From Synechococcus sp. CCY 9618 (GTDB taxonomy: Bacteria; Cyanobacteriota; Cyanobacteriia; PCC-6307; Cyanobiaceae), in contig NZ_JAFKRG010000042.1 of assembly GCF_019038415.1 (NCBI RefSeq), forward strand, positions 1 through 45,909: a DNA stretch of 45,909 bases. Reading direction: 5' to 3'. A model generated the notes under the pieces. That model worked only from the letters and a program-made list of their open reading frames with translations, made no database searches and had not been told where the DNA came from. Of the stretch, positions 1-45,909 are shown piece by piece (position 1 is the first letter of the stretch; each line of letters begins with the position of its first letter). A program made the translations under genes and the position numbers.

Positions 1-91
1 CGACGTAGAGACGGTTGTTGGTGGAGGTGACCCACTCGCAGAACTGGTTCCACACCGAAGCGCCGGAGCGCTGTTGGAGAGTGGCGGTCAT
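1..91 (-). CDS. psbA: Photosystem II reaction centre protein D1, N-terminal fragment
   Basis: The minus strand from the ATG at 91 reads [20 protein letters not shown] followed by [10 protein letters not shown], which is the conserved N-terminus of cyanobacterial D1. Only about 30 residues lie in the window; the rest runs off the left edge. D1 is a thylakoid membrane subunit that binds P680, pheophytin, the QB quinone and the Mn4CaO5 cluster, but none of those ligands falls in this fragment. No Shine-Dalgarno is visible before the ATG. Cyanobacteria usually carry several psbA copies coding for different D1 forms; this piece is too short to say which form it is. Confidence 0.93.
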
Positions 92-297
92 GAGTGCAGA
101 GAAAGTTGCCGTCAGCTGGTCACGCCGGGGCGTGGTCTGGGGCGTAAGTAATGGCGATGGTTCGCCTTCAGCCACTGTAACACAATGTTGCGGTACATGA
201 GCGCCACTTCATGAAGACAAGCCAAGGCACTTCCCTGGCCTGCCCCCCTCGCCCCTGCTAGGAGGTGAATTGCCCCCGGTCATCCCGCCTGCCGCCG
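92..297 (-). promoter_or_regulatory. psbA: Upstream region of psbA
   Basis: These roughly 200 bases separate psbA from a divergent lipoprotein gene and must hold the psbA promoter and leader. On the minus strand a TACAGT hexamer (179 to 174) lies 83 bases before the ATG and could act as a -10 element, but there is no good -35 box 16-18 bases further up. An AGGAGGT at 260-266 on the plus strand resembles a ribosome site, but is not well placed for any start of the downstream reading frame. Assigning the promoter here is inference. Confidence 0.35.
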
Positions 298-660
298 ATG
301 GTCCTGCGTTCGCCGCTCCACCCCCAGCACCGGCGGCCAGCCGGCTTCCGCCTGGGCCGGCTGATCCCCGCTCTCCTGATCGCGCCCCTGGTGCTGGCCG
401 GCTGTCAGAACCGTCCGAACGCCGACCGCCAGCGCATCAACCAACTGGAGCTGAAAGTGCAGCAGCTCGAGCAGCGCCTCAACCAGCCTGACCTGCGCCC
501 CGATCCGGCGGACAAGGCGGGCAACCCCCCCGCAGGTGTGGTCAAGTCGCTGACCCTCCGCACCGAAAGTGAAGACGACCGGTTGCGGATCTACTGGGCC
601 GACGGCAGCAAGACCGATCTTCCCTGCACCAAGGAACAGACCACCCTCGTCTGCGGATGA
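298..660 (+). CDS. Small putative lipoprotein with short coiled coil
   Basis: A 120-residue protein if started at the ATG at 298; a GTG at 265 would add 11 residues but sits inside its own AGGAGG. An N-terminal Arg-rich stretch and hydrophobic helix end in the lipobox LVLAGC, with the lipidated Cys near residue 36, so it is probably anchored to a membrane. A short heptad-like segment (INQLELKVQQLEQRL) suggests a coiled coil. The C-terminal part has two cysteines in the last 15 residues (CTKEQTTLVCG), possibly a disulfide. I do not recognise the family. Its stop overlaps the next start as ATGA, so the two are probably cotranscribed. Confidence 0.7.
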   Translation: MVLRSPLHPQHRRPAGFRLGRLIPALLIAPLVLAGCQNRPNADRQRINQLELKVQQLEQRLNQPDLRPDPADKAGNPPAGVVKSLTLRTESEDDRLRIYWADGSKTDLPCTKEQTTLVCG

Positions 661-1067
661 CCATGACGCTCTCCCGATTCCGGCCCCTGCTCGGATGCCT
701 CACCCTGCTGCTGGCCGCGCCCCTGGCGGGCCCGCTTCCCGCCCAGGCCCAGATCACCCAGGAGCAGGCCTACCAACGGGGCCGCGCCGCCAACCTGGCC
801 CGCATGCGGGCCGAGGCGCTCAACGGCGGCCTGGGCGTCTACCGGGCCGCGGCCTGCATGTACCAGCTGAGCGGAGGCCCCTGCCTGGTGGGGTCCGCTC
901 CGAACGGCCTGCTGTTCCGCTTCTACGGCGGTCCCCCGGGAGCCGAACAGCAGGGCAAGCCGCCGACGCTGGAAACCGAGATCCTGATCTCTCCGGACGG
1001 CCGCCAGGTGGTGGAGGTCCTCTACAACGGCCCGCCCCGCTCATCCGCCACCCCAGCGGGTTCCTGA
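657..1067 (+). CDS. Small exported protein, unknown family
   Basis: A 136-residue protein beginning at the ATG that overlaps the preceding stop (ATGA). Residues 1-32 form a Sec-type signal peptide: basic start, hydrophobic core, and an AQA/Q cleavage region. The mature part has two cysteines (AACMYQLSGGPCLVG) that may form a disulfide. I see no catalytic motif. The overlap with the upstream lipoprotein gene suggests that both act at the cell envelope, but that is inference from context. Confidence 0.7.
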   Translation: MTMTLSRFRPLLGCLTLLLAAPLAGPLPAQAQITQEQAYQRGRAANLARMRAEALNGGLGVYRAAACMYQLSGGPCLVGSAPNGLLFRFYGGPPGAEQQGKPPTLETEILISPDGRQVVEVLYNGPPRSSATPAGS

Positions 1068-1074
1068 GCCGCGC

Positions 1075-2034
1075 TCAGCCGGCGGACTGCAACCCCCGGG
1101 CCAGGTCCCGCAGGGCCCGACCCCACGCCGGCTGCACCGGCCAGACCTCGCGCCGGGTGAGGCTCAGGGCGATGCCCTTCTCGCCGTACGCAGCTTCGTT
1201 GATGAACACCGCCCAGACCGGTTGATCCGCCAGATCCCCCTCGGGATGAAAGCCGATCGTCGTACCCTCCGCCGTCAGGAACAGGGGCTCGCCGGCGCCG
1301 ATCCGATGCCAGTCGCGATGCTGCCGCTGGGGATGCACCACCGCCGCCGGGGAGCCATCGCCATGACGGGGCAGATCAAGGCTGCCCAGGTGACGATGCA
1401 CCACCAGCTCCTGCGGCTGCTGCAGCTCGCCCGCCCGGGCCCCCGCCAGCACCGCCAGGGCCGCCTCCAGGGCCAGCTGGGTCTGGCGGCAGATGGTGGC
1501 ATTGATCACGCCCTGGGGCACCGGACCGACTTCCAGCACCAGGCCACAGGGCCAGGACTCCACCAGGTAACCGGTCTGGGCCGCATCGTGCTCATGCAGG
1601 TAGACCGGCAGACCCAGGCGCTGCTGCAGCCCCGCCGCCAGCGCCAGATCCGCCGGCCGACGGCCGTAGACCACCAGGCTGTTGCCCATGGCGGCCGTGG
1701 TGCTGTGCAGGTCAAGGGCCACCAGGCAGGGGGCGGTCCCCTCCGGACCATGACGATGCAGCAGCTCCCTGGCCCGCCGGAGCTCCCGGTCGCCCGGTTC
1801 CGCCGCGGCCAGCAGGGACGGGACGAAACTGCGGTTGAGATCCCGATCCAGATAGCGATGGCCGGCGGCGTGGGCCTCGGGGTTGCCCAGCACCAGCTCC
1901 AGGGCGAGGCCGCTGCTGCGCAGCAGTGTGGGGTGTCGCTGCCAGGCCCCCAGCAACCAGGGCGCGTTGCGCTCGTTGCCGTGGGTGCCGCCCACCACCA
2001 TCACCCGCCCCGCCGCCATCGTCAGCCAGATCAC
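1075..2034 (-). CDS. Probable aspartoacylase (AspA/AstE family, M14-like)
   Basis: A 319-residue zinc carboxypeptidase-fold protein. The zinc motif GGTHGNE lies near residues 15-21 (His18, Glu21), the substrate motif DLNRSF near residue 65, and the third-ligand region ALDLHSTTAAMGNS follows; EVGPVPQGV is also typical of the family. Aspartoacylases hydrolyse N-acetylaspartate to aspartate and acetate; the cyanobacterial branch is annotated this way by homology. The start is a GTG at 2034; an ATG five codons downstream is an alternative. The gene converges on the exported-protein gene, with 7 bases between the stops. The physiological substrate is uncertain. Confidence 0.85.
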   Translation of the reverse strand: MIWLTMAAGRVMVVGGTHGNERNAPWLLGAWQRHPTLLRSSGLALELVLGNPEAHAAGHRYLDRDLNRSFVPSLLAAAEPGDRELRRARELLHRHGPEGTAPCLVALDLHSTTAAMGNSLVVYGRRPADLALAAGLQQRLGLPVYLHEHDAAQTGYLVESWPCGLVLEVGPVPQGVINATICRQTQLALEAALAVLAGARAGELQQPQELVVHRHLGSLDLPRHGDGSPAAVVHPQRQHRDWHRIGAGEPLFLTAEGTTIGFHPEGDLADQPVWAVFINEAAYGEKGIALSLTRREVWPVQPAWGRALRDLARGLQSAG

Positions 2035-2081
2035 GCCGGCACCAGCCTGGCGCAGAGTCGTGGCAGGACACGCTGACTCCC

Positions 2082-3071
2082 ATGGCCCCTCCAGCCCCCC
2101 TGGTGCGCTCCGCCCGGCAGCTCTGGCAGTGCCAGTGGCGCCTGCTGATGGGCGGGCTCGGTCCGGCCGACCGGCAGGGCCGCTACCGGCGCCCCGCCGC
2201 GGCCTTCACCGCCCTGCCGCCCCTGCCCGAGGACGCCGCCGAGCCGGGGGGGCATGTGCTGATCGTGGGCCGCAGCTGCCCCTGGGCCCACCGGGCCTGG
2301 CTCACCTGGAGCCTGCGGGGGCTGGCGCCGACGATCGAGACCCTGATGGTGGTGCCCGACCCGGCCGCCGGCCGCTGGCGCTTCAGTCAACCGTTTGAGG
2401 GCTGCGACACCCTGATCGAGCTCTACCGGCGCAGTGGGGCCGATCCCCGGGCCCGGGCCACCGTGCCGGCCCTCTATTCGCGGCGCCAGGGAAAGATCCT
2501 GGTGAACGAGAGCGCCCGCCTGATCGAGCTGCTCAATGGCTGGCCGGCACCGGCCGACGCGCCGGACCTGGCCCCTGACATCGACAGGGCCGCCATCGCC
2601 GCCTGGCGGGAGAGGCTGCAGGGAGACGTCAACGACGGGGTGTATCGCTGCGGCTTCGCCCGCACCCAGGCGGCCTATGACGAGGCCGAGACGGCCCTGT
2701 TCGCCGCTCTGGATGCCGTCGAGGCGAGCCTGGCCGACCAGAAGGGAACCGGCTGGCTCTGCGGCGGCCCGGTGCCCAGCCTGGCGGATGTGGTGCTGTT
2801 CCCCACACTCATACGGCTGGAACTGGTCTACGCCCCCCTGTTCGGCTGCAGCCGGACGCCCCTGTGGCAGCTGCCCCACCTGTGGGAATGGCGGCGCCGT
2901 TTCCACGGCCTGGAGGGGGTGGCGGCCACCTGCTTCCCGGCCGCCTGGCGGGCCGATTACTTCGGGGCCCTGTTTCCCCTGCACCCCTCCGGCATCGTTC
3001 CGGCGGGACCCGACCTGGCCACACTGGTGGCAGGCCCGTTTCCTGCCGCCCCCGGCGGCCGCCCCCGATGA
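2082..3071 (+). CDS. Glutathione S-transferase, glutathionyl-hydroquinone reductase type
   Basis: The frame is open from further upstream, but the ATG at 2082 is the natural start and gives 329 residues. A thioredoxin-like N-domain carries GRSCPWAHR (Cys66), the hallmark of the Xi-class/ECM4 glutathionyl-hydroquinone reductases, which use a Cys to remove glutathione from hydroquinones. NESARLIELLN matches the glutathione-binding segment and an all-helical C-domain follows. The stop overlaps the next start as ATGA, opening a three-gene operon with the DUF2301 and ABC-F genes. The substrate is not evident from sequence. Confidence 0.85.
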   Translation: MAPPAPLVRSARQLWQCQWRLLMGGLGPADRQGRYRRPAAAFTALPPLPEDAAEPGGHVLIVGRSCPWAHRAWLTWSLRGLAPTIETLMVVPDPAAGRWRFSQPFEGCDTLIELYRRSGADPRARATVPALYSRRQGKILVNESARLIELLNGWPAPADAPDLAPDIDRAAIAAWRERLQGDVNDGVYRCGFARTQAAYDEAETALFAALDAVEASLADQKGTGWLCGGPVPSLADVVLFPTLIRLELVYAPLFGCSRTPLWQLPHLWEWRRRFHGLEGVAATCFPAAWRADYFGALFPLHPSGIVPAGPDLATLVAGPFPAAPGGRPR

Positions 3072-3730
3072 GCAGCACCCTGGCCACCCCCTCCGACCCC
3101 GTTTTCGAGGGGGTGTACGGCCACTTCACGATCACCGCGCTGGATCGCCGCGAGGTGCTCGGCTACCGGCTCGCCCTCACCGCCGTGGCCGTGGCCCAGC
3201 TGGCCCTGCTGGTGCAGTGGCGCCAGCTCGGTCCGCAGCTGCTCTGGCCCTGGCTGCTGGTCATGGCGGCGGGGCTGGGCCTGGCCCTGCGCTGGATCCA
3301 CATCTACCTGCGGCCCCTGCACCGGGCCCTGCAGCTGTTCTGGCTGGCGGGCTGCCTGGGCGGTGTGATCCTGGCGGTGCAGGTGGGGCCCGGCGCCATG
3401 CTCACCACCCTGGTGGACCAACCCCTCTGGATCCTGGCGGTGGGTCCCTTCTTCGCCGCCCTGACCGGCATCGGCTTCAAGGAGTTCGTCTGCTTCCAGC
3501 GGGCCGAGGCGATCGGCGTCACCCTGCTGCTGCCGCTGGCCCTGCTGGGGCGGCTCGCCGGCCTGCTGAGCCCGGCCGCCACCGCCAGCCTGCTCAGCGC
3601 CGAAGCCCTGCTGCTGCTGCTGCTCTGCCTGCGCAAGTTCCCGATGCCGGCGGCGGCGGACGTGGGTGACAAGAGCGTCTTCGCCCATCTGGAGCGGCAG
3701 CGCCAGGGCCAGCCGGTGGAGGCCCCATGA
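3068..3730 (+). CDS. DUF2301-type integral membrane protein
   Basis: A 220-residue protein with the N-terminal signature FEGVYGHFTITALDRREVLGYR, typical of the cyanobacterial/plastid DUF2301 family as I recall it, followed by about six or seven hydrophobic segments. The C-terminus is soluble and charged. The start overlaps the GST stop and the stop overlaps the ABC-F start (both ATGA), so all three are translationally coupled. The family has no established biochemical role; I do not assign one. Confidence 0.78.
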   Translation: MSSTLATPSDPVFEGVYGHFTITALDRREVLGYRLALTAVAVAQLALLVQWRQLGPQLLWPWLLVMAAGLGLALRWIHIYLRPLHRALQLFWLAGCLGGVILAVQVGPGAMLTTLVDQPLWILAVGPFFAALTGIGFKEFVCFQRAEAIGVTLLLPLALLGRLAGLLSPAATASLLSAEALLLLLLCLRKFPMPAAADVGDKSVFAHLERQRQGQPVEAP

Positions 3731-5613
3731 GCCTGATCAGCCTGGTGGGAGCGGCCAAGGACTTCGGCCTGCGCAGCCTCTTCGCCGACCTCGACCTGCA
3801 CGTGGGCGAGCGGGACCGGCTGGGGCTGATCGGCCCCAACGGCGCCGGCAAGAGCACATTGTTACGGGTGCTGGCGGGCCTCGAACCCCTGGATCGGGGC
3901 GAGCGCCGCTGCTCGGCCCGCACCCGGGTGGTGCTGCTCGACCAGGAACCGCGGCTGGATCCGGATCTCACCGTGCTGGAGCAGGTGTTCGCCGGCGACG
4001 GCGAGGCCATGTCCCTGCTGCGGGCGTTCGCCGGGGTGAGCCACCAGCTGGCCGCCCAGCCGGAGGATGGCCAGCTGCTGGCCCGGCTCAGCGACCTGCA
4101 GCACCGCATGGATGGCTGCCAGGCCTGGGACCTGGAGCGACGCTGCCGGGAGGTGCTGGAGCGCCTGGGCATCGACGCCGCCAACCAGGAGCGGACCATC
4201 GGCGAACTCTCCGGCGGCAACCGCCGCCGGGTGGCCCTGGCGGCGGCCCTGGTGGCCGAGCCGGAGCTGCTGCTCCTGGATGAGCCCACCAACCACCTGG
4301 ATGCCGAAGGGGTGGAGTGGCTGCAGAGCTACCTGGACCGCTTTCCCGGCGCCCTGGTGCTGGTCACCCACGACCGCTACCTGCTGGATCGGGTCACCCG
4401 CCGGATCGTGGCGGTGGAGCGGGGCGAGGCCCGCCCCTACGAGGGCAACTACGGCACCTACCTGGCCCTCAAGGCGGCCGAGGAGGAGGCCGAGGCCTCC
4501 AGCGCCGCCAAGCTGCGGGGCACCCTGCGGCGGGAGCTGGCCTGGCTGCGCCAGGGCCCGAAAGCCCGCAGCACCAAGCAGAAGGCCCGGCTGCAGCGCA
4601 TCGACGCCCTGATGGAGGCCCCCGCCCGCCAGGGCCGCGCCAGCCTGACCATGGCGGCCACGGCCCGGCGCATCGGCAAGCGGGCGATCACCGCCGAGGG
4701 GCTGGGGGTGGCGGTGGGCGAGCGCTGGCTGCTGCGCGACTTCAGCTACGACTTCAGCCCCGAGGACCGGGTCGGAATCATCGGGCCCAACGGGGCGGGA
4801 AAATCCAGCCTGCTGGAGGTGATCGCCGGACGGCGCCCCCCCAGTGCCGGCGCGCTGGAGCTGGGAGCCACGGTGAAGCTGGCCTACTTCGACCAGCACA
4901 GCGACGTGCTGCTGGCCCGGGATGGCAAACGCAAGGTGATCGAGGTGGTGCAGGAGGCCGCCAGCCGGGTGCAGGTGGATGGGGTGGAGCTCACGGCCTC
5001 CCAGCTGCTGGAGCGGTTCCTGTTTCCGCCGGCCCAGCAGCACCAGCCGGTGGCGAAGCTCTCCGGCGGCGAACGGCGGCGTCTGCACCTCTGCCGGCTG
5101 CTGATCGAGGCCCCCAACGTGCTGCTGCTGGATGAGCCCACCAACGACCTCGACGTGCACACCCTGGGTGTGCTGGAGGAGTTTCTCGACGACTTCCGCG
5201 GCTGTGTGGTGGTGGTCTCCCACGACCGCTGGTTCCTGGACCGGACCGTCGACCGCCTGTTTCACTTCGAAGCGGGCCGGCTGGAGCGCTTCGAGGGCAA
5301 CTACAGCACCTGGCTGGAGCGCCAGGCGACGGCCCCCCTGCCTGCCCCGACCCTGGAGCCGGCCGCGGCCCGGAAGCAGGCGCCGGCCGGCCCCCGCCGG
5401 CGCAGTTTCAAGGAAGGACGCGAGCTGGAGCGCATCGAAGCGGAACTGCCCGACCTGGAGCAGCGGCGGCGGGAGCTGGAGCAGCAGCTGGCAGCCCCCT
5501 CCGGCGGCACGTACGCCAGGCTCGAAGACCTCACCAGCGAACTGGCGGCCCTGGTGGAGCGGATCGCCGCCGCGGAGGAGCGCTGGCTGGTGCTCAGCGA
5601 GCTGGCGGCCTGA
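3727..5613 (+). CDS. ABC-F family ATPase (Uup-like)
   Basis: A 628-residue protein with two ABC ATPase domains and no membrane segment. Domain 1 has Walker A GPNGAGKST (about residues 36-44), signature LSGGNRRR and Walker B LLLLDEPTNHLD. Domain 2 has GPNGAGKSS (near 355), LSGGERRR and LLLDEPTNDLD. A basic linker rich in KARSTKQKAR joins them, and the last 80 residues are charged and coiled-coil-like, as in Uup. ABC-F proteins act on ribosomes (translation factors) or on branched DNA (Uup). It ends an operon with two upstream genes. The last 20 bases overlap the end of a converging damaged gene. Confidence 0.92.
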   Translation: MSLISLVGAAKDFGLRSLFADLDLHVGERDRLGLIGPNGAGKSTLLRVLAGLEPLDRGERRCSARTRVVLLDQEPRLDPDLTVLEQVFAGDGEAMSLLRAFAGVSHQLAAQPEDGQLLARLSDLQHRMDGCQAWDLERRCREVLERLGIDAANQERTIGELSGGNRRRVALAAALVAEPELLLLDEPTNHLDAEGVEWLQSYLDRFPGALVLVTHDRYLLDRVTRRIVAVERGEARPYEGNYGTYLALKAAEEEAEASSAAKLRGTLRRELAWLRQGPKARSTKQKARLQRIDALMEAPARQGRASLTMAATARRIGKRAITAEGLGVAVGERWLLRDFSYDFSPEDRVGIIGPNGAGKSSLLEVIAGRRPPSAGALELGATVKLAYFDQHSDVLLARDGKRKVIEVVQEAASRVQVDGVELTASQLLERFLFPPAQQHQPVAKLSGGERRRLHLCRLLIEAPNVLLLDEPTNDLDVHTLGVLEEFLDDFRGCVVVVSHDRWFLDRTVDRLFHFEAGRLERFEGNYSTWLERQATAPLPAPTLEPAAARKQAPAGPRRRSFKEGRELERIEAELPDLEQRRRELEQQLAAPSGGTYARLEDLTSELAALVERIAAAEERWLVLSELAA

Positions 5614-6015
5614 GCCTGAGCGCCGCCGCCGGTGGGGGTGGGGCACCTCCAGCAGGCCTGTCGCTGCGGCGGCGCGAGGGGGCTGACCGCACACCGGGCC
5701 CACGGGCTCCGGCCTGACGCATCGCCGTGGGTTTGTAGTCGTCGACACAGCGATGGGCGGCCAACTGGTCGCCCATGCGGCGCAGGTAGAGATCCTGGAA
5801 CCATTGCACCGCATCGCTCTGGAAGGCCCGCAGGGCCTCGTCGAGGCTGGCGAAGCGCTGGCTCACCAGAGCGCTGGGAGCGCACTGCTTCCAGAGGAGC
5901 ACCTGCTCGAAGCTCAGTCCCGGGCGCCAGCGGCGCTGCTCCGAGAGGTAACCGTGGTCGTCGATCCGTGGTCGTCGATGAAGTGCCGCTCCCGCCGCTT
6001 GCTGATGCGCGTCAT
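5594..6015 (-). pseudogene. Unknown cyanobacterial gene broken by a 14-bp duplication
   Basis: The ATG at 6015 starts MTRISKRRERHFIDDHG; the frame is then lost, and it stops after about 33 codons. A second minus frame continues at exactly that point with GYLSEQRRWRPGLSFEQVLL and stays open for about 120 residues to 5594, rich in aromatic residues and clearly protein-like. The cause is visible: a perfect tandem copy of 14 bases (5952-5965 and 5966-5979). Removing one copy fuses the frames into one protein of about 135 residues. I do not recognise the family. This could be a recent mutation or a sequencing/assembly error. Confidence 0.65.
5952..5979. repeat. Perfect 14-bp tandem duplication
   Basis: Two adjacent identical copies of CCGTGGTCGTCGAT. 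The length is not a multiple of three, so the duplication shifts the reading frame of the minus-strand gene that spans it. Confidence 0.95.
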
Positions 6016-6205
6016 GGGCCAACCGGGGAATTGTCCATCCCGCGCTGAGCTACGGACCCGTGGCGCACGCAGCACGGATCGGCAGAATTACCGCGGAGCA
6101 GGTCGGCGCCGGCCCATGTGCGGGATCCCACAGGAAGCAGCGCCTCCGTGGCCACGACCGTATGGTGTCTTCGGTGAGTTCCGGTTGGTCACGGCCGGTT
6201 TTTGC

Positions 6206-6424
6206 ATGAAGACGATCGACGATCACATCGAGAAGGACAAGGTTGAAATCGAGTCGGCCAAGGCCGACGGCAACCTGGGCAAGGTGCGCCATCTCGAGGA
6301 GGAGCTCAAGGCCCTCAACGAGTACAAGGAGCACCATCCCGAGGACAGCCACGACCCCAGCCCTCTTGAGGTGTACTGCGACCTCAACCCCGAGGCGCCC
6401 GAATGCAGGGTCTACGACGACTGA
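6206..6424 (+). CDS. cp12: CP12, Calvin-cycle regulatory protein
   Basis: A 72-residue acidic protein starting at the ATG at 6206. The C-terminus LEVYCDLNPEAPECRVYDD is the CP12 signature, with Cys58 and Cys67 as the C-terminal redox pair and the GAPDH-binding tail. CP12 is an intrinsically disordered linker that joins GAPDH and phosphoribulokinase into an inactive complex in the dark. The N-terminal cysteine pair and the AWD_VEEL core of plant CP12 are absent; a charged helical N-terminus (HIEKDKVEIESAKADGN) replaces them, as in marine picocyanobacterial forms. It stands alone and converges on obg. Confidence 0.9.
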   Translation: MKTIDDHIEKDKVEIESAKADGNLGKVRHLEEELKALNEYKEHHPEDSHDPSPLEVYCDLNPEAPECRVYDD

Positions 6425-6457
6425 GGGCCAGCCGTCCCCAGTGCTTCTGACTCCAGT

Positions 6458-7450
6458 TCAGACGATGCCCAGCTGCTGCCATACGGCGGCCAGCAGGGCA
6501 TCAAGACCCCGGTTGGTAGCAGCAGAAATCACCAAGGGCTTCTGGCCGGTGTGCTCTTCGAGCTGCGCGACCAGGCTCTCCAGCCGGCCCTCCTCACACA
6601 GCTCCCTCTTGGTGAGCACCACCAGACGGGGTCGTTCCACCAGTCCGTGGCCGTAGGCGGACAGTTCGGTCTCCACCACCTTCAGATCCCCAGCCACGTC
6701 CTCGGCGCCCGCATCCACCAGGTGGAGCAGCAGCCTTGTCCGTTCGATGTGGCGCAGGAATTCATGGCCCAGGCCCGCGCCCCGGGCAGCTCCGGCTATC
6801 AGGCCGGGGATGTCGGCGAACACGGTGCCATCCCCACTGGGCCTGCGCACCACCCCCAGATTGGGCACCAGGGTGGTGAAGGGGTAGTCGGCGATCTTGG
6901 GACGGGCGGCGGAGAGCACGGCAATCAATGTGCTCTTGCCCGCGTTGGGCAGGCCAATGATGCCCACCTCGGCCAGCAGCTTGAGCTCCATCTGCAGCAG
7001 CCACTCCTCCCCCTCCTTGCCCTCGGTGAACTTCTCCGGGGCCCGGTTGCGGTTGCTCAGGTAGTGGGCATTGCCCAGCCCCCCCCGGCCGCCGGCCGCC
7101 ACGAGCAGTTCCTCCCCGGGAGCGGTGAGGTCCCCCAGCAGGATGCCGGTGCGGCGGTCGCGCACCTCCGTGCCGCAGGGAACCCGGATCGTGAGCGTGT
7201 CGGCGCTGGCCCCTGTGGAGCGGTTCGGGCCGCCGCGACGGCCGTCGTCGGCGGCGAACAGGCGCCGGTATTTGAAGTCCAGCAGGGTCTGGAGATTGGC
7301 GTCGGCCACCAGCAGCACATCGCCGCCGCGGCCGCCGTCGCCGCCGGAGGGACCGCCGGCAGGGACGTACTTCTCACGACGGAAGGCCACGATCCCATCG
7401 CCGCCGCGGCCGGCGCGCACGGCGATGCGGGCCTGATCGATGAACTGCAA
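6458..7450 (-). CDS. obg: GTPase Obg/CgtA
   Basis: A 330-residue protein. The start is taken as the TTG at 7450 because the family begins MQFIDQARI, and no ATG lies nearby in frame. The glycine-rich Obg fold ([20 protein letters not shown]) comes first, then the GTPase domain with G1 GLPNAGKST, switch region [12 protein letters not shown]3 DIPGLI and G4 LTKREL. There is no C-terminal OCT domain, as is usual in cyanobacteria. Obg binds the 50S subunit and couples ribosome assembly to guanine nucleotide levels. Seven G residues (7451-7457) directly precede the start. It is divergent from the sugar-transport ATPase. Confidence 0.93.
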
Positions 7451-7514
7451 GGGGGGGTGTCGGCCGGGGCGCGGATGAAGGTCAACCCTAGGATCCTCCG
7501 GTTGCAGCGCTGGA

Positions 7515-8750
7515 TTGGCCGACGTCCGCTTCCACCAGGTCAGCAAGACCTACCCTCCCCGCCGTGGCGGCAGCCCGGTGCAGGTGCTGCGGCAGCTCGA
7601 TCTTCACATCGAGGATGGTGAATTCCTGGTGCTGGTGGGCCCCTCCGGCTGCGGCAAGAGCACATTGTTACGGCTGCTGGCGGGCCTGGAGGCCACCACC
7701 AGCGGCGAGATCTACGTGGGCGATCGGCCCGTCAGCCACCTGCGGCCGGCCCAGCGCGACGTGGCGATGGTGTTCCAGAGCTACGCGCTCTACCCCCACC
7801 TGAGCGTGGCCGACAACATCGGCTTCGGCCTGCGGCGCAGCCGCCCCCGCAGCCTGCCCCAGCAGCTTCAGGACGGCCTGCACCGGGCCAGCCGCCGTCT
7901 GCCGGCGGCCCTGCGCATCGACTCCGAGCGGGAGCGGCGCATCGAGCAGCGCATCGCCGAGGTGGCCACCACCCTGGAACTGGAACCGCTGCTGGAGCGC
8001 CGACCGAAGGAACTCTCGGGAGGCCAGAAGCAGCGGGTGGCCCTGGGCCGGGCCATCGCCCGTCAACCGGCCGTGTTCCTGATGGATGAGCCGCTCAGCA
8101 ACCTCGACGCCAAGCTGCGCACCGGCACCCGCACCCAGATCGTGGAACTGCAGCGGCGCCTGGGCACCACCACCCTCTACGTCACCCACGACCAGGTCGA
8201 AGCGATGACCATGGGTCACCGCATCGCCGTGCTCAACGAGGGCCATCTGCAGCAGCTGGGCACGCCGATGCAGCTCTACCAGTGGCCGGCCAACCTGTTC
8301 GTGGCCCAGTTCATCGGCAGCCCGGCGATGAACCTGCTGCCGGTGGAGGTCGCCGGAGCGGGCCAGCTGCTGCTCGGGGGGCGGCGTTTCCCGGTGGAGG
8401 GGCCGATGGCTGAACTGCTGGGAGAGTGGACGGGCCACCGGATCACCGGCGGTCTGCGGCCCGAACACCTGCGTCTGGCCCCCGCCACCAACCGCAACCT
8501 GCCGGCTGAGGTGAGCCACTGCGAGGCCCTCGGCAACGAGCAGCTGGTCACCTGCCGGCTGCTGGAGGGAAGCCACCTGGTGCTGTTGCGGGCGGAGCCG
8601 GACCAGAGCGTGAGTGCGGGCCAGACGGTGCACCTGGAGGTGGATCCCACGGGCTGGCGCCTGTTCGACGGCCTCGGCGCGGCCCTGCTGCCGGCGGAGG
8701 TGCCGGCGTCGCCGCGGCCGGAGCCCCAGCTGCCGACGATCAGCCTCTGA
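7515..8750 (+). CDS. MalK/UgpC-type ABC transporter ATP-binding protein
   Basis: A 411-residue carbohydrate-uptake ATPase starting at TTG 7515. Walker [10 protein letters not shown] is near residue 43, the Q-loop [11 protein letters not shown], the signature LSGGQKQR near 168 and Walker [14 protein letters not shown] near 186; a C-terminal TOBE/MalK regulatory domain follows. It resembles the GgtA ATPase of the cyanobacterial glucosylglycerol/sugar importer, but the partner permease and binding protein are not in the window. An extra helical stretch of about 40 residues ([20 protein letters not shown] and onward) lies between the Q-loop and the signature. Divergent from obg. Confidence 0.85.
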
Positions 8751-8775
8751 AGCACCCATCCCAGCCCCCGCACAC

Positions 8776-11211
8776 TCACTTCACCCAGATCACGCTGCAG
8801 CCCGGACCTCCGTCCCCCTGCTCGGCATCGCTCACCCGCTCCACCCAGGCCAGGCCGGAGAGCCACTCCCGCAGGCCCCGCTTGAGCTTGCCTGTGCCGA
8901 TGCCGTGGATCACCCACACCGGCCCGTTGGCCCCCCGCAGGCGCTCTTCCACCGCGGCCTCGGCCTCGTGCACCCGCAGGCCACGCACGTCCACCGTGTT
9001 GCCCTCGGTGCGCACCTCCGGTCCTCGGCTGCCGGGGGAGCGACGGCTGCGGATGCGCACCTGGGGCGGCGGTTCGGGCAGCGCCGGCTTCTCGCCGTGC
9101 AGGCCCTCAATGGCCGCCAGCTCCACGGTGAGCCGCAGCACGCCGCAGCGCACCGTGAGTTCGCTGCCATCGTCGGCGATGGCCAGCACCTCGGCCGCCT
9201 TGCCCAGGGCCAGCAGGCGGATGCGGTCACCCACCGCGGGGCGCCAGCCGCCATGGTCGCGACGCTCCGCCACCGGCCGATGCTGCCGCTCCAGGCGACG
9301 TAACCGCTGACCCGCCTGCCGGGCCGTCTCTCCCGCGTTGCGGCCACCGGCATGGGCCTCCCGCCCCACCGCCCGCAGCCGGCGGATCAGACGCCTCACC
9401 TCCCCCTGCCCCTCGCGGATCGACACCTCCAGTCGCTGACGCCGCTGCTCCTGCAGCTCCGCGGACTGCTCCTTCTGCTGCGACCAGCGCTGCAGCAGTT
9501 CCTCGTGCAGCAGCTCGGTGCGGGCCAGCAGCGCCGCCGCCGCTTCGGCCGCCTCCTGCTGGCGCTGACGCTCCTGCTCCAGCCCCTCGATCACCCGGTT
9601 CACATCCCCCGCCCCACCGGGCTCCAGCTGGTCGGCGGCCGCCTTCAGCACGCCGGGATCGAGCCCGAGCCGCGACGCGATCGCCAGGGCACTGCTGCGG
9701 CCGGGGATGCCCCACTGCAACCGGTAGGTGGGGGAGAGGGTCTCGACATCGAAGGCCACCGAGGCGTTCTCGAAGCGGGCATCGGCGTACTTGAGCGCCT
9801 TCAGCTCGCCGAAGTGGGTGGTGGCCACGGTGAGCCGGGCCCGATCGGCCAGATGGCGCAGCAGGGCGGCGGCCAGGGCGCTGCCCTCGGTGGGGTCGGT
9901 GCCGGCTCCCACCTCATCCAGCAGCACCAGGGCCGCCGGGGCCGCCCCCTCCGGCAGCGCCTCCCCTTTGGCCAAAGCCTCCAGGATCCGGGCGATGCGG
10001 CGGATGTGGCCGCTGAAGGTGGAGAGGTTCTGCTGCAGCGACTGCTCATCGCCGATGTCGGCCAGCACCTGGCCACACCAGGGCAGCCGGGGGGTACCGC
10101 TGCAGGGCAGGAACAGCCCGGCCCGGGCCATCAGGGCCGCCAGGCCCAGGCTCTTGAGGGTGACGGTCTTGCCGCCGGTGTTGGGGCCGGTGATCGCCAC
10201 CACCCGCAGCTGGGGGCCGACGGTGATGGTCACCGGCACCACGGGGTGGCCCTCCTCGCGCCGTTCCTGCCACAGCAGCAGGGGATGGCGCAGATCCCGC
10301 AGTTCGAAGGGAGCATCGGCGGCCTCCGCCAGTTCGGGACGCACGGCCCCCAGCCACTGGCCGTAGCGGGCCCTGGCCAGACCGGCGTCGAGCTGCACCA
10401 GCACCTGCTGGAGGTGGGCCAGCGCCTCGGCCTCTTGCCCCACCAGGCCACTGAGCTCGCCCAGCAGCCGGCGCTCCAGCTCCCGCTCCTCCCCCTCCGC
10501 CGCACGGATGCGATTGCCCAGGGGGATCACCGCCTGGGGCTCAACGAAGACAGTGCTACCGGAGGCGGAGCTGTCGTGCACCAGGCCGCCCACCTGGCCG
10601 GCGGCGCCGGCCTTCACCGCCAGCACCGGTCGGCCAGCGCGATCGCTGATCACCGTGTCCTGGAGCAGGGGGGCGAAGCGACGCACCAGCTCCTGCAGCC
10701 GCTCCCGCCGCTCGGCCCGCAGACCCTGCAGCTGGCGCCGCACCCCCTCCAGCGGAGGGCTTGCCCGGTCCGCCACCCGGCCGCCCTCCTCGAGGCAGAA
10801 GAGGAGCCGCTGCTCCAGCTCCGGCAGGGTGCGCAGTTCGGCCACCAGGGCACTGGTCACCGGCCGCAGCTCGGGGTCCTCGATCTGGCGCCGCAGCCGC
10901 CGCGCCGCGCCCAGGGTGGAGGCCACGGCCAGCAGCTCCTCCCCTCCGGACCAGCCCCCCTTGGCGCAGAGGACCACGGTGGCCGCGATGTCCTCGGCCC
11001 CCTGCAGGCTCAGCCCGCCGTCGCTGAGTCCATCGAGGGCGAGCAGTTCGGTGGTTTCCTGCAGCAGCCGGCGGCTTTCGGCCGGGAGGTCCGGCAGGGC
11101 CAGGGCGGCGCAGTGGCGTCGGCCGGCGGCGGTGGCGGCAAAGCCGGCCAGGTGCTCGGCCAGCCGCGGCCACTCCAGCAGCTCCAGCGTGTCCTGGCGG
11201 ATGTCGCTCAC
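8776..11211 (-). CDS. mutS2: MutS2 family protein (RqcU-like, Smr domain)
   Basis: An 811-residue protein starting at GTG 11211. It has the MutS core and ATPase domain without the mismatch-recognition domain: Walker A GPNTGGKTVTLKSLG near residue 342, Walker B LVLLDEVGAGTDPTEG, and the STFSGHIRRI segment. A long coiled coil and basic linker follow, and the last 75 residues are an Smr domain (VDVRGLRVHEAEAAV, HGIGTGKLKRGL). MutS2 proteins suppress homologous recombination or split collided ribosomes, depending on species. The start overlaps the upstream glyoxalase-like gene as GTGA, so the two are coupled. Confidence 0.95.
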   Translation of the reverse strand: MSDIRQDTLELLEWPRLAEHLAGFAATAAGRRHCAALALPDLPAESRRLLQETTELLALDGLSDGGLSLQGAEDIAATVVLCAKGGWSGGEELLAVASTLGAARRLRRQIEDPELRPVTSALVAELRTLPELEQRLLFCLEEGGRVADRASPPLEGVRRQLQGLRAERRERLQELVRRFAPLLQDTVISDRAGRPVLAVKAGAAGQVGGLVHDSSASGSTVFVEPQAVIPLGNRIRAAEGEERELERRLLGELSGLVGQEAEALAHLQQVLVQLDAGLARARYGQWLGAVRPELAEAADAPFELRDLRHPLLLWQERREEGHPVVPVTITVGPQLRVVAITGPNTGGKTVTLKSLGLAALMARAGLFLPCSGTPRLPWCGQVLADIGDEQSLQQNLSTFSGHIRRIARILEALAKGEALPEGAAPAALVLLDEVGAGTDPTEGSALAAALLRHLADRARLTVATTHFGELKALKYADARFENASVAFDVETLSPTYRLQWGIPGRSSALAIASRLGLDPGVLKAAADQLEPGGAGDVNRVIEGLEQERQRQQEAAEAAAALLARTELLHEELLQRWSQQKEQSAELQEQRRQRLEVSIREGQGEVRRLIRRLRAVGREAHAGGRNAGETARQAGQRLRRLERQHRPVAERRDHGGWRPAVGDRIRLLALGKAAEVLAIADDGSELTVRCGVLRLTVELAAIEGLHGEKPALPEPPPQVRIRSRRSPGSRGPEVRTEGNTVDVRGLRVHEAEAAVEERLRGANGPVWVIHGIGTGKLKRGLREWLSGLAWVERVSDAEQGDGGPGCSVIWVK

Positions 11212-11618
11212 CCAGCCTGCTTGGCGGCGGGAGCGGGGATGGCGGCGGCGCCCACGTTGGAAGGGATGCCGGTGGCGGGCTCGTAGAGCACCTCCAGCCA
11301 GTTGCCCTCAGGATCCTGGAGGTAGAAGGAGGCGGTGCCGTCGCGGTGGTCGTGGACCGGCCCCACCGGGTGCCCCTGAGCCGCCAGCCGGTCGTGCACC
11401 GCATCCACCTCGGCGCGGTCACTGAAGTGGAAGGCGAAATGGGGGCCTGCGGCCCGGTAGGCGGGGCTGAGCAGGGCGATGCCGTCGCCGTTGTCGGGGG
11501 ACTGCATGTAGGCCCAGTCGTGGGCATCCCAGGTGAGGCGCAGGCCCAGGCCCTCGTAGAAACGCTTGGCGCGCTCCATGTCCTGGACCCGCACCGCCAC
11601 GTGGCCGAGACGCGTCAT
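11208..11618 (-). CDS. Glyoxalase/VOC family protein (GloA-like)
   Basis: A 136-residue protein from the ATG at 11618. It is a two-module VOC fold: RLGHVAVRVQDMERAKRFYEGLGL supplies the first metal His, FAFHFSDRAEVDAVHDRL the middle, and SFYLQDPEGNWLEVLYEP the C-terminal Glu. This pattern fits lactoylglutathione lyase, which converts the methylglyoxal-glutathione adduct to S-lactoylglutathione. The last 20 residues are an Ala/Pro-rich tail that such enzymes do not need. The stop overlaps mutS2. VOC proteins are functionally diverse, so the exact substrate is inferred. Confidence 0.8.
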   Translation of the reverse strand: MTRLGHVAVRVQDMERAKRFYEGLGLRLTWDAHDWAYMQSPDNGDGIALLSPAYRAAGPHFAFHFSDRAEVDAVHDRLAAQGHPVGPVHDHRDGTASFYLQDPEGNWLEVLYEPATGIPSNVGAAAIPAPAAKQAG

Positions 11619-11663
11619 GGGGAGGGGCAACAACTACGGATGCCCCCATTCAAGCGGTGCGGC

Positions 11664-12665
11664 TCAGCCGTCGCGCAGCCAGGCGGCCGCATCACAGGCG
11701 TGGTAGGTGAGGATCAGATCGGCGCCGGCCCGCTTGAAGCACAGGAGGGTTTCCAGCACCACGGCCCGCTCGTCGATCCATCCCCGTTCGGCGGCGGCCT
11801 TCACCATCGCGTACTCACCACTGACGTTGTAGGCGGCGATGGGCAGTTCGCTCTCGCCCCGCAGGCGATGGATCACGTCGAGGTAGGCCAGGCCGGGCTT
11901 CACCATCAGGATGTCGGCCCCTTCCTGCTCGTCGAGCAGGGCTTCGGTGAGGGCTTCACGGCCATTGGCCGGATCCATCTGATAGGTGCTCTTGTTCTTG
12001 GGGATGGGCTTGCTGCTCGCCGCCCGCGGGGCGGAATCGAGCGCCTCGCGGAAGGGTCCGTAGTAGGCGGAGGCGTACTTGGCCGTGTAGCTGATGATCC
12101 CCACATGCTCGAAACCCTCCTCGTCGAGGGCCTCGCGGATGGCGCCCACCCGGCCGTCCATCATGTCGCTGGGGCCGATCAGATCGGCACCGGCCCGGGC
12201 CTGGGCCACCGCCTGACGGCAGAGCAGGCTCACGGTCTCATCGTTGAGCACCACACCCTCCTCGCTGACGATGCCGTCGTGGCCGTCGCAGGAATAGGGA
12301 TCGAGGGCGACGTCGGTCATGATTGCCATCTCCGGGTGCTCCTGTTTGAGGCGGCGGATCGCCCGGGGAATCAGGCCGCCCTCGTTGAAGCACTCGCTGC
12401 CGTCCTCGGTCTTGAGGCCGTCGGCCACCTTGGGGAACAGCACCACACAGCGGATGCCCAGGTCCCAGGCGCGGCCCACCTCCGCCACCAGGCCCTCCAG
12501 GCTCCAGCGCTGGGCGCCGGGCATGGCCCCGATCGGCTCGTTGGAGGCCCCTTCGTGGACGAACAGGGGATAGATGAAGTCGGCGGCGCTGAGCTGGAAT
12601 TCCCGCACCATGGCCCGCAGGGCCGGCGTGCGACGCAGCCGGCGGGGGCGATAGGTGAGCTCCAT
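11664..12665 (-). CDS. hemB: Porphobilinogen synthase (delta-aminolevulinate dehydratase)
   Basis: A 333-residue cytosolic enzyme that condenses two 5-aminolevulinates to porphobilinogen for chlorophyll, haem and bilins. Catalytic lysines are visible at Lys196 (SYTAKYAS) and Lys256 (LMVKPG). The metal site reads VALDPYSCDGHDG (residues 119-131), the aspartate-rich Mg-dependent plant/cyanobacterial type rather than the three-Cys zinc type. The start is ATG 12665. It lies between the dnaJ-type gene and the glyoxalase-like gene, all on the minus strand with gaps of 45-70 bases. Confidence 0.97.
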   Translation of the reverse strand: MELTYRPRRLRRTPALRAMVREFQLSAADFIYPLFVHEGASNEPIGAMPGAQRWSLEGLVAEVGRAWDLGIRCVVLFPKVADGLKTEDGSECFNEGGLIPRAIRRLKQEHPEMAIMTDVALDPYSCDGHDGIVSEEGVVLNDETVSLLCRQAVAQARAGADLIGPSDMMDGRVGAIREALDEEGFEHVGIISYTAKYASAYYGPFREALDSAPRAASSKPIPKNKSTYQMDPANGREALTEALLDEQEGADILMVKPGLAYLDVIHRLRGESELPIAAYNVSGEYAMVKAAAERGWIDERAVVLETLLCFKRAGADLILTYHACDAAAWLRDG

Positions 12666-12732
12666 GGACCCGATCTGACTGGGCGGATCCTACGGAAAGC
12701 CCTTCCGGCGCCTGAAGGCCGCAGGGGCGGGC

Positions 12733-13704
12733 TCAGAGGGTGGCGGCGCTGATCCACTCCTGGCGGGGATCGACGCTGCGGATCTGACGCAACTGCTCCA
12801 GCAGGGCCCGCTCCTGAGGGCTGAGGCTCTCGGGCAGTTTGAGGGTGGGTGTGAACAGCAGATCCCCCCTTCCCTCCTTCACCGGCCAGCCCTTGCCCTT
12901 GAGCCGCAGGCTGCGGCCGAGGGTCATGCCGGGGGGCACCTGGATGGTGGCCTCGCCATCGGGGGTGGCCACCCGCACCTCACCGCCGAGGGCGAGCTCG
13001 TCGAGGCTGAGGGGGAGTTCGGCCCGCAGCTGGTCGCCATCGAGGCGCCAGACCGGATGGGGCTGGAGCTTGAGGGTCAGATAGAGATCGCCGCGGCGGC
13101 CGGTGCCGGGCTGGAGGTTGCCCTTGCCCTTGAGCCGCAGGCGGCTGCCGTCCTTCACCCCGGCAGGAATGCGCACCTGCACCCGCTCCTCGTTGACCGC
13201 CAGGGTGCGCTCACAGCCCCGGAAGGCATCGGCCACCGGCAGGCTGATGGTGGCTTCGGCATCCAGATCCACCGTTGCGGGCCGGGCTCCCGGCGTTCCG
13301 GCGAAGCCGGAGGAGAAGCCACCGGGAAAGCCGCTGCCGAAACCGAAGCCACCGGGAGCCCCGGCGGCGGCGCCACCGCCGAAACGGCCCAGCAGGTCGT
13401 TGATGAAGTCGTCGAAGTTGCCGTAGCGGCCGAAATCGACGTCAACACCGGGAGCGCCCCCGCCACCGGCCTGGTTCCAGTACTGGCCGAACTGCTCGTA
13501 GCGACGGCGCTTCTCGGGATCGGAAAGGACCTCGTAGGCCTCGCTGACCTCCTTGAAGCGGGCCTCGGCGGAAGCATCGCCGGGGTTCACATCCGGGTGG
13601 TGCTGACGGGCCAGCTTGCGGAAGGCGCGCTTGATCCCTTCAGCGTCGGTGCCCCGCTCGACACCGAGGACCTTGAAATAATCGCGATAGCCGTTCACGC
13701 TCAT
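12733..13704 (-). CDS. DnaJ-class co-chaperone (no zinc finger)
   Basis: A 323-residue protein starting at ATG 13704. The J domain (residues about 7-72) has the HPD motif in QHHPDVNPG and ends at EQFG. A Gly/Phe-rich linker follows (GGGAPGVDVDFG, then GAPGGFGFGSGFPGGFSSGF). The C-terminal half holds the two substrate-binding beta domains, with VRIPAGVKDGSRLRLKGKGN and IQVPPGMTLGRSLRLKGKG. The CxxCxGxG zinc repeats are absent, so it is a class B J protein like CbpA or cyanobacterial DnaJ2. It stimulates DnaK. It is divergent from the thioredoxin-like gene. Confidence 0.92.
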   Translation of the reverse strand: MSVNGYRDYFKVLGVERGTDAEGIKRAFRKLARQHHPDVNPGDASAEARFKEVSEAYEVLSDPEKRRRYEQFGQYWNQAGGGGAPGVDVDFGRYGNFDDFINDLLGRFGGGAAAGAPGGFGFGSGFPGGFSSGFAGTPGARPATVDLDAEATISLPVADAFRGCERTLAVNEERVQVRIPAGVKDGSRLRLKGKGNLQPGTGRRGDLYLTLKLQPHPVWRLDGDQLRAELPLSLDELALGGEVRVATPDGEATIQVPPGMTLGRSLRLKGKGWPVKEGRGDLLFTPTLKLPESLSPQERALLEQLRQIRSVDPRQEWISAATL

Positions 13705-13851
13705 TTCGTCACGCTCATCTCGCCAGGGCAGCCTTCCCACATGTCCAGGGAATTGTCCCAGCCCCGATGCGGAATTCACAGTGGCGGGCAGGGCGGAAGC
13801 CCGTACGAGCCGCTCGGGCCGGCCTACATTTCAATCGTTGCCCGCCTGTCG

Positions 13852-14331
13852 ATGCCCCCGTCGTCTCTGCCCACACCGCCGGCCGTCGGCCCCTCGGGAC
13901 TGCGCCGGCTCCTGATCGCGGCCGGGGTGCCCGCCCTGCTCGGTGGGGCGCTGACCCTGGCGGCACCGGCCCAGGCCTCACCTCCCGGCGGTTCCACCAC
14001 CGCCACCCTCGGGGAAGCCCTGGCTCCGTCCGGCCAGGATCAGATCCAGCTGACCGAACACCTGCGACGTATCGGTGCCCTCTTCTACGGCGCCTGGTGG
14101 TGTCCGGCCTGCTTTCGCCAGAAGAACCTCTTCGGTCAGCAGGCCGGTGATCGTCTGCCCTACGTGGAATGCGACAAGACCGACCAGGGGCGGGAACGCT
14201 GCCAGGCGGCCGGCATCGCCGCCTATCCAACCTGGGTGCTGGGAGAGCGGCGACTGGAAGGGGTTCAGAGCCTCGATGCACTGAAGCGCTGGAGCGGCTT
14301 CTCCCCCACGTCCACCAGCGTCAGCCCCTGA
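13852..14331 (+). CDS. Exported thioredoxin-fold protein with CPAC motif
   Basis: A 159-residue protein taken from ATG 13852. An N-terminal hydrophobic stretch (LLIAAGVPALLGGALTLAAP, then AQA) is a signal peptide or anchor. The mature part contains ALFYGAWWCPACFRQK with the dithiol CPAC, then PYVECDKTD and AAYPTWVLGERRLEGVQSLD with the cis-Pro (YPTW). This is the pattern of the thioredoxin domain fused to, or paired with, cyanobacterial VKOR disulfide-forming enzymes. A role in oxidative folding in the periplasm or thylakoid lumen is inferred; no VKOR gene is adjacent. Confidence 0.82.
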   Translation: MPPSSLPTPPAVGPSGLRRLLIAAGVPALLGGALTLAAPAQASPPGGSTTATLGEALAPSGQDQIQLTEHLRRIGALFYGAWWCPACFRQKNLFGQQAGDRLPYVECDKTDQGRERCQAAGIAAYPTWVLGERRLEGVQSLDALKRWSGFSPTSTSVSP

Positions 14332-14503
14332 TGCCCAGCCGGCTGGCATCAACCCCTGTGATCGACCCCATGGCAAGCGGCTGCACGACGCAAGAAGCGT
14401 GCGGAACGGTTTCTGGACGACCCGGCCGATTTTGGTAGAGTCCGGGAACTACTTCCCCAGAACACTGGAACCTTCCTGGAGTCAATCTTCCCGCTCAAGG
14501 GAC

Positions 14504-14848
14504 ATGCAGGAATCACGAATTCCTCGACGCGAACCCAGATTTTCAGCGCCTTTTTTTCAAATCCTCATCAAAGTCGAAGTCTATTATCCGGACCATTGCT
14601 ATCCAGGTCACATCTGGGATGTCAGCCATTCCGGAGCCTGCATTCGCAGTTTCCAGAAGGTACCCATCGGTTTTCCATCCCAGATCCGCATTCGCGATCC
14701 CGGCGACGTCGAGGTCATCGAAACCAGCGGCGAACTGATCTGGGTCAATCAGCTGAGAGGAGCCCATTACTCCGGAGTGAAATTCGATGAGTCATTCGAT
14801 ATCACCAAGACATTTCTCCGACTGCTGATCAAATCGGAGCAATTCTGA
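14504..14848 (+). CDS. PilZ-domain protein (putative c-di-GMP receptor)
   Basis: A 114-residue single-domain protein; the start is taken at ATG 14504, just before the PilZ motif. RREPRF supplies the RxxxR arm and WDVSHSGACI the [D/N]xSxxG box, the two parts of the c-di-GMP site, about 35 residues apart as expected. It is a stand-alone receptor, so the target is unknown (motility, exopolysaccharide or cell adhesion in other bacteria). GC content is visibly lower than in neighbours. A weak promoter is possible at 14413-14441 (CTGGAC, 17-base spacer, TAGAGT). Confidence 0.82.
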   Translation: MQESRIPRREPRFSAPFFQILIKVEVYYPDHCYPGHIWDVSHSGACIRSFQKVPIGFPSQIRIRDPGDVEVIETSGELIWVNQLRGAHYSGVKFDESFDITKTFLRLLIKSEQF

Positions 14849-15180
14849 AGCTGCGAGAGAATTAGCCTGAAGGACTTCGGCCGCGGCCAGAGCCACGGCA
14901 CAGGGCCGGCCACACCGACGGATGGTCGTAGAAGCAGGCCAGGGCGGATGTGCTGACCGTGGCAGGGGAAGAGGTGGCTCCGGTCCCGGTGCACAAGACC
15001 TCAGTGGCCCGACCTGACCACGCGATGGAGACGGTAGTGATGACAACAGGCCCACCACCGGAGGCCTGTGAGCTGATGGAGATCGCCTTGTGCAAGGCGA
15101 CCTGGCCGAGGGTCGTGAGAAGCACCTCTCAGGGTTCTCTACAGAATTTGTCCCGACGCTCATCACCCGTCCTCTCCGGG
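14849..15180. other. Gene-poor interval between PilZ gene and ssrA
   Basis: About 330 bases without a supported gene. The only notable content is a short minus-strand open frame (14862-15125) of low complexity that I could not support, and an inverted repeat CACCCG-TCCTCTC-CGGGTG at 15165-15183 near the expected 3' end of the tmRNA coding piece. The hairpin has no T-tract on either strand. Confidence 0.5.
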
Positions 15181-15214
15181 TGTGACGGTGCCTTCCTCAC
15201 GGCAGGCGTTCCTG

Positions 15215-15436
15215 CGTCATCCCGGTGGGAAGCTGCAATGGAGAAGGGCCCTTCCAGGCCCCATGGGTCATTTGGGTGACAAGGCTGACCTCACCCCGTC
15301 TCCGTTAAGAGTGTCAGGCAGCCACAGGGGCGGCTTGACGGGAGAAACGAACGATGTTGTTCGCTGTTACGGGTTTGCTCTCACCGAGCAGGCTTCAGTC
15401 ACCCTCCTCATGCCCCGTCGAAACCATTGCAGCCCC
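15215..15436 (-). ncRNA. ssrA: Permuted tmRNA, coding (tag) piece
   Basis: On the minus strand the RNA begins GGGGCTGCAATGGTTTCGAC at 15436, the canonical tmRNA 5' end. The tag frame runs from 15364 to 15314: resume codon GCG, then ANNIVRFSRQAAPVAA and TGA. This is the tag known from marine Synechococcus and ends in the hydrophobic protease signal. The first seven bases GGGGCTG pair with CAGCTCC of the acceptor piece, which lies upstream in the transcript, so the gene is circularly permuted. The 3' end is not defined by sequence; 15215 is an estimate. tmRNA with SmpB rescues stalled ribosomes. Confidence 0.93.
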
Positions 15437-15475
15437 GGGAAACCGATCCGGCGGGAGGCCGGTGGTCGGGGGGAA

Positions 15476-15545
15476 TGGAGCTGAGCGGAATCGAACCGCT
15501 GTCCGAAACACTGGTGTGGATCACCTAGTCCGCCCTAAGACGGAC
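15476..15545 (-). ncRNA. ssrA: Permuted tmRNA, acceptor piece
   Basis: The minus strand reads AGCGGTTCGATTCCGCT (T arm) and then CAGCTCC plus discriminator A, ending at 15476. CCA is not encoded; TTCC follows, so CCA must be added after processing. This 3' half of tmRNA comes before the 5' half in the transcript, separated by an intervening segment of 39 bases (15437-15475) that must be removed to give a two-piece RNA. The 5' end near 15545 is estimated. Its upstream side faces the divergent methyltransferase gene at 15599. Confidence 0.9.
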
Positions 15546-15598
15546 CTGTTCATCATCCCACCTCTCTGCCGCCGCCGGACCGAACTCCGCAGGGGGGC

Positions 15599-16813
15599 AT
15601 GGCCGAACCGAGCCTCGCCACCCAGCAGCATGGGCTGATGGCCAGCCCTTCCTCCTTCGATGTCATCGCCGTGGTGCCCCCGGGCCTGGAGGAGCCTGCG
15701 GCTGCCGAGCTGGCGGCCCTCGGGGCCGGCGAGGTGCGGCCCCTCCGGCGCGCCGTGGCCCTGCGGGCCGATGCGGCCACCTTCTACCGGCTGCATCTGC
15801 AGGCGCGACTGCACTTCCGCTTCCTGCGGCAGCTGGCCCGCTTTCCCTGCCGCGGCCGCGAGGAGCTCTACGACGGCGTGCAGCGGGCCGCCGACTGGGA
15901 ACACTGGCTGCCGCCGGAGCTGAGCTTCCGGGTGGAGGCCAGCGGCAGCCTGCCCGGTCTCAACCACAGCCACTACAGCGCCCTGCAGGTGAAGAACGCC
16001 CTGGTGGACCTGCAGCGGCACCTCTGGGGCGCCCGCTCCTCGGTGGATCTGGACGATGCCGACGTGGTGCTGCACCTGCACCTCAGCCCGGGGAGGCCCG
16101 GTGGCGCCGGCCCCGAGGCGGTGCTGAGCCTGGATGGGGGCGGCGCCAGCCTGCACCGCCGCGGCTACCGGGCCGCCATGGGTCTGGCCCCGCTCAAGGA
16201 GAACCTGGCCGCCGGCCTGATCGCCCACACCGGCTGGGACGGGCGGGTGCCGCTGGCCGATCCCCTCTGCGGCTCCGGCACCCTGCTGATCGAGGCCGCC
16301 TGCAGGGCCCTGGGCCGGGCCCCCGGCCTGGAGCGGGACTTCAGCCTGCAGCGTTGGCCCGATTTCGATGCCGCCCAGTGGAAGCAGGAGCGGGCCGCCG
16401 CCGCCGCCCTGGCACGCAGCACCCTGCCGGACGGCGCCCCCCTGGCGGCGATCGTGGGGATGGAGCGGGATCCGGCCGTGCTGGCCATGGCCCGCAGCAA
16501 CGCGTCCGCCGCCGGCGTGGACAGCTGGATCTCGCTGCAGGGGGGGGACTGCCGCGATTTCCAGCCCCCACCCGGGCCGGGCATCCTGGTGTGCAACCCG
16601 CCCTATGGCGACCGGCTCGGCGCCGGCGACGACCTCGAGGCCCTCTACGCCGATCTGGGCCGGATGCTGAAGGAGCGCTGCGGCGGCTGGACCCTGTGGC
16701 TGCTGAGCGGCAACCCCGCCCTCACCGGGGCCCTGCGCATGAAGGCCAGCCGCCGGGTGCCGGTGAGCAACGGCGGCATCGACTGCCGCTGGCTCCGCTA
16801 TGAGATCCGCTGA
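15599..16813 (+). CDS. RlmL/Trm14-like RNA (guanine-N2) methyltransferase
   Basis: A 404-residue protein (an ATG 13 codons in is an alternative start). The N-terminal part (about 20-150) is a ferredoxin-like/THUMP RNA-binding module. The Rossmann methyltransferase domain follows: YRAAMGLAPLKENLAAGL, the SAM motif DPLCGSGTLLIEAA, motif GMERDPAVLAMARSNA, and the catalytic NPPYGDR near residue 331, diagnostic for N2-guanine or N6-adenine methylation of RNA. It resembles the N-terminal half of E. coli RlmL, which modifies 23S G2445. The exact target base is inferred. It is divergent from ssrA. Confidence 0.87.
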   Translation: MAEPSLATQQHGLMASPSSFDVIAVVPPGLEEPAAAELAALGAGEVRPLRRAVALRADAATFYRLHLQARLHFRFLRQLARFPCRGREELYDGVQRAADWEHWLPPELSFRVEASGSLPGLNHSHYSALQVKNALVDLQRHLWGARSSVDLDDADVVLHLHLSPGRPGGAGPEAVLSLDGGGASLHRRGYRAAMGLAPLKENLAAGLIAHTGWDGRVPLADPLCGSGTLLIEAACRALGRAPGLERDFSLQRWPDFDAAQWKQERAAAAALARSTLPDGAPLAAIVGMERDPAVLAMARSNASAAGVDSWISLQGGDCRDFQPPPGPGILVCNPPYGDRLGAGDDLEALYADLGRMLKERCGGWTLWLLSGNPALTGALRMKASRRVPVSNGGIDCRWLRYEIR

Positions 16814-16882
16814 GACCGGTCGTCGCTCCCAGGAAAATGCCCCGGCCGGAGCCAGGGCGAACATGCCTGAGCTGGTCGGGAA

Positions 16883-17113
16883 TCAGTTGGTGGGATCGCT
16901 CCACTCGACGTGGCACCGGAAGTGCGTCTCGGGGCCGAAGGACGTGCAGTCCTTACGGGTGACCACGGCACTATCCGGAACGTCCGAGAGTGTGCGTTCC
17001 AGGGCCAGCTGTTCATTGACCGCTTCATTCGTGGCACTGCCAGCCAGTGCTGGAGCCGCGGCAAGGCCGATCATGAAGGGGATCGCAAGGGCGGCTTTGA
17101 GGCGTGAAGTCAT
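16883..17113 (-). CDS. Small exported two-cysteine protein, copy A
   Basis: A 76-residue protein from ATG 17113. Residues 1-24 are a signal peptide (MTSRLKAALAIPFMIGLAAA, then PALA). The mature part of about 50 residues carries DCTSFGPETHFRCHVEWSDP at its end, with two cysteines that could form a disulfide. A second gene 300 bases away (17414-17617) has nearly the same C-terminus, so this is a duplicated family. I do not recognise it. Export is clear; function is unknown. Confidence 0.65.
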   Translation of the reverse strand: MTSRLKAALAIPFMIGLAAAPALAGSATNEAVNEQLALERTLSDVPDSAVVTRKDCTSFGPETHFRCHVEWSDPTN

Positions 17114-17413
17114 GGGAGGTCTCCCAGGGGTTTGTATCCATTAGTACAGCCGGAACTGCCGATCGGTTTGACCTGAGCGCCCTTGTTCATCGGACCATGC
17201 AGACGTGCATCATTCCTGCTGAGTGGTGATGCGGAGTGCTGCGGCTGCCGCTGACGAAGGGCAGTGAATCCAGCCCGTGAACCCAGGGCGCGGGAATGGA
17301 TCGGTCAGCGCACTCGTGCTGGGAGGGGAGTGCACTGGTGAGGCAGGCAGCGGGACAGGAAAGGGGTTCGGTCCGATGGCATCGCTTGCCTGGATTGGCT
17401 GCCGCGATCTGGA
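17114..17413. other. Interval between the two small exported genes
   Basis: About 300 bases upstream of copy A. It presumably contains that gene's promoter and leader; I see no gene, RNA or clear repeat in it. Confidence 0.4.
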
Positions 17414-17617
17414 TCAGTCACCCGGATCGTTCCATCCGACATGACAGCGGAAGTGCGTCTCCGGGCCGAAGGTCTCACAGCCCTGACCGGTCACGGCGAC
17501 TCCAGTCGGAACCTCCGGGAGGGACGAGGCACGGGCCCGTTGGAGGCCGACCGATTCCTGAGTGGCACCGGCAGCCAGAGCAGGAAAGGCGGCAAAGCCG
17601 ATCCACAAGGGCAGCAT
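17414..17617 (-). CDS. Small exported two-cysteine protein, copy B
   Basis: A 67-residue protein if started at the internal ATG 17617, the position that best matches copy A. It has a hydrophobic segment (LPLWIGFAAFPALAAGA) and the C-terminal GCETFGPETHFRCHVGWNDP, sharing FGPETHFRCHV exactly with copy A. The signal peptide lacks the basic residues of copy A unless translation starts further upstream; the frame is open to an ATG at 17764, which would add 49 residues of a different character. Either the start is unusual or this copy is decaying. Confidence 0.55.
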   Translation of the reverse strand: MLPLWIGFAAFPALAAGATQESVGLQRARASSLPEVPTGVAVTGQGCETFGPETHFRCHVGWNDPGD

Positions 17618-17762
17618 GAGCGAGGCCTCAAGGGATACCGCCTGGGGGGAGCCACGCAGCCATTCCGCCGGGGCCAGAGGCCTGTTCAGCACGAACAGCG
17701 GAGCCAGCCTCACAGCAATACGTTTGTTCTTGTTCACCTGCGGCCGGCCGTACGCCTTCTCC

Positions 17763-18365
17763 ATGCATCAGCGATTTCTTGTGCGACATCCCTATCTGAA
17801 AAGCAACGATCAGAGAGGCTTCAAGCACTGGATACCGGTGATTTCGTTGAGCCTGTTGATGGCCCCATCGACAGCCGCACGGGCAGACACAAAATTCGTC
17901 AACGCCCATTTCTATGCGTTCACGCCCACAGCCTGCCGGATGGCACTTGACCAATACGGTGCAAGCAGCTGCGACGCGGGAGCCGTATCGGTTGCCGCTG
18001 ACAATCCCGACTCTGTCAACCTGCACATGCATGGCAAACTCGGCCAATGGCAGTTGTTGATCAAAGAGGCTACATCAACCAGACCGAGGGTGGATTTGGT
18101 TGTGATCAGATCCAGCGAAAGCATAGCCAAGAACCAGGCGAAACCGGATTACTTCTTCACTCGAAGCAAGGGAGAGATAACCAAGGGAAACTGCTCGCCC
18201 ATCCCACTCAAGAAGGAGTCCCGCGGGCGCTGCACCGTCAGACTGAAGGACGGACGGTCGCTGGAAATGAGCTTCTCCACCCACAACCTCTCACCAGCCA
18301 ACAAGGCTTTGGAGGAATCACCAGCAGTGGCTCGCATCCTTGGGCCTCGCCATCCAGCTTTCTGA
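17763..18365 (+). CDS. Exported protein, unknown family
   Basis: A 200-residue protein from ATG 17763. A longer than usual N-terminus (about 25 polar residues) leads to the hydrophobic core WIPVISLSLLMAPSTAARA, so a signal peptide cleaved near residue 46 is likely. The mature part has four or more cysteines (TPTACRMAL, ASSCDAG, KGNCSPI, GRCTVRL), consistent with disulfides, and is basic. Base composition is clearly lower in GC than the surrounding core genes. I recognise no domain. It is divergent from copy B of the small exported family and may belong to the same accessory block. Confidence 0.6.
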   Translation: MHQRFLVRHPYLKSNDQRGFKHWIPVISLSLLMAPSTAARADTKFVNAHFYAFTPTACRMALDQYGASSCDAGAVSVAADNPDSVNLHMHGKLGQWQLLIKEATSTRPRVDLVVIRSSESIAKNQAKPDYFFTRSKGEITKGNCSPIPLKKESRGRCTVRLKDGRSLEMSFSTHNLSPANKALEESPAVARILGPRHPAF

Positions 18366-19115
18366 TGCGATCTTCATTGACGGTACAGGGCTGGGGTTGA
18401 TCTTCCAGCATCCACGCGCTGGGTGGACTGGCGCTGATTCAAGGCAAAATGGACCCGTGGCTCTACAGGTCTGACCAGGCAATTCGCGACAAGCGGTGGG
18501 TACGGGCACGCGCGGACCACATGCGCTGGAGGCACCGGGATTGGAATTGAGAGGAGCATGAACGCCAGAGGCCCGCTTGAAGGGGGGCTTGGCAGGGCGT
18601 GACAACCATTGAGACAGGTCCATGCCAGCTGCTCATGGCCCCCCTGGCCAAGCATTCCTCAGCATTTCAATGCACCATGCAGGCCCCGGTGGTGGCGGTG
18701 GTCATCCATCGTTATGTCTTTCCGCGCACTGGCGCGGGCGAATGCCACAGCTGTTCGCCACCAGTGCCGCCGCCCATACGGCCAAGCTCAGGCAACGCAT
18801 CAGCCTGGTGGAAACATCCGAGGTCTCCACCCCTCGCCAGGGGCCGAACAAGCCTTCGCGGCCTGTCGTGACTTCCAGGTCCCCCGCCACCGGGTCCTGC
18901 GCAGCATGTTCAGCCAGATCACTGGATCCGCCGCTCCATCTGAACGGACCCTGCCGAGCCCCGTTTCTGATGACGGTGACAACTCTGACTTCACCCGGGC
19001 CCCTGGAAGAGAGCCCTGCGGCCTTGGCTTCTGGCAGGAGTGGTTTGGGGATACCAACCCTGCGGCCGATTCCCTGCTACCGGTGGACTTCCGGACTTCG
19101 CGCGGACCAGCCGTC
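18366..19115. other. 750-base interval without a convincing gene
   Basis: Several frames are open here but none looks protein-like throughout. A 33-codon frame at 18449-18550 (MDPWLYRSDQAIRDKRWVRA onward) is rich in charged and Trp residues and could be a gene remnant. The frame of the downstream amylase stays open back to 18609, with an ATG at 18906 that would add about 70 residues. Base composition is mixed and codon use is unlike the neighbours. I see no RNA gene or repeat. Confidence 0.45.
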
Positions 19116-20774
19116 ATGACCGCCATCTTCGAAGAACTCAAACGCCGCGTCCTGGAAACGGAGATGGATCCGGCCCAGGCCACCGGCACGGCGACGGTGG
19201 CCCTGCTGCGGGCGTGGCTGGCCAGCCATGAGCCCGCCCTGGCCGCCCGCAAGCTGGCCGCACCAACGGAATTCAACGGCACGCTGATGCAGTGGTTTCA
19301 CTGGTACAGCCCCGCCGACGGCGGCCACTGGCGGCGGTTGCAGGATGAAGCGCCGGCCCTGGCCCAGGCGGGCATCACGGCCCTGTGGCTGCCGCCGGCG
19401 GGCAAGGGCGGCAGCGTCTGGGACGTGGGCTATGGCACCTACGACCTTTTCGATCTGGGTGAATTCGACCAGAAGGGCACGGTGCGAACCAAGTACGGCA
19501 CCAAGGCGGAGTATCTGCAGGCCGTGGGCGCCTGCCAGGCCGCCGGGATGCAGGTGTACGCCGATGTGGTGTTCAACCACAAATTGTTCGGCGATGAGCA
19601 GGAGGACTACCTCGCCACCCCCTGCGACCCCGCCGACCGCAACCGCCCCCTGGGCGACGAACGCACCATCCGCGCCTGGACCAGCTTTCGCTTCGACGAG
19701 CGGGGCGGCCAGTACTCGACGATGCAGTGGCACTGGCACCATTTCGACGGCGTCGATCACAACAGCCTCGATCCGGATTTCAATGCCGTCTGGCGCACCC
19801 ACGGGGCCAGCTTCGAGCGCAACGTGGATCTGGAGAAGGGCAACTACGACTACCTGATGGGCTGCGATCTGAACGTGAACCACCCGGAGGTGCGCGGCGA
19901 GCTGAAGCACTGGGGCCGCTGGACCCTGGAGCACGTGGGCGCCGATGGCTTCCGGATCGATGCCATCAAGCACATCTCCAGCGACTTCTTCCTCGACTGG
20001 ATCACCGACCTGGAGACCCATAAGGGCCGCGATCTGTTCGTGGTGGGGGAGTACTGGAGTTACAACCTGGAGACCCTCCACTGGTACGTGGCCAACAGCG
20101 GCGGCCACATGAGCCTTTTCGATGCCCCCCTGCACCGCAACTTCCACCTCGCCAGCCGCAGCGGCGGCCACTACGACATGCGCCGCCTGCTGGACGGCAC
20201 CCTGATGCAGGAGTTGCCCCTGCTGGCGGTGACCCTGGTGGAGAACCACGACACCCAGCCGCTGCAGTCACTGGAATCGGTGGTGGAGCCCTGGTTCAAG
20301 CCCCTGGCCTATGCCGTGATCCTGCTGCGGGATCAGGGCTACCCCTGCATCTTCCACGCCGATTACTACGGCGCCCACTACAGCGACACCAAGAACGGCC
20401 AGACCCACGAGATCTGGCTGCCCAGCCACCGCTTTCTGATCGATCGCTTCCTGATGGCCCGCGGCCACTGCGCCTACGGCCCGCAATACGACTACATCGA
20501 CCACGTCAACACCATCGGCTGGACCCGCCTGGGCACCCCCGGCCACCCCCGGGCCATGGCCGTGCTGCTCAGCGATGGGGCCGCCGGCAGCAAGTGGATG
20601 GAGGTGGGCAAACCCCACACCCGCTTCCGGGATCTGACCGGCCACCTGGGGCAGACGATCACCACCAACGGCGACGGCTGGGCGGAATGGCGCTGTCCGG
20701 GTGGCTCGGTGTCGGTGTGGGTGGAGGAGGCGGCCCTGGCGGAGCTGGGGGTGGTGCTTCACAACGAGCGGTAG
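19116..20774 (+). CDS. Alpha-amylase, GH13 (cytoplasmic GH13_5 type)
   Basis: A 552-residue protein from ATG 19116, chosen because MTAIFEELKRRVLE begins the protein-like part; an upstream ATG at 18906 is possible. The TIM barrel starts with FNGTLMQWFHWYSPADGGHW. The four GH13 regions are visible: DVVFNH, the nucleophile in DGFRIDAIKH (about Asp280), the acid/base Glu in VVGEYW (about 312) and the third Asp in VENHDT (about 378). There is no signal peptide, which suits a cytoplasmic enzyme that cuts alpha-1,4 bonds in glycogen or maltodextrins. The last 16 bases overlap the converging prodomain-like gene. Confidence 0.9.
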   Translation: MTAIFEELKRRVLETEMDPAQATGTATVALLRAWLASHEPALAARKLAAPTEFNGTLMQWFHWYSPADGGHWRRLQDEAPALAQAGITALWLPPAGKGGSVWDVGYGTYDLFDLGEFDQKGTVRTKYGTKAEYLQAVGACQAAGMQVYADVVFNHKLFGDEQEDYLATPCDPADRNRPLGDERTIRAWTSFRFDERGGQYSTMQWHWHHFDGVDHNSLDPDFNAVWRTHGASFERNVDLEKGNYDYLMGCDLNVNHPEVRGELKHWGRWTLEHVGADGFRIDAIKHISSDFFLDWITDLETHKGRDLFVVGEYWSYNLETLHWYVANSGGHMSLFDAPLHRNFHLASRSGGHYDMRRLLDGTLMQELPLLAVTLVENHDTQPLQSLESVVEPWFKPLAYAVILLRDQGYPCIFHADYYGAHYSDTKNGQTHEIWLPSHRFLIDRFLMARGHCAYGPQYDYIDHVNTIGWTRLGTPGHPRAMAVLLSDGAAGSKWMEVGKPHTRFRDLTGHLGQTITTNGDGWAEWRCPGGSVSVWVEEAALAELGVVLHNER

Positions 20775-21313
20775 GCCCGCTGCATCAGCAGCTGCACCTC
20801 GACGCTCTCCACACCGGCCATCGCTTCCAGCCTGGAAACGCCGGCCAGGGCATCGCCGATGCTGCCGGACCGGGCCCGCAGCCAGCCGGCCCGGGGCGCA
20901 TGCTCCAGACCCTCGGCCATGGGAAAGCCGGCCTGCGCCAGCTCGACACGGTGCGCCTCGACGGTGTCCCCCTCCCGGAAGCGGATGAACAGTCGCCCCG
21001 TGGGGCAGGCCAGGGAAACACCGTCCTTCGGGGCATAGACGGGGCTGACCTGCTGGCCGGGGGCCAGGGGGCCGGCGGGGGCGCCCCGCAGGATGGCGAT
21101 CCCCTCGGCTTCGAACACCACAACCGCCCGTGTCGTGGGCAGGGGTTCACCGTGGAGGGCGAAATAGCCGGGCTGCCGTACATACACCAGCTCCTTCGTG
21201 GCACCCGCCCTGATCTGCGGGGGGAAGCCATCCGGAAGCGGATCATCCGTGGGCGCCACGGTGCCTCCAGCGAACAACGGAACATCCGGCCACAAGCTGT
21301 ACAGGTAACTCAT
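20759..21313 (-). CDS. Stand-alone subtilase-prodomain-like protein
   Basis: A 184-residue protein without signal peptide or membrane segment. Residues 107-182 align almost without gaps to residues 114-190 of the divergent subtilase at 21509: RLFIRF against NLFIKF, then shared EA, L-G, W, A-VE and a basic end. An earlier stretch (VVVFEAEGIAIL) also matches FREAGVELL of the protease prodomain. It has no catalytic domain. I infer a free prodomain that could inhibit or help fold the neighbouring protease. The similarity was read by eye and needs a profile comparison. The stop lies inside the amylase 3' end. Confidence 0.6.
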   Translation of the reverse strand: MSYLYSLWPDVPLFAGGTVAPTDDPLPDGFPPQIRAGATKELVYVRQPGYFALHGEPLPTTRAVVVFEAEGIAILRGAPAGPLAPGQQVSPVYAPKDGVSLACPTGRLFIRFREGDTVEAHRVELAQAGFPMAEGLEHAPRAGWLRARSGSIGDALAGVSRLEAMAGVESVEVQLLMQRAYRSL

Positions 21314-21508
21314 CCATCAGCGGGGCACCCTTGAAGAAGAATGAAGTGTTTCCCCCCATGACACCTGTTCAAGACATGGCGGCTTCGCCGTAAAGAGCAG
21401 CGCTGAGAAGGGAGAATGGCTCCAGAAATCTGATCTCCGCCTACGCCATTCCGCTGCAGCTTCGCTGAATCTCCATTCTCTCCCTGACCTTCCCCAGGAG
21501 CCCTTCCC

Positions 21509-23497
21509 ATGGTCCAGGTTTGCTACGGCGGGAAAAACGGACAGCCCCTTGAGCTGGAGATCAGCGCCAATCACCTCGTCGTCCGCACCCGCAGCCGCCA
21601 GGCGGTGATGCCGGAGCGCCCGTTTGAAGTGTCGCCGCTGAGCGCCGAGGCCCGCCGGGTGCTGAGCCAGTTCGAGACCATCACCCGGTTCCGGGAGGCG
21701 GGCGTCGAGCTGCTGAGCACGAAAACCGGCCAGGCCGATGGCGGCCTGCGCGACACCGCCCGCCGCCTGCTGAAGGCTGAACAGGCAGTGGCCTTTGCCG
21801 GGCGGGTGCTGGTGGATGCCTTTGCCCGGCCGGTGGTCTACACGGAGAACCTGTTCATCAAGTTCCAGGACGACGCGGATGCCGAGGCCTGCCAGAGCCT
21901 GCTGCGCCGCCATGGGCTCACCCCGAAGCGGGCCCTCGACTACGCCCGCCATGCCTGGTTCGTGGCGGCCCCGGGCGACAGCGGTCTGGCCGTCTTCGCC
22001 ATCGCCAGCAGCCTGCTGGCGGAAGAGATCGTCGAGCTGTGCCACCCCGAACTGGTGAGCCGAAGCCGTCAGCGCCGGCAGGCCTTCCCTCCCCAGTGGC
22101 ATCTCAGGGCCACCACGGTGAACGGCCGGCAGGTGGATGCCCATGCCGAGGTGGAGGCGGCCTGGCAGCTCAGCGACGGCACTGGGGCGATCGTGGCGGT
22201 GGTGGATGACGGCATCGACATCGACCATGAGGAATTCCGCTCCTCAGGCAAGATCGTCGCCCCGCGGGATGTGACGCTGCGCAGCGGCGATCCCCGCCCG
22301 GGCCGGGGCGACGACCACGGCACGGCCTGTGCGGGGGTGGCCTGCGCCAACGGCCGGTTCGGCGCCGCCGGCGTGGCCCCCGGCGCCAGGCTGATCCCGA
22401 TCCGGCTGACCTCCGGCCTGGGGTCCCAGGCGGAGGCCGATGCCTTCGTGTGGGCGGCCCGCAACGGGGCCGACGTGATTTCCTGCAGCTGGGGCCCACC
22501 GGACGGGGCCTGGTGGGACCCGAACGATCCGACGCACCTCCAGGTGGTGCCCCTGCCGGACTCCACCCGGCTGGCGATGGACCATGCCATCCAGCAGGGC
22601 CGCAGCGGCAAGGGATGCGTGATCGTGTTCGCGGCAGGCAACGGCAATGAGAGCGTCGACCATGACGGCTACGCCAGCTACCCGAAAGTGATCGCCGTGG
22701 CCGCCTGCAACGACCAGTCGACGCGCAGCGTCTACAGCGACTTCGGCCGGGCCGTGTGGTGCAGCTTCCCAAGCAGCGACGGCCGGCCGTCGCTGACCCC
22801 AGGCATCTGGACCACCGATCGCACCGGCGTGGAGGGGTACAACCAGGGCACGCTGCGCAAGGGCGATCCGGCGGGCCACTACACCAGTTCCTTCGGCGGC
22901 ACCTCCAGCGCCTGCCCCGGGGTGGCGGGCGTGGCGGCCCTGATCCTGGCCCGCAATCCGGATCTGCGCTGGGACCAGGTGCGGGAGATCCTGCGGCAGT
23001 CCTGCGTGCGGATCGATCCGGCAGGGGGCCGCTATGACACCGATGGGCGCAGCCCGTTCTACGGCTACGGGCGGGTCAATGCCCGCAGGGCGGTGGAGCT
23101 GGCCCTGCCGCCCCAGCCGCAGGCGGCGGTGATCTTCCAGGTGGTGCAGGACGTGCCGATCAACGACTTCCAGACCTCCACCCTCTCGCTGCCGGTGGCC
23201 GGCCAGGGGCCGCTGACGTCGCTCACGGTGGCGGTGGATCTGGACCACACCTACATCGGCGATCTGATCCTCACGCTGCTCCCACCGGCGGCCATGGGAG
23301 CCGGCCCGATCGTGCTGCACGACCGGGCCGGCGGCGGCACCGACAACATCAAGGACACCTACGACGCCATCAACCGGCCCGCCCTTGGCAGCCTCGAGGG
23401 CAGGGATCCAACGGGCACCTGGACCCTGGAGGTGGCCGACCGGGCCGGCCAGGACAGGGGAACCCTGCGCAGCCTGCGGCTGAAGATGACCTTCTGA
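21509..23497 (+). CDS. Kexin-like S8 subtilase with prodomain and P domain
   Basis: A 662-residue serine protease with a CAGGAG ribosome site 9 bases before its ATG. Residues 1-195 look like a prodomain. The peptidase domain has the triad Asp233 (VAVVDDGIDIDH), His270 (GDDHGTACAG) and Ser466 (FGGTSSACPG), with oxyanion Asn378 (FAAGNGN). A P/proprotein-convertase beta-sandwich occupies about 540-662 (LTSLTVAVDLDHTYIGDLIL, then GTWTLEVADRAG). There is no signal peptide, so it is either intracellular or exported by a non-Sec route. It is divergent from the free prodomain-like gene. Confidence 0.9.
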   Translation: MVQVCYGGKNGQPLELEISANHLVVRTRSRQAVMPERPFEVSPLSAEARRVLSQFETITRFREAGVELLSTKTGQADGGLRDTARRLLKAEQAVAFAGRVLVDAFARPVVYTENLFIKFQDDADAEACQSLLRRHGLTPKRALDYARHAWFVAAPGDSGLAVFAIASSLLAEEIVELCHPELVSRSRQRRQAFPPQWHLRATTVNGRQVDAHAEVEAAWQLSDGTGAIVAVVDDGIDIDHEEFRSSGKIVAPRDVTLRSGDPRPGRGDDHGTACAGVACANGRFGAAGVAPGARLIPIRLTSGLGSQAEADAFVWAARNGADVISCSWGPPDGAWWDPNDPTHLQVVPLPDSTRLAMDHAIQQGRSGKGCVIVFAAGNGNESVDHDGYASYPKVIAVAACNDQSTRSVYSDFGRAVWCSFPSSDGRPSLTPGIWTTDRTGVEGYNQGTLRKGDPAGHYTSSFGGTSSACPGVAGVAALILARNPDLRWDQVREILRQSCVRIDPAGGRYDTDGRSPFYGYGRVNARRAVELALPPQPQAAVIFQVVQDVPINDFQTSTLSLPVAGQGPLTSLTVAVDLDHTYIGDLILTLLPPAAMGAGPIVLHDRAGGGTDNIKDTYDAINRPALGSLEGRDPTGTWTLEVADRAGQDRGTLRSLRLKMTF

Positions 23498-23504
23498 GGG
23501 CCCC

Positions 23505-23870
23505 TCAGAACTTGCCGGTCAGGGCCCGGGTGGTGCGCACCAGCCCGGCGGTGGTTTCCGGCAGGTAGGGACCCTTGAGCATCTGGCCGCCGATGCGCAG
23601 GCTGATGCCGGCCAGGAACAGATCAAGGGCCGCCACGGCGGCGGCGGCCTGCAGCCAGCTCAGGGGGAAGGCCCCCTTGATCCACAGCACCAGCATCAGC
23701 TCAGCGGCCACCAGGGCCAGGGCCATCAGGGTGAGGCCCATGCCCAGCATCACACCGCCCCCCACCAGCCGCCGCTTCTCACGGTCGGCCTCCTGCAGGG
23801 CGATGCGCACATGCAGATCCATCACCGAGCTGATCAGGGCCGTGACCCGGCCCATGGTCTTGCCGTTCAT
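23505..23870 (-). CDS. Phage-holin-superfamily-like membrane protein
   Basis: A 121-residue protein with two hydrophobic helices (MLGMGLTLMALALVAAELML and LSWLQAAAAVAALDLFLAGI) and an amphipathic N-terminus, the layout of the Holin-X/YqjE group of small membrane proteins. These are not phage lysis proteins in this context; they occur with DUF883/YqjD proteins. The start overlaps the stop of the upstream DUF883-like gene (ATGA), so the two form a unit. The function is unproven in cyanobacteria. Confidence 0.7.
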   Translation of the reverse strand: MNGKTMGRVTALISSVMDLHVRIALQEADREKRRLVGGGVMLGMGLTLMALALVAAELMLVLWIKGAFPLSWLQAAAAVAALDLFLAGISLRIGGQMLKGPYLPETTAGLVRTTRALTGKF

Positions 23871-24370
23871 GCCGAACGCCGACCGGGGGACAGCAGCAGA
23901 CCCACCAGCAGGCCCACGCCGGCGGCGATGCCGAGGGCCATCAGCGGCCGTTCCCGCACCGGCTTCTCGATCCGGGGCCGCAGGCTGGAGTTGAGCTCAT
24001 CCAGCAGATGCTCCAGCTGCTCCTCCAGAGGCCGCAGCGTGTCGACCACATGGCCCGCCTGCTCGCCGGTCACGTTGACCAGATCCATCAGCTGCTGCTT
24101 CACACCGGAGGTGGTGAGACCGCTCTGGCGGCTGATCACCTCCACCACATGGTCGAGGCTGCCCCGTGTGGCCTCCAGGGTGTGGCGGGCCACCTCGGGC
24201 CATTCCTTCTGGATGGTGGGCAGCAGGCTCTCGAAGCGGTCGCGGAACTGGTTCTGCACCTGCTGTCCATCACCGGATTCGATGGCGGCACCCGACCCGG
24301 AGGACGGAGTGGTTGATGGCGCGTTGGATGGCGCGTTTTCAGTGGCGGGATGGGTGGTGTCCGTCTCCAT
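23867..24370 (-). CDS. DUF883/YqjD-like tail-anchored protein
   Basis: A 167-residue protein from ATG 24370. The first 40 residues are Thr/Pro/Ser-rich and disordered, the middle is a long amphipathic helix region (RFESLLPTIQKEWPEVARHT onward), and the C-terminus is a single membrane helix (PLMALGIAAGVGLLVGLLLS) with a short basic tail. This matches ElaB/YqjD proteins, which sit in the inner membrane and bind ribosomes in stationary-phase E. coli. It is coupled to the holin-like gene downstream and divergent from smc. Confidence 0.72.
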   Translation of the reverse strand: METDTTHPATENAPSNAPSTTPSSGSGAAIESGDGQQVQNQFRDRFESLLPTIQKEWPEVARHTLEATRGSLDHVVEVISRQSGLTTSGVKQQLMDLVNVTGEQAGHVVDTLRPLEEQLEHLLDELNSSLRPRIEKPVRERPLMALGIAAGVGLLVGLLLSPGRRSA

Positions 24371-24419
24371 GGAAATGCTCGCTGCACTAACTACTTACCA
24401 ACAGGTTAGGGAGGGGGGC

Positions 24420-24447
24420 TTGTGGTCGTCGGCACCTCGGCTAAATT
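24420..24447 (+). promoter_or_regulatory. smc: Candidate smc promoter
   Basis: TTGTGG (24420-24425), a 16-base spacer and TAAATT (24442-24447) lie 24 bases before the smc start, the only AT-rich hexamer pair in this short divergent gap. Matched by eye to the sigma-70 consensus only. Confidence 0.35.
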
Positions 24448-24471
24448 CGCAGTGCTCGGCGCACGGGCCTG

Positions 24472-27400
24472 TTGGTTCATATCAATCAGGTCGAGCTCAC
24501 CCACTTCAAGTCCTTCGGCGGGTCGATCACCATCCCGCTGGAGCAGGGCTTCACAGTGGTCACCGGCCCCAACGGTTCCGGCAAGAGCAACATCCTCGAT
24601 GCGGTGCTCTTCTGCCTGGGGCTGGCCACCAGCCGGGGCATGCGGGCCGAGCGGCTGCCGGACCTGATCAACAGCGCCATGCTGCGTGAAGGCAGGGCAG
24701 CCGAAACCAGCGTCACCGTCCGCTTCGACCTGGGCGACTGGCGGCCGGACGGCGCCGAGGATGGCCTGGAGGCCCCGGAGCAGGGCCCCTGGATCCAGCC
24801 CGGCCAGCGCCACTGGAGCGTCAGCCGGCGGCTGCGGGTGGCCCCCGGCGGCACCTACAGCAGCAGCTTCAGTGCCGATGGCGTCCCCTGCAACCTGCAG
24901 CAGCTCCAGACCCAGCTGCGCCGGCTGAGGGTCGATCCGGAGGGCAGCAACGTCGTGATGCAGGGCGACGTGACCCGGATCGTCTCGATGAGTGCCCGCG
25001 ACCGACGCGGCATCATCGATGAGCTGGCCGGTGTGGCCCTGTTCGATTCCCGCATCGAGCAGAGCCGGCTCAAGCTCGACGAGGTGGTGGAACGGCAGGA
25101 GCGCTGCCGCATCGTCGAGCAGGAGCTCCTGGCCGCTCGCCAGAAGCTGGAGCGCGACTGCGCCAAGGCCCGCACCTACCAGGACCTGCGCGAACGGCTG
25201 CACGTGGGGCGCCTGCAGGAGCAGGTGCTGGCCTGGGAGGAGGCCCGCGCCCATGGCCTGGCCCTGGCCAGCCGCCTCGAAGGCCTCGACCGCCAGCAGG
25301 AGCGGGAACGGGAGGTGATCCTGGCCAGCGAACTGGAGGTGGCCAGCGCCGCCACCGCCCTCGAGGCCCTCCAGGCCGAGGTGAAGACCCTCGGCGAAGA
25401 CCAGCTGCTGGCGGTGCAGGCGGAACTGGCCGGCCTGGAGAGCAGCGGCCGGGAGCTGGCCCGCCAGGCGGAACGCCACGGCCAGGAGGCCGAGGAGCTG
25501 CAGCGTCGCCGCCAGCAGCTGCAGCAGAACCAGGAGGAGCTGCGTCGCCAGCGCCGGGCGCTCGATGCCGGCGCGGTCGACGGGGCGATGGAGCGGGCCG
25601 AGGCCCTCTGTCGCGAGGCGGAGGCGGCGGTGGAGCTGTCCCGCCGTCGGCTCGGCGAAGTGGCGGGGCGCTCCGGCAGCTGGCTCGAGGACCAGCAGCG
25701 CCGCAGCCGTCAGCGCCAGGACCTGCAGGAGCGGCTCGCTCCCCTGCTGGCCGAACGCCAGCAGCTGGAGGAGCGGCTGCGGCAGGCCGGCGAGCGGCTC
25801 GCCGAACTCGATGACGAGGAACGGCTGGAAGGGGAGGTCCATGGGGAGGCCGCCGTCGCCCTGGCCGGCCTCGAAGCCCAGGAGCAGAAGCTCCTGGCGG
25901 ACCTCCACGTGCGCCAGCAGGGGACCCAGGAACTGGCCGAGGCCCTGGCCCTGCAGCAGCGCACCCGAGCGCGACTGGAGCAGGAGCAGACCAGCCTGGA
26001 GCGGGAGATCGCCCGCCTCGACAGTCGCCGCGACACGCTCCAGGAGAGCCGCGGCACCGGCGCCCTGCGCCTGCTGCTGGAGGCGGGGCTGGAGGGCATC
26101 CACGGCTCGGTGGCCCAGCTGGGGGAGGTGGAGGAACGGCTGCGGGTGGCCCTGGAGGTGGCCGCGGGCGGGCGCCTGGCCCAGGTGGTGGTGGAGGACG
26201 ACCGCATCGCCGCCCGGGCGATCGAGCTGCTCAAGAGCCGCCGCGCCGGCCGCCTCACCTTTCTGCCCCTCAACCGCATCCGCGGCGGGAGCGGCGGCTC
26301 GGGCGGTGCCGCTCTGCAGCGGGGGGCCGGCGCCGGCGGCGCGAATGGCCTGGTGGGCCGGGCCGTGGACCTGATCCGCCATGAGCCCGTCTACGCCGAG
26401 GTGTTCCGCTACGTGTTCGGCGACACCCTGGTGTTCGCCAGCCTGGCCGACGCCCGCCGCGAGCTGGGCCGCTGCCGCGCCGTGACCCTCGACGGGGAAC
26501 TGCTGGAGAAGAGTGGCGCCATGACCGGTGGCAGCCTGCAGCAGCGCTCGGGCCAGCTGGGGTTCGGCCGCAGCAGCGAGGGGGATGAGGCCGAGCCGTT
26601 GCGGCAGCGGCTGCTGGAGCTCGGCGAGAGTCTGCTGGCCTGCCGTCGCCGCGAGGCCGAGCTGGGCCGTGGCCTGGAGGAGGCCCGGCCGGCCCTGCAG
26701 GCGCTGCAGCAGCGCCACGCGGCCCTGCAGGCCGAACGGGCCGCCGCCTCCCGCACCCTGGCGCCACGCCAGCAGCGCCGCGACGAGCTGGCCCGCCGGC
26801 TGGAGCAGCTGCGTCAGGCCCACGGGAACGATCACCTGCGGATGGAGACCCTCGATCAGACCCTGCCTCCCCTGCGCCAGGCCCTGGCGGAGCTGGAGGA
26901 GGCGGAGCGGGCCGCCAGCGGCAACGACGACAGCGCCCGCTGGCAGGGCCTGCAGAGCGAGCTGGAGCGGGCCGACCAGGCCCTGGTGGAGGCCCGCCGT
27001 CAGCGGGACGAGCTGGAGGCGGAGCGTCGGGAGCGGACCCTGGGCGCGGAACGGCTGGGCAGCCAGCTGGAGTCCCTGGCCGGGGAGGAGCGGCGGCTGG
27101 TGGAGGCCGTGCAGGCCCTGGTGGCCGAACGCCAGCAGTGGAAGGAACGGCAGCAGGCCGAGCAGGAGCGGCGCGAGGGGCTGGAACGGCAGCAGAGCGA
27201 GCTGCAGACCCGCTTCGGCGAGCGGCGCCGGGCCCGTGACGGGGCCGAGGCACACCTGGCCGGCCGACGCCAGGCCCTGCAGCAGCGACAGTGGGAACTG
27301 GCGCGGCGCCAGGAGGAACGGCAGGCTGTGGCTGAAGAGCAACGCAGCCACAGCCTGCGCCTGGCCCAGCTGGAACGGGACCTGCCCGAACCCCGGCCTG

Positions 27401-28074
27401 AGCTCCCCGAAGACGTGCGCGGCGGCGGGCTGGAGGCCCTGCAGCAGACCCTGCGCAGCCTGCAGCAGCGCATGGAGGCCCTGGAGCCGGTGAACATGCT
27501 CGCCCTGGAGGAACTGGAGCAGCTGGAGCAGCGCCTGGCGGAGCTGGATGACCGGCTCGAGGTGCTCAGCAAGGAGCGGGAGGAGCTGCTGCTGCGCATC
27601 GAAACCGTGGCCACCCTGCGTCAGGAGGCCTTCATGGAGGCCTTCCGGGCCGTGGACGGCCATTTCCGGACGATCTTCGCCGGCCTCTCCGACGGCGAGG
27701 GCCATCTGCAGCTGGAGAACCCGGACCAGCCCCTGGAGGGCGGACTCACCCTGGTGGCCCATCCCAAGGGCAAGGCGGTGCGGCGCCTGGCCTCGATGTC
27801 CGGCGGTGAGAAATCCCTCACCGCCCTCAGCTTCCTGTTCGCCCTGCAGCGCTTCCGGCCGTCGCCCTTCTACGCCCTCGACGAGGTGGACAGCTTCCTG
27901 GATGGGGTCAACGTGGAACGGCTGGCGGCCCTGATCGCCGCCCAGGCCGACCAGGCCCAGTTCATGGTGGTCAGCCACCGGCGGCCGATGATCGCCGCGG
28001 CCACCCGCACCATCGGCGTCACCCAGGCCCGCGGCGCCCACACCCAGGTGGTCGGTTTGCCGCCGGCCGCCTGA
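24472..28074 (+). CDS. smc: Chromosome segregation protein SMC
   Basis: A 1200-residue ATPase, the usual length for bacterial SMC. The start is the TTG at 24472, giving MVHINQVELTHFKSFGG as in relatives. Walker A GPNGSGKS is at 32-39. Two long coiled coils flank a hinge at about 536-700, which contains a Gly-rich insert (RGGSGGSGGAALQRGAGAGG). The C-terminal head has signature SMSGGEKSLTALS (about 1108) and Walker B YALDEVDSFLDG (about 1133). SMC with ScpA/ScpB compacts and segregates DNA; neither partner gene is in the window. It is followed by the PRC-barrel gene on the same strand. Confidence 0.97.
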   Translation: MVHINQVELTHFKSFGGSITIPLEQGFTVVTGPNGSGKSNILDAVLFCLGLATSRGMRAERLPDLINSAMLREGRAAETSVTVRFDLGDWRPDGAEDGLEAPEQGPWIQPGQRHWSVSRRLRVAPGGTYSSSFSADGVPCNLQQLQTQLRRLRVDPEGSNVVMQGDVTRIVSMSARDRRGIIDELAGVALFDSRIEQSRLKLDEVVERQERCRIVEQELLAARQKLERDCAKARTYQDLRERLHVGRLQEQVLAWEEARAHGLALASRLEGLDRQQEREREVILASELEVASAATALEALQAEVKTLGEDQLLAVQAELAGLESSGRELARQAERHGQEAEELQRRRQQLQQNQEELRRQRRALDAGAVDGAMERAEALCREAEAAVELSRRRLGEVAGRSGSWLEDQQRRSRQRQDLQERLAPLLAERQQLEERLRQAGERLAELDDEERLEGEVHGEAAVALAGLEAQEQKLLADLHVRQQGTQELAEALALQQRTRARLEQEQTSLEREIARLDSRRDTLQESRGTGALRLLLEAGLEGIHGSVAQLGEVEERLRVALEVAAGGRLAQVVVEDDRIAARAIELLKSRRAGRLTFLPLNRIRGGSGGSGGAALQRGAGAGGANGLVGRAVDLIRHEPVYAEVFRYVFGDTLVFASLADARRELGRCRAVTLDGELLEKSGAMTGGSLQQRSGQLGFGRSSEGDEAEPLRQRLLELGESLLACRRREAELGRGLEEARPALQALQQRHAALQAERAAASRTLAPRQQRRDELARRLEQLRQAHGNDHLRMETLDQTLPPLRQALAELEEAERAASGNDDSARWQGLQSELERADQALVEARRQRDELEAERRERTLGAERLGSQLESLAGEERRLVEAVQALVAERQQWKERQQAEQERREGLERQQSELQTRFGERRRARDGAEAHLAGRRQALQQRQWELARRQEERQAVAEEQRSHSLRLAQLERDLPEPRPELPEDVRGGGLEALQQTLRSLQQRMEALEPVNMLALEELEQLEQRLAELDDRLEVLSKEREELLLRIETVATLRQEAFMEAFRAVDGHFRTIFAGLSDGEGHLQLENPDQPLEGGLTLVAHPKGKAVRRLASMSGGEKSLTALSFLFALQRFRPSPFYALDEVDSFLDGVNVERLAALIAAQADQAQFMVVSHRRPMIAAATRTIGVTQARGAHTQVVGLPPAA

Positions 28075-28166
28075 ACCGGCAGCGTGGGCCACAATGGGCC
28101 GACCAGGCTGTTCCCGGCCGTGAAGCCGTTCCCGATCTCCCTGCCGTTCAGCCCCGATCTCCGGAT

Positions 28167-29261
28167 TTGACCTCCTCGATTCCCCCCTCCACCGAGCCCG
28201 CCGCCCCCAGCGACCGCCTCTGGCTGCGCTCCGAACTGATGGGCACCCAGGTGATCACCCGGGACACCGGCCGCCGCCTGGGCGTGGTGGGCGAGGTGGT
28301 GGTCGACATCGACCGGCGCGAGGTGGTGGCCCTCGGCCTGCGCGACAACCCCCTCACCCGTTTCCTGCCGGGTCTGCCCCGCTGGATGCCCCTCGATCGC
28401 ATCCGCCAGGTGGGCGACGTGATCCTGGTGGATTCGGTGGATTCCCTGGCCGAGGCGTTCAATCCCGAGCGCTACAGCAAGGTGATCAACTGCCAGGTGA
28501 TCACCGAATCCGGCGCCCAGCTGGGGCGGGTGCTGGGCTTCAGCTTCGACATCGAGACCGGTGAACTCACCACCCTGGTGATCGGTGCCCTCGGCGTTCC
28601 GCTTCTGGGGGAGGGCGTGCTCAGCACCTGGGAGATGCCGGTGGGGGAGGTGGTCAGCAGCGGACCCGACCGGATCATTGTCTACGAGGGGGCTGAAGAG
28701 AAGCTCAAGCAGCTGGGCACCGGCCTTCTGGAGAAGCTCGGCATCGGTGGCACCAGCTGGGAGCAGGAGGAGCGCGAACGGTTCCGCTCCGGCGCCGTGC
28801 CCGCCGAGAACCAGCTCCCCGCCGGCCAGCCCGCCGCCCAGGAGCAGCGCCGGATCCAGCCCGCCGTCAGCCGAGCCTTCCAGCCCGCCGATGAACTGGA
28901 GTACGTGGAGCTGGAGGAGCGGCGGGAGCGGGAACCCCTGCGCCAGCGCCGCTATCTCGATGACGACGAGGTGGCCGAGCCGCGCCGGCGCCCCGAACCC
29001 CGTCCGGCCCCGGCCGAGCCCTACGGGCGGGAGCCCTACGAAGACGACACCTACGGGCGTGAGCGTTACGGGCAGGAGAGGGGACGCCGCGAGCGCCCCC
29101 CCGGGCCCTACGACAAGCCGGCCTACAGGGAGGACTTGCCCTACAGCAGCGAACGGCCACCCCTGCGGGAGCCGCTGCAGGAACAACCCGCCGACCCACC
29201 GGCTCCCCGCCGCCGGGAGCCGGTGGACGTGGAGCCTGAGATTCTCGACGATCCCTGGTGA
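28167..29261 (+). CDS. Tandem PRC-barrel protein with disordered tail
   Basis: A 364-residue protein from TTG 28167 (an ATG 24 codons in, MGTQVITRD, is an alternative). Two PRC-barrel modules are visible: LMGTQVITRDTGRRLGVVGEV at about 24-95 and VINCQVITESGAQLGRVLGF at about 106-175. The last 180 residues are charged and low in complexity, rich in Arg, Glu, Pro and Tyr, with repeated YGRE-type blocks. PRC barrels occur in photosynthetic reaction centre H subunits and RimM. The gene follows smc, as I recall for related genomes, but its role is unknown. Confidence 0.85.
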   Translation: MTSSIPPSTEPAAPSDRLWLRSELMGTQVITRDTGRRLGVVGEVVVDIDRREVVALGLRDNPLTRFLPGLPRWMPLDRIRQVGDVILVDSVDSLAEAFNPERYSKVINCQVITESGAQLGRVLGFSFDIETGELTTLVIGALGVPLLGEGVLSTWEMPVGEVVSSGPDRIIVYEGAEEKLKQLGTGLLEKLGIGGTSWEQEERERFRSGAVPAENQLPAGQPAAQEQRRIQPAVSRAFQPADELEYVELEERREREPLRQRRYLDDDEVAEPRRRPEPRPAPAEPYGREPYEDDTYGRERYGQERGRRERPPGPYDKPAYREDLPYSSERPPLREPLQEQPADPPAPRRREPVDVEPEILDDPW

Positions 29262-29281
29262 GCAGAGGGTTTCCCTGCTCA
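29259..29281. terminator. Hairpin joining two converging stop codons
   Basis: TGAGCA...TGCTCA form a 6-bp stem, extended by GGG/CCC after a 2-base bulge, with loop TTT. The left arm begins with the stop of the PRC-barrel gene and the right arm ends with the stop of msrB on the other strand. Its position suggests a bidirectional terminator, although there is no T-tract. Confidence 0.5.
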
Positions 29282-29704
29282 GCCCTGTTCGAACTGCAAC
29301 GACGCTGAGTTGACGCAGTAGCGCTGACCGGTGGGCGCCGGCCCGTCGTTGAAGACATGGCCCAGATGGGCCTCACAGTTTGCGCAACGGATCTCCGTGC
29401 GCTCCATGCCGTGGGAGCGGTCGGTGTGGGTGGTGATCGCCCCGTCCCTCACCCCCTGCCAGAAGCTGGGCCAGCCGGTGCCGGAATCGAACTTGCTGGT
29501 GGAGCTGAACAGCTCGCTGCCGCAGCAGACGCAGTGGTACATCCCGGTGGCCTTGTTGTTCCAGTAGGCACCGCTGAACGCCCTCTCGGTCCCCCCCTGG
29601 CGCGCCACCCTGTACTGCTCCGGTGTGAGCCGGGCCCGCAGTTCGCTGTCGTCGAGAACCGCTTCCGAAGTCGGGCCGGGGGTGGTGGTGTCGCTCTGCT
29701 GCAT
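29279..29704 (-). CDS. msrB: Peptide methionine (R)-S-oxide reductase
   Basis: A 141-residue enzyme from ATG 29704. It reduces R-methionine sulfoxide in proteins. The zinc site is Cys58, Cys61, Cys107 and Cys110 (CVCC and CANC), the fold motif is [12 protein letters not shown], and the catalytic cysteine is Cys130 in RYCVNSASL. The length and motifs are standard for MsrB of the zinc-containing type. The N-terminal 20 residues are a polar extension. It lies downstream of the LpxB-related gene on the same strand, about 67 bases away. Confidence 0.95.
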
Positions 29705-29771
29705 GGTCAGAATCCTCTGCACGGCATGGTTGGGAAAATCCTATCCACATCGGAGGGGCCGTCCCGAGGGC

Positions 29772-31037
29772 TCAGACGGGCGGCAGCAGGCCCCGCACCA
29801 TCTCGGCCACGGCGGCCACCGCCCCCGGTGCCCCCCGCAGGCTGCGCAGGTCGTCGGCCATGGCCGTCAGCCGCTCGGGGTGGTCCAGCCAGTCGGCGGC
29901 CTCGGCGGCGATCTGGGCCGGTTCGATCGGCCCCACCCGCTCCGGCACCACGGCCCGGCCGGCGGAGATGTTGGGCCAGGCCAGGAAACCGCGATGGCGC
30001 ATGCGCCAGGCCGTCAGGGCCACCCCCACGAGGCGCCGCAGCAGGGGCAGTCGGGCCAGCAGCCCCATCCAGCCGTCCCAGGCCTGCATCACCTCCAGGT
30101 GCTGGGTGGGCACCAGCACGATCATCGGCACCCCCAGGGCCCCCAGCTCGGCCGTGTTGGCGCCCACCGTGGTGAGCGCCAGGGCGCACTGGCTCAGGGC
30201 CGCATGGGCGGGGTGGCGCTCCAGCAGACGAATGCGGGTGCCGGCGGCCGTGACGATCTCCCCGTCCTGGAGCTGGGGCTCACCGCTGCCCCGGCCGCGG
30301 ACCAGGGGATTGGCGGGACCGGCGTAGGCCAGCAGTTCCCGCACCGAGGTGGTGGGGGCCACCGGCAGCAGGAACCGGCAGCCGGGCCGCAGGCCCGCCA
30401 GCCGGTCGGCCGTCTCGAACAGGAACGGCACACCCACCAGCAGCTTCGCCCGCTTCGAGCCAGGCAGCAGGGCCACCCAGTCGCCGGCCGGCAGGGGCTC
30501 GTCCTGGCGGGCCAGGCTGGAGAGGTCGGCCATCAGATCGCCCACCACCGTGGCCCGGCCCCGCCAGCGGGGGGCGAGGCGATCGGCGGCCGCGGATCCC
30601 ATCAGGGCGATGCGGTCGTTCCAGCGCGGCCAGCGGGCCACCCACTCCGCATAGGTGAGGTGGCGGTAGCCCAGCCGCGCCGACAGCAGCACGGTCCAGA
30701 ACTGGTCGCCCCCCAGAAACACCACCACCCCCCGGGGGGGCCAGGGGCCATGGCGGCGGGGACGCAGCAGCAGCCACCAGAAGCGGGAGGCCGGCAGCAC
30801 ACGCTCGAACAGTCCCCAGTCCCGGGCCACCCGGTGCTCCTGGCCGGTGGCATTGGGACAGGGCACCACCACCAGCTGAAGGGAGCAGGGAGCCCGCGGA
30901 TCCCGGGGTCGCAGGGGCAGCATGGCGTTGAGGTGCTCCGCCAGGGGACGCACCCAGGTGCTCAGTTCCCCGGGGCCGTTGCTGACCAGCACGATGGTGC
31001 TGCCGGCGGGATCGGAGACCGGCGACGCTTGGGACAA
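29772..31037 (-). CDS. LpxB-related putative glycosyltransferase
   Basis: A 421-residue protein with a GT-B glycosyltransferase layout. The N-terminus TIVLVSNGPGELSTWVRPLA has the nucleotide-sugar fold start seen in lipid-A-disaccharide synthases, WVALLPGSKRAK begins the second Rossmann domain, and LALTTVGANTAELGALGVPM is the donor-binding GxNTAE region. Cyanobacteria often carry this divergent LpxB-like protein. True LpxB adds the second glucosamine of lipid A; here the substrate is unknown. The 5' end lies 42 bases downstream of tRNA-Leu, so both may share a transcript. Confidence 0.75.
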   Translation of the reverse strand: MSQASPVSDPAGSTIVLVSNGPGELSTWVRPLAEHLNAMLPLRPRDPRAPCSLQLVVVPCPNATGQEHRVARDWGLFERVLPASRFWWLLLRPRRHGPWPPRGVVVFLGGDQFWTVLLSARLGYRHLTYAEWVARWPRWNDRIALMGSAAADRLAPRWRGRATVVGDLMADLSSLARQDEPLPAGDWVALLPGSKRAKLLVGVPFLFETADRLAGLRPGCRFLLPVAPTTSVRELLAYAGPANPLVRGRGSGEPQLQDGEIVTAAGTRIRLLERHPAHAALSQCALALTTVGANTAELGALGVPMIVLVPTQHLEVMQAWDGWMGLLARLPLLRRLVGVALTAWRMRHRGFLAWPNISAGRAVVPERVGPIEPAQIAAEAADWLDHPERLTAMADDLRSLRGAPGAVAAVAEMVRGLLPPV

Positions 31038-31078
31038 CGGGACCGCTGGATCCGGGGGACGGGAGCCGAAAAGGAAAA

Positions 31079-31160
31079 TGCGGATGGCGAGACTTGAACT
31101 CGCAAGGCCGAAGCCACACGCCCCTCAAACGTGCGTGTCTACCAATTCCACCACATCCGC
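31079..31160 (-). tRNA. tRNA-Leu, anticodon GAG
   Basis: An 82-base tRNA. The acceptor stem GCGGATG pairs with CATCCGC, with discriminator A and no encoded CCA. The D arm GTGGAATTGGTAGACAC, anticodon stem CACGT/GCGTG with loop TTGAGGG (anticodon GAG at its centre), a long class-II variable arm (TGGCTTCGGCCT) and the T arm with GTTCAAGTC are all visible. It reads CUC and CUU leucine codons. Confidence 0.96.
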
Positions 31161-31292
31161 GTGGCTGGCTCGGGGTGATGCCCCTCACCGACTGAGCAAT
31201 ATACGCATGAGCTGCCCCGCCGGTGAGCACTGATACAGTCCGCCCCGGCACGGCCGCACCTTCGCCTGCCCCCATCGCCCGGACCTGAGCGG

Positions 31293-32642
<1,350 letters not shown>

Positions 32643-32661
32643 TTGCCGCGAGCGCGGCGGA

Positions 32662-32991
32662 TCAGCCGATCGCCTGACTGCGCAGCAGCGCCAGGGTGAG
32701 CAGGCCCTGCTGGCCCACCAGCAGCTCCCTCAGAAGACTGATCAGCCCCACCCACACCACCGGCGTCACGTCCACCCCGCCGATGGGCTGGATCAGCCGG
32801 CGGGTGGGAGCCAGAAAGGGTTCGGTGGGCGCGCCGACCAGACGCATCACGCCACGGCTGAGGTCCACCTGGGGGTACCAGGTGAGCACGATCCGGAACA
32901 GGAACAGCAGGGTCCAGCCCGCCAGGACCAGCCCCAGGGCCAGGTGCAGCAGGGGCAGCGGCGCCAGTGCGGGAAGGGCCAGGGCCGTCAC
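32662..32991 (-). CDS. YggT family membrane protein
   Basis: A 109-residue protein with two hydrophobic segments flanking the family motif: [21 protein letters not shown], then [27 protein letters not shown]. The pattern TEPFLxPxRRxIPPxGGxDxSP is typical of YggT/Ycf19. Relatives affect thylakoid or nucleoid organisation and cell division in phototrophs, but the molecular role is not settled. It converges on accC, with 19 bases between the stops, and is divergent from psbX. Confidence 0.9.
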
Positions 32992-33075
32992 AAAGCTCTA
33001 AGCGGGTGGAGTCCGATCGTAGGAAGCCGCCGCCCCTGCCTAGGATCTGCCGAGCTTTCCGCGCGAACGCCCGCC

Positions 33076-33198
33076 ATGACCCCTTCCCTCGCCAACTTCC
33101 TCAGCAGCCTCGCCTGGGGTGCGGTGATCGTCGTGGTTCCCATCTCCATCGCCCTGGTGCTGATCAGCCAGAACGACCAGGTGGACCGGAAGCTCTGA
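33076..33198 (+). CDS. psbX: Photosystem II subunit PsbX
   Basis: A 40-residue single-span protein: [20 protein letters not shown] followed by [20 protein letters not shown]. The hydrophobic helix followed by ISQNDQV is the PsbX signature. It sits at the edge of photosystem II near cytochrome b559 and influences quinone turnover. The gene is monocistronic in appearance, 61 bases upstream of ycf66. A TAGGAT at 33041-33046 could be its -10 box, but no -35 is apparent. Confidence 0.93.
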
Positions 33199-33259
33199 GC
33201 CCCCTGTGATCGACCTGGTGCGGTCCCTACAGTGGTGGCCGTCGCCCGGGTGAACCGCC

Positions 33260-34249
33260 GTGGTCAATGCCAGCCTCAACTGGGCCAGCATCGTCGGCAT
33301 TGTGCTGGCGGTGGGAGGAGCCTTCCTCTACTTCATGAGGAGTTTCAAGCCGGCGCTGGCCCGTGACTACGACGTCTTCTTCGCCGCCATCGGCCTGCTC
33401 TGCGGCGGCATCCTCTTCTTTCAGGGCTGGCGTCTCGATCCGATCCTGCAGTTCGGGCAGTTCCTCCTGGCCGGCACCACGGTGTTCTTCGCCTACGAGA
33501 GCGTCCGCCTGCGCGGAGTGACCACCGAACAGGCCCGCCGCTCCTCCTATTTCGACGACGAGGAGCCTGCCGCCCCCTTCCGGCCCCGGGGGGGCCTCGG
33601 CGGCGGCCGCAGCTGGGAGGATGAACCAGACCGCTTCGACGAGCCGGAACCCCTGCGACGCCGCATTCCGTCCCGCGAGGAGCCTGAGGACGACTTCTAC
33701 CGTCCTCGCCGCCCCAGCCGGGCCGCGATCCCCGAGCGGGCCGCCAGCCGCCGCGACGAACCCGAGACATGGGACTCGCCCCGCCGTGAGCGCCCTTCCG
33801 GCCGGCCGGAGCGGGATGTTCCCCCCGACGACCTTCCCGGCCGAGTGGCCGGTCGCTACAGCGCCGGTGGCAGCGGCCGATCCCAGCCCGCCGATTTCGG
33901 AGCCCGTCGCCGCGAACGGGACAGTGGTCCGGAAACCCGCCGCGGCACCCGACCGGTGGCCAGCGCCGACACTCTGCCCCGCTCCAGCCGCCGGGGAAGC
34001 ACCCCCCCGGGTGAGACGACGCCTTCCCCTCGTGACGCCGCATTCTCGTCACCCCAGGGAACACCGATGGGCACGCCGATCCGCTCCAGCGGCCGCCGCA
34101 GCGAGACCGACGAGGTCAGCGATGCCGACTTCTCACCCATGGCTGGAGGCCGCCCCCGGCCCCCGTCGGCGGACGCCCGTCCCCCGGCGGCCGAGCCCCC
34201 CGCCAGCCGGCCCTCGGCACGGGACAACAGCTCCCGTTTCGACGACTGA
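33260..34249 (+). CDS. ycf66: Ycf66 family membrane protein
   Basis: A 329-residue protein from GTG 33260. The first 90 residues are the Ycf66 domain with three hydrophobic helices (LNWASIVGIVLAVGGAFLYF, FFAAIGLLCGGILFF, FGQFLLAGTTVFFAYESV) followed by RLRG. The remaining 230 residues are a disordered tail rich in Arg, Pro, Ser, Asp and Glu. Ycf66 is known from cyanobacteria and some plastids, with no established function. TACAGT at 33228-33233 may be its -10. The 3' part overlaps the possible start of the next gene in another frame. Confidence 0.88.
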   Translation: MVNASLNWASIVGIVLAVGGAFLYFMRSFKPALARDYDVFFAAIGLLCGGILFFQGWRLDPILQFGQFLLAGTTVFFAYESVRLRGVTTEQARRSSYFDDEEPAAPFRPRGGLGGGRSWEDEPDRFDEPEPLRRRIPSREEPEDDFYRPRRPSRAAIPERAASRRDEPETWDSPRRERPSGRPERDVPPDDLPGRVAGRYSAGGSGRSQPADFGARRRERDSGPETRRGTRPVASADTLPRSSRRGSTPPGETTPSPRDAAFSSPQGTPMGTPIRSSGRRSETDEVSDADFSPMAGGRPRPPSADARPPAAEPPASRPSARDNSSRFDD

Positions 34250-34847
34250 TCCGCTGAACTCCCAGCTCTGGCCCCGGGCCCATCGCAGCGCCGCTCGCCC
34301 GTCCCTTTCAAGGGTCCTGCTGCCCCTGGGCCTGCTGGCTCTGCTGCTTGCCGGCTGCGGCAGCTGGGGATGGGGACGACGCAGCGCCGGCCCTGTGGGG
34401 TGGGGCAGCAGCGACCGTCAGGATCCCGCCCTGAGCGGCAACGGCCGGGTGCTGGCCACCGTCGTGCGTCGCGACGGCCGCGACACGGTGCTGCTGCAGG
34501 AGCAGCCCTCCGGATCGGTCCTGCCCCTGCGCCACCTGCAGCGGCAGCAGCCCCACCGCTCGCCCTCCCTGAGCTGGAACGGCCGCTACCTGGCCCTGCT
34601 GGTGCAGCAGGGCCCGGAGCGTCTGGCGGTGATCGAGGACCGGGCCACCGGCCGCCTGCATCGCCTGCGCCTGCCCGGCGATCTGGTGCCGGAGAGCCTC
34701 AGCCTCGCCCCCGACGGCCGGCGCATCGCTGTGAGCCTGGAGGGCAGCGGCCGCTCGCGGGTGCAGCTGTTCGACCTCACGCCGCTGCTGGAGCCCGACC
34801 TGCCCGCCGGTCTGCCGGTGCCGGGGGCGGGGAGCACCACGCCGTGA
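34122..34847 (+). CDS. Putative lipoprotein with TolB/WD40-like repeats, copy 1
   Basis: The frame is clear from about 34254 onward: a hydrophobic helix and lipobox LLPLGLLALLLAGCGSWGWG, then beta-propeller-like blades (DPALSGNGRVLATVVRRDGR, SPSLSWNGRYLALLVQQGPE, SLAPDGRRIAVSLEG). There is no ATG, GTG or TTG close before the signal sequence. The nearest ATG is 34122, inside ycf66, which would add about 44 unlikely residues; a CTG at 34254, just after the ycf66 stop, is a tempting non-standard start. I give the ATG limit. It overlaps copy 2 by GTGA. Confidence 0.65.
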   Translation: MPTSHPWLEAAPGPRRRTPVPRRPSPPPAGPRHGTTAPVSTTDPLNSQLWPRAHRSAARPSLSRVLLPLGLLALLLAGCGSWGWGRRSAGPVGWGSSDRQDPALSGNGRVLATVVRRDGRDTVLLQEQPSGSVLPLRHLQRQQPHRSPSLSWNGRYLALLVQQGPERLAVIEDRATGRLHRLRLPGDLVPESLSLAPDGRRIAVSLEGSGRSRVQLFDLTPLLEPDLPAGLPVPGAGSTTP

Positions 34848-35350
34848 GGCTCCTGCCAGAGGCTCTGGTCAGGGCCGGAGCTCTCACCGGGGCCGTCAGC
34901 CTGCCCCTGCTGCTGGCCGCCTGTCTGGCGCCCCTGCCCCAGCCGCTGACGGGCCTGAACCAGCGCCTCGAGGCAGCCGGGCCGGCGCGGGCCCCTTCCC
35001 TGGCAGGCGACTGGCTGGCCCTGATCGTCAGCCGGGACGGCCGCGACCGGATCCAGCTGGTGGACCTGAACCGCCGGCAGCCGGTCCCCCTGCCGGGCCT
35101 GGAGCGGCCCGACGCCCAGCCCCTGAGCGTGGCGGTGGACGCCCGCGGCGAGCGGCTGGCCCTGGTGCGCCAGCTGGAGGGCCGCACCGAACTGCTGCTC
35201 TACCGGCGCAATCTGATGGCCCTGCAGCCGGTGGCGCTGCAACCGCCGGGGGTGCCGCGCCGGGTGGCCCTGCGGGCCGACGGCCGGGAGCTGGCGGTGG
35301 AGGTGAGCCGCCAGGGCCAGTGGCAGGTGGACCTGATCGCCGTGCCCTGA
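34844..35350 (+). CDS. Putative lipoprotein with TolB/WD40-like repeats, copy 2
   Basis: A 168-residue protein from GTG 34844, overlapping the previous stop (GTGA). The signal ends in the lipobox LLLAAC at about residue 26. The rest repeats the same blade pattern as copy 1: LAGDWLALIVSRDGRDRIQL, VDARGERLALVRQLEGR and LRADGRELAVEVSRQGQ. Only three or four blades are present, too few for a closed propeller, so the two copies may combine. The function is unknown; location at the membrane surface is inferred. Confidence 0.75.
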   Translation: MRLLPEALVRAGALTGAVSLPLLLAACLAPLPQPLTGLNQRLEAAGPARAPSLAGDWLALIVSRDGRDRIQLVDLNRRQPVPLPGLERPDAQPLSVAVDARGERLALVRQLEGRTELLLYRRNLMALQPVALQPPGVPRRVALRADGRELAVEVSRQGQWQVDLIAVP

Positions 35351-35569
35351 TCAGGGCACCAGTCCGGCCCAGTGCAGGAAGGTGTCGTGGCTGAGGGCCT
35401 CGATCACCAGCACGGCGGTGAAGCCGAGCATGGCGAAGCGGCCGTTGACCCGCTCCGCATAGCCACTCCAGCCGAAGGCCGGGGCGTCAGCGGTGGTGGC
35501 GCTGGTGGGGGGTGGCGCCGGGTTGGTTTGGGGGGCGTCGGCCGATGGGGTGGAGGTGGGGTCGCTCAT
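35351..35569 (-). CDS. High-light-inducible protein (HLIP/SCP, CAB-like)
   Basis: A 72-residue protein from ATG 35569. A Pro/Ala/Thr-rich N-terminus of 35 residues leads to YAERVNGRFAMLGFTAVLVI, the single chlorophyll a/b-binding helix with the ExxNGRxAMxGF motif. HLIPs bind chlorophyll and carotenoid, quench excess energy and protect photosystem II assembly under strong light. The start lies 4 bases after the stop of the ABC exporter on the same strand, so the two are probably cotranscribed. Confidence 0.93.
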   Translation of the reverse strand: MSDPTSTPSADAPQTNPAPPPTSATTADAPAFGWSGYAERVNGRFAMLGFTAVLVIEALSHDTFLHWAGLVP

Positions 35570-35573
35570 CGGA

Positions 35574-37595
35574 TCAGTCCTGGCGGCCAAAGGTATAGCC
35601 CTCCGCCGGAAGCAGGCGCCAGCCGGCGTTGCCATCGAGCTCCAGAACGGTGTCGTGGTAGGCGGTGAGGGTGGGCCTGTGGCCAACGCTCACAAAGGCG
35701 ATTTCCCGCTCCACCAGCAATTCGTAGAGGGCCTTCTCGGTGGTGATGTCGAGGGCGCTGGTGGCCTCGTCAAGCACCACGAACCGCGGCGAGTTGAGCA
35801 GCAGCCGGGCGAAGGCCAGCCGCTGCTGCTCCCCCAGGGAGAGCAGCCGGGGCCAGTCCTGCTTGATGTCCAGGTCGGGGTAACGGTGCACCAGTTCGGG
35901 CAGACGCACCTGCTCGAGCACGTGGCGCAGCTGCTCGTCGCTGAAGCGATCGGGGGGCTGGGGGTAGCAGAGCTGCTCCCGCAGGCTGCCCAGCAGCATG
36001 TAGGGCTTCTGGGGAATGAACATCAGTTCCCCCACCGGTGGCCGCTGCACGCTGCCGGCGGCCGGCGGCCAGAGGCCACTCACCAAGCGCAGGAAGGAGG
36101 TCTTGCCGCAGCCTGAGGGCCCCACCACCAGCAGGCGCTGGTTGGCGGTCACCTCCAGGCTGAGGTCGCTCACCAGCAGGCGGTTGGTGCGGGGCGGCAC
36201 CAGGTTCACGTGGCTGACCAGGATCGATTCAGGGCGCACGGCACCGGCCCCCGCGCCCATGGCGCCACCGGCGGAGGCCTGCTCGGCGGCGACGAACTCC
36301 GCCATCTCGGCACTGATCGATTCCACCTTGCCCTGGAAGCCCTCGAGACGGCTGATGGAGGCGGAGAAGGCGGCCAGCCGGTCGATGTTGTTGACGATGT
36401 AGCTGACCGAAAACAGCACCTGGGAGAAGGCGATGCTGGCCTGGCCGAAGACACCGAAATCCACCTCCTTGGCGAAGTAGATCGGCGCGATCACCAGCCA
36501 GGGCAGGAAGCGGGAGAAATAGTCGTAGGAGCGCTGGATCACACTGATCAGCGCCTCCCAGATGATCAGCCGGTTGTAGTTGACAATCACCCCATCAAGG
36601 CGGCGTTCGCCTTCCTTCTGCTCCTGGCGCTCGCCCCGATAAAACGCGATCGATTCAGCATTGTCACGGATATGAACCAGGCCGTAACGGAAATCGGCCT
36701 CCAGCTTGAGCTGCTGATAGTTCAGATTCACCAGCTTGCGACTGGCGAACACGATCAGGGCTGTGCCGCCCACCGAATAGGCCAGCAGCCAGAGGGCCAG
36801 GGTCTGGTTGATGCTCCAGAGAACGATGATGAAGCTGAAGAAGGTGAGCAGGGCGGAGATGATCTCCACCGTCACGCTCAGGCTGGTGGCGGTGAAGCTG
36901 GCGGCGTCCTGGGAGATCCGCTGGTCCGGGTTATCGATCTCTTCGGCGCTTTCGTCATTGGAATTGAGAACGTAGTAGGCCCGGTTGGTGAGATAGCGGC
37001 CCAGCATGCGGCCGCTGAGCCATTCCCGCCACAGCAGGCCGAGCTTGGGAATCAGGTAGCTCTGGATGGCACGGATCGGCAGGGCCAGCACCAGGCAGAA
37101 GGCGTAGATCGCGACGATCTTCCAGAACTCCTCCGCCTTGTACGCCACCAGGGCGTTCTCGATGTTGCGGGCGATGTAGCTGATGCCGACGTTGATGCCG
37201 TTGATCACCAGGATCAGCAGGGCGATCACCCCGAGCAGCAGCCAGGGCAGCCAGCGCCCCTGGCGCAGCTTGGCCCTCAGGCTGATGAAGGCGCCCAGGC
37301 CGGCGGCGAACAGCACCATGATCACGAGACCGATCGGCCCTTTCCAGACCGCCGCCACCTGCTCGGGCACCCCGGGCAGGAAGCGGTTGCGCAGTTCGGG
37401 GATCCAGGCGCCGGCGGCGGCCACCACCCCGGTGAGCAGCAGCAAGGTGAAGCCCACCACCACCGCCAGCAGGGCTACCACCAGGAGCAGGAACTGGCCG
37501 CTGCCACCGCCACCTTCGTCGAGGGGCAGGAAGTAGGGCTGGGCCAGGCGCTGCAGCTTGCCCAGCTGCTCGCGAAGGGCCTTCAGGGGGGTCAT
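35574..37595 (-). CDS. ABC exporter, SbmA/BacA-like half transporter
   Basis: A 673-residue protein from ATG 37595. A membrane domain of about 440 residues has six or more helices and the family segments RMLGRYLTNRAYYVLN and NPDQRISQDAASF. The ATPase domain follows: Walker [16 protein letters not shown], signature LSLGEQQRLAFARLL and Walker B VVLDEATSALD. Fused BacA/YddA/ABCD-type proteins import peptides, cobalamin or very-long-chain acyl groups in different bacteria. The substrate here cannot be told. It is followed by the HLIP gene on the same strand. Confidence 0.85.
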   Translation of the reverse strand: MTPLKALREQLGKLQRLAQPYFLPLDEGGGGSGQFLLLVVALLAVVVGFTLLLLTGVVAAAGAWIPELRNRFLPGVPEQVAAVWKGPIGLVIMVLFAAGLGAFISLRAKLRQGRWLPWLLLGVIALLILVINGINVGISYIARNIENALVAYKAEEFWKIVAIYAFCLVLALPIRAIQSYLIPKLGLLWREWLSGRMLGRYLTNRAYYVLNSNDESAEEIDNPDQRISQDAASFTATSLSVTVEIISALLTFFSFIIVLWSINQTLALWLLAYSVGGTALIVFASRKLVNLNYQQLKLEADFRYGLVHIRDNAESIAFYRGERQEQKEGERRLDGVIVNYNRLIIWEALISVIQRSYDYFSRFLPWLVIAPIYFAKEVDFGVFGQASIAFSQVLFSVSYIVNNIDRLAAFSASISRLEGFQGKVESISAEMAEFVAAEQASAGGAMGAGAGAVRPESILVSHVNLVPPRTNRLLVSDLSLEVTANQRLLVVGPSGCGKTSFLRLVSGLWPPAAGSVQRPPVGELMFIPQKPYMLLGSLREQLCYPQPPDRFSDEQLRHVLEQVRLPELVHRYPDLDIKQDWPRLLSLGEQQRLAFARLLLNSPRFVVLDEATSALDITTEKALYELLVEREIAFVSVGHRPTLTAYHDTVLELDGNAGWRLLPAEGYTFGRQD

Positions 37596-37692
37596 GGGAG
37601 CGGGCGGATCGGGCCATTCTCACCGTCGGGGCCGTCCCGTGGAGGCCACGGTGTGAAGCCCGCCATCCCGGCGCCCGGATCAGCGAAGGGAA

Positions 37693-38040
37693 TCAGCCGG
37701 GGGGCCAGGCCAGGGGCCGGCCGCCGATCACGTGCAGATGCAGGTGGAACACGGTCTGGCCCGCTTCGGCGCCGCTGTTGATGACCGTGCGCCAGCTCTC
37801 GAGCCCCTCCTGGCGGGCCACCCGGGCGGCCACCAGCAGCAGGTGGCCCAGCAGGTCCTGGTGCTCGGCGGTGGCCTCCGCCAGCTGGGCGATCGGCTCG
37901 CGGGGAATCACCAGCACGTGGACCGGAGCCTGGGGATTGACATCCCGGAAGGCCAGGCAGAGGTCGTCGGCGTAGACCTCCTGGCAGGGGATCTCGCCCC
38001 TCAGGATGCGGCCGAAGATCGTGTCGCTGCTGGCGGCCAT
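37693..38040 (-). CDS. HIT family nucleotide hydrolase (HINT type)
   Basis: A 115-residue protein from ATG 38040. It is a HINT-branch histidine-triad protein: DTIFGRILRGEIPCQEVYAD at the start, VHVLVIPREPI in the middle, and HLHLHVIGGRPLAWPPG at the end with His99, His101 and His103. Such enzymes hydrolyse adenosine phosphoramidates and related nucleotides. Its length is typical. It lies 97 bases upstream of the ABC exporter and is divergent from comM. Confidence 0.93.
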   Translation of the reverse strand: MAASSDTIFGRILRGEIPCQEVYADDLCLAFRDVNPQAPVHVLVIPREPIAQLAEATAEHQDLLGHLLLVAARVARQEGLESWRTVINSGAEAGQTVFHLHLHVIGGRPLAWPPG

Positions 38041-38146
38041 GGCCTGGCGGGGGCGGAGGACAGGGGGTGGAGGCCACTGGAGGAGCGGGGCGGCCGGTGG
38101 CGCTGGACGGCCGGTGGCACTGGACGCTCAGTGAGCCCCTGGCGTG

Positions 38147-39679
38147 ATGTTGGCACGGTGCAGCAGCGGCGCCCTGCGGGGCCTGGAGGCCCAGGCGGTG
38201 ACGGTGGAGGTGGACATCGCCCCAGGACTTCCAGGGCTGCTGATGGTGGGCCTGGCCGATGCGGCGGCCCAGGAATCCCGGGAGCGGGTGCGGGCGGCGC
38301 TGCGCAACGCCGGCCTCAAGGTGCCCCTCACGCGGGTGGTGGTGAACCTGGCCCCCGCCGATCTGCCCAAGGCCGGCCCCGGCTTCGACCTGCCCATCGC
38401 CCTGGGGCTGCTGGTGGCCAGCCGCCAGCTGGCAGCGGAGCGGGTGGAAGGGGTCTGGAGCGCCGGGGAGCTGGGGCTGGACGGGGGCCTGCGGCCGATC
38501 CGCGGGGTGCTGGCCCTGGCCCTGGCGGCCCATCGCCACGGCGCCCGGGCCCTGGTGGTGCCGGCGGCGAACGCCGTCGAGGCCGCCCTGGTGGCAGGGC
38601 TGAGGGTGTGGGGGGCCGACCACCTGAGCGAAGTGGTGACCCTGCTGCGGGATCCCTGGCCGGCCAGGGTCCCGACCCCCCCGAGGGCCCTGGCCCCCGC
38701 GCCGGGGGCCAGGGCCGATCTCGCGGAGGTGTGCGGCCAGCACCATGGGCGGCGGGCCCTGGAGATCGCCGCGGCCGGCGGCCACCACCTGCTGCTGGTG
38801 GGGGCACCGGGCAGCGGCAAGACGATGCTGGCCCGGCGGCTGGCCCCCCTGCTGCCACCCCTCGCCCACCGGGAAGCTCTGGAGGTCACCCAGCTGCACT
38901 CGGTGGCAGGCCTGCTGGGCGAAGGGGCCGGCCTGCGGCAGGAGCGTCCCTTCCGCAGTCCCCACCATGGCTGCTCCGCCGCGGCCCTGATCGGCGGCGG
39001 TGCCCTGCCCCGTCCCGGGGAACTGAGCCTGGCCCACCACGGCGTGCTGTTTCTCGATGAGCTGGCCGAATTCCGCCGCGAGGTGCTCGATCAGCTGCGC
39101 CAGCCCCTCGAGGAGGGGGAACTGTGGATCAGTCGCGCGCGCCAGCGCTGCCGGTTCCCCTGCCGGGTGCTTCTGGTGGCCGCCACCAACCCCTGTCCCT
39201 GTGGCTGGTACGGCGATCCCTCCCAGAGCTGTCGCTGTGGCGAAGCCCAGCGCCGCCGCCACTGGGGGCGCCTTTCCGGGCCGCTGCTCGACCGGATTGA
39301 TCTGCAGGTGGTGATGCGCCGCCCCGAGGCCCGCGACCTGGGCAGCCCCTACCGCGAGGGCACCCCAGCGGCAGGGGAGACGAGCGCCGTGGTGGCGGGG
39401 CGGGTGGCGGCAGCCCGGCAACGGATGGAACGCCGCAATCGGGAGGGACTGGCCAACGGTCAGCTGACAGGCCAGGCCCTGGCCGGGGTGGTGGCTCCGG
39501 AGCCGGACGCCCTCCGCCTGTGGGAGCGGGCCCTCAGCCAGCGACGGCTGTCCGCCAGGGGAGCGGAGCGGGTGCTGCGGGTGGCGCGCACGATCGCGGA
39601 TCTGGCCGGTCAGGCCAGGGTGTCGACGGCGGCGATCGCCGAAGCGCTCGGTTACCGCTCCTTCGACCGGGTGGACTGA
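38147..39679 (+). CDS. comM: YifB/ComM family Mg-chelatase-like AAA ATPase
   Basis: A 510-residue protein from ATG 38147 (GTG one codon earlier). The N-terminal Lon-like fold (VTVEVDIAPGLPGLLMVGLA) precedes the AAA+ core: Walker A GAPGSGKTMLARRL, motif RPFRSPHHGCSAAALIGGG, Walker B GVLFLDELAEF, and NPCPCGWYGDPSQSCRCGEA with its cysteine cluster. The C-terminal lid ends with SARGAERVLRVARTIADLAG. ComM helicases aid branch migration during natural transformation. The presence of comM is consistent with DNA uptake but does not prove it. Confidence 0.93.
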   Translation: MLARCSSGALRGLEAQAVTVEVDIAPGLPGLLMVGLADAAAQESRERVRAALRNAGLKVPLTRVVVNLAPADLPKAGPGFDLPIALGLLVASRQLAAERVEGVWSAGELGLDGGLRPIRGVLALALAAHRHGARALVVPAANAVEAALVAGLRVWGADHLSEVVTLLRDPWPARVPTPPRALAPAPGARADLAEVCGQHHGRRALEIAAAGGHHLLLVGAPGSGKTMLARRLAPLLPPLAHREALEVTQLHSVAGLLGEGAGLRQERPFRSPHHGCSAAALIGGGALPRPGELSLAHHGVLFLDELAEFRREVLDQLRQPLEEGELWISRARQRCRFPCRVLLVAATNPCPCGWYGDPSQSCRCGEAQRRRHWGRLSGPLLDRIDLQVVMRRPEARDLGSPYREGTPAAGETSAVVAGRVAAARQRMERRNREGLANGQLTGQALAGVVAPEPDALRLWERALSQRRLSARGAERVLRVARTIADLAGQARVSTAAIAEALGYRSFDRVD

Positions 39680-39694
39680 GTCTGCGTTGAAGAC

Positions 39695-39886
39695 TCAGAG
39701 GCGGCGACGGCGACGGCGACGCTCGTCGCTGTAGGGCTGAACGCCGATGGAAGGAGGACGGTGGAGGGCTTCCTCGCCGGGATTGCCCCAGGCATGGTTG
39801 ATGGTTTCCGCCAGCCAGTGGCCAATCCGCTGGAGGAGGAAGGCAAGCCTTGACTGGCCTGCCGCTGGTGCGACCGGATGGTCCAT
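39695..39886 (-). CDS. Small basic protein, unknown
   Basis: A 63-residue frame from ATG 39886 (open to 39949). The middle part LLQRIGHWLAETINHAWGNP looks like an amphipathic helix, and the end PPSIGVQPYSDERRRRRRRL is strongly basic. I do not recognise the family firmly. It converges on comM with 15 bases between the stops, and sits downstream of rpsU on the same strand, so it could be cotranscribed with it. The alternative is a chance frame in GC-rich DNA. Confidence 0.5.
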   Translation of the reverse strand: MDHPVAPAAGQSRLAFLLQRIGHWLAETINHAWGNPGEEALHRPPSIGVQPYSDERRRRRRRL

Positions 39887-39979
39887 GGACCCTGGTGCGA
39901 TGACCCTTTCACCCTGCTCCCGCAGGTGTGCCCTGCGCAACAGGTACAAGTGCTCGCCGGGGGAAGCCGGACCCAGGGT

Positions 39980-40150
39980 TCAGCGGCGGCGACGGCGCTG
40001 CTGGGCCTTGCGCTTGTACTTCTCGGTGGGGGTTTCGTGGTGGCGCAGCCGCTTCAGGTCGGCAAAGATGCCCGCCTTGGACACCTGGCGCTTGAACCGG
40101 CGCAGGGCCGATTCAATGCCTTCGTTTTCGCCGACGGTGACCTGGGTCAT
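39980..40150 (-). CDS. rpsU: 30S ribosomal protein bS21
   Basis: A 56-residue protein from ATG 40150: [20 protein letters not shown], then [20 protein letters not shown], and a basic tail [16 protein letters not shown]. This is the standard bS21, which sits near the anti-Shine-Dalgarno end of 16S rRNA and aids initiation. The gene is complete. Confidence 0.96.
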
Positions 40151-40209
40151 GAAGTACTGCAGAGACGATCGCAGCCATGCACCTTAGCAAGCGGTCCTGC
40201 AGGGGCTGC

Positions 40210-41022
40210 TCAGAGCTTGGTGGCGGGAAGCGAGGGCGGCGGCAGGGGCCTCTGGGCGGCAGTGGGGGCCTCCTGCTCCGATGGAGGCTGGGCGGGGGCG
40301 GCCTTGACGGACTTCACCTTGCCGGACTTCACCTTGCCGGGGGTCGCCTTGATGGGGTTGGCGGCGGCGGGTTGGAGCGACGGCGAGGCTCCCGGGGCCG
40401 GAACCGGAACGGCGGGTGCCGGCTGGGCGGCGGTGGCCGCCGTGCCGGGCCAGCTGTCGGTGTAGACGTAGAGATGGCCGAGGTTGCGGCCACCGAACTG
40501 ACGCCGCATCAGCCGCCAGCCCGGCTCCAGTTCGAACTTCAGGAAACCGGGGGCGCTGCCGCGGGTGCGGGCCACCACCATCTCCGGGCCAGCCCCGGCC
40601 TTGGTGGGGAAGGCCAGCAGCAACATGTCCCCGGCGCTGCGGGTGACCATCAACCGGTAGGAGCTGGCCAGATCCTGGCCGCCCACGCGCAACGAATAGC
40701 CGTTGGCGTCGATGTAGCGGCTGCAGATGCCGGTGAAGTCGAAGGTGGCCAGCAGAGGATTCACGTAAGCCGGCTGGCCCTGACCCACCTCGAAGCAGGG
40801 GCGGATGGGCTTGAGCTGCTCGTAGATGTTGAGCTGTGACCTCTCTCCGCTGGTGCCGATCGGGGCCGCCACCAGGAGGAAACTCTGCTGATCCACCTCG
40901 GCGGCGGCGAACAGCGCGGACGCACGGACGGAGGCGGGACTGGCGACGGTCAGGGCAGTCGCCACCCCGACCAGGGTGGCGAGGCCACCGCGGGGAAGAA
41001 CGGGAAGGATCACGGCGTTCAT
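40210..41022 (-). CDS. DUF3747 exported protein
   Basis: A 270-residue protein from ATG 41022. A signal peptide covers about 1-34 (LATLVGVATALTVASPASVR, then ASA). The DUF3747 domain follows: ALFAAAEVDQQSFLLVAAPI, IRPCFEVG, LLATFDFTGICSRYIDANGY, SLRVGGQDLASSYRL and GWRLMRRQFGGRNLGHLYVY, with two conserved cysteines. The last 80 residues are a Pro/Ala/Lys-rich linker with a short repeat (KVKSGKVKSVK). The family is cyanobacterial with unknown function; a surface or cell-wall location is inferred. Confidence 0.82.
   Translation of the reverse strand: MNAVILPVLPRGGLATLVGVATALTVASPASVRASALFAAAEVDQQSFLLVAAPIGTSGERSQLNIYEQLKPIRPCFEVGQGQPAYVNPLLATFDFTGICSRYIDANGYSLRVGGQDLASSYRLMVTRSAGDMLLLAFPTKAGAGPEMVVARTRGSAPGFLKFELEPGWRLMRRQFGGRNLGHLYVYTDSWPGTAATAAQPAPAVPVPAPGASPSLQPAAANPIKATPGKVKSGKVKSVKAAPAQPPSEQEAPTAAQRPLPPPSLPATKL
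40312..40341. repeat. Short tandem repeat coding for Lys-rich linker
   Basis: The 15-base unit CGGACTTCACCTTGC occurs twice in tandem. On the minus strand it codes for the KVKSGKVKSVK stretch of the DUF3747 protein tail. Confidence 0.7.
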
Positions 41023-41105
41023 CGAAGCGATCTGAATCGTATGAACGGCAACAGCCAAGCACCAGGCCTGATGGCCCAATCGGCCGGCCGGTTGTCAGGC
41101 CGGCA

Positions 41106-41297
41106 TCAGGCGGGCTTGTTGATGCGGATCGCCACGAGCAGCGCCAGCACGGTGCCCGGCAGGCTGCCGGCCAGGATCCAGCGGGTGGTCTGGATGCCGA
41201 GGTCGGGATCGCCGTAGGACAGCTCGAAGATCGATCCGGTGGCGGCGATGCCGAGCAGGCAGGCCAGGCCGAGGAACAGGCCGGCCAGGGGTTTCAT
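41106..41297 (-). CDS. Small two-span membrane protein
   Basis: A 63-residue protein from ATG 41297 (another ATG two codons upstream). Two hydrophobic helices, LAGLFLGLACLLGIAATGSI and WILAGSLPGTVLALLVAIRI, are joined by a polar loop with YGDPDLG. I recognise no family with certainty. It lies 10 bases downstream of def on the same strand and is probably cotranscribed with it. Confidence 0.65.
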   Translation of the reverse strand: MKPLAGLFLGLACLLGIAATGSIFELSYGDPDLGIQTTRWILAGSLPGTVLALLVAIRINKPA

Positions 41298-41307
41298 CGG
41301 CATGGGG

Positions 41308-41913
41308 TCAGCGGATCGACTGGACATCGGAGCGGTGGAAGCCCCGCTGCTGCAGACCCTCGTTGAGGCTGAGCTCATCGGTGACCCGGTCGACGAACAG
41401 CACACCGTTGAGATGGTCCATCTCGTGCTGGATGCAGCGGGCCAGCAGGCCGTCGGCCTTCATCCGCCGGGGGCGGCCGGTCTCGTCGCGGAAGCTCACC
41501 TCCACCACCGAGGGACGCACCACGTCGAGGTAGACACCGGGGATGCTCAGACAGCCCTCTTCGTAGGTGTTGAAGGAGGCGCCGGCGGCGGTGATCTCCG
41601 GGTTGATCAGGACAAGGGGCGGTGTGGCGGCCTCCTCCAGATCCAGGTCGATCACCAGCAGCTGGCGGTGCACGCCCACCTGGGGGGCCGCCAGGCCGAT
41701 GCCCTGGGCGGTGTACATGCTGCGCAGCATGTCGCGGGCCAGATCGCGGATCGAGGCATCCACCTTGCTGATGCGCCGGGCCGGGGCCCGCAGCTCCTTC
41801 GAACCCAGCTTGTGGATCTCAAGGGGCGGCCTCTCCACCGGGACCTTCGGCACCAGCACGGAATGACCGCCCTGTTCGGCCGATCGTGCCATCTGGGCGA
41901 AGCTGCGGGCCAA
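41308..41913 (-). CDS. def: Peptide deformylase
   Basis: A 201-residue metalloenzyme that removes the formyl group from nascent proteins. All three motifs are present: GIGLAAPQVG (71-80), EGCLSIPG with metal ligand Cys121, and QHEMDHLNG with His163, His167 and catalytic Glu164. The start is a TTG at 41913; an ATG seven codons in is an alternative. The N-terminal extension before LEIHKLG is common in cyanobacterial forms. The gene is divergent from the S9 peptidase; their starts are about 54 bases apart. Confidence 0.96.
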   Translation of the reverse strand: MARSFAQMARSAEQGGHSVLVPKVPVERPPLEIHKLGSKELRAPARRISKVDASIRDLARDMLRSMYTAQGIGLAAPQVGVHRQLLVIDLDLEEAATPPLVLINPEITAAGASFNTYEEGCLSIPGVYLDVVRPSVVEVSFRDETGRPRRMKADGLLARCIQHEMDHLNGVLFVDRVTDELSLNEGLQQRGFHRSDVQSIR

Positions 41914-41966
41914 GGCGTCACCTGAAACGATGGTCGAATTCTAGGAGCAGCCGGCGGAGGACTCGG

Positions 41967-43895
41967 GTGGGGACGCAGTCTGGGCCTGGAACGCAGCCGT
42001 TGCCCGCCGCGGTGGCGGTGGGCCGCACCACCGGGGTGGCCGAACCCCTGCTGGAGGGGGGTCGGCTGTTCTGGCTGGAGCAGCGGCCCGAGGAGCAGGG
42101 CCGCTGCACCCTGATGCAGCGACGCCGCCCTGGTGGGGAGGCCGTGGAACTCACCCCCGGCCACTGGAACCTGCGCACCCGGGTGCATGAATACGGCGGC
42201 GGAAGCTACGCGGTGGCGGGAGACCAGCTGGTGTTCGTCGACGACGGCGACCGCTGCCTCTGGCAGCTCACCATGGGCCGTGCCGATGATGCCGCTCCCG
42301 AGCCGATTGCCCATGGGAGCCCGCGCCGGCTCACCGCCCCCCCCGACCCCTCTCGGCCGCGGGCCTTCGCCGATGGCCTGATCGACCGGCACCACGGGCG
42401 CTGGATCGGCGTGATGGAGCAGGACGGCACCGACCGGCTGGTGGCCGTGCCCCTGGCCGGGGGTGAACCCGCGCTGCTGCACCAGCCCGCCGACTTCTGC
42501 GGCTATGCGGTGCTGGCGCCGGGGGGCAGCCACCTGGCCTGGGTGGAGTGGCAGCAGCCGTTCATGCCCTGGCAGCGCAGCCAGCTCTGGCTCGCCGCCA
42601 TCGACCCGGCGGGGCAACTGCAGCAGGCCCGAGTCATTGCCGGCGCGACGGCCGCCGATCCCCTGGGGATCTCGGTGTTTCAGCCCCTCTGGCTCGACGA
42701 CGGATCCCTGGTGGTGGCCAGCGACCGCAGCGGCTGGTGGAACCTGGAACGGCTGGCCGACGCCACCGGCCTGGCCGCGGACGCCGCGCCGGAGTGGGAG
42801 CCGCTGCTGCCGATGCAGGCGGACTTCGGTGCCCCCCAGTGGGTCTACGGCCTGCGCACCCTGGCCTTCGACGGCCAGAAGCTGGTGGCGGCGGCCTGCC
42901 GCGCAGGTGTCTGGGAGCTGGGCCGGCTCGACCCCGGGGGGGGTGGCTGGGAGCCGGTCCCGCTGCCCTTCGACGACCTTTCCGCCCTGACGGCCGAAGC
43001 CGGCCGGCTGGTGGCCGTGGCCGGCGCGCCCACCATCGGGGCCGGGCTGCTGGAGCTCGACACCGCCAGCGGCCGCTGGCAGCACGCACCGGCCTCACCG
43101 GCACCGCTGGCGGCCGGGGCGATCAGCCGGCCCGAACCCCTCTGGTTCGAAGGCCACGGCGGCCGTCCCACCCATGCCTGGTTCTATCCCCCCTGCGGCG
43201 GGGGTGGGGCCGATGCGCCCCTGCTGGTGAAGGGGCACAGCGGCCCCACCGCCATGGCCGCCACGGCCCTGAACCTGACCATCCAGTTCTGGACCAGCCG
43301 CGGCTGGGGGGTGGTGGATGTGAACTACGGCGGCTCCACCGGCTTCGGGCGGGCCTACCGGGAGCGGCTCGACGGCCAGTGGGGGGTGGTGGACGTCGCC
43401 GATTGCGCCGCCGCCGCCCGGGCGCTGGTGGCGGCGGGCCGGGCCGATCCGGCCCGGGTGGCCTTCGAAGGAGGCAGCGCCGGCGGCTTCACGGTGCTGG
43501 CGGCCCTCTGCTTCACCGACGTCTTCGCCGCCGGCGCCTGCCGCTACCCGGTGGCCGATCCGGCGGCTCTCCTGAACGTGGATCACCGTTTCGAGGCCCG
43601 CTACACCGAGAGCCTGATCGGCCCCTGGCCCGAGGCCCGGGACGCCTACGAAGCGCGCTCCCCCCTGCAGCATGCGGACCGCATCCGGGTGCCGGTGATC
43701 TTCTTTCACGGGCTCGACGACAAGGTGGTGCCCGCCAGCCAGAGTGAGGGGATGGTGGAAGCCCTGCGCGCCCGCGGACTGGAGACGGAACTGCACCTGT
43801 TCGACGGCGAGGGCCACGGCTTCCGCGACAGCGCCGTGCGCACCACGGTGCTCGAAACCACCGAAGCCTTCTTCCGCCGCCGGTTCCGCCTGTGA
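41967..43895 (+). CDS. S9 family serine peptidase (dipeptidyl aminopeptidase type)
   Basis: A 642-residue protein taken from GTG 41967; the frame is open further upstream into the def start. The N-terminal two thirds is a beta-propeller (WNLRTRVHEYGGGSYAV, LVVASDRSGWWNLERL). The C-terminal alpha/beta hydrolase has the nucleophile in EGGSAGGFTVLAAL (about Ser505), Asp in FFHGLDDKVVP and His in DGEGHGF. There is no signal peptide, so it should be cytosolic and clip short peptides. The stop overlaps the transporter start as GTGA. Confidence 0.9.
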   Translation: MGTQSGPGTQPLPAAVAVGRTTGVAEPLLEGGRLFWLEQRPEEQGRCTLMQRRRPGGEAVELTPGHWNLRTRVHEYGGGSYAVAGDQLVFVDDGDRCLWQLTMGRADDAAPEPIAHGSPRRLTAPPDPSRPRAFADGLIDRHHGRWIGVMEQDGTDRLVAVPLAGGEPALLHQPADFCGYAVLAPGGSHLAWVEWQQPFMPWQRSQLWLAAIDPAGQLQQARVIAGATAADPLGISVFQPLWLDDGSLVVASDRSGWWNLERLADATGLAADAAPEWEPLLPMQADFGAPQWVYGLRTLAFDGQKLVAAACRAGVWELGRLDPGGGGWEPVPLPFDDLSALTAEAGRLVAVAGAPTIGAGLLELDTASGRWQHAPASPAPLAAGAISRPEPLWFEGHGGRPTHAWFYPPCGGGGADAPLLVKGHSGPTAMAATALNLTIQFWTSRGWGVVDVNYGGSTGFGRAYRERLDGQWGVVDVADCAAAARALVAAGRADPARVAFEGGSAGGFTVLAALCFTDVFAAGACRYPVADPAALLNVDHRFEARYTESLIGPWPEARDAYEARSPLQHADRIRVPVIFFHGLDDKVVPASQSEGMVEALRARGLETELHLFDGEGHGFRDSAVRTTVLETTEAFFRRRFRL

Positions 43896-45316
43896 TCGCC
43901 GCGCTGGCGCCCGGTGCGCTGGAGAGCCTGGAGTGGGGGGGCCTGGCCCTGGCCGATCTGACCGTGCTGCTGGTGATCGGCGGCAGCATCGGCGGCCTGC
44001 TGGGCATGAAGCGCTGGGGACTGCCGGAGGCCCTGCTGGCCGGCGGACTGGGCCTGATGGTCGCCCCGGGCGGACTGGTGCCCCTGCTGCCGGAGCGGGT
44101 GATCGACCTGTGGGACCAGCTGCCCCTGCCCCTGCTCACCCTGGTGTTCGCCACCCTGCTGCTGGGCAAGCCGCTGCCGAAGCTGGGGGGCCTGTGGCGC
44201 CCGCTCTCGGCCCAGGTGCTGCTGGCCCTCACCCTCGCCTTCGGCCAGTTCGTGGTTGGGGGGCTGGCGGTGCTGTTCGTGCTCCAGCCCTGGCTGGGGG
44301 TGAGTCCGGTGATGGCCTGTCTGATCGAGGTGGCCTACGAGGGCGGCCATGGCTCGGCCGCCGCCATGGGGCCCACCTACGAGCGGCTGGGGCTGGAGGG
44401 GGCCCAGGCCCTCGGGCTGGCCATGGCCACCGTGGGCCTTCTGGCCTCCACGGTGGTGGGCGGACTGGTGGTGGTGCTGGGCCGGGCCCGGGGCTGGCTG
44501 ATGTTCGCCGAGGCCCTGCCGATCGAGGAGGTGGTGGCGATCGTGGAGGAGGAGACCCCTCCCCTGGAAGAAGTGCCGATGGATCTGCCGCTGGAGGTGG
44601 GCACGGTGGAGGTACCGGCCCTGTGGCGACAGTTGGCTGACTGGGCCGTGAACATGGCCCTTGCGGGGGTGGCGGTGCTGATCGGCTGCGGCCTGCTGGC
44701 GGGGCTGCGCTGGGCGGCCGACGGATCCGGAGGCGTCTTCGCCATGGTGATCGATGCCCTGCCGGTGTTCCCCCTGGCCCTGGTGGGCTCGCTGCTGGTG
44801 CGGCTGATCCTGGAGAAGACCGACCAGACCCAGTGGGTGTCGACCACCATCCAGGGCCAGACCGGCACCATCTCGGCCGATCTGCTGATCACCGCCGCCA
44901 CCGCCTGCCTGGATCTGAGCCTGCTGGCCCACGACTGGATCCCCCTGACCGTGCTGGCCCTGGCGGGCCTGTTCTGGAACCTGGCGGTGATCCTGCTGCT
45001 GGCGCCACGGATCCTGCCCCCCGACTGGTTCGAGCGGGCGATCATCGAGTTCGGCCAGGCCACCGGCGTGGCCGCCAGCGGCCTGCTGCTGCTGCGCATG
45101 GCCGACCCGGGCGACCGCAGCCGGGCGGTGACGGCCTTCTCGATCAAGCAGCTGCTCCTCCAGCCCCTGCTGGCTGGCGGCGTGATCACCGTGGTGGCGC
45201 CCCTGGTGGTGGACGGCTGGGGGCTGCCCGCCTGGACCGGCCTCTGCCTGGCCCTGCTGCTGCTCTGGATCGGCCTGGGCCTGTGGCTGGCGGCCCGGGC
45301 CAGGGCGGCCAGCTAG
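43892..45316 (+). CDS. GltS-type sodium/glutamate symporter family protein
   Basis: A 474-residue integral membrane protein from GTG 43892, coupled to the peptidase by GTGA. It has about ten to twelve hydrophobic segments. CLIEVAYEGGHGSAAAMGPTYER is the conserved GltS re-entrant motif region in the first half. A charged central loop (EEVVAIVEEETPPLEEVPMD) is larger and more acidic than in E. coli GltS. A role in Na+-driven glutamate uptake is inferred from the family. Pairing with a peptidase gene suggests shared amino-acid metabolism. Confidence 0.82.
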   Translation: MIAALAPGALESLEWGGLALADLTVLLVIGGSIGGLLGMKRWGLPEALLAGGLGLMVAPGGLVPLLPERVIDLWDQLPLPLLTLVFATLLLGKPLPKLGGLWRPLSAQVLLALTLAFGQFVVGGLAVLFVLQPWLGVSPVMACLIEVAYEGGHGSAAAMGPTYERLGLEGAQALGLAMATVGLLASTVVGGLVVVLGRARGWLMFAEALPIEEVVAIVEEETPPLEEVPMDLPLEVGTVEVPALWRQLADWAVNMALAGVAVLIGCGLLAGLRWAADGSGGVFAMVIDALPVFPLALVGSLLVRLILEKTDQTQWVSTTIQGQTGTISADLLITAATACLDLSLLAHDWIPLTVLALAGLFWNLAVILLLAPRILPPDWFERAIIEFGQATGVAASGLLLLRMADPGDRSRAVTAFSIKQLLLQPLLAGGVITVVAPLVVDGWGLPAWTGLCLALLLLWIGLGLWLAARARAAS

Positions 45317-45329
45317 CTCAGCGGACCGT

Positions 45330-45345
45330 CGCGCCGAAAGGCGCG
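45330..45345. terminator. Perfect hairpin with GAAA loop
   Basis: CGCGCC-GAAA-GGCGCG, a 6-bp GC stem with a stable tetraloop, lies in the 30-base gap between the converging transporter and SDR genes. It is flanked by direct copies of GCTCAGCGGACC (45316-45327 and 45345-45356). There is no T-tract. A bidirectional terminator is the likeliest role. Confidence 0.45.
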
Positions 45346-45346
45346 C

Positions 45347-45909
45347 TCAGCGGACCATCGCCGCCACGTTGCCCCCATCGACGGTGAGCACGGCGCCGGT
45401 GGTGCGCTGCAGCAGGGCCAGGGCCACGAAGGCGTCGGCCACATCGGCGGCGCGCACCTCGGCCCCCAGCAGGTTGCCGGCCATGTAGAGCTCCTCGCTC
45501 AGGCCCCGGGCGGCGGAGCGCTCCCGTATCAATCTGTCGTCGAGCAGGCCGGAGCGGATGCGGTCGGCGTTGATGGCGTTGACCCGCACCCCGGCCTCGC
45601 CCTCCTCCAGGGCGTACTGACGCACCAGGGCCAGCAGGGCTGCCTTGCTGATGCCGTAGGCGCCGAAGTTGGGGCCGGGATTCAGGGCCTGCTTGCTGAC
45701 GTTGAACAGCAGCTGGCCGCCCAGACCCTGGGCATGGAACACCGCCAGGGCCGCCTGGGCGACGGCCTGGTGGGCGAAGAAGTTGAGCTCGAAGCTGGCC
45801 CGCAGATCGGCCTCGGCCAGGGTGGCCATCGGGCCGGTCCAGGCGGCGCCGGCGTTGCTCACCACGATGTCGAGGCCGCCGAAGCGGGCGGCCACCGCGG
45901 CGGTGGCCG
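45347..45909 (-). CDS. SDR oxidoreductase, 3' part of a larger gene
   Basis: The frame runs off the right edge, so only the C-terminal ~187 residues are seen. GLDIVVSNAGAAWTGPM carries the SDR NAG motif and FGAYGISKAALLALVRQYAL the YxxxK active site; LTVDGGN is the usual end. The stretches VNAINADRIRSGLL, YMAGNLLGAEV and TTGAVLTVDGGN resemble the dehydrogenase half of bifunctional RhaD-like aldolase/short-chain dehydrogenase proteins, so the missing part may include an aldolase domain. That can be decided only with sequence beyond the window. Confidence 0.8.
   Translation of the reverse strand, partial: ATAAVAARFGGLDIVVSNAGAAWTGPMATLAEADLRASFELNFFAHQAVAQAALAVFHAQGLGGQLLFNVSKQALNPGPNFGAYGISKAALLALVRQYALEEGEAGVRVNAINADRIRSGLLDDRLIRERSAARGLSEELYMAGNLLGAEVRAADVADAFVALALLQRTTGAVLTVDGGNVAAMVR

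Follow-up and report, generated by a model that had tools for sequence, protein, structure and literature searches.

Two genes lie head to head in the window, i.e. the whole stretch of 45,909 nucleotides of Synechococcus sp. CCY 9618 DNA that was analysed, at the places given for them in an earlier note made by eye. The plus strand (21509..23497) encodes a kexin-like S8 protease of 662 residues with a P-domain, and the minus strand (20759..21313) encodes a stand-alone prodomain-like protein of 184 residues, named below the small protein. The 195 bp between these divergent genes (21314..21508) presumably hold both promoters; a promoter scan of this intergenic region found no sigma-70 consensus. 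The small ORF is bounded by a stop two codons before its start and by another stop after the prodomain module, and it runs into the end of a convergent amylase-like ORF, with which it shares 16 bases. It is a gene of its own without a catalytic domain, as had been claimed, and no Pfam family was found in its product at E-values up to 10. An NCBIfam search with the small protein returned nothing meaningful.

In the protease, Pfam recognised the S8 catalytic domain (PF00082, E 7.2e-44; residues 224-521, 22178..23071, plus strand) and the P-domain (PF01483, E 1.3e-10; residues 571-659, 23219..23485, plus strand), and the match to kexin has an E-value of 2.1e-31. The D-H-S triad (D233, H270 and S466) lies in the S8 domain and is followed by the P-domain, which is the kexin-like arrangement; these three residues and N378 are invariant in 8 orthologues. 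The protease also has a prodomain of its own, as the earlier note had it. The module, predicted by AlphaFold2 and fold matches at residues 109-181 (21833..22051, plus strand), lies within a well conserved N-terminal region (residues 1-190) that ends in R-Q-R-R (residues 187-190; 22067..22078, plus strand). This motif is the probable autoprocessing junction: R187, R189 and R190 are invariant in the 8 orthologues, the motif stands directly before Q-A-F-P-P-Q-W-H-L, and the kexin and furin alignments begin at residue 192. The junctions are R-x-R-R in the proteases of the same cyanobacterial family (own family) and R-E-x-R in all six that were read of a second family. D332 and D386 align with residues of the kexin segments SWGPAD and NYDGY, the aspartates that select arginine or lysine in kexin and furin; aspartates at these positions form the S1 pocket. 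These acidic residues, shared with kexin and furin in the alignment, and the basic junction together suggest cleavage after dibasic or R-x-x-R sites. The N-terminus of the protease reads MVQV, with no signal peptide seen, and the enzyme is probably intracellular.

The small protein consists of an N-terminal part (residues 1-101; 21011..21313, minus strand), a prodomain module with the element order b-a-b-b-a-b (residues 102-177; 20783..21010, minus strand), assigned from AlphaFold2, Foldseek/VIA and hhalign, and a C-terminal R-x-x-R motif, R-A-Y-R (residues 179-182; 20768..20779, minus strand), after which only S-L and the stop follow. The N-terminal 100 residues are partly conserved and do not match the protease significantly in profile comparison; AlphaFold2 predicted strands at residues 44-54, 65-67, 72-76 and 88-95, residues 1-41 being unreliable. 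PF22148 (Fervidolysin_NPro-like) matched 2 of 17 members of the small-protein family with a best E-value of 0.0073, which is noise level, since the unrelated TAL_effector profile scores as well (3 of 17, best E 0.006); the window's 184-residue protein itself matched neither PF22148 nor I9. By eye, a signal-peptide-like N-terminus was seen in 4 of the 10 named relatives (L050, L051, L052 and L054) and none in the window's protein, L053 or L055-L059; a signal peptide was rejected as a trait of the family.

The tail of the small protein resembles the protease junctions. In 39 of 43 distinct genomes (G550 counted once), the motif [RK]-x-x-R stands at most three residues from the C-terminus, and it is kept between families although their other tail residues vary. 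E172 is invariant in 17 aligned rows, and our own alignment places it at the glutamate to which excerpts of PMC6993865 assign a helix-capping role in propeptides.

We compared the small protein with the N-terminal region of the protease. In this one BLASTP comparison, small-protein residues 105-182 matched protease residues 112-189 with 24 of 79 identical (30%) and an E-value of 0.001. The profile-profile comparison called for by the earlier note was weak in a first hhalign run with alignments of 7 and 8 rows (probability 21.6, P 0.00099). With profiles built from 16 small proteins and 17 protease N-termini, hhalign gave P 1.6e-5 and a probability of 79 over 79 columns, and the addition of 23 related protease N-termini gave P 5.1e-6 and a probability of 86, the protease side of the match then reaching back to about residue 95. 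Among 200 column-shuffled versions of either profile, not one came up to the real score (40.0 versus a maximum of 23.9, and 44.4 versus 28.7), and the reversed profiles scored 10.7 and 15.0. Judged from the sequences, the similarity of the small protein to the protease prodomain is beyond chance. The significant match covers small-protein residues 102-182 and protease residues 109-189. The by-eye alignment had extended over protease residues of about 60-190, a broader range than these statistics bear out. When only the N-terminal halves were compared, P was 0.2 and 0.098, and full-length homology over both halves of the protease N-terminus, which had been read from the strand order, is not claimed. 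A wider range appears in one weak pairwise match, in which the L068 small protein (residues 47-182) aligns with the G323 protease (residues 61-190; 26%, E 0.009).

The AlphaFold2 models have a mean pLDDT of 66.7 for the small protein (block means 71-95 over residues 101-180) and of 51.5 for the protease N-terminal region (block means 68-87 over residues 114-181). The structural similarity on which the earlier note made its reading depend was recovered in these models: the order b-a-b-b-a-b is predicted for both modules, and both return subtilase propeptides in the PDB with Foldseek and VIA. For the small protein, VIA ranks 1-11 are all subtilase propeptides (Z 7.2-7.7, rmsd 1.7-2.4, 57-67 residues aligned), the best being 3whi_A (Z 7.7, rmsd 1.7, 60 aligned), and these matches are supportive only, because a Z below 8 can mean merely a common fold. 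The PC1/3 prodomain 9fid_F aligned with Z 6.6 and rmsd 2.6 over 72 residues, and ORF2, the chaperone of the protease ASP (3wqb_B), with Z 6.6 and rmsd 3.4 over 92 residues spanning 33-183. In Foldseek, ORF2 is rank 6 for the small protein and rank 1 for the protease prodomain; it is not among the best 50 VIA matches listed for the latter. Neither model gave a Foldseek match at an E-value of 0.001 or better, and searching PDB sequences with the small family yielded only two weak unrelated matches (E 0.34 and 0.56).

Conserved linkage in related genomes, on which the earlier note had staked its reading, was found. In the own family, the small gene stands head to head with the protease gene in 7 of the 8 genomes with the protease. 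In the second family, this is the case in 55 of 62 genomes, with one further pair cut by a contig end, and the flanks are unrelated to those of the own family. All 10 named genomes show the linkage. Its carriers extend from relatives of Cyanobium with small genomes to a family whose genomes measure 5 to 11 Mb. These counts leave out 12 of 20 own-family and 40 of 47 phylum genomes from the protease surveys, which have other S8 proteases only (partial or of 34-41% identity). Also left out were the match in G147 (E 0.0077) and 15 weak small-protein matches of the own-family survey (E 7.5e-5 to 0.0087), excluded as chance, L002 being the sole one inspected; they comprise 9 sites spread over 8 genomes that lack a strong match and 6 additional sites in genomes that have one. 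With such chance-level matches excluded, no clear small gene without the protease was found in the surveys of 201, 292 and 217 genomes, and in the phylum survey the small gene occurs only in genomes with a full-length protease orthologue. An apparent second copy in the own genome (C14, E 0.0018) was rejected as chance, as it lies inside a 517-residue ORF read as Hsp70-like. An alignment-based scan of genome contigs found 10 loci, and a single-protein scan gave no match. No relatives were found at E-values up to 1e-3 in plasmids or viral contigs, nor in phages queried with the L067 homologue only.

The protease is kept without the small gene in G175, G323, G548 and G571, and G584 holds a relic of it; in each of the five, at least 1.4 kb of contig precede the protease. 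G554 has the protease without the small gene, as judged from the survey matches and not from the flanks. The protease can thus live without the small gene, since G175, G323, G548, G571 and G584 lack an intact copy, and the dependence runs one way, from the small gene to the protease. The small gene is under purifying selection, with a median dN/dS of 0.28 and a maximum of 0.79 over 430 pairs; remnants and truncations occur in G584, G581 and G592.

We propose that the 184-residue protein is probably a subtilase prodomain standing on its own, which works in trans on the kexin-like protease next to it and holds the mature enzyme inactive. The protease would fold using its own prodomain and would cut after the basic stretch 187-190. 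Afterwards, or instead, the b-a-b-b-a-b module of the small protein would dock on the mature catalytic domain, with its R-x-x-R tail laid in the arginine-selecting substrate cleft in a product-like inhibition, and the mature enzyme would stay inactive until the small protein is degraded or removed. As the two genes stay together in distant cyanobacteria, the neighbouring protease probably has in the small protein an inhibitor dedicated to it. The earlier note's reading of the small protein as a dedicated inhibitor or activator is supported, as neither of the conditions that it named as refuting came about. Several observations count against the inhibitor: both predicted models are modest and their fold matches weak, the protease is kept in five genomes without an intact small gene, 1-3 extra residues follow the R-x-x-R motif in many small proteins including the window's, and the signal-peptide-like small proteins would be parted from a protease beginning MVQV, if both readings are right.

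The small protein could instead be an external folding chaperone. It would then aid the folding or maturation of the catalytic domain in trans, in the way that ORF2 serves ASP, which is deficient in a propeptide, and inhibition would be a side effect. The place of ORF2 among the closest Foldseek structures of both models, and its VIA alignment over most of the small protein, point this way, as does the fact that ASP is kexin-like and has ORF2 encoded next to it (PMC5638518, in excerpts). We nevertheless consider this role rather unlikely. The window's protease carries a well conserved prodomain of its own, and some genomes retain the protease although the small gene is absent (G175, G323, G548, G571 and G554), which favours an inhibitor or accessory regulator over a helper needed for every folding event.

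Other modulating roles, i.e. a sacrificial substrate, an exchange factor that drives out the prodomain after cleavage, or a partner that targets the protease, are distinctly improbable. In many members up to three residues come after R-x-x-R, so that the motif could be cut, and the N-terminal 100 residues may do something more; however, nothing found here points directly to substrate, exchange or targeting roles, and the best-known functions of subtilase prodomains are inhibition and help in folding. It is highly unlikely that an unrelated ferredoxin-like protein resembles the prodomain by coincidence: the fold is common, RNA-binding domains and ribosomal S6 being also in the fold lists of both models, and the first profile comparison was weak, but the shuffled profiles never reached the real score, and the tail resembles the junction of a protease of just the kind to which the gene is linked. 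That the ORF is a relic of a second protease after loss of its catalytic domain, which its homology to the prodomain and the decayed copies would allow, is barely credible given the dN/dS values, the head-to-head position kept in two families and the overlap with the amylase-like ORF, which leaves no room behind it for a catalytic remnant.

The proposed inhibition in trans by the small protein has counterparts elsewhere. Plasmodium SUB1 is not known to be of the P-domain kexin type. As here, SUB1-ProM is a small propeptide-fold protein encoded beside a subtilase with its own propeptide; excerpts of PMC6993865 report it as a stand-alone propeptide-like inhibitor, dispensable in culture. It belongs to a eukaryotic parasite, its inhibition was measured whereas that of the small protein is proposed, and the two are likened by fold and gene position. 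The same excerpts describe POIA1, the yeast proteinase B inhibitor, Arabidopsis SPI-1 and TgMIC5 as stand-alone propeptide-fold proteins inhibiting subtilases. The MEROPS I9 members among them (POIA1, the yeast inhibitor and SPI-1) have the subtilase propeptide fold that is predicted for the small protein, and POIA1 is among the Foldseek and VIA matches of the protease prodomain; the stand-alone inhibitors named in these excerpts, TgMIC5 included, are all eukaryotic and are not described there as gene neighbours of their targets.

The closest bacterial likeness is ASP/ORF2 of Aeromonas sobria, a separately encoded prodomain-like protein beside a kexin-like subtilase, whose structure (3wqb_B) matches both models here. 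According to excerpts of PMC5638518, the C-terminus of ORF2 lies at the ASP active site and ORF2 also inhibits. In contrast to the protease of the window, ASP has no propeptide and needs ORF2, and orf2 lies downstream of the ASP gene in an operon, whereas the genes here are divergent. Stand-alone inhibitors are thus known in eukaryotes and ORF2 in bacteria, and a bacterial pair whose protease keeps its own prodomain would be a new form of such an arrangement. The earlier note knew of no such cyanobacterial system, and none pairing a stand-alone prodomain with a protease was described among the open-access literature matches listed. More tentatively, and with somewhat less confidence than in the inhibition itself, the locus may represent a two-gene bacterial module, in which a kexin-like protease with a prodomain of its own is paired with a second, separately transcribed prodomain whose sole role is that of a resettable inhibitor. 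Such a module would be a bacterial counterpart of SUB1-ProM and would have moved between distant cyanobacterial families as a unit. If so, the pair would illustrate how the tasks of a single domain were divided, with folding in cis and control in trans, and it would offer a small testable system for studying how cyanobacteria restrain a kexin-like protease that is probably intracellular.

PrcA, the calcium-dependent protease of Anabaena, is a cyanobacterial S8 protease like the window's and needs its propeptide for folding. No clear relative of the small protein was found by the phylum survey in genomes having only proteases of 34-41% identity to the window's. These related proteases, mostly frames of 696-739 codons, are common in the phylum and are perhaps of the type of PrcA, which is named in a table in excerpts of PMC3610870.

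The small protein (184 aa, 20759-21313, minus strand) and the protease (662 aa, 21509-23497, plus strand) are encoded divergently in the window, with a spacer of 195 bp. The protease contains a Peptidase_S8 domain (residues 224-521, Pfam E 7.2e-44) and a P-domain (residues 571-659, E 1.3e-10). Its nearest solved structures by sequence are kexin (E 2.1e-31) and then mirolase and furin, the kexin and furin alignments beginning at residue 192, and Asp233, His270, Asn378 and Ser466 are invariant across 8 orthologues. For the small protein, no Pfam match was obtained with the threshold relaxed to E 10, in agreement with the earlier note, which had described it as lacking a catalytic domain. The small gene overlaps an alpha-amylase-like gene (18609-20774, plus strand; PF00128, E 5.4e-18) tail to tail by 16 bases (20759-20774). 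On the other side, the protease gene is separated from an SMC-like gene by Holin-X-like (PF07332) and DUF883-type (PF19029) genes (23505-24370, minus strand), an order kept in many relatives.

We compared the small protein with the N-terminal region of the protease. In one single BLASTP comparison, residues 105-182 of the small protein aligned with protease residues 112-189 (24/79 identical, E 0.001). The profile-profile match strengthened from P 0.00099 (probability 21.6) with 7 + 8 rows to P 9.4e-5 (58.8) with 11 + 11 rows and P 1.6e-5 (79) with 16 small-protein and 17 protease rows, and reached P 5.1e-6 (86) upon addition of 23 related cyanobacterial proteases; these 23 by themselves gave a weak match (P 0.018, probability 2.5). 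With 41 small proteins, P was 3.4e-5 against the protease set and 2.4e-6 with the related proteases added. Neither large profile reached the real score in any of its 200 column shuffles. The N-terminal halves compared alone gave no significant profile-profile match (P 0.2 and 0.098), and a pairwise match between the small protein of locus L068 (47-182) and the protease of genome G323 (61-190) covered a wider range at E 0.009. The resemblance to protease residues of about 60-190 claimed in the earlier note is thus real but shorter in its sure range: at the sequence level, significant similarity is confined to the C-terminal module.

AlphaFold2 models built from the 11-row alignments predict the same β-α-β-β-α-β order, in matching places, for both regions. 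In the small protein, strands span 102-112, 132-135, 142-146 and 168-177 and helices 119-127 and 152-157 plus 159-163 (mean pLDDT 66.7 for the whole model, with block means of 71-95 across 101-180); in the protease N-terminus, strands span 114-119, 138-142, 149-153 and 175-181 and helices 125-134 and 161-170 (mean 51.5 overall, block means 68-87 across 111-180). Neither model had a Foldseek match as good as E 0.001; among the best matches for the small protein are the propeptide of the PAM protease, furin-bound PC1/3 prodomains, subtilisin propeptides and ORF2, the external chaperone of the Aeromonas sobria protease ASP, in its ASP-bound form, with RNA-binding proteins interspersed. By VIA, ranks 1-11 for the small protein are subtilase propeptides (Z 7.2 to 7.7, rmsd 1.7-2.4, 57-67 aligned); its matches 4jp8, 3wiv, 2zwp and 3wiu are presumably Tk-subtilisin, their titles giving merely Pro-S324A and similar. 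At Z 6.6, the small protein also matched two further structures, ORF2 (rmsd 3.4, 92 aligned, span 33-183) and the PC1/3 prodomain 9fid_F (rmsd 2.6, 72 aligned). Ranks 1-6 for the protease N-terminus are PC1/3 and subtilisin propeptides, with 9fic at the top (Z 8.6, rmsd 3.3, 76 aligned). The fold-match lists also contain unrelated ferredoxin-like folds, and a Z of about 7 may reflect a common arrangement alone.

Among 201 genomes of the own family, a full-length protease orthologue (79-84% identity) was found in 8, own genome included, and the small gene (E 5e-44 or better) in 7, always divergent beside the protease. In the eighth protease genome, G175, the neighbour order is unchanged and the small gene is gone, the amylase ending at 4882 and the protease starting at 4992 of the stretch read (L049). 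At ten named loci (Cyanobium, Synechococcus, Aphanothece), found by searching genome contigs with the small-protein family, the protease is divergent beside the small gene in 10/10; L051, L054, L055, L058 and L059 may recur among the survey genomes, and the two counts are not additive. The pair is intact in L050-L054 though the outer neighbours are altered: the amylase is absent from the L050 stretch and several kb distant in L051-L054, and on the opposite flank L051 has a 3-kb gap and the L052 stretch lacks all of the usual genes.

Besides the own genome, 5 of the 292 genomes in a phylum survey carried the small gene (E 3e-39 or better), all from the distant family f7 and all with an adjoining full-length protease (64-66% identical). 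A survey of 217 f7 genomes gave 62 with the protease, 56 with the small gene and 55 with both, extending the linkage beyond the own family; the Fisher P of 1.9e-42 ignores relatedness and is descriptive only. All 55 pairs lie head to head on one contig, the matched stretches being 227-833 bp apart in 53 and 5,026 and 7,720 bp apart in two. Degraded members occur among them, with a 23-residue match in G581 and, in G592, a 120-aa frame and a TAG within the protease frame. The sole small-only genome, G550, has its pair cut by a contig end. As for protease-only genomes, the small gene is missing from the stretch read in G323 (the sixth f7 genome of the phylum survey), G548 and G571, reduced to a 30-residue relic in G584, and not seen in G578 and G529, where the contig ends; G554 is protease-only by the survey counts. 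The weak small-protein match in G548 (E 7e-4) falls within the protease prodomain, as predicted by homology between the two. The 7,720-bp gap is that of G576, where a 7.7-kb insertion splits the pair with orientation retained; at 4681-9620 of L160, the gap holds by our reading two transposon-like ORFs and one that resembles an NB-ARC/TPR protein.

At the 5 f7 loci of the phylum survey, the 15-16 kb read contained none of six further ORFs that surround the pair in the window. Since the pair occurs in two distant families without common flanks, these data suggest its transfer between them as a unit. A widespread S8 protease group (L078-L100; 34-41% identical to the window protease, mostly 696-739-codon frames) was also seen, and in the two members tested a P-domain is accompanied by a fervidolysin-type prodomain match (PF22148) close to the threshold. 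The small partner was not found in genomes with solely proteases of this type.

The protease prodomain ends in R187-Q-R-R190, followed by Q-A-F-P-P-Q-W-H-L, with R187, R189 and R190 invariant in 8 orthologues, a junction that we take to resemble that of furin. At this position, f7 proteases have R-E-[FSL]-R-Q-R-Q (5/6) or R-E-L-R-R-R-Q (1/6), and R-E-x-R in 6/6. The window small protein ends in R-A-Y-R-S-L, the final S-L being absent from ten named relatives, and [RK]-x-x-R lies at most three residues from the end in 39 of 43 genomes (40 of 44 sequences, G550 entering twice), the exceptions being K-G-L-K, M-R-R-R and two longer ORFs. D332 and D386 of the protease align with kexin SWGPAD and NYDGY, i.e. 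with kexin-type acidic residues that presumably form the S1 pocket. Taken together, the tail motif, the junction likeness and these acidic residues suggest that the tail can occupy the cleft as a cleaved prodomain does.

Subtilase prodomains are established to fold their own enzyme and then block it (PMC6993865). Because the protease already has a prodomain of its own, the copy in trans would most simply be an inhibitor dedicated to the mature protease, regulated separately through its divergent promoter. In the genomes surveyed, no clear small gene occurs without the protease, whereas some genomes that retain the protease have lost the small gene, so an accessory inhibitor fits better than an obligatory folding helper. 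SUB1-ProM of Plasmodium, a eukaryote, has the same arrangement (PMC6993865), and ORF2 is a bacterial external prodomain whose kexin-like partner ASP is propeptide-deficient (PMC5638518), whereas the cyanobacterial protease has its own prodomain. Among open papers, we found neither a cyanobacterial pair of such type nor any bacterial case of a stand-alone prodomain encoded next to a protease that carries a prodomain itself.

Judged from its codons, the small gene encodes a protein under purifying selection: the core dN/dS (Nei-Gojobori, 430 pairs of moderate synonymous change; L123, L124 and L007 excluded, one genome entered twice) has a median of 0.28 and a maximum of 0.79. The small protein evolves faster than the protease (39-64% versus 63-84% identity to the window copies), and its N-terminal 100 residues may contribute specificity or location. 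Speaking against a direct action on the protease, which lacks such a start, the small proteins of 4/10 named relatives (L050, L051, L052 and L054) have by eye a hydrophobic signal-peptide-like start ending in A-x-A or similar. By eye, no such start was seen in L053 and L055-L059, and no clear signal peptide in the window small protein or five aligned f7 small proteins; the localisation of the small protein may vary within the family. In L050, L051, L052 and L054, the small-gene starts lie near 5890-5990.
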